This document shows, piece by piece, positions 1-64,000 of a stretch of DNA of 64,000 nt. The notes beneath the pieces are model-generated. The model was given only the letters and a program-made list of their open reading frames with translations, searched no databases and was not told where the DNA came from. Position numbers and translations under genes: made by a program. Where the stretch lies: contig JAFXAU010000029.1 in NCBI GenBank assembly GCA_017516865.1, positions 1 to 64,000 on the forward strand. Reading direction: 5' to 3'. The DNA is from Bacteroidales bacterium. Its GTDB lineage: Bacteria; Bacteroidota; Bacteroidia; Bacteroidales; UBA1715. Numbering within the stretch: the stretch's first letter is position 1; every line of letters begins with the position of its first letter.

Positions 1-37
1 ATCGTGACTGGAGTTCAGACGTGTGCTCTTCCGATCT
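1..37. other. Untrimmed Illumina TruSeq adapter at contig edge
   Basis: Bases 4-37 match the standard Illumina TruSeq index-read adapter (starting GTGACTGGAGTTCAGACGTG and ending in the usual CTCTTCCGATCT). Bases 1-3 are probably the end of the index. Genuine genomic sequence starts at base 38 inside rplL. The open frame that appears to begin at the GTG at 23 is an artefact, because it starts in the adapter. Confidence 0.97.
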
Positions 38-268
38 GCAGCAGCAGCTGAAGAAAAATCTGAATTCGATGTAATTTTGAAGTCAGCAGGCGCTGCTAAA
101 CTTCAAGTTGTAAAAGTTGTTAAGGAACTTACTGGTCTTGGACTTAAAGAAGCAAAAGATATTTGCGACCAAGCTCCTAAGGCTGTTAAAGAAAAAGTTT
201 CTAAAGACGAAGCTGAAAAAATTAAAGCACAATTGGAAGAAGCAGGAGCTGAAGTTGAACTTAAATAA
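38..268 (+). CDS. rplL: 50S ribosomal protein L7/L12, C-terminal part (5' truncated)
   Basis: L7/L12 forms the stalk of the large ribosomal subunit and recruits and stimulates the translational GTPases. The visible 76 residues begin in the Ala-rich hinge ([14 protein letters not shown]) and cover the whole C-terminal domain, including the conserved [20 protein letters not shown] helix and the [10 protein letters not shown] end. The N-terminal dimerisation domain is missing because the contig begins here, directly after adapter sequence. It is the first gene of the usual rplL-rpoB-rpoC order; rpoB starts 100 bp downstream, past a hairpin. Confidence 0.96.
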
Positions 269-289
269 GATTTATAATCTTGAATTTTC

Positions 290-322
290 AAGGTTTTAGC
301 CGCTAAAAGTGGCTAAAACCTT
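290..322 (+). terminator. Hairpin between rplL and rpoB (attenuator or partial terminator)
   Basis: A 12-bp perfect stem (290-301 paired with 311-322, core GGTTTTAGCC/GGCTAAAACC) closes a 9-base loop and is followed by a T-rich but interrupted tract. The position between ribosomal protein and RNA polymerase genes suggests partial termination that lowers rpoBC expression relative to rplL. That role is an inference. Confidence 0.65.
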
Positions 323-368
323 TATCTATCTTACCATATTATAAGTTCAATATATTCAACTTTTCGCA

Positions 369-3300
369 ATGAAGACAAAGGAAAGAATTAGCTTCTCAAA
401 AATTAAGAATAAATTAGACTATCCTGATTTCTTGGAAATTCAGTTGAAGTCTTTTAACGAGTTCTTCAAAGTTGACTCAACACAAGAAGAACGAAAAAAA
501 GAAGGGTTAAGCGAAGTATTTAATGAAAATTTCCCTATCGCCGACACCCGCAATAATTTCGTATTAGAATTTCTTGATTATCAATTAGATCCACCAAGAT
601 ATTCAATCGAAGAGTGTCTTGAAAGAGGTTTGACATTCAGCATCCCTCTAAAGGCGAAGTTAAAATTATATTGTACTGATCCTGAACATGAGGATTTCGA
701 AACGGTTGTACAGGAAGTATATCTTGGTACAATACCGTTTATGACACCACGAGGAACATTTGTTATAAATGGTGCGGAACGTGTCGTTGTTTCTCAATTG
801 CATCGTTCTCCGGGCGTGTTCTTCGGTCAAAGTATTCATACAAACGGAACAAAATTGTATTCAGCCAGAATCATCCCATTCAAAGGTTCTTGGATTGAAT
901 TCGCTACAGATATAAACGGTGTGATGTATGCCTACATCGACCGTAAAAAGAAGTTGCCTGTAACAACTTTGCTTCGTGCTATCGGATTCGAGAGCGATAA
1001 ACGTATTCTCGAAATTTTCGATTTGGCAGAAGAAGTTAAGGTTTCAAAGGCAGGTTTGAAGAAAATAATAGGCAGAAAACTCGCAGCAAGGGTTCTTAAA
1101 TCATGGATTGAGGACTTTGTTGACGAAGATACCGGTGAAGTTGTTTCTATTGAAAGAAACGAGATTATTATCGAACGTGAAGTCGTTATCGAAAAAGAAC
1201 ACATCGATATGATTCTCGATTCTGGACAAAAAACAATTCTTCTCCACAAAGAAGACCAGAATTCTTCTGATTTCGACGTGATTTACAATACCTTGCAAAA
1301 GGACCCTTGTAACTCGGAGAAAGAGTCGATATACTATATATATCGTCAGTTGCGTAATGCAGAACCGCCAGAAGAGTCTGTTGCACAAGAACTTATCAAG
1401 AATCTTTTCTTCTCGGAAAAAAGATATGATTTGGGCGAAGTTGGTCGCTATAGAATCAATGCTAAATTGTATACCGACATCCCAGCAAATGAAGAAAAGT
1501 TGACAACGCGTGTGTTGACTGAATCGGATATTATTCGAATCATCAAATATCTTATCCAGCTTATCAACTCGAAAGCTGATGTAGATGATATCGATCACTT
1601 GAGCAACCGTCGTGTAAGAACTGTTGGCGAACAGTTGAGAAATCAGTTCGGTGTTGGCTTGGCTCGTATGTCAAGAACAATTCGTGAACGTATGAATGTA
1701 CGTGACAACGAAGTATTTACCCCGATTGAACTTATCAATTCTAAGACTCTTTCGTCTGTAATTAACTCATTCTTCGGAACAAACCAGTTGTCTCAATTCA
1801 TGGATCAGACTAACCCGCTGGGCGAAATGACTCATAAGAGACGTTTGTCTGCTCTTGGTCCTGGTGGTTTGTCAAGAGAAAGAGCCGGTTTCGAGGTTCG
1901 TGACGTGCACTATACTCACTATGGTCGTCTTTGTCCGATTGAAACGCCAGAAGGTCCAAACATCGGTTTGATTTCTTCTTTGTGCGTATTTGCAAAGGTT
2001 AACGATCTTGGTTTCATTGAAACTCCATATAGAAAGGTTGAAAATGGTAAAGTTGATTTGTCTGAAAACGGTTTGGTATATTTGAGTGCTGAGCAGGAAG
2101 ATGGAAAAACAATTGCTCAGGCCGATACCCCGTTGAAAGCAAATGGAGAAATAGCAATAGACAAGGTTAAAGCTCGTATGGAAGCTGATTTCCCTATCGC
2201 TACACCAGACGAGATTTCTCTTATGGAAGTTGCTCCAAACCAAATCGCATCTATCGCGGCTTCGTTGATTCCGTTCTTGGAACATGACGATGCTAACCGT
2301 GCTTTGATGGGTTCTAACATGATGCGCCAGTCAGTGCCTCTGTTACGTGCAGAAGCTCCGATTGTAGGTACAGGTATTGAACGTCAGGTCATTAAGGATT
2401 CCCGCGTTCAAGTAATGGCCGAAGGCGACGGTGTTGTTGAATATGTCGATGCAAGAGAAATACATGTTCGTTACGATAGAACAGAAGAAGAAGAATTTAT
2501 CAGTTTCGATGATAATTTGAAGGTTTATCCTATTATCAAGTTCCGTAAAACTAACCAAAACACTTGTATCAACCTTCGTCCGATAGTGGAAAAAGGCGAA
2601 AGAGTTGTTAAAGGTCAATGTTTGACTGAAGGTTATTCTACTCAAAACGGCGAACTTGCAATTGGACGTAACTTGAAAGTTGCATTCATGCCTTGGAAGG
2701 GTTACAACTTCGAGGATGCTATCGTGATTTCTGAACGTGTTGTTCGTGAAGATATAATGACGTCAATCCATATTGACGAACATATTCTTGAGGTACGTGA
2801 CACAAAACGTGGATTGGAAGAATTTACATCAGATATCCCGAATGTGAGCGAAGATGCAATCAAGAACTTGGACGAACATGGATTGATTCGTATCGGTGCA
2901 ACGGTAAAACCAGGCGATATCCTTATCGGTAAGATTACTCCGAAAGGTGAATCTGATCCTTCTCCAGAAGAAAAATTGTTGCGTGCAATCTTCGGTGACA
3001 AGGCTGGCGATGTAAAAGATGCTTCTTTGAAAGCCCGTCCATCATTGTATGGAACGGTAATAGACAAGAAATTGTTTACAAGAAGTGTTAAAGACAGAAA
3101 AACTAAGGCTAACGAAAAACCAATTCTCGAAGGTTACAAGGCTGAATACGATGAAAATTGTAAGAAGTTGACAGATATCCTTATCCAGAAATTGTTCAAA
3201 CTTACTGAAGGCAAGACTTCGCAAGGTGTGAAAGACTATGCTGGAAATGTCCTGATTTCGAAAGGTGCTAAGTTTACACAAAAACTTTTGAACGAAATTG

Positions 3301-4220
3301 AGGACTATACGGATGTTGTAACAGAAAAATGGACAACGGATAGTGCGAAGAACGAATTGATTTCGAAATTGCTTCACAACTATTGCAGAAAGCATAAAGA
3401 AATCGAAGGTGAATACAAACGTAAAGAGTATGCTATTTCTGTCGGGGACGAACTTCCTTCGGGAATCATACAATTGGCGAAAGTGTATATCGCACAAAAA
3501 CGTAAACTGAAAGTCGGTGATAAGATGGCAGGTCGTCACGGTAACAAGGGTATTGTTTCTCGTATCGTACGCGACGAAGATATGCCGTTCTTGGCTGACG
3601 GAAGTATTGTCGATATAGTTCTTAACCCTCTTGGTGTGCCGTCTCGTATGAACATCGGACAGATTTACGAAACAGTATTGGGCTGGGCAGGAAAAGAACT
3701 TGGCAAGAACTATGCTACACCGATTTTTGATGGTGCTTCTTTGGAAGATATTACGAAAGAAACACGTGAAGCTGATAAAGTTGCACGTGCAGCAGGTAGA
3801 GCAGGAGTTCCTGATTTCGGTAAAACATATCTCTACGACGGTGGAACAGGTGAACGTTTTGACCAGCCTGCAACTGTCGGCGTGATTTATATGTTGAAAT
3901 TGGGTCACTTGATTGATGATAAGATGCACGCTCGTTCAATCGGTCCGTACTCATTGATTACGCAACAACCTCTTGGAGGTAAGGCACAATTTGGTGGTCA
4001 GCGTTTCGGTGAAATGGAGGTTTGGGCTATCGAAGCATTCGGTGCATCAAATATTCTGCAAGAAATCTTGACAATCAAATCTGATGATGTTTATGGCCGT
4101 GCCAAAGCATACGAGGCGATTGTTAAAGGTGAACCGTTACCAACTCCGGGATTACCAGAGTCATTCAACGTGTTGCTGCATGAATTGCGTGGCTTGAACC
4201 TTAATATCGATTTTGAATAA
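369..4220 (+). CDS. rpoB: DNA-directed RNA polymerase beta subunit
   Basis: This is the beta subunit of RNA polymerase, 1283 residues, full length for Bacteroidota. The rifampicin-resistance region at residues about 469-500 reads [20 protein letters not shown] followed by [11 protein letters not shown]. The positions equivalent to E. coli D516, H526 and S531 are wild type, so the allele looks rifampicin-sensitive. The late segment [17 protein letters not shown] near the active centre and the C-terminal segment [19 protein letters not shown], which contacts beta', are intact. The start codon lies 100 bp after rplL and the TAA stop is 36 bp before rpoC, so the two are surely co-transcribed. Confidence 0.99.
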
Positions 4221-4256
4221 GCATCTGAATTAGTTACAATTTAAAGTTCATAAAAA

Positions 4257-6485
4257 ATGGCTTTTAGAAAGGATTCAAAAGTAAAAAGTAGTTTCTCAAA
4301 GATTAGCATCAGTCTTGCGTCTCCAGAAGATATTCTGGACCGTTCAAGCGGCGAAGTTTTAAAACCAGAAACTATCAACTATAGAACGTACAAACCAGAA
4401 CGCGACGGCTTGTTCTGCGAAAGAATTTTTGGCCCTGTAAAAGACTATGAATGTCACTGTGGAAAATACAAACGTATCCGTTACAAAGGAATCGTTTGTG
4501 ACCGTTGTGGTGTTGAAGTTACAGAGAAGAAAGTTCGTCGTGAAAGAAGCGGACACATCAATTTGATTGTCCCTGTGGCACACATCTGGTATTTCCGTTC
4601 GTTGCCTAACAAAATCGGTTATTTGTTGGGTATTCCTACCAAAAAACTTGACCAAATAATATATTATGAACGATATATTGTTGTTCAGGCTGGTATAAAG
4701 AAAGCTGACGGTGTCAACGATTTGGATTTTCTTTCAGAGGAAGAATATCTTGACATTGCAGAAACATTGCCGAAGGAAAATGATATGCTTGACAATTCAG
4801 ACCCGAACAAGTTCATCGCTATGATGGGTGCTGAAGCAATCGAAGAACTTCTTAAGAGATTGGATCTCGACAGTTTGTCGTATTCATTGCGCGATCAGGC
4901 AAGCAAGGAAACGTCTCAACAACGTAAAAACGAGGCTTTGAAACGTTTGCAGGTTATCGAGGCATTCAGAGAATCAAAGCATAAAAACAAACCGGAATGG
5001 ATGATTTTGAAGTGTATCCCTGTGATTCCGCCAGAACTCCGTCCGCTTGTTCCACTTGACGGTGGTCGTTTTGCTACTTCGGATTTGAATGACTTGTATC
5101 GTCGTGTGATTATCAGAAACAACCGTTTGAAACGATTGATAGAGATAAAGGCTCCAGATGTGATTTTGCGTAATGAAAAACGTATGTTGCAGGAAGCTGT
5201 TGATTCTCTGTTCGATAACTCAAGAAAGACAAATGCGGCAAAAACTGATGCAAACCGTTCTTTGAAGTCTTTGAGCGACAGTTTGAAAGGTAAACAAGGT
5301 CGTTTCCGTCAAAACTTGCTCGGTAAACGCGTTGACTATTCGGCTCGTTCGGTAATCGTCGTAGGTCCTACGTTGAAATTGCACGAATGTGGTATTCCAA
5401 AAGGAATGGCTGCTGAATTGTACAAACCTTTCATTATCAGAAAATTGATTGAAAGAGGTATTGTAAAAACAGTAAAATCTGCCAAGAAGATTGTTGACAG
5501 AAAAGATGCTGTTATCTGGGATATTTTGGAAAATGTAATGAAAGGTCACCCAGTTCTGTTGAACCGTGCCCCGACATTGCACCGTCTTGGTATTCAGGCA
5601 TTCCAGCCTAAGATGATTGAAGGAAAGGCTATTCAACTTCACCCGCTTGCTTGTACGGCATTCAACGCCGACTTCGATGGTGACCAGATGGCTGTTCACT
5701 TGCCTCTTGGCAATGCTGCCGTGTTGGAAGCTCAGATTCTTATGTTGTCGTCGCACAATATTTTGAACCCTGCCAACGGTGCTCCAATCAAGGTGCCTTC
5801 TCAGGATATGGTGCTCGGTTTGTACTATATTACTAAAGGTATGCCAGGTGCAAAAGGCGAAGGCTCTTATTTCTATTCTCCAGAAGAAGCAATTATTGCT
5901 TACAACGAGAAGAAAGCCGACCTTCATGCTTTTGTAAGAGTTCCGAGAAAATTGTGGAAATTCGCTGACGAAGAGAAAGATATTCTTAAACAGTACAAAG
6001 ACGAAAATGATAAATCAAAGTGGATTCTTACCACAATTGGTAGAATTATCTTCAACGAAATTGTACCTGAAGAAAGCGGTTTCATCAATAAATTGTTGAC
6101 TAAGAAATCTTTGCGTGACATTATCACCGACGTGCTGAAAGTTGCAGGAACGCCTAAAACTGCCGACTTCCTTGATAATGTGAAGAATATGGGTTACCGC
6201 ATGGCATTCGAAGGATGTTTGTCATTCAAACTCGACGACGTTGTCATTCCAGACGAAAAGGTTGGCTTGGTACAAAAAGGTTACGACGAAGTTGAAGAAG
6301 TAGTGAATAACTACAATATGGGTTTCATTACCAACAACGAACGTTACAACCAAATTATCGATATTTGGACACATACTAATGCCGATTTGACTAACAAGGT
6401 GATGGACAGACTTAAATCTGACCAGAACGGATTCAACTCTGTATACATGATGCTTGACTCCGGAGCCCGTGGTTCTAAGGAATAG
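4257..6485 (+). CDS. rpoC: RNA polymerase beta' subunit, N-terminal portion up to an in-frame TAG
   Basis: This is the first 742 residues of beta'. It contains the N-terminal zinc site (C66, C68, C81, C84 in [20 protein letters not shown]) and the catalytic magnesium motif NADFDGDQ at about residues 470-477, with Asp 472, 474 and 476. The frame stops at a TAG at 6483-6485, right after GARGSKE. The same frame continues immediately with [14 protein letters not shown], which is how an ordinary beta' reads after a conserved Gln. The break is therefore one codon inside an otherwise perfect rpoC. On its own this piece would lack the bridge helix and trigger loop and could not be a working subunit. 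Confidence 0.95.
6483..6485 (+). other. In-frame amber codon inside rpoC (expected CAG, Gln 743)
   Basis: The codon order reads [16 protein letters not shown], whereas the family has a Gln at this place (GSAAQIRQLAGMRG in E. coli). One C-to-T difference explains it. TAG also ends other genes here at natural C-termini: DUF3467 at 15852, the DUF4295 protein at 26095-26097 on the minus strand, murF-alr at 33091, the UbiA-like gene at 41359-41361 on the minus strand, and the serine protease at 56061. TAG is therefore a real stop in this genome. A consensus error, a minor strain variant, or a suppressed nonsense allele all remain possible. Confidence 0.9.
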
Positions 6486-8603
6486 ATTCGTCAGTTGTGC
6501 GGTATGCGTGGTTTGATGGCGAAGCCTCAGAAATCAGGTGCCGAAGGCGGTCAGATTATCGAAAACCCAATCTTGTCGAACTTTAAGGAAGGTTTGTCTG
6601 TCTTGGAGTACTTCATCTCAACTCACGGTGCTCGTAAAGGTTTGGCCGATACGGCTTTGAAGACTGCCGATGCAGGTTACTTGACAAGACGTTTGGTAGA
6701 CGTTTCTCACGACGTGATTATTACAGAAGAAGACTGCGGTACGTTGAGAGGTTTGGTTGCTTCAGCCGTTAAGAACAACGATGAAGTAGTAGAATCACTT
6801 GGCGAAAGAATTCTTGGTAGAACAAGTGTTCACGATATTTATCATCCACAGACTGGTAAATTGATAGTGAAAGCTGGTGAAGAAATCAACGAAGCTATCG
6901 CACAGGAAATCGAAGATTCTCCGATAGAACAAATCGAAATCCGTTCGGTATTGACTTGCGAATCTCGTAAGGGTGTTTGTGCAAAATGTTACGGACGTAA
7001 CCTTGCAACTGCAAGAATGGTACAGAAAGGTGAGGTTGTCGGCGTTATTGCTGCGCAGTCAATCGGTGAACCTGGTACGCAGTTGACACTTCGTACGTTC
7101 CACGTGGGTGGTACTGCATCGAATATTGCAACTGCATCTTCATTCGAATCAAAATGGGACGATGTTCGCGTTGAATTCGAAGAATTGAGAACGATTGAAG
7201 GCGAGGTTGAAGATAGCGACAAGGATATTCTTATCAGCGGCGAAAAGAAAGTTGGCGACAAGATTGACGTTGTTATCGGTAGTCTTGCCGAAATGAAGAT
7301 TATAGACAAGAATACAGGCAGTGTATTGACTACTCAAAATATTCAATATGGTTCAAAATTGTTGGTTAAGAATCATGCTGAAATAAACAAGGGTAAGTTA
7401 ATCTGTACTTGGGATCCGTACAATGCTTCGATTATCTCTGAATTTGCCGGTGTAATCAAGTACGAAAATGTTGAAAAAGACATAACATTCAAGGAAGAAA
7501 ACGACGAATCAGGATTCAAGGAAAAGATTGTAATTGAATCGAAGGATAAGACCAAGAACCCTGTAATTCAAATCGTTGGAAAATCTAAGGACGTTCTTAA
7601 GAATTACAACTTGCCGGTAGGTGCACATATTACTGTGAACGAAGGCGATAAGATTAAAGCTGGTCAGACGTTGGCTAAGATTCCTCGTGCAGTAGGTAAG
7701 ACTGGTGATATCACTGGTGGTCTTCCACGTGTTACGGAATTGTTCGAGGCTCGTAACCCGTCGAACCCTGCTATCGTTTCGGAAATCGACGGTAATATTT
7801 CTTTCGGAAAAGTCAAGAGAGGTAACCGCGAAGTTATTGTTACTCCTAAGGCTGGAGAAGAAAGAAAATATCTTGTTCCTCTGTCAAAACAGATTCTTGT
7901 ACAAGAAAACGACTATGTGAAGGCTGGTACAAGTTTGTCTGACGGTTCTATTACTCCAACCGACATTTTGGATATTCTCGGTCCTACAAAAGTCCAGGAA
8001 TATATCGTGAATGAAGTTCAGGCCGTATATCGTCTGCAGGGTGTGAAGATTAACGACAAACACTTCGAAGTGATTGTCCGTCAGATGATGCGTAAGGTTC
8101 AAATTAACGACCAGGGCGACAGCAAATTCCTCGAAGGAGAAATTGTTGACAGATGGGATTTCTTTGACGAAAACGATAGAATCTACGATAAGAAAGTCGT
8201 TACAGATGCAGGTGATTCTGAACAACTTGGCGATAACGAAAAATTGAAAGCCGGTCAGATTATTACCGTTCGTCAGTTGCGCGATGTTAATTCGCAATTG
8301 AAACGTAAGGATTTGAAACTTGTTGAAGTCCGCGATGCACGTCCGGCTACGGCAAGCCAGATTCTGCAAGGTATTACGAGAGCATCTCTTCAAACTCGTA
8401 GCTGGATTTCGGCTTCTTCGTTCCAGGAAACGACAAAAGTTCTTAACGAAGCTGCAATCAATGCAAAAGTTGATGATTTGGAAGGCTTGAAAGAAAACGT
8501 TATCATTGGTCATAAGATTCCTGCTGGAACAGGTTTGCAAGAATACGACAAGATTCTTGTAGGTTCCGAAGAGGAATATGCCAAATTGAAAAATAGAGAT
8601 TAA
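6486..8603 (+). CDS. rpoC: RNA polymerase beta' subunit, C-terminal portion after the TAG
   Basis: This piece continues beta' in the same frame to residue 1448 of the combined chain. It holds the bridge helix ([20 protein letters not shown] at about residues 787-806), the second zinc site (DCGTLRG near 827 and [11 protein letters not shown] near 900-910), and the trigger-loop region [16 protein letters not shown] near 936. There is no convincing own start: a TTG at 6495 and an ATG at 6504 both lie inside the conserved core. It is thus a fragment of one gene, not a separately evolved split subunit. The TAA stop is followed by a strong hairpin. Confidence 0.95.
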
Positions 8604-8631
8604 ATTGTAATCGACATTAATTGAAAAAAGA

Positions 8632-8666
8632 AAAGGGAAATTCGTAAAGAATTTCCCTTTCTTTTT
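8632..8666. terminator. Intrinsic terminator after rpoC
   Basis: A perfect 12-bp stem (8632-8643 with 8649-8660, AAAGGGAAATTC/GAATTTCCCTTT) with a 5-base loop is followed by CTTTTT. It lies 28 bp after the rpoC stop. The A-run on the other side means it could also serve the convergent lipoprotein gene. Confidence 0.88.
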
Positions 8667-8679
8667 GTGCCGTGCTGAA

Positions 8680-9051
8680 TTATTTACACGTATCGCAGAC
8701 ATAAGGAGTTTGTTGTGGAGCAGGGTGGACCCGAACAGGTTCGTAGATGTACACGATAGAATCGTGAACATTGTCGCCTTCGCCCACTTGCACAACAACT
8801 GTCCCTTTGAGAACAGACGGTGCGAAATAAGGAACTGTAAGAGGAATGATAGAATCCCGTGCTTCTTCGCCTTCGCCTACGCGAATAACGATACCTGTTT
8901 CGTCGGATTTCATAATGGTGATTTTTTCACTCACCGTCTGCTCCTCTACTGTCTGCTGTTCTTGTACTTGAGGCGTTGCCTCCTCTTCTTCTTTGCCGCA
9001 TGCAACTATCGTTGCCACAGCAAGCATTGAGATAAAAAATACTTTTTTCAT
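8680..9051 (-). CDS. Small lipoprotein of unknown function
   Basis: This is a 123-residue protein with a lipoprotein signal (MKKVFFISMLAVATIVAC, lipidated Cys 18), followed by an acidic stretch (GKEEEEATPQVQEQQTVEEQ). The body carries two related segments, IVIRVGEGEEARDSIIPL and VVVQVGEGDNVHDSIVYI, so it looks like an internal duplication of a short beta unit with a V-GEG-x-x-x-DSI pattern. The C-terminus has a CDTC pair. I do not recognise a family. A 29-base stretch around its start codon (9035-9063) is identical to the one around the start of the propeptide gene at 10050. Confidence 0.8.
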   Translation of the reverse strand: MKKVFFISMLAVATIVACGKEEEEATPQVQEQQTVEEQTVSEKITIMKSDETGIVIRVGEGEEARDSIIPLTVPYFAPSVLKGTVVVQVGEGDNVHDSIVYIYEPVRVHPAPQQTPYVCDTCK

Positions 9052-9093
9052 AACACTACTTTTATTAAATAATTACTATTCATACTTATTTTA

Positions 9094-9101
9094 CAAACTT
9101 A
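9094..9101 (-). promoter_or_regulatory. -7 box TAAGTTTG for the lipoprotein gene
   Basis: On the minus strand TAAGTTTG matches the Bacteroidota -7 consensus TAnnTTTG exactly, 42 bp upstream of the ATG at 9051. No clear -33 TTTG was found at the usual distance. Confidence 0.45.
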
Positions 9102-9219
9102 AACGAAAAAGTTTTATTCCCGTCATTAGAATAAGAAAACTAACTTTTTGCGATGATTATCAATACTGTAATCAGTATTACTCCTGTGCATATCCAGCCC
9201 ATAGTTAAAATATATAAAG

Positions 9220-10050
9220 TTAATTAATTACGATTTTTTGTTTTTCGGTATTGTTCACAATAAGCACATACGTACCTGATTTCAAGCATTGCACGTTGAT
9301 AATTGCCGTTTGGCCTACAACTTGTCGTAACATTAGTTTGCCTTGTATGTTGAAGATTTTTATTTCATTTTCTACTTGAGGCAAGGTTAGATATAATTTG
9401 TTTTTTACAGGATTGGCGGTAAACTGGCACTTTACGTCAGACATCTTAATAATCGAGGTTGAATAATACACTATGGATGATTTCTGTAATATTTTTCCTG
9501 AATTTTCGTCTATAATTACATCAACGGCTGTTTCGAGATTATTTTTGTCAATTATTGAAACTTTATAGGCGTAATACAGATTTTCGTCATCAGGGTTTAA
9601 AGTATTGTGAGCAATCACTTTTTCTGTTTTATACTCCATGTCATAATATGTATCTATTCCAAAGACGTCTTTTTCGGCAATTTGTACAAGTTCTAATTTA
9701 GTTAACGGTGTATTTTTTTCAATTTCTCCAATCGAAGAATAATAAGTACCATCGATTAGATAAATATTATTCTTTTTAACATGAACCAAGAGATCTGCGT
9801 CCATTATTCTGTAATCATCCATATATTGGTGCATCCTTAGATGAGTGGAGCCATCGTCTTGAGAGATTTCTTCCTTGAAAACATCAAATGTAATCTGAGA
9901 ATCAATAGAAAGAATTTGTTTTAAAGTTTCGTCAATCGTGCTTTCATCATATTGTATTTCCTCCTCCACGTGAAGAAAGATTTGTCGTATTTCTTGCGAG
10001 TAACATAGTTCGCAGAAACACATGCTTAGAATTAAAAATACTTTTTTCAT
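9220..10050 (-). CDS. Secreted protease-propeptide-only protein with T9SS sorting tail
   Basis: This is a 276-residue protein: signal peptide (MKKVFLILSMCFCELCYSQ), then an FTP/PepSY-type propeptide (about 20-190, ending VDVIIDENSGKILQK), then a T9SS type A sorting tail (about 205-276, with IKIFNIQGKLMLRQ and SGTYVLIVNNTEKQKIVIN). Signal and propeptide are plainly paralogous to those of the M4 protease at 10451-12316 (both have CELCYSQE, a conserved EE-Y-T-D-TLKQI pattern and VDVIIDE-SG-IL). The roughly 300-residue catalytic domain is entirely absent: no HExxH and no sign of decay. Family knowledge says M4 propeptides fold and inhibit their enzymes. A role as a trans-acting inhibitor or chaperone of the neighbour is an inference. 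Confidence 0.85.
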   Translation of the reverse strand: MKKVFLILSMCFCELCYSQEIRQIFLHVEEEIQYDESTIDETLKQILSIDSQITFDVFKEEISQDDGSTHLRMHQYMDDYRIMDADLLVHVKKNNIYLIDGTYYSSIGEIEKNTPLTKLELVQIAEKDVFGIDTYYDMEYKTEKVIAHNTLNPDDENLYYAYKVSIIDKNNLETAVDVIIDENSGKILQKSSIVYYSTSIIKMSDVKCQFTANPVKNKLYLTLPQVENEIKIFNIQGKLMLRQVVGQTAIINVQCLKSGTYVLIVNNTEKQKIVIN

Positions 10051-10083
10051 AACACTACTTTTTTATATTTAAAATTATTGTTT

Positions 10084-10116
10084 GTTTATATAGTCTGTTG
10101 ATATATGAATGACTGC
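10084..10116 (-). promoter_or_regulatory. Candidate sigma-fusion promoter, copy 1
   Basis: On the minus strand GCAGTCATT (10116-10108) is followed after exactly 12 bases by GACTAT, then ATAAAC. The site lies 33 bp upstream of the ATG at 10050. It matches copy 2 (10322-10354) at 26 of 33 positions, with the differences confined to the central 9 bases. The two-block, fixed-spacing layout is that of a sigma-dependent promoter. Confidence 0.55.
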
Positions 10117-10120
10117 GTAT

Positions 10121-10303
10121 TTACCTGAGATTTTTTTTATTATTTTTTTGTTTTATTCTAAAAGACAGCTTCTTATTTGTATCGGGAATATCTTCTATTT
10201 TATGTAAATCCTTTATTTTTATTGGTTTTCGGCCGAATGTCAGCTGTATCATTGCCCCTATGGTCAAACAACAAATAAGAAAAATACCCAATACTTTTTT
10301 CAT
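10121..10303 (-). CDS. Small secreted or membrane peptide, unknown function
   Basis: This is a 60-residue ORF beginning MKKVLGIFLICCLTIGAMIQ, a clear signal peptide or membrane anchor, followed by a strongly basic tail (RIKQKNNKKNLR). It sits between the propeptide-only gene and the M4 protease gene on the same strand. It has its own copy of the shared upstream motif 18 bp before the start, which is the best evidence that it is a real gene. The stop is 4 bp from the motif of the next gene. No family recognised. Confidence 0.6.
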   Translation of the reverse strand: MKKVLGIFLICCLTIGAMIQLTFGRKPIKIKDLHKIEDIPDTNKKLSFRIKQKNNKKNLR

Positions 10304-10321
10304 AAATTTTATTATTGATTC

Positions 10322-10354
10322 GTTTATATAGTCTGTGATATTGTCAATGACTGC
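10322..10354 (-). promoter_or_regulatory. Candidate sigma-fusion promoter, copy 2
   Basis: On the minus strand GCAGTCATT (10354-10346), 12 bases, then GACTATATAAAC, 18 bp upstream of the ATG at 10303. Block sequence and spacing are identical to copy 1. Confidence 0.55.
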
Positions 10355-10450
10355 AAACTACCAGATAAATTTTATTTCCAGAGTAATGAGAAAGTGAAGG
10401 GATTTAAAAAAAATTGTTGCTTGACAGTTGTTTTTGTCCAACAAAATCCC

Positions 10451-12316
10451 TTAATACAGAATAATCTTACAAGAATGTTCGTGTTTGTTTACAATTACAA
10501 CATACACACCATTCAAAAGGCTTGCCATATCTATTGTGGCTGATTCTTTGATTTTTTGTTGCATAACTTTTTGACCGCCAGTGTTGTAAATTGCCACAAC
10601 ATTATTTTTGGTCGGAAGCGATATGTGGAGAGTGTTCCCTTCGAGCGCAAACCATTTATCGGTCTGTGTGGTATCTGCCACAATCGGGAATTCATCTGTT
10701 TTTTTATTAATCTGTATGTAGGGAGGATTGTTCTCAACGCCAACGGCATACCACGCATCGGCAACAGAATTGTTATATGATTGATTATTTGGAAACAAAT
10801 CTGCTGCGGCTTTGAGCGTGCACGCCCTCATATCGGCAAAATTGCTTGTGGCTGAAAGATATTCTGTTTCCGCACGATATACAATTTTTGCAGCGTTGGA
10901 AATCCCGATTCCCTTCACGCGGTAGGATTTGTTTAGGTCGTTAATCCCGGAACCGCCTTCGCACAGCAGATAGAACCAATAATTTAAAACACCGCTGTTG
11001 GTATGGACACCACAATAGTCGTTGTTCTTACTTGGAGTGCACCCTTCGGTTTCGTACCAATATAAACCGCCATACGTGTCAGACTGTCCCTCTGAGTTAG
11101 GGTTGCTCATGCTACGCAATGCCGTATGGTCGGTACGAATATCAACGTCTTCACCGCAAAGCCATGTCTGTTTGTTGTTCGTGTAATAATCTTCCACACA
11201 CGTTCCCCAAATATCGCTCAAACCCTCGTTAATCGCTCCCGATTCCCCTTCGTATTTCAAATTGGCGGAATAGGTACACACCGCATGTCCAAGTTCGTGG
11301 GCAACAATATCCAAACTCGTCATAATATCCTGATTCTCATGGCCGTCGCCAAAACAGAACAGTTGTAACGTACTTTCCCAAAACGAATTTTCATAATTTG
11401 TTCCATAATGTACACAACAATTTATAGGAGCTCCCTTGTCATCGTAACTATTCCGTTGAAATGTCGTATAAAAATAGTCATAAGTTTTCATTGCTGCCCA
11501 ATGCACGTCCAATGCTCCGTCGTTTTTGTCTGAATTGTGGTATTCCGCAGTTGTCCAGTTATTGTCGGCATCGGAAAAATCCGTCAGTTTTGCCGTATTA
11601 TTTGAATGATTGAGATTTCTTGTGAAAATTCCGTTTCCTCGTGTCACATCTCTCAATACATATCTTGAATCATTATATGTTGTTCCAATAGTTTGTGTTC
11701 CGCTATATCGTGTGTTTGCAGTTCCTTTGGCGTAAATTACCCGTGAGATTTTATCAAGAATTAGCCCCGATTGTTCGTCAATTATAACATCAACAGATGT
11801 TTCAAGGTTTTTCCCGTCGGAAACAGATACATTGCTGGCAAAATAGAGATTTTTATCTTCGCTGTTGAAACTATTTGGGGCAATCACTTTTTCAATAGTA
11901 TAGTGAAAATTATAATCTGGCACCGATTCAAATACCTCAGTTTCTGCAATTTGTACAATTTCAGATTCACTTAACAATGAAACGTTTTCTAAATTGTCTA
12001 TCGAAGAATAATATGAGCCGTTGATGGTTGTGATTATGCCATTTTCAATATGAACCAATAAATCCGAGTTCAAAATTCTATAATCTCCATAATATTGATG
12101 GAGTCTCAGAAGTATTGAATTTTCCTGTACTTCATTCATTTTATACGTGGTGAATGTAGTGCGGGCGTCCGTTGGAATGATTTGTTTCAAGGTGTGGTCA
12201 AGTGTTGTTGAATCATAGGCAATCCTTTCTTCTAATTTGTGGAATATACGCTGTGGCTCCTGCGAATAGCACAATTCGCATACGCAAAGGCAGATTATGA
12301 AGGATAGTTTTTTCAT
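10451..12316 (-). CDS. M4 (thermolysin-like) metallopeptidase, T9SS-exported
   Basis: This is a secreted zinc endopeptidase of 621 residues from the ATG at 12316. That start is preferred over an upstream one because it gives a proper signal peptide (MKKLSFIICLCVCELCYSQ). An FTP/PepSY propeptide (about 20-195) precedes the catalytic domain. The zinc motif AHELGH has H340, E341 and H344, the third ligand is E364 in INEGLSD, and the catalytic His is about H438 in GVHTNSGVLNYW. The last 70 residues are a T9SS type A tail (VVAIYNTGGQKVMQQ, NGVYVVIVN). The gene begins 28 bp after the ATPase stop, so it may be read from the upstream gene. Its propeptide is the parent or sibling of the 9220-10050 protein. 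Confidence 0.93.
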   Translation of the reverse strand: MKKLSFIICLCVCELCYSQEPQRIFHKLEERIAYDSTTLDHTLKQIIPTDARTTFTTYKMNEVQENSILLRLHQYYGDYRILNSDLLVHIENGIITTINGSYYSSIDNLENVSLLSESEIVQIAETEVFESVPDYNFHYTIEKVIAPNSFNSEDKNLYFASNVSVSDGKNLETSVDVIIDEQSGLILDKISRVIYAKGTANTRYSGTQTIGTTYNDSRYVLRDVTRGNGIFTRNLNHSNNTAKLTDFSDADNNWTTAEYHNSDKNDGALDVHWAAMKTYDYFYTTFQRNSYDDKGAPINCCVHYGTNYENSFWESTLQLFCFGDGHENQDIMTSLDIVAHELGHAVCTYSANLKYEGESGAINEGLSDIWGTCVEDYYTNNKQTWLCGEDVDIRTDHTALRSMSNPNSEGQSDTYGGLYWYETEGCTPSKNNDYCGVHTNSGVLNYWFYLLCEGGSGINDLNKSYRVKGIGISNAAKIVYRAETEYLSATSNFADMRACTLKAAADLFPNNQSYNNSVADAWYAVGVENNPPYIQINKKTDEFPIVADTTQTDKWFALEGNTLHISLPTKNNVVAIYNTGGQKVMQQKIKESATIDMASLLNGVYVVIVNKHEHSCKIILY

Positions 12317-12344
12317 GCTATGTAAATTACGAGGAAACAAAAGA

Positions 12345-13625
12345 TTATACTGCATAGAGTGGAATGTTGGCAAGTTGTTGTTGCTCTATGTATTGCAACA
12401 TTGAATATCGGATAGCATGTAAATCAGGATTGTTTTTCAGTAGGGTTGTTAAAGAATTGGATTTAACGACACCGCCTGCTTTCACTTCTATTGGCACCAA
12501 CTTGGCATCGCGTTGAATTAGAAAATCTATTTCAAGTCGCGAGTCGTCGGTTTTGTGATAATAGATTGGCGATATATGCTGGGATTTCATTTGCTGTAAA
12601 ACAAATTGCTCGGTCAATCCACCGCTATATTCCTGAAAAATATCGTTTTTAATGAGCACTTGGGCTGGGTCGGTGTTCACCATTGCTCCCATAAGTCCCA
12701 AGTCGAGCATATAGAGTTTGAAAGAGGTCAAGTCTTCGTATATTTCGAGCGGAAGTGCTGGTTTTGTGCATCGTGGCACTTTGTAAAGCAAGCCTGAATC
12801 GGTCAGCCACTGAATCGCAATTTCAAATTCGTTGGCACGGGCACCTTTCTTTAACGCACCATAGATGAATTTTTTATTTTCTTTGAATAGTTGTGAGGGA
12901 ATGCTTTTCCACACCATTCTTATGCGTGGCACTTGGTCTTTGGGCGCGTGTTTTGAAAAATCCCGTTCATAGCCCAGTAAAATTTCCTTTTGTATTCGCC
13001 TAACTTCTTTCAATTCTTCGGTTTCCACGTATTTCTTCACAACTTCGGGCATTCCACCTACGTAATAATATTGTCGTAACAAATCAATGTATTTGTCGTG
13101 AAGCGGATTCAACACTGCGAAATCACGGTTTTGAAGCAGATTATAACATTCTTTTTCTCCTTTCGCCAGCAGAAATTCGCCAAAATTCATAGGAAAAACG
13201 TCTATCACATTTACTTTTCCAACTGGAAACGACACATTTTCGTGCAACGAAATTCCCAATAACGAACCTGCCACCGCTATATGGTATTCTGGAGCCGATT
13301 CGTAGAAATATTTTAATGCTTCAATTGCTTCGGGAATATCCTGAACTTCGTCTAAAATTATGAGAGTATCGTGTGGCGTAATATCAACGGAAGTCAAGGC
13401 TCGCAGTCCACGCAAAATCCTATCTACATCAAAATCTTGCGAAAATATTTGGCGTGCCAATTCGTTCTTGCGGCAAACAATGTATGCTTCTTGTTTGTAT
13501 TCACGTTTGGCAAACTCACGCAACAACCATGTCTTTCCAACCTGTCTCGCACCGTTCAAAATAAGCGGTTTTCTGTCTTTGCTGTTTTTCCATTTTATAA
13601 GTTGTTGTAATACAAGTCGTTCCAT
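12345..13625 (-). CDS. AAA_14 ATPase with DUF4143 domain
   Basis: Start chosen at MERLVLQQL (426 residues). An N-terminal AAA_14-type ATPase has Walker A GARQVGKT (about residues 26-33) and Walker B TLIILDEVQDIP. A C-terminal DUF4143 region has the nuclease-like signature LEIDFLIQRDAKLVPIEVKAGG, where the D-E-K arrangement resembles restriction-endonuclease-fold proteins. The family is abundant in Bacteroidota and archaea, varies between strains, and has no settled function. The upstream gap is filled with four phased 18-bp repeats (13635-13750), and the M4 protease follows 28 bp downstream. Confidence 0.92.
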   Translation of the reverse strand: MERLVLQQLIKWKNSKDRKPLILNGARQVGKTWLLREFAKREYKQEAYIVCRKNELARQIFSQDFDVDRILRGLRALTSVDITPHDTLIILDEVQDIPEAIEALKYFYESAPEYHIAVAGSLLGISLHENVSFPVGKVNVIDVFPMNFGEFLLAKGEKECYNLLQNRDFAVLNPLHDKYIDLLRQYYYVGGMPEVVKKYVETEELKEVRRIQKEILLGYERDFSKHAPKDQVPRIRMVWKSIPSQLFKENKKFIYGALKKGARANEFEIAIQWLTDSGLLYKVPRCTKPALPLEIYEDLTSFKLYMLDLGLMGAMVNTDPAQVLIKNDIFQEYSGGLTEQFVLQQMKSQHISPIYYHKTDDSRLEIDFLIQRDAKLVPIEVKAGGVVKSNSLTTLLKNNPDLHAIRYSMLQYIEQQQLANIPLYAV

Positions 13626-13634
13626 ACGATTAAT

Positions 13635-13750
13635 TACATTTTCCCGCACATGATTTTAAGCAAAATTACATTTTTCTGCATATAAAAGCAACTGTTTACT
13701 ACATTTTTCTGCACATGATTTGGGCTGCTCACTACATTTTTTTGCAGATG
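13635..13750. repeat. Four 18-bp direct repeats with a 32-33 bp period upstream of the ATPase gene
   Basis: Copies start at 13635, 13667, 13700 and 13733, with consensus TACATTTTTCTGCACATG on the plus strand. Three are near-perfect and one has CCC for TCT. The steps of 32, 33 and 33 bp equal three helical turns, so all copies face one side of the DNA. They occupy nearly the whole gap between the sigma-fusion stop (13761) and the ATPase start (13625). This looks like an operator array or iterons. Confidence 0.85.
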
Positions 13751-13760
13751 AATCTCTACA

Positions 13761-15332
13761 TTACCAAATAAATTTGATTCCCACTGGCAACGAGAACGTG
13801 AATGGATGTTCTGTGCAATAGGTTTCCAAGTTGCTGCGTGTCGGGAGATAATATAGCATGCTCGGCTCTGTAAAAATGCCGATGTGCGGAGTAATATTAT
13901 ATTGCAGGCCAACTCCCGTGCTGAGCGACCACAGCCATGGAACATTAGTGTCTGTCATTTCGCGAGGGTATTCGTTTGTATTGAATTGCGAATGGATTGG
14001 GATTCCCATCGTCACGCCAAGATTTCCGTAGAGATTCCAACCTTTAACCGTGGCAAAATTATACATTCCCTTTATTGGAATGCCAAGATAGTGGATGGTC
14101 TGCAACTGTCCTCGAGTTACGGTTTTGTTTGTGTCTTTTTCAAAATCGGAAACAAGACGCATATAACTTATACCGGTTTCAATGCCAAACCGCTTGCTCT
14201 GTTTGTAATGGGCAAGCACTGTCAACGTGAGAGGCATATAGTGATGAGTTGTGTAGAGAACCGTGTCGGTTGTTACAATAGAGCCTCCTTCAGGTGGCTT
14301 GATACCTGGTCCGTCCACATCAATGTCAACTTCTTTTATTATTGACTTGGACGCATTTTGTTCGTCGAAACTTCCGGTGTACGCGACTCCTATTGACCAC
14401 TTTTGTGATTTATTGTTGCTGATTACGGACTTGTCGGGGAATATGTCGGCAAGATTGTAATGCGGATTTTCTGTTTTCGGCATGAACTGGATTGTATCAC
14501 GGGATTGGGAATCGTGCGCAGTGTCGGCTACGATTGTTTTGTAGGCAATCATATCGTTCACCGTGTCGGAAATGACAGGCTCGTTTGTCTGGATGGTTGC
14601 AGACTGAGTTTTTGTTGCAGGAACAATGTTCCGCTTCGTAGGTTGATGAACAATTACGGGGTCTTGTGCTTGTTCTTTCTGCATCTCAGTTGTTTTCTCC
14701 TCAGATGTTGTCACAATTGTTGATTCTTCGTTGGAAACTGGATTTTCTTTTCGGAGAAGAAAGAACGTAATAGGAATGAGAAGCAACAGCAGTGCAGGCC
14801 ATGACTTTTGAATCATAGAACGGAGCTGTTTCTTTGCACGTGCCAATTGCGACGAAGACGAATGCGGCTTAATATTGAGCAGGGCTGCAATTTCTTTGTG
14901 CGACATACCTTCCAATACCGACAACTTGAATATTTTACCATAACCTTCTGGCAATTTTTCAATCAGACTTGTGATTTCGCTCATGGAAAGTTCTTTATAG
15001 TCAGGAGCGTCGGTATCATCATTCCAAAAATCCTTTTTGCCGATGTTCTCAAATGAGACGGTCTGGTGTTTCATTTGATAGTCCTTGTATTTCGATGCCA
15101 CGTTCCGTGCAATCGACATCATCCATGCTTCGGCTTTGCTGTCGTCGCGTAATTTGTCGAGCGAGGTGAAGATAATTACAAATGAATCGTGTATGGCATC
15201 GTTGATAGACTGGCTGTCGGATAGATACCGCCGGCACACGCTCTGCATTTGCTTTGCGTATGTCTGATACAATTCCCCGAGAGCGGCATTGTCGCCTTGC
15301 CTGCACCTACTTATCAGTTGTGTTATCTCCAT
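13761..15332 (-). CDS. ECF sigma factor fused to a transmembrane helix and outer-membrane beta-barrel
   Basis: This is one uninterrupted frame of 523 residues from ATG 15332; a TTG at 15341 is less likely. Counting from the TTG, which adds three residues: sigma-70 region 2 at about 20-90 (LGELYQTYAK, HDSFVIIFTSL, AWMMSIARNVASKY); region 4 helix-turn-helix at about 120-178 (LPEGYGKIFKLSVLEGMSHK, IAALLNIKPHSSSSQLARAK). A single hydrophobic helix follows at 181-196 (WPALLLLLIPITFFLL), then a Thr/Glu/Pro-rich linker of about 115 residues. The C-terminal 200 residues have alternating aromatic beta-strands typical of small OM barrels (WSIGVAYTGSF, RFGIETGISYMRL, WNLYGNLGVTMG, GIFTEPSMLYYL), ending in IKFIW with the terminal aromatic BAM signal. 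Topology would be cytoplasmic sigma, inner-membrane helix, periplasmic linker, OM barrel. Confidence 0.85.
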   Translation of the reverse strand: MEITQLISRCRQGDNAALGELYQTYAKQMQSVCRRYLSDSQSINDAIHDSFVIIFTSLDKLRDDSKAEAWMMSIARNVASKYKDYQMKHQTVSFENIGKKDFWNDDTDAPDYKELSMSEITSLIEKLPEGYGKIFKLSVLEGMSHKEIAALLNIKPHSSSSQLARAKKQLRSMIQKSWPALLLLLIPITFFLLRKENPVSNEESTIVTTSEEKTTEMQKEQAQDPVIVHQPTKRNIVPATKTQSATIQTNEPVISDTVNDMIAYKTIVADTAHDSQSRDTIQFMPKTENPHYNLADIFPDKSVISNNKSQKWSIGVAYTGSFDEQNASKSIIKEVDIDVDGPGIKPPEGGSIVTTDTVLYTTHHYMPLTLTVLAHYKQSKRFGIETGISYMRLVSDFEKDTNKTVTRGQLQTIHYLGIPIKGMYNFATVKGWNLYGNLGVTMGIPIHSQFNTNEYPREMTDTNVPWLWSLSTGVGLQYNITPHIGIFTEPSMLYYLPTRSNLETYCTEHPFTFSLPVGIKFIW

Positions 15333-15353
15333 TAAGTCCAAAAAATCTGCCCC

Positions 15354-15380
15354 TATGTCCTATAAGGATAAAATGACTGC
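15354..15380 (-). promoter_or_regulatory. Candidate autoregulatory promoter of the sigma-fusion gene, copy 3
   Basis: On the minus strand GCAGTCATT (15380-15372), then 12 bases, then GACATA (15359-15354), 21 bp before the ATG at 15332. The 9-mer and the spacing to GAC are the same as in copies 1 and 2, while the 12 bases between are unrelated, which argues against simple duplication. Confidence 0.55.
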
Positions 15381-15551
15381 ACGAAATTTTGTTTTTTTTT
15401 CGATAATTTTTTTTTATCGTTTGCAAAATAATAAAAAACAACTGAAAAAATTTTTTCTGCCAATGGGAACAAATACGAAAAAGCAAGTCGGATGATAGTT
15501 TTACAGAAAAAATCCGTTACTTTGTATTTCGAAAATATAGAACCAGAAAAT

Positions 15552-15854
15552 ATGGAAAATAACAATCAGCAAATTAGCATAGATTTGCCGGCAGATGTGG
15601 CAGACGGCGTGTATTCAAATCTTGCGATTATTTCGCATTCAAATTCTGAATTTATTGTTGATTTTGCGAGAATGATGCCGGGTACTCCCAAGGCAAAAGT
15701 CATGTCGCGGGTGATTCTTACGCCCGAACATGCAAAGAAATTATTGGGTGCCTTACAAGACAATATTCAAAAATATGAGCAAAACAACGGCCCGATAAAA
15801 ATCACTCAAAATATTCCTATTCCGACTATCGGAAACAGTTCTGCACAGGCATAG
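15552..15854 (+). CDS. DUF3467 family protein
   Basis: Start chosen at ATG 15552 (MENNNQQISIDLPADVADGV), giving 100 residues. The frame extends 20 codons further upstream, but those are not family-like. The motif YSNLAIISHSNSEFIVDFAR, then a PKAKVMSRVILTPEHAKKLL segment, is characteristic of this small conserved family of unknown function, often found near RNA polymerase genes in Bacteroidota. The TAG stop is 3 bp from the rlmB start in the same frame, so the two are probably coupled. Confidence 0.9.
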   Translation: MENNNQQISIDLPADVADGVYSNLAIISHSNSEFIVDFARMMPGTPKAKVMSRVILTPEHAKKLLGALQDNIQKYEQNNGPIKITQNIPIPTIGNSSAQA

Positions 15855-15857
15855 ACG

Positions 15858-16592
15858 ATGGAAACTCCCAATTTTATATATGGTGCACATGCAATTTTGG
15901 AGGCATTGAACGAATGCCAGCCAATTGACCAGATTTTAATCAAAAAACAATCTGATAGTGAGCAGATTAAGGAAATAATTGTTCAGGCAAAAAAGCAGAA
16001 CGTCACTATAAAAAGTGTTCCGATTGAAAAGTTGAATAAAATCACCCGAAAGGCTCATCAGGGCGTAATTGCGTTTATGTCGCCAGTGGAATTTCATGAT
16101 GTGGAGCAGATTGTTCCGTCGCTATTTGAAAAAGGCGAGGTGCCATTTTTGGTTTTGCTTGACCAGGTGAGCGATGTTCGGAATTTTGGTGCAATTACGC
16201 GGACGTGCGAGTGTATGGGCGTGCATGCAATTGTGATTCCTCATCACGGCTCGGCACAGATAAATGCCGATGCGGTAAAAACTTCGGCAGGAGCGTTGCT
16301 GAAAATACCTGTTTGTAAGACGTTTTCGTTGAAAAAGACAATCTCATATCTGCAAGAAAGTGGGATAGAGGTGATTTGTGTCGCAGAGAAGTTTTCGCAA
16401 AATTGCTACGATGCCGACTTAACCAAGCCTGTTGCATTAGTGTTTGGTTCCGAAGATACGGGCATAGAACAGTCCATAATAGACATGGCGAGCACATGCA
16501 TAAAAATTCCTATGCAAGGCGAAATTTCATCGCTCAATGTGTCGGTAGCCGCAGCAATGTGTATTTACGAAGTTTGTCGGCAAAGAAAATAA
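15858..16592 (+). CDS. rlmB: 23S rRNA (guanosine-2'-O)-methyltransferase, TrmH/SpoU family
   Basis: This is a 244-residue SPOUT methyltransferase that 2'-O-methylates a 23S rRNA guanosine using SAM. The N-terminal substrate-binding domain (IYGAHAILEALN) is followed by the knotted catalytic domain with motif 1 DQVSDVRNFGAITRTCECMG, motif 2 ALVFGSEDTGI and motif 3 IPMQGEISSLNVSVAAAMCI. The catalytic Arg and Asn are in NFGAITRT. It could be a TrmH-like tRNA enzyme, but the N-terminal domain favours RlmB. A repeat palindrome follows 25 bp after the stop. Confidence 0.92.
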   Translation: METPNFIYGAHAILEALNECQPIDQILIKKQSDSEQIKEIIVQAKKQNVTIKSVPIEKLNKITRKAHQGVIAFMSPVEFHDVEQIVPSLFEKGEVPFLVLLDQVSDVRNFGAITRTCECMGVHAIVIPHHGSAQINADAVKTSAGALLKIPVCKTFSLKKTISYLQESGIEVICVAEKFSQNCYDADLTKPVALVFGSEDTGIEQSIIDMASTCIKIPMQGEISSLNVSVAAAMCIYEVCRQRK

Positions 16593-16617
16593 TCATTACA
16601 ATATGTAATATTTTACT

Positions 16618-16647
16618 GTAGAGACGTGCCACATGGCGCGTCTCTAC
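16618..16647. repeat. Dispersed palindrome, copy A (diverged centre)
   Basis: GTAGAGACG arm repeated inverted, with centre TGCC-ACAT-GGCG, forms a 13-bp stem with one G-T pair and a 4-base loop. It is the same family as the copies at 20821, 36381 and 56071. It lies between the convergent 3' ends of rlmB and the first adhesin. Confidence 0.85.
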
Positions 16648-16653
16648 AAATTA

Positions 16654-19600
16654 TTATTCCACTACAATCTTCACCGCTTTGTTGCCTACAATCACAATGT
16701 AAATACCCTTTTCAACATTGAATGATTTCACCGCTTCGTTGTTCCCTTTGGCACGGACGATTGTCTGACCAATTGCGTTGCATATTACAATCTGATTTTC
16801 GCCAGCATTTTCAACTACGATTGCGTTGTGTGCCGCATACACGTTCACAGGTTTTTCTTCTACAAAAGAAATTGCTGTTTTGTTTTCAACTTCGGCAATG
16901 TTGCTGATTGCCAAATTGAACGGCCCACTTTCTGCTTTCACGAATGGATCGTTAATATCAATTGTTTCTGGCAATTCCACGCCAACGTAATATGAAATGG
17001 TTCCTTGTGCAGGTTGTAAATCGGTGTACGTCAACACACTTGAGTTGACTTTCTTGATTTCTTCCACGCCTTCGTTTGTCACACGGAAAATGGAGTATGT
17101 CAAGAAATCGAATCCTTCGTATGCCGTCCACGAAAGGTTGTTTTCGGTGCCGATACTTTTGTTTTTCTGTAAGTGTATCGTTTTGTGGCTTGGACTCAAT
17201 TCCGATTGCTTTCCGCAGTTGTCGGTTGCCGAAATTTTATATCGGTACGGATATTCAAGACTGTTGGCGGTCACGTCAACGTAGATGCTTGTTTCATTGT
17301 ATTGTACGTCGTCTAATTTTGCATATTCGCCTAATCTTTCCGTTTCTCGGTATATTGTGTAAAAGTCGATTGCCTCCGACGCTTCTTTTTGCCAGATAAT
17401 CAAGTTGTACGGCGACTGTTCCTGACTTACCGATACCAAAGCCAATTCTGGCTGATACTTGAACGATTCATATTCAATTTCTGTTTCGTCGGTTACCGTA
17501 CAGCCGTATGCGTCGGTGATTGTGAACGTGTATGTGCCTGCAGGCAGATTTTCGCGTTTCAAATCGGTGCTTTCGTCGTTCCACGAATATTCAACTGGCT
17601 CGTTGCCTTTTTCGTACGAAATTGTGATTTCACCCACATCGTGGCCGCAGATTGCATTTTTGAAATCTTTGGTAAGGACTGGCTTGTTGCTTTCGTCTTT
17701 GACCAATTCTACCTTGTCGGTATATGTACAACCGTATGAGTCGGTTACCTTTAATTTATACGTGCCTGCTGACAGTTCATTTTGGTCTTTTGTTGTAACA
17801 TCCGAGGGATATTGTATCAGGAGATTGATTTCGTCAATTTGGAACTGCATTTCGCTTTGGTAGTTATTCGCACCTCTGTAAGTCCAATAAAAATCGTTTG
17901 GTGCAAGTCCTTCGTCAAAATAGAAAGTTACTAATGTCCATTCTTCGTGTGCAGGTATTAGTTTTTCAAACATATTATCTCCAAATGCTCGAAAAACAAT
18001 TCCCTCTCCTTTATGGTAAAAGGAAATTCCCTCAACAAAGTTCGCCAAGCTACTAATTTCGGAACCTATGTGTGTATAGAATCCTGCATAGTCGTTCGTT
18101 AGGTTTTGGCTAATCGACGACGCTTTTATAATTATTGATAGCTCTGTGCCCAATGCACCGTCGTTTGCAATTCCAGATTCGTCGGTGTTCGTAGTTCCTC
18201 CGTATCCCTTATCATTGAAAATGATTATGTTGCTATAAAGTTCATTTGTCAGCCCTTTTTCAAAATCACTCATTTGCATGGGTGAAATATGGATCCACGA
18301 GAACGAATAAGGTTCGGTGCCGCTTGTGACGGTTGTTGTGATTTCTCCATTTTTGGTTTCGCAGATAGGATTTTTTATGTCGAATGAAAATTTAGGCAAT
18401 ACGCTATAATCTTTTTCAAGTGTGGCAGTTTTCGATGTTGCACAACCGTATGCGTCGGTAGCGGTTAGGGTATATTCACCTTCTGCCAAATTTTCTCGGT
18501 CTTTGTTGGTAGCACCGTCAGACCATTTGTATGTGTATGGTTCTGTTCCTTCGCTCACCGTTGCTGTAATTGTACCGTTTTCTGTTTCGCAAATAGGGTT
18601 TGTTGATGTCAATTCAACAGAAGGCACAACAGAAAAATCTTTGTTCAATGATGTTGTTGCGATTGTCTTACATCCATAACTGTCGGTTACGGAGAACCGA
18701 TATTGCCCAGCGGCTAAGTTTTGCACGTCTTTCTCCGATGAGAACGTTTCTGCATCGTCGTATGACAGAAGAGTTAATTCGTCAATCCAATAATCAGGGG
18801 TGCTATTTCCATACCATACAAAAAATTTTACGTATGGAATGTCGTATGTTTCAATATTCATATTTTCCCAAGTATAGCTCACAAGCGTCCAATCGCTATG
18901 ATATGGGATTGTGTATTCTGTACTCCAACCGGAGCCCTCGACTGATATTATGAACTCAACTGATGTACCTTTGTGATAGAACGAGAACCCATAAGAATAA
19001 GCAGCCTCGGGATTCAAGGATAGTTCATCTAATAGGTACAAATTAAGCTGGTACATAACATTGTCATTCGAATTACGTTGTACGTGAATAGCTTGCTCAG
19101 ACCCTGCCGCACCACTATTTTCAATGGAAAGTTCCGCACCGGAATAATCTTCAGGATTGTTTGGGTTGATTTCAAAAATCCCAGATAGGTTGTTGGGTGC
19201 TCCATTTTCAAAATTTACTAAAGGAATTTCTTTTTCATTTGCCTTGCCCCAATTATAGGCATATGGTTCAGTTCCTCCATTCACCGTTGCAGTGATTTCT
19301 CCGTTTTCTGTTTCGCAAATGGGATCGGTGGAATTCAACGAAATCTGCGGCATATTGTCTTCGTTAGGATAAAGGGTGACGTATGTCGTATCGGAAGTAT
19401 AACCTTCGGCATCTGTTGCAACAAAATAGTATTTGCCAGTGGTCATTTCGCTACGAGGATTGTCGGTGTTACCGTCGTTCCAGAGAACGGTGTACGGTGC
19501 AACGCCATTGGTTACGTCGAACGAAGCCGAACCTGTTGCCGAAGTACAGATAGGATTTGTTGTTTCTAAATTGAGAATTTTGGGCTTTTTGCCAAATGTA

Positions 19601-20724
19601 GCTATAAACGAAGTGTCTTTTGTTACTGTTATGGTACGTGGGTTTTCCTTATTGCCATCGTTCCAACTGCCAAATTGGTAATCGCTCTCGTTTGTTGACG
19701 TTGCCGTTAAAACCATTGTAAATTCATCGTCGCAGGCATTCTCCAACTCAATAGTGACAACTCCATATTCAGAGTTTGATGAACTTACGGAAAATTTATG
19801 CGATGAGGTTGCCAAGTTTGATTTGTATGGTATCCAATCCTCGTCGTTCATATAATTTTCAATCGCGTCACATGGCACGTAGATTTTGACATCCTCAGGG
19901 AAAGCATTTTCTCCTAAAGCAGGAGGAGTTTGTGATTCAATAAAGATAGTATGTAAATTTTCACAATTATTAAATGCGTCCACATCAATATCTATTACAG
20001 AAGCAGGAATAACAATTGACGTGAGACTTTTACAAGATTGAAACGATTCTTTCCCAATAGTGGTAAGGGTATTAGGGAAAGTTATGGAAGACAAGCTGTA
20101 ACAGCTTGAAAATGTACTTTCTCTGATTTTAGTAAGACCATCGGGAAGTTTTACTGATTTCAGATTATAACAGAGATAGAATACGGACGTACCCATTGTA
20201 GTGACGGAGTTTGGAATTTCTATAGATTCCAAATTTTCACAACCCCAAAACAGACCTTCACAGAGATTTGTAAGGGAGTTTGAAAGCGTTATGGATTGTA
20301 GATTTTTACACTCTGCAAACGCATAGTTAAGTTCCTCAAGGGAATTAGGAAGTACAACGTTTTTTAATTTAGTACATGATTGAAATGCCTGGTCTCCAAT
20401 AACCTTGACACCTTCTTGTATTGTTACAGATGTTAATTTCGTGCAATTGTAAAAAGGTCGATCGTATCTTTTCCCGACTCCTATCACAGTGTACGTTTCC
20501 CCATCGTATTCCACTGTTCCAGGAATAATCAAATCTCCAACTGGTGGATTTTCATACGGCTCATTTGTGTTTTTTTCATAAGTTACATTAACTGTTTTAT
20601 CTTCTTGAGAAATAATGTCGTAATACAATATGTGCTCACTTGGACTTACTGCCGAAAAATCGTAGGCGAATGTCTGTATTGCCGTGAAGATGGCTATCAA
20701 TAAGGGAAAGATGTATTTTTTCAT
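16654..20724 (-). CDS. Large T9SS surface protein: BspA-type LRRs, SprB repeats, nested beta-sandwich domains
   Basis: This is a 1356-residue adhesin-like protein. Order from the N-terminus: signal peptide (MKKYIFPLLIAIFTAIQTFA); LRR_5/BspA repeats (CTKLTSVTIQEGVKVIGDQA and others) to about residue 290; an InlB-B-like segment (NDGNKENPRTITVTKDTSF); several SprB repeats (EPYTYKWSDGATNKDRENLA, then EGEYTLTATDAYGC); Fn3-like segments; and a T9SS tail ending GIYIVIVGNKAVKIVVE. Two SprB repeats are split by inserted domains of about 150 residues with the pattern SFYHKG...W-LV-Y.W...IDE--LL (nt about 19245-18750 and 18300-17800). SprB is the gliding adhesin of Flavobacterium; here an adhesive or glycan-binding role is inferred. 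It is a tandem paralog of the next gene. Confidence 0.88.
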   Translation of the reverse strand: MKKYIFPLLIAIFTAIQTFAYDFSAVSPSEHILYYDIISQEDKTVNVTYEKNTNEPYENPPVGDLIIPGTVEYDGETYTVIGVGKRYDRPFYNCTKLTSVTIQEGVKVIGDQAFQSCTKLKNVVLPNSLEELNYAFAECKNLQSITLSNSLTNLCEGLFWGCENLESIEIPNSVTTMGTSVFYLCYNLKSVKLPDGLTKIRESTFSSCYSLSSITFPNTLTTIGKESFQSCKSLTSIVIPASVIDIDVDAFNNCENLHTIFIESQTPPALGENAFPEDVKIYVPCDAIENYMNDEDWIPYKSNLATSSHKFSVSSSNSEYGVVTIELENACDDEFTMVLTATSTNESDYQFGSWNDGNKENPRTITVTKDTSFIATFGKKPKILNLETTNPICTSATGSASFDVTNGVAPYTVLWNDGNTDNPRSEMTTGKYYFVATDAEGYTSDTTYVTLYPNEDNMPQISLNSTDPICETENGEITATVNGGTEPYAYNWGKANEKEIPLVNFENGAPNNLSGIFEINPNNPEDYSGAELSIENSGAAGSEQAIHVQRNSNDNVMYQLNLYLLDELSLNPEAAYSYGFSFYHKGTSVEFIISVEGSGWSTEYTIPYHSDWTLVSYTWENMNIETYDIPYVKFFVWYGNSTPDYWIDELTLLSYDDAETFSSEKDVQNLAAGQYRFSVTDSYGCKTIATTSLNKDFSVVPSVELTSTNPICETENGTITATVSEGTEPYTYKWSDGATNKDRENLAEGEYTLTATDAYGCATSKTATLEKDYSVLPKFSFDIKNPICETKNGEITTTVTSGTEPYSFSWIHISPMQMSDFEKGLTNELYSNIIIFNDKGYGGTTNTDESGIANDGALGTELSIIIKASSISQNLTNDYAGFYTHIGSEISSLANFVEGISFYHKGEGIVFRAFGDNMFEKLIPAHEEWTLVTFYFDEGLAPNDFYWTYRGANNYQSEMQFQIDEINLLIQYPSDVTTKDQNELSAGTYKLKVTDSYGCTYTDKVELVKDESNKPVLTKDFKNAICGHDVGEITISYEKGNEPVEYSWNDESTDLKRENLPAGTYTFTITDAYGCTVTDETEIEYESFKYQPELALVSVSQEQSPYNLIIWQKEASEAIDFYTIYRETERLGEYAKLDDVQYNETSIYVDVTANSLEYPYRYKISATDNCGKQSELSPSHKTIHLQKNKSIGTENNLSWTAYEGFDFLTYSIFRVTNEGVEEIKKVNSSVLTYTDLQPAQGTISYYVGVELPETIDINDPFVKAESGPFNLAISNIAEVENKTAISFVEEKPVNVYAAHNAIVVENAGENQIVICNAIGQTIVRAKGNNEAVKSFNVEKGIYIVIVGNKAVKIVVE

Positions 20725-20759
20725 AAGAATGACTTTATCTGTTTATAAATTTGACGGGG

Positions 20760-20767
20760 CAAAAATA
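20760..20767 (-). promoter_or_regulatory. -7 box TATTTTTG for the first adhesin
   Basis: The minus-strand TATTTTTG is an exact TAnnTTTG match, 35 bp upstream of the start at 20724. No clear -33 partner. Confidence 0.45.
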
Positions 20768-20820
20768 CATTTATTTTGGAATTACGAGAGGGGAAATCTG
20801 CAAATCTTGTTTGTAATCTG

Positions 20821-20846
20821 TAGAGACGCGATTAATCGCGTCTCTA
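20821..20846. repeat. Dispersed palindrome, copy B
   Basis: A perfect 26-bp palindrome, half-site TAGAGACGCGATT, lies 6 bp after the stop of the second adhesin gene. Confidence 0.9.
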
Positions 20847-20852
20847 TCAGAA

Positions 20853-23800
20853 TTATTCCACAACAACCCTAAACGCCTTGTTCCCGACAATCACAATGTA
20901 AATACCATTTTCAACATTGAATGATCTTTTGGTTTCGTTCATTCCTTTGGCACGAACAATTGTCTGTCCCATAGCGTTGCAAATCGTAATTTTGTTTTCG
21001 CCAGTATTTTCGATTACAATTGCGTTATTTGTTCCATATACATTCACAGAATTTCCATCAACTGTTGAAATGCCTGTTCCGCCTTGAGATTCAATTTCGG
21101 CAATGTTGCTAATGGCAAGGACAAACGGACCACTTTCAGCTTTTACAAATGGTTCGTTCACGTCGATAGTTTTTGGTAATTTAACAGCCACGTAGTATGC
21201 CAATGTGTTTTCTGGAGCGTTCTTGTCGACGTATGTCCAGTTGGTTGACGGAACTTCGTCTATTGGCTGTACAGGGTTTTTGTCGTCTTTTGTAATTCTG
21301 TAAATGGAATACGTTGAGAATTCAAAACCTTCATATCCGTCCCAAATGAGGTTGACCACGCCTCCCACACCAAGACTTGCCGTGGCATTGATTGTTTTAT
21401 GGTTATCGCTTAACGGCGATTCTTGTCCACAATTGTCGGTAGCCGAGATTTTGTAGCGATAGGCCTTCGTCTGACTGTCAGTGTTTTCGTCTAAATATAT
21501 GCTTGTATGGTTAAAAGGAACATCGGCAATCTTTTCATAGTCGTTTGCTGAAGACGTTTCACGATAAATGGAATAAAAATCTATAGCTTGTGTTTCTTCT
21601 TTTTGCCAAACTACCAAGTTTGCAGGCGATTCCTGACTCACCGTAACTAGTGCGATTTCGGGTTGATATTTGAACGATTCGTACACGATTTCTGTCGTAT
21701 CGGAAGCTGTACAGCCATATTCATCATGAATATTGAAAATATACGTACCGGGAGCCAAGTTGTTGCGCGTCAATGTCATTGCATCGAAGTCTTCCCATGA
21801 ATACAGAATAGAACCACTGCCTTTTTTATACGAAATAGTAATTTCGCCTACGTCATGTCCACAGATTGCGTTTGAAAATTCTTTGGTGATTACAGGTTTA
21901 TTCGTTTCATTAACCCGCAGCGAAACAACTTTGCTTGTGGCACAGCCCATTTCGTCGGTTGCGGTTAATATATAATCGCCTGATGACAAATTCTTTATGT
22001 TGTTGCTAAAAACTTCAGCATTTTCATGATTAATCAAAAGTGAAACTTCGTCTATCTGGAATTCTATATCTGATTTGTTTGAAAATTCGTGTCTGAAAAC
22101 CCATTGAATCTCTTTTATTTCTTGTTCGCCCGTCTTAATTCCTAAATCTTCATCCCAGTAGATGGTGACAAGTGTCCATTCAGAATGAGCTGGAACAGTT
22201 TTTACGTCATAACTATCAGTAAGTCCAACCCCGCACGCATCGCCTTTGTGGTAAAACGATACGCCTAATGATTTGGAAAATTTTTCGTCGAAAGTATAAG
22301 AACCATATAATGGCATAACGAAACCAGCATTGTTGTAGCCGAGATAGTTTCCTATCGTGATTGACGTAGCCTTCAATAGATATGATTTTCCTGTTCCGTT
22401 GGCTCCATCGTTTACCACGCCAGACTGGCTCACGTCTGTTGTGGAGTATGTGAATATTTCACTGTCGTTGAATGGTTTTACCGCAGATCCAAACCATGTA
22501 AGAACTCCTTTTTCAAAATTGGCTACGGGAAACCATGTCGCTTCCTTCCAATCAAAATTGTAGGGAACGTCTGACTGAACTGCAATTTCTCCCGTGGAAG
22601 ATGTACAGATAGGCTCTCGTTTGAGTACTTCGTATTCTGGCAGGTCGTTGTAGTTTTTCTCTAATGTAACAGAAAGTGACACATTACAGCCATCTGCATC
22701 GGAAATAGTAACGGAATAATCTCCTTCCCCCAAGTTGCTGCGGTTTTGACTGGTGTTCCCATCGTCCCACAGGAATGTGTATGGTGAGTGTTCTTCATCG
22801 ACTATGGCAAGAATGGTACCGTTTTCTTTTTCACAAATAGGGTCTAAAGATTCCAAGTAAACCGAGTTTAAAATCCGAGAGAAATCCTTGTTAAGGATAA
22901 CCGACCTTGTGTCTTCGCAGCCTGTGGCATCTGTTACTGTTACTGTATATTTCCCAGCCGACAGGTTATTTAAATTTTGGTCTGACGAGTATACGTCAGC
23001 TTTATCGTACATAAGAATTGAAACTTCGTCAATACCAAAGTCGTACGATTTACGGTATTCGAATTCTTTCGCCGAAAAAACAATAGCCACAATGTCCTCC
23101 TTGGTCAGTTCGCTCCATGGAACGATAACTTGTGTCCAATCCAAATGAAATGGAATGTTGAATTTGTTACTTCTTTCTAAATTGTTGTCCAATGCATACA
23201 GATATAAAGAAGATCCTTTGTGATAGAAAGAAATTCCGTATGTGTTGGTTGCAATGTTAAATTGATCGTAGTATTGTTCATAAACAGCAGCATTTTCTCC
23301 GGTTCCATAAATCGGCGTGTAGTCGTTTCGGAACGGAAGTTCAATTTTAAACGTTGCAAGCGAATCGGTGCCAATTTGAACATTTATTGCGTTCCCCGAA
23401 ACGCCGCCTGCGGTTGGTGTAAGAGCAAACGACTCGAATATGTCGGTTTGGTTGAAGTTTGTTGCAGCATAAAGTGTTGCCGTACCGTCGAGACCGTTTT
23501 CCACGCTATTCATGTTTTCCTCGAAGTTCCACACGGTTTCTTCAGTAATTTCCTGCTTTTTCCACGTATAGGAATATGGTTCAGTTCCTCCGCTCACTGT
23601 GGTCGAGAGAGCACCTGTAGCACTTTCACAAATCGGATCAATAGAAGAAATTGTTGCCTGAGGCATACTGTTGTTCTCTTGGGATGTAAGCACCACGTCA
23701 ACAGTGTCGCTCGTGAAGCCAAGAGCGTCTTCCACAACGACCCGATACCTTCCTGCAACCATATTGTTGCGAGGATTGTCGGTGATCCCGTCGTTCCATA

Positions 23801-25043
23801 GTATTGTGTATGGTGCAACACCGTTTGTCACCTCAAACGAAATTGAACCAGTTGCAGAAGTACAAATAGGATTGACTTGCTGTAGATTGTTAATTTGCGG
23901 CTTTTCTCCGAAAAGTGCCGTAAACGATGTGTCTTTCGTTACCGTTATTGTGCGTGGATTTTCCTTGTTGCCGTCGCTCCAGCCGCCAAATTGGTAATTG
24001 TCGTAAGTCGGTGTGGCGGTTAGAACAAGAGTAAATTCATCGTCGCACGTGTTTTCTGCATTGATAGAAACCGTTCCGTAATTCTTTTTTGACGAAGAAA
24101 TGAAAAACTTATGCGACGCCGTTTTCAAATAATCTTTGTATTGTGCCCAATCCTCGTCGTTTTGATAGTTTTCCAAAGCACCACAAGGGACGTAGATTTG
24201 TAAGTCGTTTGATACTAAAAATGGGTCTTCTCCAATTGATGGTACTGACTCTGAATTAAAAAACAATTGTTGAACACTACTATTATGAAATGATTTATTA
24301 AAAGCTCTCCTTCCAATTTCCGTAACGCATGCTGGTATAGAAAGCGATGGCGTTTGTACATCAATAAATGCACCTTCTCCAATTGAAGTAAGAGTGCTTG
24401 GAAGTTTTAGTGATGTAATTGGGCAATATGCAAATGCGTAATCTTTGATTATAGTGACATTTTCTGGTAGAGTAACAGATGTAATATTGTCACAATGAAA
24501 GAACATGTATCCTTCAATTGTTGTAAGAGAATTTGGTAGAACAATTGAAGTTAGTCCAGTACAATCGCTAAATGCAGAATTTCCTATGCTATTTATTGAA
24601 TTTGGTAAATTGATTGTTTGAAGTTTTACACAATTCGCGAAAACGCGATTACCGATAGTTTCAATGGTTTCTGGAAGTGTTACCGATTGCAGTTTTTCAC
24701 AATTTTGAAATGCACCATAATCAATGGTAGTTACACCTTCCTGAATAACAACTGATTTTAATTTTTTGCAGTTATAGAAAGCACTTCTACTAACACTAAC
24801 AACAGTATATTGAACACCCTCGTTTTCTACGAAGGCAGGAATAATCAAATCTCCCTCTGGTTGAGTTTCATAGTACTCACTTCCATTGTTGATTTCATAA
24901 GTAACATTTGTCGTCTTATCCGTTTTTGAAACGTACGAATAATACAACGTATGTCCGCTTGGACTTACAGCCGAAAAATCGTAAGCGAATGTCTGTACTG
25001 CCGTGAAGATGGCAACTAACAGGGGGAGAATAAGTTTTTTCAT
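20853..25043 (-). CDS. Large T9SS surface protein, paralog of the preceding adhesin
   Basis: This is a 1396-residue protein with the same plan as 16654-20724: signal peptide (MKKLILPLLVAIFTAVQTFA), BspA LRRs (GLTSIVLPNSLTTIEGYMFF), InlB-B-like segment (SDGNKENPRTITVTKDTSFT), SprB repeats, two nested beta-sandwich insertions (nt about 23550-23000 and 22540-22010; ISFYHKGSSLYLYALDNN, FDEKFSKSLGVSFYHKGDAC), Fn3-like segments and a T9SS tail (ENKITICNAMGQTIVRAKGM, NGIYIVIVGNKAFRVVVE). The tail is nearly the same as in the paralog while the LRRs differ. The start lies only 17 bp after the ftsY stop with no visible promoter, so it may be the last gene of the rpmB-ftsY transcript. Confidence 0.88.
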   Translation of the reverse strand: MKKLILPLLVAIFTAVQTFAYDFSAVSPSGHTLYYSYVSKTDKTTNVTYEINNGSEYYETQPEGDLIIPAFVENEGVQYTVVSVSRSAFYNCKKLKSVVIQEGVTTIDYGAFQNCEKLQSVTLPETIETIGNRVFANCVKLQTINLPNSINSIGNSAFSDCTGLTSIVLPNSLTTIEGYMFFHCDNITSVTLPENVTIIKDYAFAYCPITSLKLPSTLTSIGEGAFIDVQTPSLSIPACVTEIGRRAFNKSFHNSSVQQLFFNSESVPSIGEDPFLVSNDLQIYVPCGALENYQNDEDWAQYKDYLKTASHKFFISSSKKNYGTVSINAENTCDDEFTLVLTATPTYDNYQFGGWSDGNKENPRTITVTKDTSFTALFGEKPQINNLQQVNPICTSATGSISFEVTNGVAPYTILWNDGITDNPRNNMVAGRYRVVVEDALGFTSDTVDVVLTSQENNSMPQATISSIDPICESATGALSTTVSGGTEPYSYTWKKQEITEETVWNFEENMNSVENGLDGTATLYAATNFNQTDIFESFALTPTAGGVSGNAINVQIGTDSLATFKIELPFRNDYTPIYGTGENAAVYEQYYDQFNIATNTYGISFYHKGSSLYLYALDNNLERSNKFNIPFHLDWTQVIVPWSELTKEDIVAIVFSAKEFEYRKSYDFGIDEVSILMYDKADVYSSDQNLNNLSAGKYTVTVTDATGCEDTRSVILNKDFSRILNSVYLESLDPICEKENGTILAIVDEEHSPYTFLWDDGNTSQNRSNLGEGDYSVTISDADGCNVSLSVTLEKNYNDLPEYEVLKREPICTSSTGEIAVQSDVPYNFDWKEATWFPVANFEKGVLTWFGSAVKPFNDSEIFTYSTTDVSQSGVVNDGANGTGKSYLLKATSITIGNYLGYNNAGFVMPLYGSYTFDEKFSKSLGVSFYHKGDACGVGLTDSYDVKTVPAHSEWTLVTIYWDEDLGIKTGEQEIKEIQWVFRHEFSNKSDIEFQIDEVSLLINHENAEVFSNNIKNLSSGDYILTATDEMGCATSKVVSLRVNETNKPVITKEFSNAICGHDVGEITISYKKGSGSILYSWEDFDAMTLTRNNLAPGTYIFNIHDEYGCTASDTTEIVYESFKYQPEIALVTVSQESPANLVVWQKEETQAIDFYSIYRETSSANDYEKIADVPFNHTSIYLDENTDSQTKAYRYKISATDNCGQESPLSDNHKTINATASLGVGGVVNLIWDGYEGFEFSTYSIYRITKDDKNPVQPIDEVPSTNWTYVDKNAPENTLAYYVAVKLPKTIDVNEPFVKAESGPFVLAISNIAEIESQGGTGISTVDGNSVNVYGTNNAIVIENTGENKITICNAMGQTIVRAKGMNETKRSFNVENGIYIVIVGNKAFRVVVE

Positions 25044-25060
25044 AGCTGTAAAGTATTAGA

Positions 25061-26008
25061 TTACTCAAATAAAGATTCTATAAATGATTTTTTGTCGAAG
25101 AATTGAAGGTCGTCAATTCCTTCGCCAACTCCTATGTATTTTACTGGAATTTTGAACTGGTCGGAAATGCCAATCACAACGCCGCCTTTTGCTGTTCCGT
25201 CAAGTTTTGTGAGGGCTAAGGCATTTACTTCCGTTGCTTTTGTGAATTGTTTTGCCTGTTCAAAAGCATTTTGTCCCGTCGAGGCGTCGAGAACCAATAA
25301 AACCTCATGCGGTGCTTCGGGGACAAGTTTTTGCATGACGCGTTTAATTTTCGTCAACTCGTTCATCAGGTTGATTTTGTTGTGCAGACGGCCTGCCGTG
25401 TCGATTATGACTACATCGGCATTGTTGGCCATGGCAGATTTAAGCGTGTCGAATGCCACCGATGCAGGGTCGGAGCCCATCTGTTGTTTGATGAGAGGAA
25501 CTTGTACTCGTTCTGCCCAGACTTCAAGTTGTTCTATTGCTGCAGCACGGAATGTGTCCGCCGCTCCTAAATAGACGTTTTTGCCCGCAGCCTTGAATTT
25601 TGCCGCAAGTTTTCCGATGGTCGTGGTTTTACCAACGCCGTTAACACCAACAACCATAATGACGTATGGTTTTGTCTGTACGTCGAGGAAATTTTCAGAA
25701 ACATCGTTGTCGTTTTCGGCAAGAAGTCCCATGATTTCTTCCCGAAGAATTTTCTGTAATTCGTCGGTACCAATAAATTTATCGTGGGCAACACGTTTTT
25801 CAATTCGTTCAATGATACGTAGGGTAGTATCTACGCCAACGTCGGAAGTAATGAGAATTTCCTCCAAATTGTCGAGGACCTCGTCGTCGACTTTTGATTT
25901 ACCGGCAATAGAACGTGCAATTTTTTTGAGAACGGATTCTTTTGTCTTCTCCAGTCCCTTGTCCAATGCTTCCTTCTTGTCTGTTTTGAAAAAATCGAAT
26001 AGTCCCAT
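25061..26008 (-). CDS. ftsY: Signal recognition particle receptor FtsY
   Basis: This is the SRP receptor GTPase (315 residues), which docks ribosome-SRP complexes at the inner membrane. The N domain helix bundle (about 1-95) is followed by the G domain with G1 GVNGVGKTTTIGKLAAKF, the insertion-box motif GAADTFRAAAIEQLEVWAER, G3 DTAGRLHNK, G4 TKLDGTAKGG and G5 GVGEGIDDL. The long acidic A domain of E. coli FtsY is absent, as is usual in Bacteroidota. It is downstream of rpmB-rpmG-DUF4295, from which a hairpin separates it. Confidence 0.97.
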   Translation of the reverse strand: MGLFDFFKTDKKEALDKGLEKTKESVLKKIARSIAGKSKVDDEVLDNLEEILITSDVGVDTTLRIIERIEKRVAHDKFIGTDELQKILREEIMGLLAENDNDVSENFLDVQTKPYVIMVVGVNGVGKTTTIGKLAAKFKAAGKNVYLGAADTFRAAAIEQLEVWAERVQVPLIKQQMGSDPASVAFDTLKSAMANNADVVIIDTAGRLHNKINLMNELTKIKRVMQKLVPEAPHEVLLVLDASTGQNAFEQAKQFTKATEVNALALTKLDGTAKGGVVIGISDQFKIPVKYIGVGEGIDDLQFFDKKSFIESLFE

Positions 26009-26042
26009 CTGTATTTTTTTGTGCGTAAAATACTAAAAAAAC

Positions 26043-26074
26043 AAAAAGCCTTATCAAAATGACAAGGCTTTTTT
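26043..26074. terminator. Hairpin between the DUF4295 gene and ftsY
   Basis: The 13-position stem (26043-26055 with 26061-26073, core AAAGCCTT/AAGGCTTT, one A-C mismatch) has a 5-base loop and A/T runs on both sides. On the minus strand it ends in a U-rich tract, so it may partly end the ribosomal protein transcript before ftsY. Confidence 0.7.
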
Positions 26075-26094
26075 ATTAAAAATATACGAGAATA

Positions 26095-26250
26095 CTATTT
26101 TTTGTTCAAATATGCTTGAACTTCTGAATTAGGAACGATTTCTTCTGAGAAGATGTAAGCTCCTGTTTTCTCTGAACGAACAGTCTTGATGACTTTTGTA
26201 TAATCTTTACCAGCACCTTTTTGAAGGGTTGCAACTACTTTCTTTGCCAT
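26095..26250 (-). CDS. DUF4295 family small protein
   Basis: This is a 51-residue basic protein starting MAKKVVATLQKGAGKDYTKV and ending SEVQAYLNKK, with a TAG stop. It matches the short DUF4295 family that follows rpmG in Bacteroidota. Its size, charge and setting next to L28 and L33 suggest a ribosome-associated role. It starts 6 bp after rpmG. Confidence 0.9.
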   Translation of the reverse strand: MAKKVVATLQKGAGKDYTKVIKTVRSEKTGAYIFSEEIVPNSEVQAYLNKK

Positions 26251-26256
26251 AGTCTA

Positions 26257-26439
26257 TTATTTTATTTCTCTGTGAACAGTTACTTTACGTAAATATGGAT
26301 TGTATTTCTTCATTTCCAATCTGTCAGGAACATTCTTACGATTCTTTGTCGTAATATAACGTGACATTCCTGGAACGCCGCTTTCTTTTTGCTCTGTGCA
26401 TTCAAGAATAACTTGTACTCTATTACCTTTTTTTGCCAT
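26257..26439 (-). CDS. rpmG: 50S ribosomal protein L33
   Basis: This is a 60-residue large-subunit protein near the E site. [17 protein letters not shown] and the [20 protein letters not shown] segment are typical of L33. The Cys at position 14 stands alone, without the CxxC pairs of zinc-binding L33 forms, so this is a zinc-independent type. It lies 11 bp after rpmB. Confidence 0.96.
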
Positions 26440-26450
26440 TGCTATATGTA

Positions 26451-26693
26451 TTAATAGTTTTGAATATATCCTTTCGCTTTTGCGTCTTTAAGAGCTTGGC
26501 TGAGGCCTTTCTTGTTAATAGTTCTTAATCCATTTGCCGAAACACGAAGGGTAATCCATCTGTCTTCTTCTGCTAAATAGAATTTCTTTTCGAGCAAGTT
26601 TACGTCGAAAATTCTTTTCGTCTTTGCGTTTGAGTGGGAAACATTGTTACCGCTCATTGCTCTCTTTCCTGTAATTTGACAAATTCTATACAT
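26451..26693 (-). CDS. rpmB: 50S ribosomal protein L28
   Basis: This is an 80-residue protein with the family opening [20 protein letters not shown] and the [15 protein letters not shown] and [19 protein letters not shown] segments. It is the first gene of the rpmB-rpmG-DUF4295-ftsY set. The promoter should lie in 26694-26790; the best -7 candidate is a one-mismatch TTATTTTG at 26744-26751. Confidence 0.96.
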
Positions 26694-26795
26694 TGTACTT
26701 CTGCTATTTGCTAGTTTATACTACTTCCTTTAAAATCGGGTTGCAAAATAATTGAAAAAATCTCAAATAAAAAAATTTCTAACGAAGAAAATTAG

Positions 26796-26825
26796 AAAAA
26801 AAAGAGGGTCTGTTGTTCGACCCTC
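26796..26825 (-). terminator. Intrinsic terminator of rocD
   Basis: A 7-bp GC-rich stem (GAGGGTC/GACCCTC, 26804-26810 and 26819-26825) with an 8-base loop is followed, on the minus strand, by an eight-U run from A's at 26796-26803. It lies 25 bp after the rocD stop. Confidence 0.85.
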
Positions 26826-26850
26826 TCTTTTCGCGTATTTACAAGAGATT

Positions 26851-28068
26851 TTATGCAAATTGTTTGAATGTTTTCTTAATAATATCAATGCTTTCGCGAA
26901 GTTGTTCCTCGTTGATTACAAGTGGAGGAGCAAAACGGATGATGTGTTCGTGAGTTGGTTTTGCCAGCAATCCGTTGTCGCGCAATGCCAAGCAGAAATC
27001 CCATGCTTTCTTTCCGTTGTGTGGTTCAATAATAACGGCATTCAACAAACCTTTACCACGAACCAATTTCTTCATTGGGTGTTGGAAAGAATTCAACTCG
27101 TCGCGGAAGATTTTTCCAAGACGTTCTGCGTTTTCTGCCAATTTTTCATCTCTCAAAACTGAAAGAGCTGCGATTGCAACTTTTGCAGCAATTGGGTTTC
27201 CACCGTAAGTAGAGCCGTGTTCACCCGGTTTGATGTTCAACATAATGTCGTCGTCAGCCAAAACTGCCGAAACAGGCAACATACCGCCACTGATTGCCTT
27301 ACCCAAGATAAGAATGTCGGGACGAACGCCTTCGTGGTCGCAGCAAAGCATTTTACCCGTACGGGCCAAACCAGTCTGAACTTCGTCGGCAATGAAAAGT
27401 ACGTTGTGTTTTTTACACAAATCGTAGCATTTTTTCAAATAACCATCGTGAGGAACATATACACCAGCTTCACCTTGAATAGGTTCTACCAAGAAACCTG
27501 CAACTTTGTCGCCTTCTTTTTCAAGAACTTTTGCGAGTGCGTCAACATCATCGTAAGGAACTTTGATGAAACCAGGAGTAAGAGGTCCATAGTTTGCATA
27601 CGATTCAGGGTCTATAGACATTGAGATGATGGAAATTGTTCTTCCGTGGAAGTTACCTTCGCAGCAGATGATTTTTACTTCATCGTTAGGAATACCTTTC
27701 TTTACAACACCCCAACGACGAGCAAGTTTCAATGCTGTTTCGTCGCCTTCGGCACCAGTATTCATAGGAAGTAATTTATCGTAGCCGAAAAATTTAGTTG
27801 CAAATTCTTCGTATTCACCAAGCGTATCGTTGAAAAATGCACGTGAGGTAAGGGAAATTTTTTGTGCTTGGTCAACCATTGCCTTTACGATTTTTGGATG
27901 GCAATGTCCTTGATTTACTGCTGAATATGCAGACAGATAATCGTAATAGCGTTTGCCGTCGGTATCCCAAACATATACACCTTCGCCTTTCGCCAAAACT
28001 ACAGGGAGCGGATGGTAATTGTGAGCGCCATACTTCAGCTCTCTGTCCATGTAATCCTGTTGAGTCAT
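26851..28068 (-). CDS. rocD: Ornithine aminotransferase
   Basis: This class III PLP aminotransferase (405 residues) converts ornithine and 2-oxoglutarate to glutamate semialdehyde and glutamate, linking arginine and proline metabolism. Visible features are [20 protein letters not shown], the cofactor-binding [19 protein letters not shown], the VEPIQGEAG segment, [13 protein letters not shown] and the Schiff-base lysine in [20 protein letters not shown]. Length and motif order fit OAT better than acetylornithine aminotransferase. It stands alone with its own -7 box and terminator. Confidence 0.93.
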
Positions 28069-28113
28069 AATTATTTAAACATTTTAATAGGTTAAACTTC
28101 ATTTTAACGAGGT

Positions 28114-28121
28114 CAAAGGTA
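28114..28121 (-). promoter_or_regulatory. -7 box TACCTTTG for rocD
   Basis: An exact TAnnTTTG match on the minus strand, 45 bp upstream of the rocD start. No clear -33 element seen. Confidence 0.5.
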
Positions 28122-28277
28122 GAAATTATTTATAAACGTGGTCGGAATTTTTTATTTTTTTGAAAGAAATACTGATTTCTTGTGGCATAAATATTCGTCA
28201 ATATGCCCTTGTGCCAAACTTGTTAGTAAAAAAAGGATTCTTATGTATTTTGCTCTTGTTGTTTTGATAAATTTGCA

Positions 28278-30635
28278 ATGATGAGAAGGTTTGTTTATAT
28301 AGTATTTTCTTTGTTGTTGTGCGGTCCGGCATTTGCACAGCACGGAGAAGTTGATTCTACCAAATATCATAAGATAGACGAGCAGATGCAGAAGGCTCAG
28401 GAGTTTTTTACCACGGGCAACGTTGATTCTATTCTACATTATTATCATACGGCACAAAACATGGCTCAGGAGTTTGGCCTAAAGGAAAAACTCTCCGATA
28501 CATACTACGAAGAAGCCAAGCTGTATCTGATGATGAACGACAGGGAACATGCTATGGAAATGTTCAAGAAAGCTGCTGACAACGCCCGTCAGAATTCATA
28601 CTGGATGGGGTTGAACAAGGCATTAGGACAGATGGCAAGTGTGTCGTGGATGGCTGGCGAGAACGTGGAAGGTTTACAGTATGCTAAGGAAGCCGTCGAA
28701 GCAGGTCAGAATGCAAAATACGACAGAGGTGTCGCAATCGGATATTTGCAGGCGGGTAATATATTGCAGAACCTCGCCCGAAACGAAGAAGCTCTACAAA
28801 GTTATTTGGAAGCAAGTAAATATTTCGACAAATGTGGATTCAAGTCCGGCGTTGCTTCGTGCTGGATTAACATGGCGGGAATTTACTATACGCTCGAAAG
28901 TTTTGATTTAGCTTTGGAATATGATAGAAAGGCGATGGATTTGCAACGCTCGTTGGGAAATATGGGCGAAGTTGCCAATGTGATGCAAAACATGGCGGCA
29001 ATCTACGCAGGATTTAACCGCCAAAACGCTGTGACAAAATATTCACATCTGGATTCGGCATTCTATTATTATAATGAAGCAATTAAAGTTTACGAAGAGC
29101 AAAAAGACTCGTTGAACATTACTAAATGTTGGACGAATTTGGGCTTGATGTACATGGTTTCCAAAGATTGGAACATGTCGAAAAAATACTTTGGCAAGGC
29201 TGCCGAAGTTGCAACACGAAGAAATTACACGAACGAAATCATTTCTATTTATAATGGATATGCCTTGTTGTATCAAGGTATGAAGCAGTACGAAAAATCG
29301 AAGGAATATTTCTTGAAGGAATATCCGTACATAAAAGCTGGTGAATACAAGGAAAAGGAAATGATGTGGTATCGCGACATGGCGCGAACTCTTGATTCCT
29401 TGGGTGAATACGAAGAGGCTTTGAGAAATTACGAAAAATTCGTTGTGATTCAAGATACGCTCCGTCGTAATGATATTGACCGACAGATGAATCAGTTGTC
29501 GGCACGTTATGGTTCTGAGTTGAAAGACCAGGAAATTGCTGCGGCAAAGGAACGTCAGGCTTTGATGAAACGTGAGCAGGACGCTCTGCGGAAACGATTC
29601 TTCGTCATGGTCGGCGCGGCTATCATCATCGGTATTTTCTTGATTTTCGTCGTTTACTTGTTCATTCAAAAACGAAAGGCTAATGTGAAACTTGCCGAAC
29701 AGAACGACAAAATCAATAAGCAGAACGTGGAAATTGAGCGGCAGAAGAACGAAGTTACTGCTCAGAAGGAACAGATTGAATTGCAACAACAGAACATCTT
29801 GGATAGTATCCATTATGCAAGCCGTATTCAAACAGCTATCTTGCCGCGACCAGAATTGGTTGAAGATTTGTTCCATGAACATCGCTTCATTTTGTTCAAA
29901 CCTCGTGATATTGTCAGTGGTGACTATTATTGGATTGGTAAAAAAGCACAGTGGAAAATTGCCGTTGCCGCCGACTGTACTGGTCACGGTGTGCCAGGGG
30001 CATTCATGAGTATGTTGGGAACTGCGTTCTTGAACGAAATCATTAACGACCCGACTATGCCCGATATTCACGCTGGCGAAATTCTCAACAAACTTCGTGA
30101 AAACATCATCAAGGCTTTGAAACAAACGGGTGCTGCTGGCGAACAAAAAGATGGTATGGACTTGGCTATGTGGATGTTCGATGAAGAAACCCGTCAAGTT
30201 CGTTATGCAGGTGCAAACAACCCGTTGGTGATTGTTCGTAAAGATTTTGTAGAGGGCGAGGTAGAGGAAGACGATAGAATCAAAATTCAGGAATTTGTTT
30301 CCGAAACTAATGGCGAAACGTATCACATCATTCAAATTGCCGGCAATAAACAGCCGATTGCAATTTATCCCGAAATGGTTCCATTCGAGGAAGTCTGCTT
30401 GACTTTGAAACCTGGTGATACGTTGTATACTTTCTCCGATGGTTTCCAAGACCAGTTCGGTGGCGAGAAAGGTAAAAAATTCATGATAAAACGTTTGAAA
30501 CAAGTCTTCGTCAATATGTATGAATCTCCTATGGCAGAACAACGTGAACTGTTAGACCACGAATTGGTGACGTGGATTGAGAAAGGAAATACCGAACAAG
30601 TTGACGATGTGTTGGTTATTGGTTATAGAGTTTAA
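28278..30635 (+). CDS. TPR-repeat membrane protein with SpoIIE-type phosphatase domain
   Basis: This is a 785-residue signalling protein. Signal peptide (MMRRFVYIVFSLLLCGPAFA); an array of TPR units over about 20-420 (EESVAQ-like helices such as SYLEASKYFDKCG and AMDLQRSLGNMGEVANVMQN); a transmembrane helix near 442-463 (VMVGAAIIIGIFLIFVVYLF); a coiled coil (KLAEQNDKINKQNVEIERQK); and a cytoplasmic SpoIIE/PP2C-like serine phosphatase (RDIVSGDYYWIG, AADCTGHGVPGAFMSMLG, DGMDLAMWMFD, TFSDGFQDQFGG) with the metal-binding aspartates present. The family dephosphorylates anti-anti-sigma or similar partners; none is visible here. The catalytic domain closely resembles that of 49931-53335. murF-alr starts 10 bp downstream. 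Confidence 0.93.
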   Translation: MMRRFVYIVFSLLLCGPAFAQHGEVDSTKYHKIDEQMQKAQEFFTTGNVDSILHYYHTAQNMAQEFGLKEKLSDTYYEEAKLYLMMNDREHAMEMFKKAADNARQNSYWMGLNKALGQMASVSWMAGENVEGLQYAKEAVEAGQNAKYDRGVAIGYLQAGNILQNLARNEEALQSYLEASKYFDKCGFKSGVASCWINMAGIYYTLESFDLALEYDRKAMDLQRSLGNMGEVANVMQNMAAIYAGFNRQNAVTKYSHLDSAFYYYNEAIKVYEEQKDSLNITKCWTNLGLMYMVSKDWNMSKKYFGKAAEVATRRNYTNEIISIYNGYALLYQGMKQYEKSKEYFLKEYPYIKAGEYKEKEMMWYRDMARTLDSLGEYEEALRNYEKFVVIQDTLRRNDIDRQMNQLSARYGSELKDQEIAAAKERQALMKREQDALRKRFFVMVGAAIIIGIFLIFVVYLFIQKRKANVKLAEQNDKINKQNVEIERQKNEVTAQKEQIELQQQNILDSIHYASRIQTAILPRPELVEDLFHEHRFILFKPRDIVSGDYYWIGKKAQWKIAVAADCTGHGVPGAFMSMLGTAFLNEIINDPTMPDIHAGEILNKLRENIIKALKQTGAAGEQKDGMDLAMWMFDEETRQVRYAGANNPLVIVRKDFVEGEVEEDDRIKIQEFVSETNGETYHIIQIAGNKQPIAIYPEMVPFEEVCLTLKPGDTLYTFSDGFQDQFGGEKGKKFMIKRLKQVFVNMYESPMAEQRELLDHELVTWIEKGNTEQVDDVLVIGYRV

Positions 30636-30645
30636 ACGATAAGAA

Positions 30646-33093
30646 ATGTTTCAGTATTCATTGTCGGAAATTGCCGAAATAACCCATTCTACATGCGAAG
30701 GGAACGGCAATTTAAGAATTACAAAAGTTCAGACGGACAGCAGAACTTCGTTCGACGAAATTTCTGCTATTTTTATGGCTATAAAAGGTGCCCGCGGAAA
30801 CGGTCACGACTATATTGTGGATATGTACGAACGCGGTTGCCGAAATTTTTGGGTTCAAATAGGCGAAAATTATCCACACTATTCCGATGCAAATTACATT
30901 ATTTCGACTTCGGTAATCGGTGCTTTCCAAAGTCTTATGGCTCACTATCGGCAGCAATATCAAAATCCGGTTGTGGCTGTTACGGGGAGTAACGGAAAGA
31001 CTATTGTAAAAGAGTGGCTGTATTTCTTGTTGAAACAATCAACGTCAGTCGTAAGAAGCCCACGCAGTTATAATTCGCAACTTGGAGTGCCGTTGTCGTT
31101 GATGTTGCTTGACAAACATTTTTCGTGTGCAGTAATCGAAGCGGGAATTTCGGAAGTTGGCGAAATGGAGCGTCTGCAAACCATGATTCAACCGACTATC
31201 GGTGTGTTTACGAATATTGGCGACGCACATCAACAGCATTTTACTTCGATGGAACAAAAAATCCACGAGAAAATGTTACTCTTCAAAAATGTAGAAACGT
31301 TAGTATATTGTTCTGATTATAAACAAATTGATACAGAAGCAAGGACGCTGCAAACGGTAAAACTTGTGGCTTGGGGCTTTTCCGACAACGCGACAAATAA
31401 AGTCGTTGCTGTGAAAAAGGACGGCTCTACTGAAATTACTGCTACATGGAACGATAAAAAAGAGTCTTTTGTCATTCCATTTACCGACGCCGCTTCGATA
31501 GAAAATGCCGTCCATTGTTTTTATGTGCTCAGGGTGCTTGGCAAGGATGTTGAGTTGTCGTTCTTTGGAGAATTGCCAATGGTGGCAATGCGTTTGGAAC
31601 AAGTTGCTGGAAGAAATAATTGTGTTTTAATAAACGATAGCTATAATTCTGATTTCCAGAGCGTTAAAATTGCATTGCAATATCTTCGTCAACAGCACAA
31701 AAATACTTCGAAGACGTTAGTCTTGTCAGACGTGAAACAGACGGGCATGAACTTCGACGAACTCTATTCGAGCATTGCCGATATGATTCGTGAATACTCA
31801 ATCAACCGTGTGATTGGCGTCGGAAAGGATATTTCAAAATATTTGAAGAAATATCTCCCAACGGGACATTATTATAAATCGACAGAGGCTTTACTTCCAA
31901 AATTCCATGAATTTGCGTTCCAAAACGAGACAATTTTGTTCAAGGCGGCACGTGAATTTGCATTTGAACGGCTGGTGGAACAACTTCAGCAACAATCGCA
32001 TCAAACTGTGCTTGAGGTGAATCTCAACGCCATTGTCCACAATTTGAATTATTTCCGTTCTTGCTTGAATCCGCAGACGAAAATCATGATAATGGTCAAG
32101 GCATTTTGTTACGGCAACGGTTCGTATGAAATTGCGAACATTCTTCAGCACAATAAGGTTGATTATCTTGCAGTTGCGTTTGTCGATGAGGGAATTGAGC
32201 TGAGAAATTCAGGCATAACTGTGCCTATTATTGTAATGAATCCTGAATATGGCATGTTGTCGACGTTGTATGAATATGGTTTGGAACCAAATATTCACAA
32301 TTTTGCCGTTCTCGATGAGGTAAAACAACTTTGTGCAACGAATCCAAACAAAACGTATCCTATTCATCTAAAGATGGATACGGGCATGGCTCGTTATGGT
32401 TTCCAGCCTCATCAAATACAGAATCTTATCTCTGAGTTGAAACTTGTTCCGAACTGCACTGTCGCATCAATCTTTTCGCACCTTGTCGGTAGCGACGATG
32501 CACAATTTGACTCGTTTACGATGAATCAGATTGAATTGTTCGACACGATGTCGAAACAAATTATGGCAGAATTCCCGTATCCGATAATGCGTCACATTCT
32601 TAATTCTGCCGGAATTGAGCGTTTCCGCGATTACCAGTTCGACATGGTTCGTTTGGGAATTGGTCTGTATGGAATCAGTTTTGTCAATCCACAGGCTTGT
32701 CAGCCGATAAGCACGCTAAAAACGTTTGTCTCGGGTATTCGCGACATGGAAAATAATGCGTCGGTTGGATATTCCCGCAAAACTATCCTTAAACGTAAAT
32801 CAAAAATTGCCGTCATACCTATCGGATACGCCGACGGCTTCAATCGGAAATTAAGCAACGGTGTTGGCACGGTGCTCATTCATGGCAAAGAAGTTCCCGT
32901 GGTCGGCAACATTTGTATGGACGCGGCAATGATTGACATTACAGACGTACCCGATGTGAAATTGGGTGACGAAGTGATTTTGTTTGGAAAAGACCTTCCA
33001 GTCACGAAAATGGCGGAAAAAATAGGCACAATTCCGTATGAGGTCATGACGTCAATCGCACGAAGAGTAAAACGTGTTTACGTGTACGAATAG
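30646..33093 (+). CDS. murF-alr: Bifunctional MurF ligase / alanine racemase
   Basis: This is an 815-residue cell-wall enzyme fusion. The N-terminal half is UDP-MurNAc-tripeptide:D-Ala-D-Ala ligase with P-loop VTGSNGKTIVKEW (about 112), INDSYNSDF and later Mur-ligase segments. The C-terminal half (from about 465) is alanine racemase, with the PLP lysine near 485 in IMVKAFCYGNG, the GMARYGFQPHQ strand, and the catalytic Tyr in ASVGYSRKT. It therefore makes D-Ala and installs D-Ala-D-Ala. The fusion is common in Bacteroidota. The TAG stop at 33091-33093 directly abuts the stop of the convergent gene. Confidence 0.96.
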   Translation: MFQYSLSEIAEITHSTCEGNGNLRITKVQTDSRTSFDEISAIFMAIKGARGNGHDYIVDMYERGCRNFWVQIGENYPHYSDANYIISTSVIGAFQSLMAHYRQQYQNPVVAVTGSNGKTIVKEWLYFLLKQSTSVVRSPRSYNSQLGVPLSLMLLDKHFSCAVIEAGISEVGEMERLQTMIQPTIGVFTNIGDAHQQHFTSMEQKIHEKMLLFKNVETLVYCSDYKQIDTEARTLQTVKLVAWGFSDNATNKVVAVKKDGSTEITATWNDKKESFVIPFTDAASIENAVHCFYVLRVLGKDVELSFFGELPMVAMRLEQVAGRNNCVLINDSYNSDFQSVKIALQYLRQQHKNTSKTLVLSDVKQTGMNFDELYSSIADMIREYSINRVIGVGKDISKYLKKYLPTGHYYKSTEALLPKFHEFAFQNETILFKAAREFAFERLVEQLQQQSHQTVLEVNLNAIVHNLNYFRSCLNPQTKIMIMVKAFCYGNGSYEIANILQHNKVDYLAVAFVDEGIELRNSGITVPIIVMNPEYGMLSTLYEYGLEPNIHNFAVLDEVKQLCATNPNKTYPIHLKMDTGMARYGFQPHQIQNLISELKLVPNCTVASIFSHLVGSDDAQFDSFTMNQIELFDTMSKQIMAEFPYPIMRHILNSAGIERFRDYQFDMVRLGIGLYGISFVNPQACQPISTLKTFVSGIRDMENNASVGYSRKTILKRKSKIAVIPIGYADGFNRKLSNGVGTVLIHGKEVPVVGNICMDAAMIDITDVPDVKLGDEVILFGKDLPVTKMAEKIGTIPYEVMTSIARRVKRVYVYE

Positions 33094-34017
33094 TTAGTAA
33101 TTGAGAAATTCAACAATCTCGTTCTCGTTGATTTCCTTATAGTTGAACGCTTTCTTGAACATTCCTTTTTCAAGGAAAATATACGTCGGGAAATGCCCGT
33201 AGTTTATGTCGATGAGCATATACGGCGGCATTACCGTGTACGAGTAATTTTGCGTGTTGGTAGTATCTTTAAAGACATTCAGCGAAGAATCTGAACTTGC
33301 CCAGATAATGTTTTTAAATGCCGTCACATCTAAGTCATTTTGTTCAAAAACGGCCTGCATGATTTTATTTCCAGCCTTGCAGTGACTGCATCCTGCTGAG
33401 ACGAATCCAATGATTTCGTTGCGTGTAGAGTCGATAATTGTATTGTACGGTTCGGTTGCCATTGTGGTGGCGAAAGCTGTTGGGTTAAAACGCTCCTCGC
33501 TGTCTTTGAACATTTTAGAATACAGCACATGTGGCGGTACACCCAAAAATGCTATGAACAACGCACTGAGGATTGAGATTGTAATAACATACGGTTTTAT
33601 CGGATGATGCAGTTCCTCCTGTCGTTTAACTCGAAGCAGGAAGCCAAAAATTAAAACGTTTTTAATAATCGAAGGAATTGGATTCAGCTCAATTACATCG
33701 CCAAAACAATGACAGTTCTCGTCACCACGGAATACCGCCGCGTACACAAGAAAAAGCGAAAAGCCACAAAGCATTGCAACCGCCGCCCACCAGGTTTGTT
33801 TGTAGAATATTCTGAAAATCAGTCCAACACCGATTAAAAATTCGCATACAATGAGTATTCTTGTCAGGAATGACACAATTACAAAACTAAAAAATCCAAA
33901 ACTGTAAACGTACAGTTCAAAATTTTCAATGGAAATAAGTTTGAGGGCGGCCGATAATAAAAATGTGCAGCCCAATATGATGCGAATGATGGATTGAACT
34001 AATTTTTTTATGTCCAT
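33094..34017 (-). CDS. MauE/DoxX-like membrane protein with C-terminal thioredoxin-like domain
   Basis: This is a 307-residue protein with four membrane segments in the first 130 residues, a fifth near 142-160, and a conserved NCHCFGD motif (C102, C104) after the third. This matches MauE/DoxX-like proteins that pass electrons across the membrane, as VKOR- or DsbB-like partners do. The C-terminal 110 residues resemble a thioredoxin fold with a CSHC active site (C210, C213 in GFVSAGCSHCKAGNK) and a cis-Pro-like PTYIFLEKG segment. Membrane reductant supply and periplasmic oxidoreductase are thus in one chain. Substrate unknown. Confidence 0.85.
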   Translation of the reverse strand: MDIKKLVQSIIRIILGCTFLLSAALKLISIENFELYVYSFGFFSFVIVSFLTRILIVCEFLIGVGLIFRIFYKQTWWAAVAMLCGFSLFLVYAAVFRGDENCHCFGDVIELNPIPSIIKNVLIFGFLLRVKRQEELHHPIKPYVITISILSALFIAFLGVPPHVLYSKMFKDSEERFNPTAFATTMATEPYNTIIDSTRNEIIGFVSAGCSHCKAGNKIMQAVFEQNDLDVTAFKNIIWASSDSSLNVFKDTTNTQNYSYTVMPPYMLIDINYGHFPTYIFLEKGMFKKAFNYKEINENEIVEFLNY

Positions 34018-34127
34018 TTCTTTGAAATTACTTTACAAATATAGGTAAAAAATCCATGTTTGTCGGTTTTTCGACGTAAAACGATAAAAAATCCAACTCG
34101 AATGAAATGAGGTAATTACATAATTTG

Positions 34128-34135
34128 TATATTTG
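34128..34135 (+). promoter_or_regulatory. -7 box TATATTTG for the small lipoprotein gene
   Basis: An exact TAnnTTTG match, 28 bp before the ATG at 34164. The leader is A-rich, as usual in this phylum. Confidence 0.5.
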
Positions 34136-34163
34136 TGCAGTATAAACTTAAAAAATTAAAATT

Positions 34164-34406
34164 ATGAAAAAAGTTTTATTAGTATTATCAGTATTCGGAA
34201 TGCTTGCAGCATTCTCATCTTGCTCAAGAGACTGCGTTTGTAAACAAATTACAAAAAATGAAGATGGTGACAGAGTATCAAAATCAAAAACTGTTGGATA
34301 CGATTTAGATGACAAAGATAACTGTAAAGATAGCAATACCGACGGTTATGATAAATTGCCAGGTGGTGGTGAATATAAATTAAAATGTCACAAAACAATG
34401 TTCTAA
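34164..34406 (+). CDS. Small lipoprotein, unknown function
   Basis: This is an 80-residue protein with a lipoprotein signal (MKKVLLVLSVFGMLAAFSSC, Cys 20) and a short Cys-containing body (CVCKQI, DNCKD, LKCHKTMF) of about 60 residues. The even number of further cysteines suggests disulfides in the periplasm, which fits the oxidoreductase-like neighbour. It has its own -7 box and a strong terminator. No family recognised. Confidence 0.8.
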   Translation: MKKVLLVLSVFGMLAAFSSCSRDCVCKQITKNEDGDRVSKSKTVGYDLDDKDNCKDSNTDGYDKLPGGGEYKLKCHKTMF

Positions 34407-34425
34407 TCGTTTGGAACACAAAGAG

Positions 34426-34457
34426 AAAAAGGCAACCCGAAAGAGTTGCCTTTTTTT
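34426..34457 (+). terminator. Intrinsic terminator of the small lipoprotein gene
   Basis: AAAAAGGCAAC / GTTGCCTTTTTTT: an 11-bp stem with an 8-base loop (CCGAAAGA) and a run of seven T's, beginning 19 bp after the stop. Confidence 0.93.
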
Positions 34458-34520
34458 ATGCCTGTATTACGAGATTGCTATAACTATTGCTTCACAAATT
34501 CAACCTATAGAAATTCACAA

Positions 34521-35588
34521 TTATTTACAGATTTCTTTCAGTTTATCTATCAGCATTTTGTTTTCTTTGGCAGTTCCCACGGTGATTCTTAGGCAATCTT
34601 GACAAAGAAATACTTTTGTACGATCGCGAACGATAATTCCTTGCTGGACAAGGGAGTTATATACTTCGTGGGCATTATTGATTTTCACCAGCAAGAAGTT
34701 TGCGTCGCTTGGATAAATTTTTTGTACGGTTGGAATTTTTTCCAATTCAGGAATCAATTTTTTTCGTTCTGCAAGAATTTCTTCCACGTAGTCATCTTTC
34801 TGCGAAGCGTATTTCGACAAAATCTCGCAGGCATATTTTTGCATCATGCCGTTCATATTGTACGGCAATTTAATTTTGTTGATGACAGCTATAATTTCTT
34901 TTGATGCGAACATCATTCCCAAACGACAGTTTGCAAGTCCCCATGCTTTTGAGAACGTCTGCAACACAACTAAATTCGGGTATTTTTCGAGTTCGTACAA
35001 CCACGATTTTTCTGTGCTGAAATCAATGTATGCCTCGTCAATTACAACGATTCCTTTGGCTGCTACAATCACTTTTCGGATTGACTCGCGGTCGTAAGAA
35101 TTCCCCGATGGATTGTTCGGAGAACAAATCCACGTGAGTTTCGTGTGGTTGTCCATTGCGGCAATAACCTTGTCTGCCTGAAGTTGAAAATCCTCGGTAA
35201 GCGGAACTTCCTTGCAGGCAACATCGTTTATTTCTGCCGAAACGCCGTACATTCCGTACGTCGGCGGACAAACAATCGCGTTGTCAACGCCGGGTTCGCA
35301 AAATGCAGTGTACAGCAGACCGATGCCTTCGTCGCTACCGCTACCACCAAGAAAAATCTGCTCTATAGGCATGCCTTTTATGTTTGAAACAACCTGTTTC
35401 AATTCGTGTTGGTACGGGTCGGGATAGCGGTTGTAGTTGCCATTTCCCACCGAGCCAAAGGAATTTTCGTTTGCATCGAGATTGACCAATGCCACGCCTT
35501 GAAACTCGTCGCGAGCCGTTGAATACGGTGTGATGTTTCGTATGTTGTTTCGTAAAATATCGGAAAGAACGAAGTTTGAATCTGCCAT
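34521..35588 (-). CDS. hisC: Histidinol-phosphate aminotransferase
   Basis: This class II PLP aminotransferase (355 residues) acts in histidine biosynthesis. Visible features are NLDANENSFGSVGNGNYNRY PDPYQ near the start, FLGGSGSDEGIGLLYTAFC, SPNNPSGN, VVIDEAYIDFS, and the PLP lysine in QTFSKAWGLANCRLGMM. In many Bacteroidota hisC follows hisD directly. Here hisD is on the same strand but about 4.3 kb away, with accessory genes between. The upstream neighbour is a truncated KilA-N gene whose stop is 53 bp away. Confidence 0.95.
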   Translation of the reverse strand: MADSNFVLSDILRNNIRNITPYSTARDEFQGVALVNLDANENSFGSVGNGNYNRYPDPYQHELKQVVSNIKGMPIEQIFLGGSGSDEGIGLLYTAFCEPGVDNAIVCPPTYGMYGVSAEINDVACKEVPLTEDFQLQADKVIAAMDNHTKLTWICSPNNPSGNSYDRESIRKVIVAAKGIVVIDEAYIDFSTEKSWLYELEKYPNLVVLQTFSKAWGLANCRLGMMFASKEIIAVINKIKLPYNMNGMMQKYACEILSKYASQKDDYVEEILAERKKLIPELEKIPTVQKIYPSDANFLLVKINNAHEVYNSLVQQGIIVRDRTKVFLCQDCLRITVGTAKENKMLIDKLKEICK

Positions 35589-35641
35589 ATTGTTATTATT
35601 TGATGGACAAAAATAAGAAAATCAAAGCAGATACTTTGTAT

Positions 35642-36202
35642 TCAGGCAATTTTTTCTGATAGGGGGTATTTCAAGACAGCCAACGACATTGGCGGGACAA
35701 GGTTCTGCTTGATTGCATCGGTATGGATATGGTAGTTGATTTTGGAAAGTTCTCGCTTGGCTGACCAGCCGATTTTTTCTTGCTCAATAGATTTTAACCG
35801 CTGGAATTCTTTTATCAAATACAATTCAAATTCCACAGAAACCCAACTTGCAAATTTAAATGCAATATCACGTTGGGCATATGTTCCACCTTGTGTCCCA
35901 TTTTTTGTAATAATGCCAATTGCATTTGTTAGTTCAATCCATCTCGTTGGACTCATGGTAAAAGAATTACTCCCTGCTTCCTTCAAAAGGGGGTCGATTT
36001 CGACCCCTTTAAAGTTTTCGTTGTTGAGATTCTCCCATAAAGCAAGATACTCAATTGTATTCTTTGTTCGTAACCAATTCTTAATCACATCTTTAGGTTC
36101 GATTGCATTTTTAATTTTCGCAATATCCGTTATGCAGATGTAATCATACGATTCAACTTTTATAATTCGAATAATGTTGTTTTGTACCGTAATTTTTGCC
36201 AT
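35642..36202 (-). pseudogene. KilA-N domain protein, probably 3'-truncated
   Basis: This 186-residue frame starts with a KilA-N DNA-binding domain (YICITDIAKIKNAIEPKDVI, the WLRTKNTIEYLALWE segment and TMSPTRWIELTNAIGI), the family found in phage and mobile-element regulators. It matches the usual order up to INYHIHTDAIKQNLVPP, after which relatives that I recall continue for roughly 90 more residues. Here the frame ends in an unrelated SLAVLKYPLSEKIA and a TGA, and hisC begins 53 bp on. The 3' part therefore seems deleted. It might still make a DNA-binding protein from its perfect -7 box. Confidence 0.7.
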
Positions 36203-36227
36203 TGTTATGTCGTGTTTTGATTTTGTA

Positions 36228-36235
36228 CAAAGGTA
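36228..36235 (-). promoter_or_regulatory. -7 box TACCTTTG for the KilA-N gene
   Basis: An exact TAnnTTTG match on the minus strand, 25 bp upstream of the KilA-N start; no obvious -33 element. Confidence 0.45.
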
Positions 36236-36291
36236 CCTTTTTTTGAATAATCTTTGCTATTTTTCAAGGAGATTTTCGACGGTCATCTCTC

Positions 36292-36323
36292 CATTGAACA
36301 TTGCGCATTGAGCATTACGCATT
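36292..36323. repeat. Heptanucleotide tandem repeat CATTGNN
   Basis: Four and a half consecutive 7-bp units: CATTGAA, CATTGCG, CATTGAG, CATTACG, CATT. It lies in the 210-bp gap between the BspA-like gene and the KilA-N gene. Confidence 0.85.
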
Positions 36324-36380
36324 AAAAAAGGCCGCCTTACGACGATCTTTGATTTATAACATCTTCATTTACAACAATTT

Positions 36381-36408
36381 GTAGAGATGCGATTAATCGC
36401 ATCTCTAC
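36381..36408. repeat. Dispersed palindrome, copy C
   Basis: A perfect 28-bp palindrome, half-site GTAGAGATGCGATT, begins 6 bp after the stop of the BspA-like gene. It is identical to copy D at 56071. Confidence 0.92.
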
Positions 36409-36413
36409 AGAAA

Positions 36414-38597
36414 TTACCGAACCGAAACGCCTACAGTTTTGCCGTCTACCACCACAAAATACACGCCTGCCTTGAGGTTTGCATTTGCGATTTTCTGTCC
36501 AGAAACGGTTACCACGAATGCCGGAGCTTCGCCGTTTACAAGGATTTGACCGTTTACGATTGTAACCGCCGTGGCGTTGGAAACCTCGGAAACTGCGGTG
36601 GAACCGCCTTGTCCACCACCTTGTTCGTCTGCGGATTTATAATGAATAAATTCACTCCAATATTCCGTTTCTGCATACGCCTTGAGGCTTGATTCGGGTA
36701 CCGAAACTGGAATTGTGTGGTCAACATTGTAGAATGATTTTTCGTATAGCGAAGGTGGATTTTCTGCCAAAATTGTCATTGATTTTAGATTTTCGCACAA
36801 GGCAAATGTGTTGTCTCCCATAGATTTAAGCGTGCTTGGCAACTTCAAATCTTGCAAATAGGTGCAGCCATAGAATGCGGCATCGCCAATGGAAATTACA
36901 CCTTCAGGAACTTCCAATGATTTAAGGTTGTGGCAGTTATAGAATGCCCAATCGCCTATGGTTTCCAAATTGCTTGTTGATGCCTTGAGCTCCGAACCAT
37001 CAAACAAAATTTGCTCCAATTTGCGACAATCTTCAAACGCACTGTTATCAATCTTTGTAACAGTGGCAGGAAGCGAAATGCCTTTTAACGCCGTACACCC
37101 AGCAAACGACTTATAACCAACCGATTCCAATTGTGTAGGCAACGTGACTTTTTCGAGTTTGTAGCAGTTGTTGAATGCCATATCGGGAATATTTGTGTTT
37201 TCTATACCCGACAAGTCAATTTCTTGTAATGTACGGTACGAAAGATTTATGTAATCCAACCCGTTCCTGTCAAGCACACCACTGGTAAGAGTTATTTTTT
37301 CTAATAACGTACTAAAACTTCCAGGTTCTGAAGAATTATATTTATTGAACGGATCTGCAGGTCCAGAGTACTCCGTCAATGCCGTGCAAGTAGATAAATC
37401 TCCTTCTATGGAACATGTACCATTTTTTATTATTAAGGTTTTTAAATTAGAACAACCAGAAAATGCTGACTCTCCAATCGAAGTCACGCTGTTGGGGATT
37501 GTTACTGATGTCAAGCCGATACAACCATAAAAAGCATGGTTTTCAATCGAAGTCACGCTGTTGGGGATTGTTACCGATGTCAAGCCGATACAACCAGAAA
37601 AAGCATAGTATTCAATCGAAGTGACAGCAAATGTATTACCTACTATCGTTACCGTACTTGGAATTATTATATCACCAGTTGGGTAATCATAAGCAGAAAC
37701 AGAAACTTCTTTACTATTCAATACTTTATAACACATATTGTCCTTTGTGAATTCCAATCCTGCGTTATAAACATCCAAACCATCAGGGATTGTTACCGCT
37801 GTCAAGCCGCTACAACCCATAAAAGCACGATATCCAATCGAAGTCACGCTGTTGGGGATTGTTATCGATGTCAAGCCGCTACAACCATAAAAAGCTGACC
37901 CTCCAATCGAAGTCACGCTGTTGGGGATTGTTACCGATGGCAAACTTTTACAGCCTTCAAAAGCATAATCACCAATCGAAGTCACACTGTTGGGGATTGT
38001 TACCGATGTCAAGCTGCTACAACTAGAAAAAGCACCATTCCCAATCGAAGTCACGCCGTTGGGGATTGTTACCGATGTCAAGCCGCTACAACCAGAAAAA
38101 GCTGACCCTCCAATCGAAGTGACGCTGTTGGGGATTGTTACCGATGTCAAGCCGCTACAACCAGAAAAAGCTGACCCTCCAATCGAAGTCACGCCGTTGG
38201 GGATTGTTACCGATGTCAAGCCGCTACAATTATTAAAAGCTGACCCTCCAATCGAAGTCACGCTGTTGGGGATTGTTACCGATGTCAAGCCGCTACAACC
38301 AGAAAAAGCTGACCCTCCAATCGAAGTGACGCTGTTGGGGATTGTTACCGATGTCAAGCCGCTACAATTATTAAAAGCTGACCCTCCAATCGAAGTCACG
38401 CTGTAACTATTCCCATTGTATGTCACGGAAGATGGTATTGTAACATTGTCAGAATAACCAGAATAATACCCATACGTTACAGCCACTGTTTCTGACATTG
38501 AATCGAATGTGTAATAAATTCCGTCAACTTCAAAATCGTACGCCCACACGCTGCTTGCTACAAACAAAGTGAGGAAAAGAGTAAAAAGTTTTTTCAT
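36414..38597 (-). CDS. BspA-like leucine-rich repeat surface protein with T9SS-type tail
   Basis: This is a 727-residue exported protein: signal peptide ([19 protein letters not shown]), then LRR_5/BspA units of 23 residues. The first eight or so are almost identical ([20 protein letters not shown]), a middle non-repeat segment interrupts, and diverged units follow to about residue 640. A Gly/Gln linker ([12 protein letters not shown]) leads to a short sorting tail ([20 protein letters not shown], then [14 protein letters not shown]). The BspA family mediates adhesion or interbacterial contact; the ligand here is unknown. The uniform N-terminal array is visible at DNA level and should change length by recombination. 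Confidence 0.92.
37836..38401. repeat. 69-bp tandem array inside the BspA-like gene
   Basis: Units beginning AATCGAAGT start at 37836, 37905, 37974, 38043, 38112, 38181, 38250, 38319 and 38388, an exact 69-bp step (one 23-residue LRR). Later units differ by only a few bases and alternate between two endings (CCAGAAAAAG and ATTATTAAAAG). Related units also occur at about 37473 and 37546. Confidence 0.95.
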
Positions 38598-38650
38598 AAT
38601 AATTCAATCATATATTAACAATAAAATAACAGGATTAATCTTTTAATAAT

Positions 38651-39262
38651 TTATATTTCTTCTGGATTACAGATTAACTCTTTCCATTTCTCTATTTTCG
38701 AGAAATCATAAGATTTATTCTTGTCTTCATTAACAATAAAACCGGCCTTTTTGTCAATGACATATAGGAATCGATCCAAATCTTCGAATTTCACACTCAA
38801 TCCGTGATATCCTTTTTGAGCAATCTCACGAAGTTTTTCAATGTATTCTATGTAAATATCTATTAATTTAGATATATCTTGACTTGATAATACTTCATTT
38901 ACTTTATAATCAAATGCTGCACGATACGCTCGTGCATCAATTATTTGAAATACATGTGGATTTCTAAAGCGGAGATACGTGGACGCCATTGGCAAGCCTA
39001 CACCTTCACAAGCAAGAAGATCTTTTAAAACATTTCTGGTCTTTTTTTCATCAAATTCAGTCAACGATTTTAAATTATTGATTTTTTTTATGACTTTTTT
39101 ATCCAAGCTAACATAGCGGTCTAATTTCCATAAAGTTATTTGTCTAATTGTACTAATGTTAAAATCTTCGTTTTGAAGATTATCAAGATCATCGGTTACT
39201 TCAGAGTATTCAAAATCTTTCTTGAATATTTTACCTTCTTTTTTTATTGTATAATTTGCCAT
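38651..39262 (-). CDS. Putative helix-hairpin-helix (HhH-GPD-like) protein
   Basis: This is a 203-residue soluble, Lys/Asp-rich protein. The core LLACEGVGLPMASTYLRFRN, then HVFQIIDARAYRAAF, resembles the HhH turn plus following Asp/Arg helix of DNA glycosylase-like proteins (compare LPGVG-x-x-TA with D-x-R). I see no full glycosylase domain or Fe-S cysteines. The region is AT-rich and lies in the accessory island between hisC and hisD. DNA binding or repair is a guess from that motif only. Confidence 0.7.
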   Translation of the reverse strand: MANYTIKKEGKIFKKDFEYSEVTDDLDNLQNEDFNISTIRQITLWKLDRYVSLDKKVIKKINNLKSLTEFDEKKTRNVLKDLLACEGVGLPMASTYLRFRNPHVFQIIDARAYRAAFDYKVNEVLSSQDISKLIDIYIEYIEKLREIAQKGYHGLSVKFEDLDRFLYVIDKKAGFIVNEDKNKSYDFSKIEKWKELICNPEEI

Positions 39263-39472
39263 ATTGTTTGTTTATAAATGATTTACAAATAACCATCAAA
39301 TTTTTCCTCCACGCAAAGTCCTTTTTAGTCCTTGTTTAAAATTGAAAATCGCATGCTAAAACATTCATTTCAAAATAACATATAATTGTTTGATTATCAA
39401 AGAAAACCGTGTAGCGAGATATTTTACAATTTTGTAGCGAATTGTATTACACAATAAGACGAGGGTACAACG

Positions 39473-39688
39473 TCAAAGTTGTTTTGATATATCAACTAAG
39501 AAATTGTGGTTCAATATGTTGGAAATTCTCATCAACATTTCTACATCAATGTTTTTTCGCCTGAAAATATTGTAGGCGTTTACTCTGTGGCAATTGAGCT
39601 GTGCGGCAAACCACGTTACCGAGCGTCCCTGATTCCTCAGTTCCTGCCGGATCATTTCCCCTATGTGCAGATGGTTGAATTCTTCCAT
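39473..39688 (-). CDS. Small XRE-like helix-turn-helix protein
   Basis: This is a 71-residue protein: MEEFNHLHIGEMIRQELRNQ, GRSVTWFAAQLNCHRVNAYN (helix-turn-helix) and IFRRKNIDVEMLMRISNILN, which is the four-to-five-helix Cro/XRE fold with little else. It could be an antitoxin-like or phage-type repressor; no toxin partner is adjacent. It ends with TGA, as the KilA-N gene does, whereas most genes here end in TAA, hinting at a different origin. Confidence 0.75.
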   Translation of the reverse strand: MEEFNHLHIGEMIRQELRNQGRSVTWFAAQLNCHRVNAYNIFRRKNIDVEMLMRISNILNHNFLVDISKQL

Positions 39689-39948
39689 AAAAAAAGCGTT
39701 TGCCGTTTCGATTTGTCGCTTATTACTAAATCGTGGCTCTGGTAAACCATTGGGAACTAATAAGCACGAAACAGCCCACGCCTTGCGTGAACTTTTTGCA
39801 TACTTATTTTTGTTCCCTTTTGAGATTCTATTTTGAAAATTTACCAGATTTTCGATTTAGAAAAATAAGAGCGTAAAAATCAATATATTAAAATACCTTA
39901 TCTCATAGAAATGTATTTGGTTTGTTCATCATTCAGAAAAAAACAGTG

Positions 39949-41238
39949 TTAGTTTGTTTTTAAACTATTCAATCGTACCGAAACCGCATTCTTGTGCGCG
40001 TCAAGCATTTCGGCTTCAGCCATTGTTTCTATTGTAGGACCAAGTGTTGTAAGTCCTTGTGGTATAATTTCTTGGAATGTGATTTTACGGACAAAACTAT
40101 CAAGCGAAACGCCGCTGTATGCTTTGGCGTAACCGTTTGTCGGCAATGTGTGGTTTGTTCCCGACGCATAGTCGCCAGCACTTTCGGGAGAATAATTTCC
40201 CAAGAAAACAGAACCTGCATTTACAACCTTTTTGCTGAATTCAAATGCCTTATCAACCGAGAGAATCAAATGTTCGGGGGCATATTCGTTCATCATTTCC
40301 ACAAGTTCGTCTTGCGAGTCAAATACTATTATTTTGCTGTTTGCAACCGAAATTTCCACTATCTCGTTGCGTTTCAGCTGTGCCTTCTGTTGCTCAATAG
40401 CTGTCTTTGTCGCCTCTGCTATTCGTTTCGATGTTGTGAGCAAAATCGCCTGACTGTCTTTCCCGTGTTCGCACTGCGAAAGAAAATCAGAGGCAATGAA
40501 ATCTGGATTCGCTGTTTCGTCAGCCACAATCATCACTTCCGACGGACCGGCGGGCATATCAATTGCAACGCCTTGCATGCTCACCATCATTTTCGCTTTC
40601 ATCACGAATTGGTTGCCAGGTCCGAAAATTTTATATACCTGCGGAATTGTTTCCGTTCCGTATGCCATGGCTGCAATGGCCTGAGCTCCACCTACTTTGA
40701 ATATTTTCGTCACGCCTGCCTGTTTTGCCGCATACAAAATTGCAGGGTGGATGGAACCCGTCTTCCCTTCGGGTGTACAAAGGATTATTTCCTTACAACC
40801 TGCTATTTTAGCTGGAATGGCAAGCATTAAAATTGTTGAAAATAACGGAGCGGAACCACCCGGAATGTACAATCCCACCTTTTCAATGCCAACGCTTTTC
40901 CGCCAGCATTTTACACCGAACATGGTTTCTGTAACCGATGGAATTTCCTCCTGACGTTCGTGAAATTTTGTGATATTGGCAATGGCAACTTTTATTGCGG
41001 CCTTTAGTTTGTCGGAAACAAGCGATTCGGCAACGGTAATTTCTTGTTGCGAAACCGTAAGATTTTGAATATTGGGATTGTCGAATTTACGGCAATATTC
41101 AAGCACGGCTTTGTCGCCGTTTTCTTTCACATTAGCCAAAATTCCAGCAACAATAGGCTCAAGTTCTGCATTTTCGAGCAAAGGACGTTTTAAAATTTTT
41201 GCCCAGTCTTTTTTGTCAGGATTTATGTATGTTTCCAT
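39949..41238 (-). CDS. hisD: Histidinol dehydrogenase
   Basis: This 429-residue zinc- and NAD-dependent enzyme oxidises L-histidinol to histidine in two steps. Visible features are GLYIPGGSAPLFSTILMLAI, QVYKIFGPGNQFV, DMPAGPSEVMIVADETA, the zinc-ligand region SQCEHGKDSQA, EYAPEHL and SAGDYASGTNHTLPTNGYAK with the conserved His. It has a -7 box 55 bp upstream. hisG is not next to it, and the next his gene (hisC) is 4.3 kb downstream past an accessory island. Confidence 0.97.
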   Translation of the reverse strand: METYINPDKKDWAKILKRPLLENAELEPIVAGILANVKENGDKAVLEYCRKFDNPNIQNLTVSQQEITVAESLVSDKLKAAIKVAIANITKFHERQEEIPSVTETMFGVKCWRKSVGIEKVGLYIPGGSAPLFSTILMLAIPAKIAGCKEIILCTPEGKTGSIHPAILYAAKQAGVTKIFKVGGAQAIAAMAYGTETIPQVYKIFGPGNQFVMKAKMMVSMQGVAIDMPAGPSEVMIVADETANPDFIASDFLSQCEHGKDSQAILLTTSKRIAEATKTAIEQQKAQLKRNEIVEISVANSKIIVFDSQDELVEMMNEYAPEHLILSVDKAFEFSKKVVNAGSVFLGNYSPESAGDYASGTNHTLPTNGYAKAYSGVSLDSFVRKITFQEIIPQGLTTLGPTIETMAEAEMLDAHKNAVSVRLNSLKTN

Positions 41239-41293
41239 TGATTATCACTGTTTTAATGTTGATATTCCATTGATTATGGAATTTTCTACACGG

Positions 41294-41301
41294 CAAATAT
41301 A
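41294..41301 (-). promoter_or_regulatory. -7 box TATATTTG for hisD
   Basis: An exact TAnnTTTG match on the minus strand, 55 bp upstream of the hisD start. A small inverted repeat (TTCCAT/ATGGAA) follows in the leader around 41262-41280. Confidence 0.5.
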
Positions 41302-41358
41302 TTGAAATTAGGAATTAAAATTTAGGATTTAGGAATTTAATCTGCAATCCAAAACTTT

Positions 41359-42213
41359 CTACCATCCCAATCCTACGATGGTGAATACTGCAAAAACCAC
41401 GCTTGCTATGCCGTTGGTTGTACCGAAAGCCATGTTCACCCGCGAAATGTCCTTGGGCGAAAGTATTGCGTGTTGAAAAATGAGACAGCCAATGAAAAGT
41501 GCCGCACCAATCCAATAAATCCATGAAAATCCGGCATAAATGCCGACAAATATTGTCAGTAGGGCGGTGGTGATGTGTATGAGTATTGAGATGAGAAGTG
41601 CATTTTTTCTGCCGAATTTCTCGGGAATGCTGTGCAACGACTGCCCTCGGTCAAATTCTTCGTCCTGCAAGGCATAAAGAATGTCGAATCCTGCCATCCA
41701 GCCAAGAACGATGAACGAGAAGATTATGGGAATCAGCGCAAATTCTCCCGATACGGCAAGATATGCTCCAATTGGAACCAACGACTGCCCAATACCAAGT
41801 ACAATGTGGCAGAGTGAAGTGAAGCGTTTTGTAAATGAATAAAACAACACGACGCCAAGGGCGATAGGAGAGAGGTAGAAGCAAATCGGGTTGATGAAAT
41901 AGGTCGTTGTGATAAAGCAGACCGACATCAAAATGACGAACAGCAATGCCGCGCGCGGGCTGATTTTTCCTGCTGGAATTTCTCTTTTTGCTGTTCTGTC
42001 GTTGAGAGCGTCGAATTTATAGTCGGCGTAGCGGTTAAAACCCATTGCAGCCGAACGACAGAAAATCATGCAGAGAAGCACATATAGTAATAGGTTCCAT
42101 TGAAACGGATATCCGTCGTACATGACTGCGAGTGCAAAGCCTATTGCCGCAAATGGTAACGCAAAAATTGTATGCGAAAATTTTATGAGGCCAAAGTAAT
42201 CTTTTATGTTCAT
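41359..42213 (-). CDS. UbiA-like prenyltransferase (quinone biosynthesis)
   Basis: This is a 284-residue integral membrane prenyltransferase with about eight or nine membrane helices. The two Asp-rich motifs are NRYADYKFDALNDRTAKRE and DILYALQDEEFDRGQSL, which bind the prenyl diphosphate through magnesium. The form fits the UbiA-like group often paired with menaquinone synthesis in Bacteroidota (MqnP-like), though I cannot tell it from MenA-type enzymes by eye. It ends in TAG. It is the last gene of the surE-lpxB operon, 2 bp after the DUF4837 gene. Confidence 0.88.
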   Translation of the reverse strand: MNIKDYFGLIKFSHTIFALPFAAIGFALAVMYDGYPFQWNLLLYVLLCMIFCRSAAMGFNRYADYKFDALNDRTAKREIPAGKISPRAALLFVILMSVCFITTTYFINPICFYLSPIALGVVLFYSFTKRFTSLCHIVLGIGQSLVPIGAYLAVSGEFALIPIIFSFIVLGWMAGFDILYALQDEEFDRGQSLHSIPEKFGRKNALLISILIHITTALLTIFVGIYAGFSWIYWIGAALFIGCLIFQHAILSPKDISRVNMAFGTTNGIASVVFAVFTIVGLGW

Positions 42214-42215
42214 GG

Positions 42216-43208
42216 TTATTCTTGAACTGGTTTGTCAAATGAAACGGAACGTGCAATTGCTTGTAACTGACGCATAAAGTTGCGTTTTTCTTTGTTCGGG
42301 TAATACACGTATCCTTCGATTGTGATAAGCATATTTTTTTTCGGATTGCAGAACGTGTAACTTGTGAACGGTCCTGCCATGAAATCGTTTTCCACGCGCC
42401 ATTTCCCTCGTAATTCAACAGTGTAATCGTCGTTTACGTATTTCCCGACTGTGCGTTGAATTGGAAGAATGTATTCCGTTGTCATGTAACTGCCTTCCAA
42501 CGGGCCGGGAATGTGTGCCTTAACAATCGAATCACGATAATTCAGCATGTTTGTTTTGTTGAATTGTGCCGTGTCGGTGTATGGGCGCTGGTAGATAATA
42601 AGTCCTTGACTGTGAACTTTTGTTTCTAACGAGAGCCACATGAAATTTTCTTCTGTTTTATTTATGCTGAATCCGTTAGGAACGGAAATGTTCATGTTGA
42701 ACTGCTTTTTGATGCTTTTTTCCACAATCTGGTCGTTTGCCTGTTTGTAGAGTTGCTGATAGCGTTCAATCTCGGCTTGAATAAAATATTCGATGACGTT
42801 GTCGTGGCGTTCAGCCAGAAATTTTTTGAGCGTGTCGGGATTGTTTGTTCCAATACTGACGTATGCCTGATGTTTTGCCCACAAGTCTTTCTTGTATTGA
42901 ATTTTTGGAGTGGAATATTTTCTGTCAACTTCCAAATAGAGAATATTTCTGTACGAACGGAATGTGCTTGAAAATGCGTTTCTGCTAATCATGATAGTCG
43001 AAAATGGTGATTCTGCTTGAGTAAGACCAATTTCTTCTTCGTTCAGAATATCGCTGATTTCTTCGCCTACTGGGGAGTTTTTATATTGATCGTTGATTAC
43101 GACTAACAAATCCCCTGGTTCGCCTGTCATGGAACTGCCGCCCATGCCGTCTGCACATGCGGAAAATAGTGCGCAACAGCAAATTATGTAAATTAAAAAT
43201 CGTTTCAT
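42216..43208 (-). CDS. DUF4837 family lipoprotein
   Basis: This is a 330-residue lipoprotein from the ATG at 43208 (MKRFLIYIICCCALFSAC, lipidated Cys 18); an ATG at 43220 is also possible but would overlap the symporter stop. The DUF4837 pattern is visible: LLVVINDQYKNSPVGEEISD, FRSYRNILYLEVDR, and MAGPFTSYTFCNPKKNMLIT near the end. Function unknown; envelope-located. It lies 1 bp after the symporter gene and 2 bp before the UbiA-like gene, so translation is probably coupled. Confidence 0.88.
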   Translation of the reverse strand: MKRFLIYIICCCALFSACADGMGGSSMTGEPGDLLVVINDQYKNSPVGEEISDILNEEEIGLTQAESPFSTIMISRNAFSSTFRSYRNILYLEVDRKYSTPKIQYKKDLWAKHQAYVSIGTNNPDTLKKFLAERHDNVIEYFIQAEIERYQQLYKQANDQIVEKSIKKQFNMNISVPNGFSINKTEENFMWLSLETKVHSQGLIIYQRPYTDTAQFNKTNMLNYRDSIVKAHIPGPLEGSYMTTEYILPIQRTVGKYVNDDYTVELRGKWRVENDFMAGPFTSYTFCNPKKNMLITIEGYVYYPNKEKRNFMRQLQAIARSVSFDKPVQE

Positions 43209-43209
43209 A

Positions 43210-45096
43210 TTATATTTCATCTAATTTATTCCACCAAGTGAATTTAAGTGTTGTTGCACCAGCAATAATAATTGCGATTGATACTGCAAAACCAATCCAG
43301 TTACGTGTTATCAGGCATATTGGCATGGCAACCAACGATGTTTGGGTAACAATACCGACAGCCACATTGCCCATATCTTTCCAAAAACGTGTATTTGGCT
43401 TGAAATCGGGATTTTGTGCTTGAACTTTTTGTAGCACTGGATTCCAAAATCCCCATGGTCGAATTGTTGAATAGAAATTAGTAAGTGTTTGTTCGTCAGT
43501 TGGTTGTGTAAGCAAAGTACCTAGGAGACAGCCAATAATCGAAATAACAAGTGTTATAGGGAATGTGTATAGTGCGATAAGACTTGCTGGGATGAAACTA
43601 AAATTATCGGTAATAACCTCGGGTGCAAGCAGTTGTATGCATCCGATGATAATTCCCGAGATGATTCCTGTCAACATTCCCCAGAAATATCCTTCGCCAT
43701 TGAATCGCCACCAATACCATTTGAGCACATTCGACGCAATGTAACTCGCATAAAATGCACCTGTGACGATTTGTAGGATTTCGTTAATGTTTTTAATTGT
43801 AAATCCCAAAATTGTGCTGAAAACAACGGCGCATGTTCCCACCGTGTAGTTTATTCTTTTTTGTTGTGTCGGAGTCGCTTCGGGATTGATGTGCTTCAAA
43901 TAAATATCGTTTGAAATGTACGCTTGTGCTGCGTTGAGCGTTCCTGCAAACGTCGACATAAATGCTGCAAGTAGACCGACCAACAAAAGTCCCAATAATC
44001 CGGCAGGAAGGAATTTTACCATCGCGGCAGGGAGAATCTGCTCGAAATCAATAACTCCGTTGACCGAGAGGTTGAGGTCGTCGTAAAAAGCAATTGCAAG
44101 AATTGCAAATCCCGATACCATGAAGTAGCGAATTGGGTTGAGAATGACAGAAACGGAACCGCTCATTTTCAGTGCGTCTTGCGGAGTCTTGTTCGCCAAA
44201 ATTTTCTGCATGTCGTACGTCGGTGCTGGTCCAGCCAAGCTGACCAAAATACCTTTCATAAACATAAATCCGAAGAACAGACTGAAAAGTGAATAGCCGT
44301 CTTCGGCGATTTTTGAATTTATCTCATGGAGTTTTCCAGTCCAGTCAATATCGAGAGTGTTGCCGAATAACGGGCTGTTCCAACCGTCGGGTGTGAGGGC
44401 GGCAAGTGTTTCTGGACTTACATTGTACATTGCAATAATTCCAATTGCGATTGACGCTATTGTCATAATTGTGTATTGAACCACGTCTGCCCACACAATA
44501 CTAATCATTCCACCTAAAATTGTATAGAATGTGGCGAAAAGCGTAAAGAAAATTCCGTATGCGTGTGGAATGTACATCGCGGGAATACAGTCGGGAGCAA
44601 TGTGCAGAACCGAGCAAAGCCATTCCCAAGGAATAAAAAGCGTCAAAAATTTCCCTAATCCGACGAAACCGTACGAAAGCATGGAAAGTCCGATGAGCAA
44701 CGCAAAACATACGACAATCCAGTGCGACATGTTGCTGCCTTTCCCGTTACCAAAACGTGTCTGAATCCATTCGGCTCCTGTTGTTACATTAGAACGGCGA
44801 AGCCATGCCGAAAGGAACATCATCAAAAATATCTGGTTGAACGTCGGCCACAACCAAGGTAGCCAAATACTTTTAAGACCGTAAACAAACAGAATTGTCA
44901 CTAACCACATGGTTCCTGAAATGTCGAACATTCCTGATGCGTCAGACAAGCCAAGCATGTACCATGGCATTTTTCGCCCACCTAAAAGATACGAGGATTT
45001 ATCCTTTTGTGCTTGTCTTTTAAAATAAACACCGATAAAAACGATTATTGCAATGTAAATGAAAATGACGAAAATGTCGAGTCCTTGTAAAACCAT
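43210..45096 (-). CDS. Sodium:solute symporter (SSS family)
   Basis: This is a 628-residue carrier with about 13 to 15 membrane helices. SSS signatures include SYLLGGRKMPWYMLGLSDAS near the first helices, GGMISIVWADVVQYTIMTIA (a conserved core motif), and GLLGLLLVGLLAAFMSTFAG with the Na+-site serine/threonine pair. The substrate cannot be read from sequence. It is in an operon between lpxB and the DUF4837 gene with 1 to 10 bp gaps. Confidence 0.93.
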   Translation of the reverse strand: MVLQGLDIFVIFIYIAIIVFIGVYFKRQAQKDKSSYLLGGRKMPWYMLGLSDASGMFDISGTMWLVTILFVYGLKSIWLPWLWPTFNQIFLMMFLSAWLRRSNVTTGAEWIQTRFGNGKGSNMSHWIVVCFALLIGLSMLSYGFVGLGKFLTLFIPWEWLCSVLHIAPDCIPAMYIPHAYGIFFTLFATFYTILGGMISIVWADVVQYTIMTIASIAIGIIAMYNVSPETLAALTPDGWNSPLFGNTLDIDWTGKLHEINSKIAEDGYSLFSLFFGFMFMKGILVSLAGPAPTYDMQKILANKTPQDALKMSGSVSVILNPIRYFMVSGFAILAIAFYDDLNLSVNGVIDFEQILPAAMVKFLPAGLLGLLLVGLLAAFMSTFAGTLNAAQAYISNDIYLKHINPEATPTQQKRINYTVGTCAVVFSTILGFTIKNINEILQIVTGAFYASYIASNVLKWYWWRFNGEGYFWGMLTGIISGIIIGCIQLLAPEVITDNFSFIPASLIALYTFPITLVISIIGCLLGTLLTQPTDEQTLTNFYSTIRPWGFWNPVLQKVQAQNPDFKPNTRFWKDMGNVAVGIVTQTSLVAMPICLITRNWIGFAVSIAIIIAGATTLKFTWWNKLDEI

Positions 45097-45106
45097 GTTT
45101 CAATAA

Positions 45107-46231
45107 TTAAAGATTCATATATTCTGTAATGTGTTTTGCCACGCGTTCCGACGCGCCTTCGTTGCCAAGTTTTTCTCGTAGTTGGGCGTAATTGTTTAAA
45201 ATGTTGTTTCGGAAATTTTCGTCAAAAAGAATTGAATCCAACGCTTTCGACAGTTTTCTCGAAGTCATGTCGGTTTCCAAAAGTTCGGGAACAATCTCGT
45301 GTTCCATAATGAGATTCGGAAGACCTAAATTATTGAGTCTGACAAACAATCTTCCTAAATACCACGTTATTGGATTTGTCTGATAGACAATGATTTCGGG
45401 AATGTTGAGAATAGCCGTCTCCAACGTTGCCGAACCCGACACGACTATGGCAGCTTCGGATTTTTTGAGCAATTCGTATGTTTGGTCAAATACGACGGAA
45501 ATATTGTTTGCCGTGATGTATTTTTGATAAAAATCAAGCGGGAAACGCGACATTCCAGCAATAACAAATTGATAATCAGTATATTTTTCGGAAATAGACT
45601 GCATCGTTTTGAGATTTTCCCGAATCTCGTATTCGCGACTGCCAGGCAAGACTGCAATGAGTTTTTTGTCGGGAATTGAATTCATGCGTTTAAATTCCTC
45701 GACACTATATTTTTCTTTGAATTGTGCAATGGAATCGAGTAGGGGATGTCCTTCAAAATCAACGTAATAGTTGTGTCGTGTTTCGTAGAATTTTTTCACA
45801 AAAGGCAATTCCACAAACATGTGGTCGATGTTTGCCTTGATTGTTTTTACTCTGTTTTCTTTCCATGCCCAAACTGTAGGCGAAATATAGAAAAACGTGC
45901 GAATGCCGATGTTTTTTGCAAACGGCGCAATTTTTAGGTTGAAACCAGGAAAATCAATAAAAATAATGGCGTCGGGACGATGAGCCGCAATGTCGTCTTT
46001 GCAAAATTGAATATTGTTTAATATGAGTTTTGCGTGTTTTACAACTTCTACGATTCCCATGTAATCGTATGTTTTGTAATGTTTTACAAGTTCTACTCCG
46101 GCTGCTTCTGCCATCAAATCGCCGCCCCAGATTCTGAATTGTGCTTCGGAATCGTATTTCTTCAACCCTTTGATGAGGTTTGAACCATGTAGGTCTCCCG
46201 ATGCTTCGCCGGCTATTAAATAATATTTCAT
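45107..46231 (-). CDS. lpxB: Lipid-A-disaccharide synthase
   Basis: This 374-residue GT19 glycosyltransferase joins UDP-diacylglucosamine and lipid X at the inner membrane to form the lipid A disaccharide. Family motifs: LIAGEASGDLHGSNLIKGLK at the N-terminus, FFYISPTVWAWKENRVKTIK, FVELPFVKKFYE, IAVLPGSREYEI and VSGSATLETAI. This confirms a Gram-negative envelope. It lies 2 bp after a small membrane protein gene. Confidence 0.97.
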   Translation of the reverse strand: MKYYLIAGEASGDLHGSNLIKGLKKYDSEAQFRIWGGDLMAEAAGVELVKHYKTYDYMGIVEVVKHAKLILNNIQFCKDDIAAHRPDAIIFIDFPGFNLKIAPFAKNIGIRTFFYISPTVWAWKENRVKTIKANIDHMFVELPFVKKFYETRHNYYVDFEGHPLLDSIAQFKEKYSVEEFKRMNSIPDKKLIAVLPGSREYEIRENLKTMQSISEKYTDYQFVIAGMSRFPLDFYQKYITANNISVVFDQTYELLKKSEAAIVVSGSATLETAILNIPEIIVYQTNPITWYLGRLFVRLNNLGLPNLIMEHEIVPELLETDMTSRKLSKALDSILFDENFRNNILNNYAQLREKLGNEGASERVAKHITEYMNL

Positions 46232-46233
46232 GG

Positions 46234-46530
46234 TTACAAATCGAGAATAAGTAATATAATGGTATAAATCATTGTTGGAAAAACCACGCCTTTTGCTGCA
46301 TTGTCATAATGCAAAAAGTAAAATAGTGCAAAAACAAATGCGATAGGCAGGATGCACCAGAGAAATACTTCGGTTTGAATGCCCCAGACGGAAAGTTTTG
46401 CCACAAATTCCGAGAATGAATTTGTCTTGTTGAACCATTTGTACACGCCAAACAAGGCAATTGGTGGAATAATCGCACCAAGGCCAAGTCCTAACCAAAA
46501 TTTGTCGATTCTTTCTTGTATTTTGCTCAT
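46234..46530 (-). CDS. Small membrane protein, unknown function
   Basis: This is a 98-residue protein with three hydrophobic segments (LGLGLGAIIPPIALFGVY, VFLWCILPIAFVFALFYF, GVVFPTMIYTIILLIL). It sits between surE and lpxB with 2 bp on each side, so it is almost certainly expressed with them and may act in the envelope. No family recognised. Confidence 0.8.
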   Translation of the reverse strand: MSKIQERIDKFWLGLGLGAIIPPIALFGVYKWFNKTNSFSEFVAKLSVWGIQTEVFLWCILPIAFVFALFYFLHYDNAAKGVVFPTMIYTIILLILDL

Positions 46531-46532
46531 AT

Positions 46533-47306
46533 TTAATTCATTAAGAGTGATAATGTGCGTATTGATTGTTCGTCGCTGTTTTCAACCTTCATGGGAACAA
46601 TGGCGATAAAATCGTGTGCCAGACACCATTCGTCGCTGTCGTGGTTGTCGGGTTCTTCGTTGTGGTATTCGCCTGTAAGCCAATAACAAGTGTTGTTTCT
46701 TGGGTCTTTCTCCTTTTCGAATCGTTCTATCCAAAGTCCCTTGGTCATGTGACAAACTTTTATTCCTTGAATATTTTTTTCGGGTTTCGGAAAATTTATG
46801 TTGAGAAAAATATGTTCGTTAAGACCGTGCTCCAGAATGGTTTTGGTGATTTTTTGGATATATTTTCTATAAGGCTCGAAATTGATTTTTTCGGCAAAAT
46901 CGAGACTTGAAAATGCAATGGAAGGGATATTGTTTATGGCCCCTTCGCGTGCACAGGCAACGGTTCCCGAGTAAATTGAACTGTTCGCGCTGTTTGAACC
47001 ATGGTTGATTCCCGAAACAACTAAATCCGCCTTGTGATTGGGCAATAATTGGTCAAGTCCGAATTTTATGCAGTCAACCGGAGTGCCGTTTAATGAGTAT
47101 ATGTGCAGGTTTTCGTCGTTTTGTCTGCATTTTGCCCTCAACGGAACTTGGAACGTAAGTGCATGAGCCATACCCGATTGATGTTGTTCTGGCGCAACAA
47201 CATAAACTTCACCGAATTCGCACATGATTTCGGTCAGAAAGTGCAGTCCTTGGGCTGAAAAGCCGTCGTCGTTGGAAACAAGTATGACAGGTTTTGTCGA
47301 TTTCAT
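46533..47306 (-). CDS. surE: 5'/3'-nucleotidase SurE
   Basis: This 257-residue metal-dependent nucleotidase hydrolyses nucleoside monophosphates. Visible features are ILVSNDDGFSAQGLHFLTE with the DD metal site, VVAPEQHQSGMAHALTF, GTPVDCIKFGL and DLVVSGINHGSNSANSSIYS, with the conserved Asn and Ser. It is the first gene of the surE-lpxB-symporter-DUF4837-UbiA operon and is divergent from pheT across 120 bp. Confidence 0.97.
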   Translation of the reverse strand: MKSTKPVILVSNDDGFSAQGLHFLTEIMCEFGEVYVVAPEQHQSGMAHALTFQVPLRAKCRQNDENLHIYSLNGTPVDCIKFGLDQLLPNHKADLVVSGINHGSNSANSSIYSGTVACAREGAINNIPSIAFSSLDFAEKINFEPYRKYIQKITKTILEHGLNEHIFLNINFPKPEKNIQGIKVCHMTKGLWIERFEKEKDPRNNTCYWLTGEYHNEEPDNHDSDEWCLAHDFIAIVPMKVENSDEQSIRTLSLLMN

Positions 47307-47368
47307 CGCACACGAAATTTTTTGCTAATATAGTATTTTTTCAGATTTTATAAAGATGTTGACTTGCT

Positions 47369-47401
47369 TTGCCGTTACTTTATAAAAAAAGAGTATTTTT
47401 G
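47369..47401 (+). promoter_or_regulatory. Promoter of pheT
   Basis: TTGAC at 47369 and an exact -7 box TATTTTTG at 47394-47401, with 22 bp between TTG and the -7 box; 25 bp from the -7 box to the pheT start. Confidence 0.55.
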
Positions 47402-47426
47402 TTTTGCTAAAAAACGAATAAGTAAA

Positions 47427-49862
47427 ATGAACATTTCTTGGAATTGGCTGAAGGAATATATTCAGCTTGACGTTGATGTAGAAAAGGCATCTCAGATATT
47501 GACTGACATAGGTTTGGAGGTCGAAGGGCTTGAAAAATATCAAACAATAAAAGGCGGACTCGAAGGCGTTGTTGTCGGAAAAGTGTTGACGTGTGTCGAC
47601 CATCCAAATTCCGACCATTTGCATATTACAACCGTCGATGTCGGCGGACCTGAAATTTTGCCGATTGTATGCGGCGCTCCGAATGTTGCGGCAGGACAAA
47701 CTGTAGTTGTTGCTACCGAAGGTACAAAGTTGTACGACGGCGACAAGGAATTTGTGATTAAGAAATCAAAAATACGTGGCGAAGTTTCGTGCGGAATGAT
47801 TTGTGCCGAAGACGAAATTGGTGTCGGGACAAACCACGACGGAATTATGGTACTTCCTGATTCTATCCCTGCGGGAACTCCGGCTGCCGATTATTTCAAC
47901 GTGAAAGATGACTATATAATAGGTATTGGTCTTACTCCAAACCGTATAGATGCTGCTTCGCACGTAGGGGTTGCCCGTGACCTTGCTGCATATATGAATC
48001 TAAAATCGCCTGTTCAATTGAATATTCCGTCGGTTCAGGCGTTTGCAATGTCAAATAAACCGTCGCCAATTTCTGTTACGGTCGAACGTCAGGATTTGTG
48101 TCCTCGTTATTCAGGTTTAGTAATTTCTGGCGTGACGGTGAAAGATTCGCCCGAATGGTTGCAGACTCGTTTGAAATCAATTGGTTTACGACCAATCAAC
48201 AATATAGTGGATGTCACGAACTTCATTCTTCATGAATTGGCTCAGCCGCTTCATGCGTTTGACGTGGCAAAGATTGAAGGCAATGAAATTCATGTCCGTA
48301 CGGTTGCCGATAAAACCAAAATGGTCACGCTCGATGGCGTGGAACGTGAATTGTCGTCGGAAGATTTGATGATTTGTAATGCAAACAAGCCTATGTGTAT
48401 TGCAGGTGTGTTCGGTGGCTTGGATTCGGGTGTAACGGAATCTACCACGTCGGTATTCATCGAAAGTGCATATTTTAATCCTGCGTCAATTCGTAAAACT
48501 GCACGTAGACACGGCTTGTCGACAGATGCTTCGTTCCGTTACGAACGTGGAATCGACCCGAACATAACGAATTATGCGTTGAAGCGTGCTGCCTTGTTGA
48601 TTCAGGAAGTTGCAGGTGGCGAAATATGTTCTCCGTTGTTCGATTCGCACCCGGAAAAATTCCCTTCGTTCCCAGTTACGTTAAACTTGGACAAGGCTTA
48701 CACGTTGATGGGTAAAAACATCGGCGACGACGTTTTCAAAAAGATTCTCAAAGGGTTGGAAATCGAAATAGTTTCCGAAAATGGAAGAACGCTTGAATTA
48801 CTTGTTCCGCCATATCGTGTTGACGTGCAACGTGCCGAAGACGTTGTGGAGGATGTTTTGAGAATTTATGGCTATAATAATATAGAATTTTCCGATAATC
48901 TGCATGCTGCCATCACTCACATGGATGGCGTAGACCAGACGAAAATCCGCAATACTATTGCCGATATGTTGGTCGACAGCGGCTGGTGCGAAATAATGAA
49001 CAATTCGCTCACAAATTCTTCGTACTATGCAAATTTGGAAAGCGACATAAAAAATCATCTTGTAAAAATCCTTAATCCGCTTGGTGCAGAGTTGGATTGC
49101 ATGCGTAACACAATGTTGTTCAGTGCGCTCGAGGTGGTTTCTCACAATTTGAACCGTCAGCAGAATGATTTGTCGTTGTTTGAATTTGGCAGCATTTATT
49201 TTACAAAGGCTTCGGAAGGTAGTGTGACTGACAAATACGGCGAATCGCGTCAACTTTCTTTGTGCATTACGGGTAAACAACGTGCGCAATTCTGGGGTGA
49301 AAAACAACAGGATACTAATATATATGTATTGAAATCGGCTGTTCAAAAGGTGCTGATGAAGTTGGGTATGTCGAACATTCAATTTGTGACGAAAAATGAC
49401 GATATGCTTTCGGGATTGGAATGTACGGTATTGAATAATGTCGTCGTTGCACGTCTGGGTTCTGTTTCCAAGTCAATTCTGAAACAGTTCGACATCAGTA
49501 AACCTGTCTATTTCGCCGAAATATATTGGGATGTGCTTGTCTCTAAGTATCATCGTAAAACGCAGGTGAAGGAACTTCCGCAATTCCCGTTCGTTCGTCG
49601 CGATTTGGCATTGGTTATCGATTCTCATGTTCAGTTTGAGCAAATTAAGAAAATCGCATTTTCTACAGAACGTCGCTTGTTGAAGCAAGTCAACATTTTC
49701 GACGTATACGAAGGAAAGGGAATCGCTTCGGGCAAGAAATCGTATGCGGTTTCGTTCATTTTGCAAGATGAGCAAAAGACGTTGAAAGATGCTCAGATTG
49801 ACGATGTAATGAATCGTTTGATAGCGGCATATAAGAAAGAACTAAATGCAGATTTAAGATAA
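47427..49862 (+). CDS. pheT: Phenylalanine-tRNA ligase beta subunit
   Basis: This is an 811-residue subunit. The start is set at ATG 47427 (MNISWNWLKEYIQLDVDVEK); the frame is open further up, but those codons are not family-like. An N-terminal tRNA-binding OB domain (VVVGKVLTCVDHPNSDHLHI) precedes B3/B4 editing segments, RRHGLSTDASFRYERGIDPN, the core domain and a C-terminal anticodon-binding domain (KELPQFPFVRRDLALVIDSH). With PheS, not in this window, it charges tRNA-Phe. Confidence 0.97.
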   Translation: MNISWNWLKEYIQLDVDVEKASQILTDIGLEVEGLEKYQTIKGGLEGVVVGKVLTCVDHPNSDHLHITTVDVGGPEILPIVCGAPNVAAGQTVVVATEGTKLYDGDKEFVIKKSKIRGEVSCGMICAEDEIGVGTNHDGIMVLPDSIPAGTPAADYFNVKDDYIIGIGLTPNRIDAASHVGVARDLAAYMNLKSPVQLNIPSVQAFAMSNKPSPISVTVERQDLCPRYSGLVISGVTVKDSPEWLQTRLKSIGLRPINNIVDVTNFILHELAQPLHAFDVAKIEGNEIHVRTVADKTKMVTLDGVERELSSEDLMICNANKPMCIAGVFGGLDSGVTESTTSVFIESAYFNPASIRKTARRHGLSTDASFRYERGIDPNITNYALKRAALLIQEVAGGEICSPLFDSHPEKFPSFPVTLNLDKAYTLMGKNIGDDVFKKILKGLEIEIVSENGRTLELLVPPYRVDVQRAEDVVEDVLRIYGYNNIEFSDNLHAAITHMDGVDQTKIRNTIADMLVDSGWCEIMNNSLTNSSYYANLESDIKNHLVKILNPLGAELDCMRNTMLFSALEVVSHNLNRQQNDLSLFEFGSIYFTKASEGSVTDKYGESRQLSLCITGKQRAQFWGEKQQDTNIYVLKSAVQKVLMKLGMSNIQFVTKNDDMLSGLECTVLNNVVVARLGSVSKSILKQFDISKPVYFAEIYWDVLVSKYHRKTQVKELPQFPFVRRDLALVIDSHVQFEQIKKIAFSTERRLLKQVNIFDVYEGKGIASGKKSYAVSFILQDEQKTLKDAQIDDVMNRLIAAYKKELNADLR

Positions 49863-49883
49863 AATACATTTTTTTGAGAAATA

Positions 49884-49916
49884 TTTGACATTCTTAAAAA
49901 TTTAGAACTATCTTTA
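49884..49916 (+). promoter_or_regulatory. Promoter of the propeller-SpoIIE sensor gene
   Basis: -33 TTTG at 49884-49887 and a near-consensus -7 box TATCTTTA at 49909-49916, with a 21-bp spacer, as expected for Bacteroidota promoters. The ATG is 14 bp further on. Confidence 0.6.
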
Positions 49917-49930
49917 CATTTTAAATCGGC

Positions 49931-52900
49931 ATGAAAAGAGTAGTAGGTTATATTATCGTGACAATTTTATCCGTTGTGGGATATGCACAACAGTATAATC
50001 CTATGTACTTTGAGCAAGTTTCGATGGAGCAAGGTCTGTCGCAAGTCAGCATAAACTCAATATTGCAGGATTCGACAGGTTTCTTGTGGTTCGCAACTCT
50101 CGACGGTTTGAACCGTTACGATGGATATACGTTCAAGGTGTTCAAACCACAGGCCGACGACCCAAATTCAATTTCGAGCAACCGCATTTTGTGTCTGTAT
50201 CTCGATTCGTATGGAAAAATCTGGGTTGGAACGCTGGGCGGCGGTTTGAACGAGTATAATCCATTGACGGAAACCTTCACCCGCTATATGCACGATCCCG
50301 ATGACGAAAATTCTATCAGCAACAACGACGTGTATGGAATTGTTGAAGATGACGATGGTCTGTTGTGGATTGCAACGTATGGCGGCGGTTTGAACAGTTT
50401 CGATCGAAATACGCATAAGTTCACCGCGTATAAGCATAATCCAAGTGATAAAAATTCTATTGGAAGTAATCAGGTTCGCGTGGTAAATAAGGACTGCTAC
50501 GGAAATTTGTGGATAGGGCAGAACGAAGGTGGCGGACTTGATAAGTTCAACAAAAAGACTGGCGTTTTTACTCACGTTGATTTTATCGCCAACGATATTA
50601 TGAGTATCGAAAATGATAAAAACGGCGATTTGTGGATAGGAACATATTACGGTGGTTTTGGTGTGTTGAATCCGCAGACGCACCAGTATAAACTATATGA
50701 GAAGAAGGCAGGCGATACGCTTACGTTGTCTAATAATATTGTATGGACGTTTTACGAAGATACGCTTTCTAATATAATGTATGTGGGAACCCGCGGTGGA
50801 GGTTTGAACATGTACGATTTGACAACAAAGAAATTCCTTGGTTGTGAGAAAATGAATCAGCATGAGTATGGTCTTGCGTCTGACAATATTTCTTCGGTTT
50901 TGCGTGACCGTTCGGGCATTCTGTGGATAGGAACGGAAACGGCAGGCTTGAATAAATACAACACACATCGGAAAAAATTTGCCATTCTTCATCCAGGACA
51001 GGATTTTCATTCTTCCATAACATCGGACAATGTGATGGCTATATTGGAAATTAACAATCTTTCGCCTGAACACGATGGTCATTTCCTTGTTGGCACACGT
51101 GGTGCTGGACTTTTGTATTATGACAAGGATTTGAATATCATAAAAACGTATCAAAGTGCAAATGGGAAGGATGATAAAAATGGTTTCAATGTGATAACCT
51201 CTATCATTCAAGACCCACGAGGCTTTTTCTGGTTGGGAACCGATGGTAACGGTCTGTTCCGCTTTTCGCTCGAAAAAGGTGTGCTTGACCATTATCTATA
51301 TGACGAATATGCCACCAATGTATTGTCAAACAATGCGGTGACGGCTCTCTGCTTGGACAATAAACAACGGCTGTGGGTTGGAACCTACGGCGGCGGTTTG
51401 TGTAAGTTCGAATGGGAGAAAAATCGTTTTACTACCTATACGGTCAGTGCGTCAAATTTCATGCGTAACGTAATTTGGTGCGTTATGCAGGATTCTCAGG
51501 ATATTATTTGGGCTGGAACTAATGGACGTGGTGTCATGTCTGTCAATCCCGAAACCGACGAAGTTGAATTTTACGAACCGAATCAAAATGGACCGAAATC
51601 GCTGACGAGTGAAATTATCTATTCTTTGTTGGAAGCTGGTAACGGAACATTCTGGGTAGGTACTGGCGGTTCGGGAATTTGTAAATTCAACCGACGCGAA
51701 AAATCATTCTTGTCGTACACGCGTCGCTCGCATGGGCTGACAAACGATATGGTTCTCGGTATGCAGGAAGACAAACGTGGAAATTTGTGGATAAGTACTT
51801 GCTACGGTTTGTCGAAGTTCGCTCCGTTTGCCGAAACATTTACGAATTATAATCAGACCGACGGCTTGCAAGGTAACTCGTTTAACGAACGTGCGTCGTT
51901 CCGCTCTTCTTCGGGAATGTTGTTCTTCGGTGGTTCGCAAGGTTTGTCATATTTCTATCCCGATAGCATTGTGAATGATTCCTATACGGGACGAGTTGTA
52001 ATTACTGATTTGAAGATTTTTAACAAGCAAGTCGAAATTGGAGAGAAAATTCAGGGCGATGTAGTTTTGGAACAATCAATTACGTCGACAAAGAATTTGG
52101 TTCTGTCGTATAAATACAATTTTTCGTTGGATTTCTCTATCTTGAATACAGTTGCTCCGTCGAAGGTGCAATATAAATATCGTTTGGTCGGTTTCGACGA
52201 TGATTGGAACATGACAGATGCTACTAAACGCTCGGCAACGTATACGAACCTTGCCGGTGGTGACTATGTTTTTGAAGTTACCGCAACTAACAACGACGGC
52301 GTTTGGAGCGACGAAATTACGCAGTTAAAAATCACAATCGTTCCGCCGTTCTGGAAAACGACGTGGTTCTATTCATTGCTGATTCTCGTTTTCGGCATGG
52401 GCATATACATATATATAAAGTATAGAGAACATTTCTTCAAAGAGGAAAATGCCAAGTTGGAGAAAATGGTTGCCGAACGTACGTTCGAAATAGAAAAACA
52501 AAAAAGCAAACTGGAATTGCAGAGTGATTTGTTGTCGCGTAGTAACGAGGAACTTTCTAAATCAAATAGAATGATTCGCGATAGTATCAGTTATGCAAAA
52601 CGTATCCAAGATGCTATTCTGCCTCCAATTGACGTTCTACACGAATATATGCCGAATGCGTTTGTTCTGTTCAAGCCTCGTGATGTCGTGAGTGGCGACT
52701 TCTATTGGTTTATGGAAAAAGAAGGTAAAATGTATGTTGCTGCTGTGGATTGTACTGGACATGGCGTTCCGGGTGCGTTCATGTCAATGATTGGAGCGAC
52801 TTTGTTGCAGCAAATTACCTACAAACGGCTTCGTACTCCTGCTGAAATCCTCGACAGACTGAATGTCGGTGTCCGTTCGGCGTTGAATCAAAAAGAGAAT

Positions 52901-53335
52901 GCTTCTCCAGATTCTCAGGAAGATGGCATGGATGCTACGCTTTGCTTGATTGACAAGGAAACAAAGACAATTGAAATTGCGGCGGCAAATCATATATCAT
53001 TCTATATTTATGATGACATTATCCAGTCAATCGAAGGCGATATGGCTTCGGTAGGCGGTTCTATTACGTCCGAAGCGGGTAGTAGTTACACGAATCACAA
53101 GTTTGTGTATAAACCAGGCGCACGTCTGTATATGTTCTCCGACGGCTTCCAAGACCAATTTGGTGGAACTGAAAATAAAAAATTCTTGGGTACGAACTTT
53201 AAGAAACTTTTGTTCGACAGTCGCAATCTCTCTATGAATGACCAATGTGCCTTGTTGGATAAGACGTTTGAAGACTGGAAAGGTAATCGTAAACAAATTG
53301 ACGATGTGCTTGTCTTGGGTATACAACTCGATTAA
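49931..53335 (+). CDS. Two-component-regulator-propeller sensor with SpoIIE-type phosphatase output
   Basis: This is a 1134-residue envelope sensor: signal peptide (MKRVVGYIIVTILSVVGYAQ), about 14 Reg_prop blades forming periplasmic beta-propellers over 30-700 (FLWFATLDGLNRYDGYTFKV, KIWVGTLGGGLNEYNP, LLWIATYGGGLNSFD), a Y_Y_Y domain (QYKYRLVGFDDDWNM) at about 735-800, a TM helix at about 807-830, a coiled coil, and a cytoplasmic SpoIIE phosphatase (RDVVSGDFYWFM, DCTGHGVPGAFMSMIG, FSDGFQDQFGG). The outer half is that of hybrid two-component systems, but the usual histidine kinase is replaced by a phosphatase. The 3' end overlaps the protease gene by 32 bp. Confidence 0.93.
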   Translation: MKRVVGYIIVTILSVVGYAQQYNPMYFEQVSMEQGLSQVSINSILQDSTGFLWFATLDGLNRYDGYTFKVFKPQADDPNSISSNRILCLYLDSYGKIWVGTLGGGLNEYNPLTETFTRYMHDPDDENSISNNDVYGIVEDDDGLLWIATYGGGLNSFDRNTHKFTAYKHNPSDKNSIGSNQVRVVNKDCYGNLWIGQNEGGGLDKFNKKTGVFTHVDFIANDIMSIENDKNGDLWIGTYYGGFGVLNPQTHQYKLYEKKAGDTLTLSNNIVWTFYEDTLSNIMYVGTRGGGLNMYDLTTKKFLGCEKMNQHEYGLASDNISSVLRDRSGILWIGTETAGLNKYNTHRKKFAILHPGQDFHSSITSDNVMAILEINNLSPEHDGHFLVGTRGAGLLYYDKDLNIIKTYQSANGKDDKNGFNVITSIIQDPRGFFWLGTDGNGLFRFSLEKGVLDHYLYDEYATNVLSNNAVTALCLDNKQRLWVGTYGGGLCKFEWEKNRFTTYTVSASNFMRNVIWCVMQDSQDIIWAGTNGRGVMSVNPETDEVEFYEPNQNGPKSLTSEIIYSLLEAGNGTFWVGTGGSGICKFNRREKSFLSYTRRSHGLTNDMVLGMQEDKRGNLWISTCYGLSKFAPFAETFTNYNQTDGLQGNSFNERASFRSSSGMLFFGGSQGLSYFYPDSIVNDSYTGRVVITDLKIFNKQVEIGEKIQGDVVLEQSITSTKNLVLSYKYNFSLDFSILNTVAPSKVQYKYRLVGFDDDWNMTDATKRSATYTNLAGGDYVFEVTATNNDGVWSDEITQLKITIVPPFWKTTWFYSLLILVFGMGIYIYIKYREHFFKEENAKLEKMVAERTFEIEKQKSKLELQSDLLSRSNEELSKSNRMIRDSISYAKRIQDAILPPIDVLHEYMPNAFVLFKPRDVVSGDFYWFMEKEGKMYVAAVDCTGHGVPGAFMSMIGATLLQQITYKRLRTPAEILDRLNVGVRSALNQKENASPDSQEDGMDATLCLIDKETKTIEIAAANHISFYIYDDIIQSIEGDMASVGGSITSEAGSSYTNHKFVYKPGARLYMFSDGFQDQFGGTENKKFLGTNFKKLLFDSRNLSMNDQCALLDKTFEDWKGNRKQIDDVLVLGIQLD

Positions 53336-56063
53336 TCGCCTTTCTCTTTGTATTATAGCGGTTTTTGCGTTTTCGGTTGAGGTTGTCTCTCAATCGGTAG
53401 CTCATTCTTCTGTCCCGTATCCTATGTTTCCCGACGCACAGTTTGTCATGCCAGACTTGCCTGATGATTTGGATTTCTCCAACGATAAGAATGAAGCATA
53501 CGTTTTTGCGTATCCGTTCGAAGTGTCTATTCGTAAACAGGATATTGCCCCCGTACTAAAAAATGATACACTATATTATAATGTATCAATTTTGTCAAAG
53601 GACGCGTATTCGTTGAATTTGATTTTTGAAGCTGTCAGCATTCCCGAAGGAGCCCGTTTGTCGGTGTATGGAGCAGATTCTGTCGATTTTAAGACGTACA
53701 CAAGTGACGATGTGTTTTTAGCAGGCGTGTTGGCTACGCCGCTTGTGCAGGGCGAGGTTATATATGTGTGTTATGCCGAAAAAAACAATCTGTCGAAGTC
53801 GGGGAGTTGGACGATAAAACAGGTGGCTCACGATTACAAAAATGCGTATTTGAAGCCGAGTCTTTTGAAATCCACTGCATCTTCATGCAATGTTGATATA
53901 AATTGTGACGAAGGTGCCGATTGGCAAGTGGAAAAACAAGCTGTATGCAAAATGGTGATTCAGGGAGTGACGCTCTGCACGGGAACGCTTGTGAATAATA
54001 CCGCTAAAGACATGACTCCATATATTATCACGGCAAATCACTGCGTGGCGAGCGAATCTAAAGCGTTGCGGACGGTTTTTTATTTTGATTACGAAAACGA
54101 AACGTGTGGAACTGCGTCGGCAAATCCGTCGAAGACCATTTCGGGTTCTTCGCTGGTGGCAACATCGCCTACGGGAAAGGTTGATTTCTCTTTGCTGAAA
54201 ATGAGTGAGATTCCCCCAAAGTACTATAATCCGTACTATGCCGGTTGGAATGTCGCTTCGTCAATAGGGAAGGGAACGGCGTGCATTCACCATCCTAAAG
54301 GCGATGTTAAAAAAATCTCTGTCGATAAAGATAAACCGTCAACTGGAACGCTCAATACGGGCGGAATTAAATATGTTGAGGATGGAAACTGGCTTATCTC
54401 ACGTTGGGAAACTGGAACAACCGAAGGCGGTTCGTCGGGTTCGCCGTTGTTCGACAACGAACATCATGTGATTGGCATGCTTTCGGGGGGGATGGCTTCG
54501 TGCGACGAGCCTGTCAATGATTATTTTGCAAAATTTTCGTATGCTTGGGATTATTACGACGTGTCCTCGAATCAAGTAAAAGCATGGCTCGACCCACTTG
54601 GTATCGGAGCTGATGTCTGTCAAGGATATAATCCGTATATGTTGGCGGCAAATATTCTGTCGAACGTAAATACAACAGACTCTTTGCGGTTGTTCACGTT
54701 TGGCGACAATGCCGATGGTTATTGGTCGGGGTGCAATGAAATAGGATGGCGAAGCGTTGCAGAACGGTTCTATACAAAAAAATCAATTTATTCCCTTACT
54801 TTGTGCGGAACAATAGATACAACCAAAGATTTGTCAGATATCCGCATCTGCGTATGGTCGGGAAACAGTCAGCCAGAAAAAGAATTGTACTCCATGGAGT
54901 TGACAAAAAATTATATACACGATTCGGTGACAATTTTTATCCCATTGAAAGAACCGATTAGTCCTGACGGAACATTTTGGGTAGGGTATCAGATGAAACA
55001 TGATACTCGTTTGTTTACGGGTTTTGTAGCCAATGTTGAAAGCGATGGAACTCTGTTCGTGAAACACCCTCGTTCGTGGGTGAATACACAGACAATCGGA
55101 TTTCCTGCACATTTAGGTATCTCTCTCGGTGTAACCGATCGCCCCGATACCGTGATTGTGAATGCTTTCGAACGTCCGTTCTTTGCGAATAATATTGTAG
55201 CAAAAGAATATCCTATGGCAACCAAAGAATTATTTGCAATCGATTCCATAGGAAATACCACGAAACAAACCTCTTATTATAATGTATCGAGCGAAGGGGT
55301 TGCACGATGGACAGGACCAAACGAAATTCATGTCGACTGCGTGGGGAATGCCGTCAATATAACAGAACCGACTTGTATACGTAGCGTTAAAGTGGGTGTT
55401 CTTGCAATTCCTGACGAAACGGCAACAACTACCGTAACCATCTGGCGAGGTGATTTGTCTGGAATATTGACACAAAAGCAAGTTAAAAACTCCGATGTGA
55501 AGGCAGGAAATTTCAATCAAATTCATCTTGATACATTATTATATGTAGACACATCTGTTGTAGTGGGTGTTTGTTTTGATTCCGTGAATTACGAAAAAAG
55601 TCTGTCCATTGGTCAGTATTATGACGTGGAATCTCGAATGGACGGCATGTTTTGTGTTGATGGAGTGTGGCGTTCGTTCCAGCAATTTTCCATGCCATAC
55701 AATGTTGCGGTGCAGCCTGTAACGGCACGTTCGCGCTATCATTTCAATCCCGATTCGGCAAAAATTTTGACATATCCAATCAACATTGGTTCCGATGTGC
55801 AATTTGAAAAAAACAACACGTGTGTGATTTATCCAAATCCATGTACCGACAAATGTATGCTTACAACCTATCCGCAGATGCATATCACGGCAAACATACG
55901 GATTTATACAGAATCGGGCAATTTTGTTCATTCTGCAAAATATAAAAGCATAGGTGGCATATTCGAAATTCCTATGAATAAGATGCCGCAAGGAATTTTG
56001 ATTCTGAAATTTGAATCCAACGGCGTTTCGTATACAAAACGGATAATCCATGTTTGCAATTAG
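53304..56063 (+). CDS. T9SS-exported trypsin-like serine endopeptidase
   Basis: The start is set at ATG 53304 (MCLSWVYNSINRLSLCIIAV), giving a signal peptide and 919 residues. The chymotrypsin-fold protease is of lysyl-endopeptidase type: His in YIITANHCV (about 246), Asp in GKVDFSLLKM (about 294), Ser in TEGGSSGSPLFD (about 378), with several paired Cys. Beta-sandwich regions follow, and a T9SS type A tail begins at YPNPCTDKCML. It starts inside the end of the sensor gene (32-bp overlap), so its expression is probably tied to that sensor. Confidence 0.9.
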   Translation: MCLSWVYNSINRLSLCIIAVFAFSVEVVSQSVAHSSVPYPMFPDAQFVMPDLPDDLDFSNDKNEAYVFAYPFEVSIRKQDIAPVLKNDTLYYNVSILSKDAYSLNLIFEAVSIPEGARLSVYGADSVDFKTYTSDDVFLAGVLATPLVQGEVIYVCYAEKNNLSKSGSWTIKQVAHDYKNAYLKPSLLKSTASSCNVDINCDEGADWQVEKQAVCKMVIQGVTLCTGTLVNNTAKDMTPYIITANHCVASESKALRTVFYFDYENETCGTASANPSKTISGSSLVATSPTGKVDFSLLKMSEIPPKYYNPYYAGWNVASSIGKGTACIHHPKGDVKKISVDKDKPSTGTLNTGGIKYVEDGNWLISRWETGTTEGGSSGSPLFDNEHHVIGMLSGGMASCDEPVNDYFAKFSYAWDYYDVSSNQVKAWLDPLGIGADVCQGYNPYMLAANILSNVNTTDSLRLFTFGDNADGYWSGCNEIGWRSVAERFYTKKSIYSLTLCGTIDTTKDLSDIRICVWSGNSQPEKELYSMELTKNYIHDSVTIFIPLKEPISPDGTFWVGYQMKHDTRLFTGFVANVESDGTLFVKHPRSWVNTQTIGFPAHLGISLGVTDRPDTVIVNAFERPFFANNIVAKEYPMATKELFAIDSIGNTTKQTSYYNVSSEGVARWTGPNEIHVDCVGNAVNITEPTCIRSVKVGVLAIPDETATTTVTIWRGDLSGILTQKQVKNSDVKAGNFNQIHLDTLLYVDTSVVVGVCFDSVNYEKSLSIGQYYDVESRMDGMFCVDGVWRSFQQFSMPYNVAVQPVTARSRYHFNPDSAKILTYPINIGSDVQFEKNNTCVIYPNPCTDKCMLTTYPQMHITANIRIYTESGNFVHSAKYKSIGGIFEIPMNKMPQGILILKFESNGVSYTKRIIHVCN

Positions 56064-56070
56064 TTAACAT

Positions 56071-56098
56071 GTAGAGATGCGATTAATCGCATCTCTAC
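56071..56098. repeat. Dispersed palindrome, copy D
   Basis: A perfect 28-bp palindrome, half-site GTAGAGATGCGATT, begins 7 bp after the serine protease stop. It is identical to copy C. Confidence 0.92.
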
Positions 56099-56128
56099 CA
56101 TAAATTTTTCGATATTGATGAAAAAATA

Positions 56129-56161
56129 TTGCATTCCGTGTAACTTTTTTTCGTTAATTTG
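56129..56161 (+). promoter_or_regulatory. Possible promoter of the giant RCC1 protein
   Basis: TTG at 56129 and TTAATTTG at 56154-56161 (one mismatch to TAnnTTTG), 22 bp apart; 51 bp from the latter to the ATG. Confidence 0.4.
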
Positions 56162-56212
56162 CGTCTTGTGTATGTAAAGTGTATAAAGTGTAAAATATAA
56201 AAACTACAAAAT

Positions 56213-59200
56213 ATGAAACGGTTAACATTATTATTATGTACGTTGGGCTTAACAGTTAGCTTGTTCGCACAGAAGGAACTTACCATCTCTGGAGGTAACA
56301 GTGTGTCGGCAATGGTATGCCAAAACAGTGTGCTCTATGTATGGGGTTCTAATAAGAATGAGAGCACAACAGGTTTGTTGGGCGTTAGCAGTACTGCTGC
56401 ATATGAACCCATGCCGAAAGAAGTGACGTTCTTTACCAGTCAGGATATTTATATCCAGCAGGTGAACTGCGGTTCTGGTTCTCACTTTATTGCCTTGGAC
56501 TGTGCAGGAAGAGTATGGTGTTGGGGTAACAACAGTTTAGGACAGTGCGGTACGGGAACCATTCCAAATGCACAGGGAACTGTACAATCAACACCGGTCC
56601 AAGTTAAAACGGGAAATGGTGATTTGAGTGGTACTGCTTATTCCGACGGTGGCTATTTGGTAAATGTAGACGTTGTGTACGCTGGAAACAACAATAGTTT
56701 CGCCATTTTGGGCGACGGTCCGTACAAAGGCCGTTTGGTAGGTTGGGGTGGAAATAATAAAGGATTTGATAGCCAAGGGTATGATGATGCCTATGGTCAG
56801 TTGGGATGTGGTAATCAAAATAACCAACCATATCCTAAATTTGTAATTACTCCTAATGGAAATCCATTGGAAGGAGTAGTTCAAGTGTATGCTGGTGATA
56901 ACTGTGCGTATGCTTTGGTCGACCCTGATGGCGACGGTGTAGGCACCGTTTATTCATGGGGACATCAAAAAAGTAATGGTTCTTTGGGACGTAGTGCAAA
57001 CGGAGGTACGGGTAGCAACGATGCCGATATTCGCGACCCGTATGCAAGACCTGTAATTATGGAAAATGGTACCCCATTAAGCAATATAACAATGCTGGGT
57101 TGTGGCGATGGTGAAGGATATGGGTTGGACGTAGACGGTTACATTTGGTCGTGGGGTAACTCTTCGTGGAATAATGCCGGCGGTATTATGGATGCCAACA
57201 CAGGTTGGATAGGAACAAATGGTATTCCGAAACGTGTTGCTGCTGGTGAAACTACGGGAGCCAGCAACGATGGTACATATCTTCTTGCAAAATGGGTAGC
57301 AGGTGGTCAAGGATTTGGTATGGCCATCACTGCCGACAACAAGCCAGTAGCCTGGGGTGGTGGCGGTTGCGGCGACGGTGGTGCAACCGGTAATGGTACT
57401 TTGAATGGTTCTTCTGCAACACAACATGGTGCACAATATATTAAGGCAACAGGCGGAATTGTGTACGATGACGTTGTGTTGATTAACCGTGCTGATACAT
57501 GGGGATTCTTTGGACGCGGTGATGGTTCAATGTATGCGTGGGGTTGTAACCCTGTTGGTCAGTTGGGTATTGGAAGTACGACAAGCCAGGCGTATGCAAC
57601 AAAAATCAATCCTCCTACGAACTGTAATCCTCGTCACCCAGACCCTACGGTTTCAATGACACCAAGTACAGATATAACTGTATGTGAGTCAGCATTCGAC
57701 GGTATAGAGTTGGACGCAGGCTTTGTTATCGGTTTGGAGTTAGCAAAATATTATAACATTAAATGGTATAAAGACGGTTCGGAAATATCAGGTACGTCGG
57801 GAACAGTTGCTGAAAAAGGAACGACATATATGGCAATGACTCCTGGTACATACAAAGTAGAGATAACTCACAAAGAAGATGGTACGGGTAATGGTTGTGT
57901 GTCGTACGAACCAGCTACTGGCGAAATTACAATAGACACGTACAAACAAACATATACAATTCCTGATATGACATATTGTCCAGGAAATGATTCTCTTGAA
58001 GTTAAGGTAAACGCTGCATCGGGAAGCAAGGCAATTTATTCTTGGTATTATTCTGATGCGGAAAACGCACCAGCTATCGCTACGACAGTTGGAAGCGGAA
58101 CAACTAATTTGTATATTGGTGACGATGCTGTTCGTCCAAAAAATGGAAAGAAAACAATTTATGTAGAAGAAACTTCAGCAGGTGTTGGTACATTTATTCC
58201 AAGTTCATTTGCAAATGGTTCTTCTACACAAAGTATTTCTCAGCAAAATAACATTGCAAACCCTGGCTTTACTGTAAATAGTGCAGTAACATTGAGAAGT
58301 TTCAAATTGAAAGCTCAAGGTGCAATGCAAAGTTATTATGTAAATGGTAGCGCTACGTTGTCAGGAACAATAACATTCACTGCAAATCTTTGCAATCCTA
58401 AAACAGATAATGGACATGTGGTGGCAAATAAAACATCCGTTATAAAGAGTTTTACTGGAACAATGACTATGCAGAAAGAAATAACTGCAACGGGAACATA
58501 TAAATTTACTGAAGTTGTTACATTCGACTGTGGTAACTATGAGTTGAAGCCTGGAACATATTATCTGGTATTTTCAGGTGCTACAAAGACTGGAGATGCA
58601 GATGCAAATAATTCGGTCGTATATTATACATCAAAAGGTCTAGTAGGTGTAAAAGATACATATACAGGTACGTATATTGAGGGTATCGGTGCGGCTCAGG
58701 ACAACAATTTCCAGACAAATCAGACTGGTGTGTTCTTCGACATAGACTTTGCAACTCCTCAAGGATTCTGCGACCGTATCCCTATTGAGATACCGCAAGA
58801 ATGTCCGTGTGATGCTCCAGATGATGTAGTAATTAATTGTGATGATGCGTCATTCGTTACAAATGATACAATATATATATGTGAAAATAATGCAAGATGT
58901 ACTTTAACTACAGATGCATGGGCTGCATCATCGGCATCTAATAAATTTAGTTATCAATGGTTTAAAGATGGTGCATCTTCTACAGCTGTTTCATCTGGTA
59001 ATACATCAACTTCATATAGTGTGACAGATGCAGGTAAATATAAAGTTGTGGCGTATTTCTCGTCAACTGGCCGTTCTGTAACAGCTTGTGCTGACTCGGC
59101 TGAGGTGACGGTACTTTTGAACCCAGTACCAACAGTGAAAGTTTCTGGTGGTGGTGAATTCTGCGAAGGTAACGAAGCGTCATTCACAAGTCCTGTTACA

Positions 59201-62200
59201 TTTACTATGACAGGTGAACCGAAGTTCCGTGTTTATTGGAGTTATACAGACCCGACAGGAACGACGAAAACAAAGAATAAACGTTCAACAGCTTATGATG
59301 TTGAGGCCGATATTCCAACAACAGTGGGAGAACATGTTTACACGGTTACATCGGTTAACGATGACGGAAACTGCAAGAACGAAAATGTAACGGGAACTGC
59401 CAAGGTTATTGTAAAACCAAAACCTACAGCATCAATTGTTGTTGATCCTACTTCGGCTACAATTTGCGAAGGTTCGGGTGCGGTATCGCTTACAGCAGGT
59501 TGCGATCCTACTGGCGATGTAACATACGCGTGGACGAAAGACAACAGTAATAGTGGCTCTGGTGCTGGAAAATCGTTGACTGCACCGTCTGAATCAGGTG
59601 TATATGCCGTAACGGCTACATTGAATGGTTGTACAAGTGATCCAGTATCGCAAGAAGTTACGATTAATCCGAAACCAGAAATCAAGACATTGACATCAGA
59701 TAAATCTGCTGTATGTAGTGGTGCTTCAATTACCCTTACTGCAACGGTAAGCGATGCTGGTGACGGAACATTTGAATGGAGTGGTGACGGAGTAACTGGT
59801 AATGGTGCTACGGCAACGGTTACTAACGATGTGACAACAGATACTGAAGTTACTATTACGTTGAATTATACGGGTAAAGAAGGTTGTGAGGCAGAAGCAA
59901 AAACAATCAAAGTAACATTCTATGCATATCCTGATGCTCCAACTGTAAAAGATCAGGCATATTGTGTTGACGATACTCCAAAACAATTGGAAGGAACGGC
60001 AATGTCGGGTGCTACGTTGAATTGGTACGGAACGAGTGCTACTGGTGGAACAGCAAGTTCTACTGCTCCAACGCCATCGACGGCATCGGCTGGTGAAACA
60101 TTCTATTATGTATCACAAACAATCAATGGCTGCGAAAGCAAGACGAGAGCAATGGCAACGGTTACTGTTGATGATACTTTGGCACCAGTGATTACCGCTG
60201 ATCCAGGTTTCGAAGTGTGTGAGAATGCTCCAATAGCACTTAACGTAGAAGGTTCGTTCAGATCAACTGTTTGGTCTGGTTCTGGAGCAAGCAGCTTAGA
60301 TGCTACGACAATTCAGAGTCCGACGTTCGCTGCGACAAAAGGTTCGTATGACGTAATTGTAAAAGTAGAAGATACAAAAGGTTGTAAGGGTAGTGCTAAA
60401 AAGACAATCACTATCAATCCTATACCTGAAATTACTCAACTTTCGCAATTAACTAATAAGTGTGTATCCGACGAAACTGCTCAAACGATAACAGCTACCG
60501 TTACTCCTTCAGGAATAAGTGGTACAGGTACTTGGACCGGCGATGTTACTAATCCTGCAAATACCTCGGCATCTTATACACCATCGGTTGCTGGCGTAGG
60601 AACACACACTATTTTATACGACTTTGTAAGTGATAAGGGTTGTGTGGCAGAACAAAAATCTACTTCGGTTGAAGTGTTCGATATGCCTAATCCTTCAATC
60701 TCGCTTAGCAAAAATAGCGTCTGCGAAGAAGGACAAAACAGCGAAGTTGTTACTGTAACTTCTCAAGGAACCGCTGCTACTGGAACGTTCGTATATTCTG
60801 TAAATAATGGCGGTACTGTAGATGCTTCGACGGGAGCATTTGACCCAACTCAAAATAAACCTACATCGGGTACTGAAACAGTCTATACAATAAAATTGGC
60901 ATACACTGATGCAAATCAATGTTATGGCGAAGCTACCGCAGATGTAACGGTACATAAGTTACCTACAGTAACAATTTTAACAACGAATCCAACAGAACTC
61001 TGTTATAATGGTGCTGCTATAAATATTGCTACTAACGTAGCTCCGGCAGGTGGCGTTGGCGAGTGGACTGGTACTGAATCTCAAACAAGTGACAAGTTCG
61101 ATCCAAGCGTTAAAACGGTAGGCGCTAATGCTATCACATACACATATACTGATACGTATCAATGTCAAAACAGCGATGATTATAGCATCGAAGTTAAGAA
61201 ACCGGCTGTTCCAACTGCTGGCGACGATGTTAATGCTATGATAAACGCAGGAAATTTGGTTGGTAAAGATGCAATGACGGCAACAATGAACACTCCAGCT
61301 GACGTATTACAATGGATGCCAGCTACGGGTGGGTCTGTCATTACAGAAGGTACAAGCTATACAAGTCCTGAAACAGAAGTTGGTTCATATCACTATGCTA
61401 TACGTGCAATGTTGACTGTGAATGGAGCTGGCTGTTATAGTGATAGCGTAATTGCAACGACAAATATTTCTAAGTGTAATGCAATGGCTCCAAAATCTTC
61501 CGACATCTATGTATGCGTTGGTGGCGATATGAAGAGTTTCTCTGCTGTTCAAACAAGTACGTTGACTAATCAGAAGATTTCTTGGTTAAGTGATAACCCT
61601 GTCGGTAAAAATGGTACAGAAGCCGATAGTTGGATATTAAAAGATAATAATACGTCATTTGAACCAACGGGCGTAAATACATCAGTTGCAGGTGATTATG
61701 TGTACTATGCTGCAGAATATGACGGTATTGAATCTTGTTGGTCGGCTGGTACAAAAGTTACATTGCATGTGGTTGACAATCCTGTGGTAACAATTTCTTC
61801 TCCTGAAAATATTTGTGCGAAAGGTAGTGACGTAGTTCCAGTAACTGTTAATCCTCAAAACGGAAGCCTTTCTGCAAATGTTGGTACAATGAACGGATTC
61901 CAATGGCTGCCAGGCGATTACACTGGCGATAAAGAAGAAGTAACATTCTCTTATACGGTAACTAGTGAACCGTATGCCGATGGTACTACTTGTCAAACAA
62001 CAGTAGAATCAAATACGACGGCTCACTTTATGGAAGCTCCAACGGGTAGCGAAACAAACTGGTTGATTGGCAATATCGATGGAATTACTACTGGTTTGTT
62101 GACAGGTACGAGAACATCGACAGGTCAAACAATTACGTGGTACGATACACAATCAAAAACAAATGTATTGCAAGCATCAGGTGATGCATTTACACCTGAC

Positions 62201-64000
62201 AAAGCTGCATTGAAAGCCGAAGTTGGTTCTGCCGCTACATACGTGAAGAAATATTGGATAACCCAAACTGATGCGTATACTTGTGAAAGTGAACCTGCAG
62301 AAGTTATCTTAAATTTGATTGACTGTCCGTGGGAAGCTCCAACTGTGTCAGGCGATGAAAAATGTCTTAATATTGCATTGGATCCGTTGAGAGGAACGGA
62401 AGGCGCTTCGGTTGCAACTGACTCAAAGAATGGTGTGACAAAGTGGAATTGGTACAACGAAAGTAAATCATTGATTACAACTACTACGTCTTCGGAATAT
62501 GCTCATGGGGTTTCTCAGGCAACTGCTGGAACAACAACATTCTGGGTGTCATATTCGGCAGACGAAAAGAATAGTGGTAATGAATGTGAAAGTCCAATGA
62601 CACAAGTGACGGTAACTGTATTGCCTTTGCCTACAGTTACATTCGACAAACAGGAAGAAATAGTTTGTTACACGACTGAAGAATTGAAGATTAATGTTAA
62701 AGCAACATCAGAAAATGGTGTTGGAACTGGAGCATGGACTATAAGCGAAGGCGATGCATCTGCTATCAGCTCTAACGGAATCTTCTATCCTCAGAAGAAT
62801 GGTAAGAACGAAGGTCAAAAACAATACACATTGACGTATACATATACTGATGCAAAATCTTGTGTGAGCGATAATAGTCGTACTGTTGATGTGATTTATC
62901 TCCCTGCTCCTGAAACAAGAGGTTTCTATGCGATGACAACGCAATCTAACCCTGTAGAGGTGAAAGTAACAAGCACTATGACTCAAGGCGCTTCTGCAAA
63001 ATGGTTTGATTCAGAAACATTGGTAAATAACGAATTGGGAACAGGTACGACTTGGGCAACTGGCGATGCAACAAGTCAAACGATTGACAAAAATTACTAT
63101 GCTCGTCAGTACAAGGAAGGATGTTATAGTGAATCAACTGTTGCAAATGTAAAGATTGTTCCTTGTCCTATTCCAAGTGTTGTGATTAGCGACGAAAAAG
63201 CTTGTAACTATGAGGAAGTTCCAACATTGGCTGCTTCAACTGGCGATTGGGCAGAACGCGACGGTTCAAGTTCTATATTCAAGTTCTATAATGAATCATC
63301 AACATTGGAAAAATCTTCTGCTGACGGAACGTACAAACCATCTTTGACAAGAGAAGGAGAATTTAAATATTACGTTTCGGAATATAGTTCTATGCCATTG
63401 CAAAATTTGACGGTTTCTGAAGGTTGTGAAGGTCCTAAGAAACTCGCTACCATAAAGATTACAGGAACGGGCATGCCGACAATTACATCGTCAATTAATC
63501 CTGCTGAGGTTTGCGAGGGTGAAACTAATCCGACATTTACTGCAACCAATATTATTGGAACGGTAGGTTGGTATGAAGAAGACCCAGGAGCACTCGGAGT
63601 TCCGGAAACTGCACAGATGGGTGCTGAAAAATCGTTCGTACCAACTGGAAGAGTTGCTGATACGTATACAATTTGGGCTGTAATGTTTGCAGATGGTTGT
63701 TATGGACCAAAAGTTCCTGCAACATATACCGTAAAAGATATTCCTGTCGCTCCGACTGTGAAAGACACGGCTATCTGCTATGGCGAAGCTAATGAAAGAG
63801 TTTCAGTAGTAGAAGATGCTACAACAGCAAGAACAATAAATTGGTACGCTGAAGCATCGAAATCAGGAAATGTATTGGGTACAGGTAATAGTTATTTGTC
63901 TAAGGAGACATCGGTTGGTACATATACTTATTATGCTGCACAGAGCGTGAAGGGTTGTGAAGGTCCAACTGCTCCTGCTAAGTTCAAGATTAAACCATTG
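56213..64000 (+). CDS. Giant surface protein: RCC1-like propeller plus many Ig-like repeats (partial, runs off the end)
   Basis: This frame is open for 2596 codons from ATG 56213 to the last base, with no stop. Signal peptide (MKRLTLLLCTLGLTVSLFAQ), then about seven RCC1-type blades to residue about 466 (GRVWCWGNNSLGQCGTG, VYSWGHQKSNGSLGR, MYAWGCNPVGQLGIG). Next is a region with an anchor-like beta domain (about 655-870), then at least 15 Ig-like/PKD-like units of roughly 80-100 residues, each with a Cys early (TVCESAFDG, ATICEGSGAVSLTAG, SAVCSGASITLTAT) and a GC near the end. Such repeats are typical of T9SS cargo; the sorting tail would lie beyond the window. Role in adhesion is inferred. 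Confidence 0.9.
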   Translation, partial: MKRLTLLLCTLGLTVSLFAQKELTISGGNSVSAMVCQNSVLYVWGSNKNESTTGLLGVSSTAAYEPMPKEVTFFTSQDIYIQQVNCGSGSHFIALDCAGRVWCWGNNSLGQCGTGTIPNAQGTVQSTPVQVKTGNGDLSGTAYSDGGYLVNVDVVYAGNNNSFAILGDGPYKGRLVGWGGNNKGFDSQGYDDAYGQLGCGNQNNQPYPKFVITPNGNPLEGVVQVYAGDNCAYALVDPDGDGVGTVYSWGHQKSNGSLGRSANGGTGSNDADIRDPYARPVIMENGTPLSNITMLGCGDGEGYGLDVDGYIWSWGNSSWNNAGGIMDANTGWIGTNGIPKRVAAGETTGASNDGTYLLAKWVAGGQGFGMAITADNKPVAWGGGGCGDGGATGNGTLNGSSATQHGAQYIKATGGIVYDDVVLINRADTWGFFGRGDGSMYAWGCNPVGQLGIGSTTSQAYATKINPPTNCNPRHPDPTVSMTPSTDITVCESAFDGIELDAGFVIGLELAKYYNIKWYKDGSEISGTSGTVAEKGTTYMAMTPGTYKVEITHKEDGTGNGCVSYEPATGEITIDTYKQTYTIPDMTYCPGNDSLEVKVNAASGSKAIYSWYYSDAENAPAIATTVGSGTTNLYIGDDAVRPKNGKKTIYVEETSAGVGTFIPSSFANGSSTQSISQQNNIANPGFTVNSAVTLRSFKLKAQGAMQSYYVNGSATLSGTITFTANLCNPKTDNGHVVANKTSVIKSFTGTMTMQKEITATGTYKFTEVVTFDCGNYELKPGTYYLVFSGATKTGDADANNSVVYYTSKGLVGVKDTYTGTYIEGIGAAQDNNFQTNQTGVFFDIDFATPQGFCDRIPIEIPQECPCDAPDDVVINCDDASFVTNDTIYICENNARCTLTTDAWAASSASNKFSYQWFKDGASSTAVSSGNTSTSYSVTDAGKYKVVAYFSSTGRSVTACADSAEVTVLLNPVPTVKVSGGGEFCEGNEASFTSPVTFTMTGEPKFRVYWSYTDPTGTTKTKNKRSTAYDVEADIPTTVGEHVYTVTSVNDDGNCKNENVTGTAKVIVKPKPTASIVVDPTSATICEGSGAVSLTAGCDPTGDVTYAWTKDNSNSGSGAGKSLTAPSESGVYAVTATLNGCTSDPVSQEVTINPKPEIKTLTSDKSAVCSGASITLTATVSDAGDGTFEWSGDGVTGNGATATVTNDVTTDTEVTITLNYTGKEGCEAEAKTIKVTFYAYPDAPTVKDQAYCVDDTPKQLEGTAMSGATLNWYGTSATGGTASSTAPTPSTASAGETFYYVSQTINGCESKTRAMATVTVDDTLAPVITADPGFEVCENAPIALNVEGSFRSTVWSGSGASSLDATTIQSPTFAATKGSYDVIVKVEDTKGCKGSAKKTITINPIPEITQLSQLTNKCVSDETAQTITATVTPSGISGTGTWTGDVTNPANTSASYTPSVAGVGTHTILYDFVSDKGCVAEQKSTSVEVFDMPNPSISLSKNSVCEEGQNSEVVTVTSQGTAATGTFVYSVNNGGTVDASTGAFDPTQNKPTSGTETVYTIKLAYTDANQCYGEATADVTVHKLPTVTILTTNPTELCYNGAAINIATNVAPAGGVGEWTGTESQTSDKFDPSVKTVGANAITYTYTDTYQCQNSDDYSIEVKKPAVPTAGDDVNAMINAGNLVGKDAMTATMNTPADVLQWMPATGGSVITEGTSYTSPETEVGSYHYAIRAMLTVNGAGCYSDSVIATTNISKCNAMAPKSSDIYVCVGGDMKSFSAVQTSTLTNQKISWLSDNPVGKNGTEADSWILKDNNTSFEPTGVNTSVAGDYVYYAAEYDGIESCWSAGTKVTLHVVDNPVVTISSPENICAKGSDVVPVTVNPQNGSLSANVGTMNGFQWLPGDYTGDKEEVTFSYTVTSEPYADGTTCQTTVESNTTAHFMEAPTGSETNWLIGNIDGITTGLLTGTRTSTGQTITWYDTQSKTNVLQASGDAFTPDKAALKAEVGSAATYVKKYWITQTDAYTCESEPAEVILNLIDCPWEAPTVSGDEKCLNIALDPLRGTEGASVATDSKNGVTKWNWYNESKSLITTTTSSEYAHGVSQATAGTTTFWVSYSADEKNSGNECESPMTQVTVTVLPLPTVTFDKQEEIVCYTTEELKINVKATSENGVGTGAWTISEGDASAISSNGIFYPQKNGKNEGQKQYTLTYTYTDAKSCVSDNSRTVDVIYLPAPETRGFYAMTTQSNPVEVKVTSTMTQGASAKWFDSETLVNNELGTGTTWATGDATSQTIDKNYYARQYKEGCYSESTVANVKIVPCPIPSVVISDEKACNYEEVPTLAASTGDWAERDGSSSIFKFYNESSTLEKSSADGTYKPSLTREGEFKYYVSEYSSMPLQNLTVSEGCEGPKKLATIKITGTGMPTITSSINPAEVCEGETNPTFTATNIIGTVGWYEEDPGALGVPETAQMGAEKSFVPTGRVADTYTIWAVMFADGCYGPKVPATYTVKDIPVAPTVKDTAICYGEANERVSVVEDATTARTINWYAEASKSGNVLGTGNSYLSKETSVGTYTYYAAQSVKGCEGPTAPAKFKIKPL

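Follow-up and report, generated by a model that had tools for sequence, protein, structure and literature searches.

A Dma3-type fusion of an ECF sigma factor to an outer-membrane barrel in Bacteroidales, with a predicted promoter element of its own

The window analysed here is the whole stretch of 64,000 nucleotides at positions 1 to 64,000 of contig JAFXAU010000029.1, from a Bacteroidales bacterium. On its reverse strand, a single open frame at 13761-15332 begins with an ATG at 15332, ends with a stop codon at 13761-13763 and encodes 523 residues. The gene and the parts of its product are as follows:

13761..15332 (-): fusion gene for an ECF sigma factor, a membrane helix, a disordered linker and an outer-membrane barrel, 523 aa (ORF, Pfam, AlphaFold2)
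15087..15272 (-): sigma region 2, residues 21-82 (Pfam PF04542 Sigma70_r2, E = 5e-10; helices with pLDDT >90)
14823..14978 (-): sigma region 4, residues 119-170 (Pfam PF08281 Sigma70_r4_2, E = 2e-14; recognition helix HSSSSQLARAK)
14754..14816 (-): inner-membrane helix, approximately residues 173-193 (hydropathy of homologues; lies in model helix 156-193, continuous with the recognition helix)
14412..14753 (-): periplasmic low-complexity linker, residues 194-307 (pLDDT <50; poorly conserved and under weaker constraint)
13764..14411 (-): eight-stranded outer-membrane barrel with a C-terminal tryptophan, residues 308-523 (Pfam OMP_b-brl_2, model, OmpA/OmpX matches)

Regions 2 and 4 were the only sigma regions identified in the fusion protein, with no Pfam match to region 3, which is the composition of an ECF sigma factor, and the NCBI superfamily model sigma70-ECF spans residues 17-173. 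The best solved relative of the sigma part is E. coli SigmaE. The OMP_b-brl_2 match covers residues 374-479 with an E-value of 5e-6, barely above the Pfam cut-off. An AlphaFold2 model was built on 68 homologues (mean pLDDT 74), an earlier model from 17 sequences having been poor (pLDDT 59.5). The sigma helices and the barrel were mostly modelled with a pLDDT of around 90 or higher, the 114 residues between them were disordered, and residues 156-193 formed one unbroken helix that comprises both the region-4 recognition helix and the membrane helix. Foldseek searches matched the N-terminal half to E. coli SigmaE/RseA (1or7) and AlgU, and the C-terminal half to eight-stranded barrels of the OmpA, OmpX and Ail type. 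With strands judged by eye, the short turns on the linker side appear to fit an eight-stranded barrel with a periplasmic N-terminus. The terminal residue is tryptophan in more than 90% of the 68 homologues, in keeping with the terminal aromatic that a first-pass annotation of this DNA had pointed out. That annotation had also proposed a single polypeptide joining sigma regions 2 and 4, a membrane helix, a linker and a barrel, and the reading frame, Pfam, AlphaFold2 and Foldseek all agree with it; profile searches and structure prediction recovered both the sigma domains and the C-terminal barrel. The architecture of helix, linker and barrel likewise bears out the idea that the sigma factor is tethered through the entire envelope.

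This sigma-barrel architecture is already known from Dma3 of Bacteroides thetaiotaomicron (bt_2778-2779), where the sigma factor is the N-terminal domain and no sigma gene is adjacent (Pardue et al. 2026, PMC13088901). The first-pass annotation had set the protein apart from the Dma proteins of B. thetaiotaomicron, with novelty implied, and this contrast falls with Dma3. Like Dma3, the fusion in the window carries an N-terminal sigma factor on a Dma-like barrel protein and has no sigma gene beside it, although it comes from another organism, differs in sequence and is likened to Dma3 by the published description. We class it, on the basis of that description, as a Dma3-type sigma-barrel fusion. 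Homologous fusions also occur in group g62, whose genomes are Bacteroides-like by inference. Loss of Dma1 or Dma2 in B. thetaiotaomicron raises expression of the dma3 locus, and dma1 or dma2 mutants showed the same vesicle phenotype after dma3 was deleted as before (PMC13088901). Iron depletion upregulates BT2778, which carries a sigma factor annotation, approximately 2-fold (PMC10434189), and toxins that attack the envelope induce EcfO-Reo, a split homologue (PMC9308784, PMC13114119).

In Dma1/Das1 and Dma2/Das2 of B. thetaiotaomicron, and in EcfO-Reo of B. fragilis and P. vulgatus, an ECF sigma factor is also controlled by a membrane helix, a disordered tether and a C-terminal barrel, all three of which are present in the fusion (hydropathy, model and Foldseek, respectively). 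However, the sigma factor of those systems is a separate protein and an anti-sigma domain opens the barrel protein, whereas the fusion lacks that domain. Split pairs of this kind occur elsewhere in the order, with a separate sigma gene that overlaps or abuts a Dma-like gene (at locus L055, the sigma gene at 1039-1602 and the Dma-like gene at 1599-2840 overlap by 4 nt). Their barrels are 21-29% identical to the fused barrel. Two Dma-like proteins from split pairs have approximately 50 cytoplasmic residues (e.g., DEPDRLWEDI...) ahead of the membrane helix, and none of the fusions examined has this anti-sigma segment after region 4. Wherever a region-4 signature could be recognised in a fusion, the hydrophobic core begins only 2-11 residues past the recognition helix, and the remaining sequences look alike; this spacing leaves no hidden anti-sigma segment in them. 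The sigma factor thus stands where the anti-sigma domain sits in Dma proteins, as the first-pass annotation had suggested. An N-terminal anti-sigma domain was looked for and is absent, which keeps the fusion outside the Dma anti-sigma factors, strictly defined. No separate sigma gene was found beside the fusion.

The genome to which the window belongs (G000, 2.66 Mb, 99.4% complete) encodes a second full-length fusion that is 59% identical to the first. All seven genomes of the genus contain the fusion, and none was found in the other genera of the family. Further afield, matches were detected in 103 of 399 genomes of group f59 and 28 of 149 of group f25 (E<=1e-45), most of them covering the whole profile in one frame and the weakest being partial, as well as in 2 of 15 genomes of group f111 and in 10 of the 120 genomes of group g62 (E<=1e-60). 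The survey of Bacteroidales that the first-pass annotation had called for thus shows a widespread fusion. Genomes assembled as one contig are among those with a full-length copy (G336, G532, G1014 and G1022 included). The analysis covered 78 full-length fusions drawn from several families of Bacteroidales, closed genomes included; some are near-identical, and 68 remain at 85% identity. Whole-gene dN/dS is approximately 0.1-0.3 in most divergent pairs and reaches approximately 0.4 in near-identical ones, with constraint generally stronger in the sigma regions and the barrel than in the linkers. Both the sigma half and the barrel half are under purifying selection.

A chimeric assembly or a decaying pseudogene could also place a sigma factor and a barrel in one sequence, and one genome of the genus (G006) does carry a broken copy, with a frame break between approximately residues 276 and 347 (L054:1953-3448, -). 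The frame in the window is unbroken at the junction, and a misassembly or frameshift there is excluded because of the 59% identical paralogue, the copies throughout the genus and the full-length copies in other families, several of them in single-contig assemblies. Together with the dN/dS values, this refutes the explanation for the fusion family as a whole and leaves it a negligible chance. A tree of the sigma domains is compatible with a single origin of the fusion, and we rejected multiple origins on this basis, although deep support is weak (51); the main fused group of 38 rows has an SH-aLRT support of 90. At L062:2104-3327 (-), an ECF sigma factor of 407 aa carries another kind of C-terminal extension; it seemingly consists of sigma factor, linker and membrane helix without a barrel, and it was set aside as a separate family and not a barrel fusion.

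Fusion genes are preceded by an element with the consensus TGCAGTC(T/A)TTT-N13-14-ACTATA. The motif TGCAGTCnTT lies within 250 nt upstream of 64 of the 78 fusion genes, with a median distance of 53 nt to the start codon, compared with a mean of 0.035 matches in shuffled upstream sequences and none upstream of 17 unfused sigma genes. Its -10 part, about 13-14 nt further on, is of the ACTATA type in 43 cases and of an ATC type in 21. The element recurs upstream of the adjoining gene or genes. Within the genus, TGCAGTCWTTN{13,14}ACNWW matches at 40 sites in the seven genomes, versus 4 for a reversed control. The ATC-type pattern occurs exactly twice in each of four Bacteroides-like genomes, upstream of the fusion and of the next gene, and over six such genomes it has 9 sites versus 0 in the control. 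Where the recognition helix differs, so does the promoter: four fusions with the helix TSRSQYTHAR or TSRSQFTHAR carry TGCAGCAAA...TTGTCA upstream of the fusion and of the gene just downstream, and two with an HLTSASQ helix have TGCAATA(A/T)TT upstream of the fusion. Each of these sets looks like one clade and so counts as about one event. A sigma factor that is functional and regulates itself would be expected to show such a joint change of helix and promoter. Because the element marks fusion genes, recurs at their neighbours and covaries with the recognition helix, we consider it very probable that the tethered protein functions as a sigma factor, regulates its own gene and serves a small regulon of envelope or surface genes, most of them nearby. 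These sequence comparisons make a strong case that the fused sigma factor would recognise an ECF-type promoter of its own.

In the window, the element and its predicted targets are located as follows:

15354..15381 (-): conserved ECF-type promoter element of the fusion gene, TGCAGTCATTTTATCCTTATAGGACATA (sequence conservation)
10328..10355 (-): second copy of the element, upstream of the 60-aa ORF at 10121-10303
10090..10117 (-): third copy, with one mismatch, CGCAGTCATT...ACAGACTATA, upstream of the gene at 9220-10050
10121..10303 (-): predicted target, a 60-aa ORF with a signal-like N-terminus; at locus L049, a 49-aa homologue immediately follows the fusion
9220..10050 (-): predicted target, a 276-aa protein with an FTP propeptide motif and a Por_Secre_tail sorting domain

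The element of the fusion gene itself is among the less canonical ones (GGACATA). A relaxed scan of the window gave four matches, including one unconnected with the locus, whereas shuffled sequences gave 0.95; this count is weak alone, and the case therefore rests on recurrence across genomes. Predicted targets next door to fusions include a radical SAM/SPASM protein with a GFO_IDH_MocA partner, small lipoproteins, CotH-like proteins, SAM methyltransferases, a GT2 glycosyltransferase with a PMT-like gene, an acyltransferase, and secreted proteins with T9SS tails or signal peptides. Some candidate sites are far from the fusion gene in its own genome (contigs C7, C11 and C18). The one on C18 (L188:1501-1614) is 113 nt upstream of a gene for the periplasmic chaperone OmpH/Skp; it was seen in one genome only and concerns the only classic envelope-stress gene among the predicted targets. 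By their sequences the predicted targets look like surface or envelope functions, mostly unproven.

Several further features were observed at these loci. Just before the element at 10355, TATCTGGTAG (10355-10366, -) resembles the 3' end of a fusion (...IW stop), which precedes the same element at L049, as if a copy of the fusion had been lost there. Near the fusion, 10451-12373 (-) encodes a secreted M4 (thermolysin-like) protease bearing a sorting tail for type IX secretion, and a homologue of this protease is also near the fusion at three sister loci (L050, L051 and L052). Beside the locus, 16654-20724 (-) encodes a large secreted-looking protein of 1356 aa with leucine-rich-like and SprB-like repeats and a C-terminal tail, as judged by eye. 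In the Prevotella-type group f59, the radical SAM promoter at L089:3867, L094:859 and L111:2657 overlaps a near-perfect inverted repeat (TTCGTTGCAGTTTC...GAAACTGCAACGAA) that is followed by a T-run, possibly an attenuator.

The architecture, its conservation, the single frame, the promoter and regulon, and the covariation of helix and promoter are well supported. We infer that anchorage inhibits the sigma factor, that proteolysis activates it and that outer-membrane stress is the signal. The barrel would sit in the outer membrane, with the linker crossing the periplasm, one helix crossing the inner membrane and the sigma domain in the cytoplasm. As the recognition helix of region 4 would run directly into the membrane, anchorage itself may keep the sigma factor off core polymerase or off the -35 element. 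On sensing a disturbance of the outer membrane, the barrel would cause the protein to be cut in the membrane helix or close to it, and the freed sigma factor would transcribe its own gene, in a positive feedback, along with a few surface or envelope genes, mostly next door, from TGCAGTC-type promoters. We favour this account of a Dma3-type, envelope-spanning ECF sigma factor, held off by its membrane anchorage and freed by cleavage to transcribe its own gene and a small local regulon, and consider it reasonably likely to be correct. The induction of EcfO-Reo by toxins and that of the dma3 locus on loss of Dma1 or Dma2 are in keeping with it; the vesicle phenotype unaltered by dma3 deletion, the mostly unproven target functions, the lack of a universal cleavage motif and the less canonical element of the fusion gene in the window count against it. 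The first-pass annotation had spoken of a one-protein route from the outer membrane to the promoter; promoter evidence now backs the latter half, and the release by proteolysis or regulated access that it had invoked remains a proposal. Sigma factors that are held at membranes and freed by proteolysis have precedents. E. coli SigmaE-RseA, in which proteolytic release is known, has the same ECF sigma fold, is held at the inner membrane and is linked to the state of the outer membrane, but its anti-sigma factor is a separate protein without an outer-membrane part. Pro-SigmaE and pro-SigmaK of Bacillus are themselves membrane-attached and freed by proteolysis, but their tether is N-terminal, with no outer membrane or barrel involved, and they are not ECF sigma factors.

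The sigma factor might instead act while tethered, recruiting core polymerase at the inner membrane with the barrel and linker gating access and no cleavage taking place, much as the activators ToxR and CadC work membrane-bound. A mid-helix proline that is common in the clade of the window protein is not kept in all families, so no universal cleavage motif is visible in the membrane helix. The tight juxtamembrane spacing, as if geometry mattered, and a tiny, mostly local regulon within reach of a membrane-bound factor would also suit tethered action. However, the continuous recognition and membrane helix leaves hardly any room for region 4 on -35 DNA, a sigma factor also has to join core polymerase, and the sites on C7, C11 and C18 are distant from the gene; we regard tethered action as unlikely, though worth keeping in view. 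Control by an unlinked anti-sigma factor or chaperone has the argument on its side that every well-studied Dma/Reo pair uses an anti-sigma protein (PMC13088901, PMC9308784). In 26 loci, however, there was no conserved anti-sigma neighbour, only predicted targets or locally shared genes, and the fusion's own barrel already fills the place of a sensor, making such control improbable. The fusion could also be an expression unit only, in which a free sigma factor and a separate signal-anchored barrel arise through an internal start or constitutive processing. A methionine lies near the junction in most homologues, from which the membrane helix could act as a signal anchor, but 6 of the 78 fusions have no methionine between the recognition helix and the helix core, and an internal start for a separate barrel was rejected on this ground. 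Furthermore, an internal start would not produce free sigma factor, and a constitutively free, autoregulated sigma factor without an anti-sigma factor would be locked on. We judge an expression unit very improbable.

Dma3-type proteins have been named in the literature yet are almost unstudied. The promoter, the regulon, the helix covariation, the breadth of distribution, the missing anti-sigma segment and the helix-into-membrane geometry add to the published description (PMC13088901). The promoter element offers a testable readout of when a one-protein outer-membrane sensor fires, and it predicts targets across many members of the Bacteroidales. With the anti-sigma domain missing, the mechanistic question is what holds the fused sigma factor off. 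One answer, which we put forward tentatively and at slightly less than an even chance, is a sigma factor without any anti-sigma factor, inhibited by the fusion of its recognition helix to the membrane helix, with the state of the barrel in the outer membrane deciding on proteolytic release, after which its own gene and one neighbour would be transcribed. If true, this would be a complete outer-membrane-to-promoter circuit in one protein and one target.
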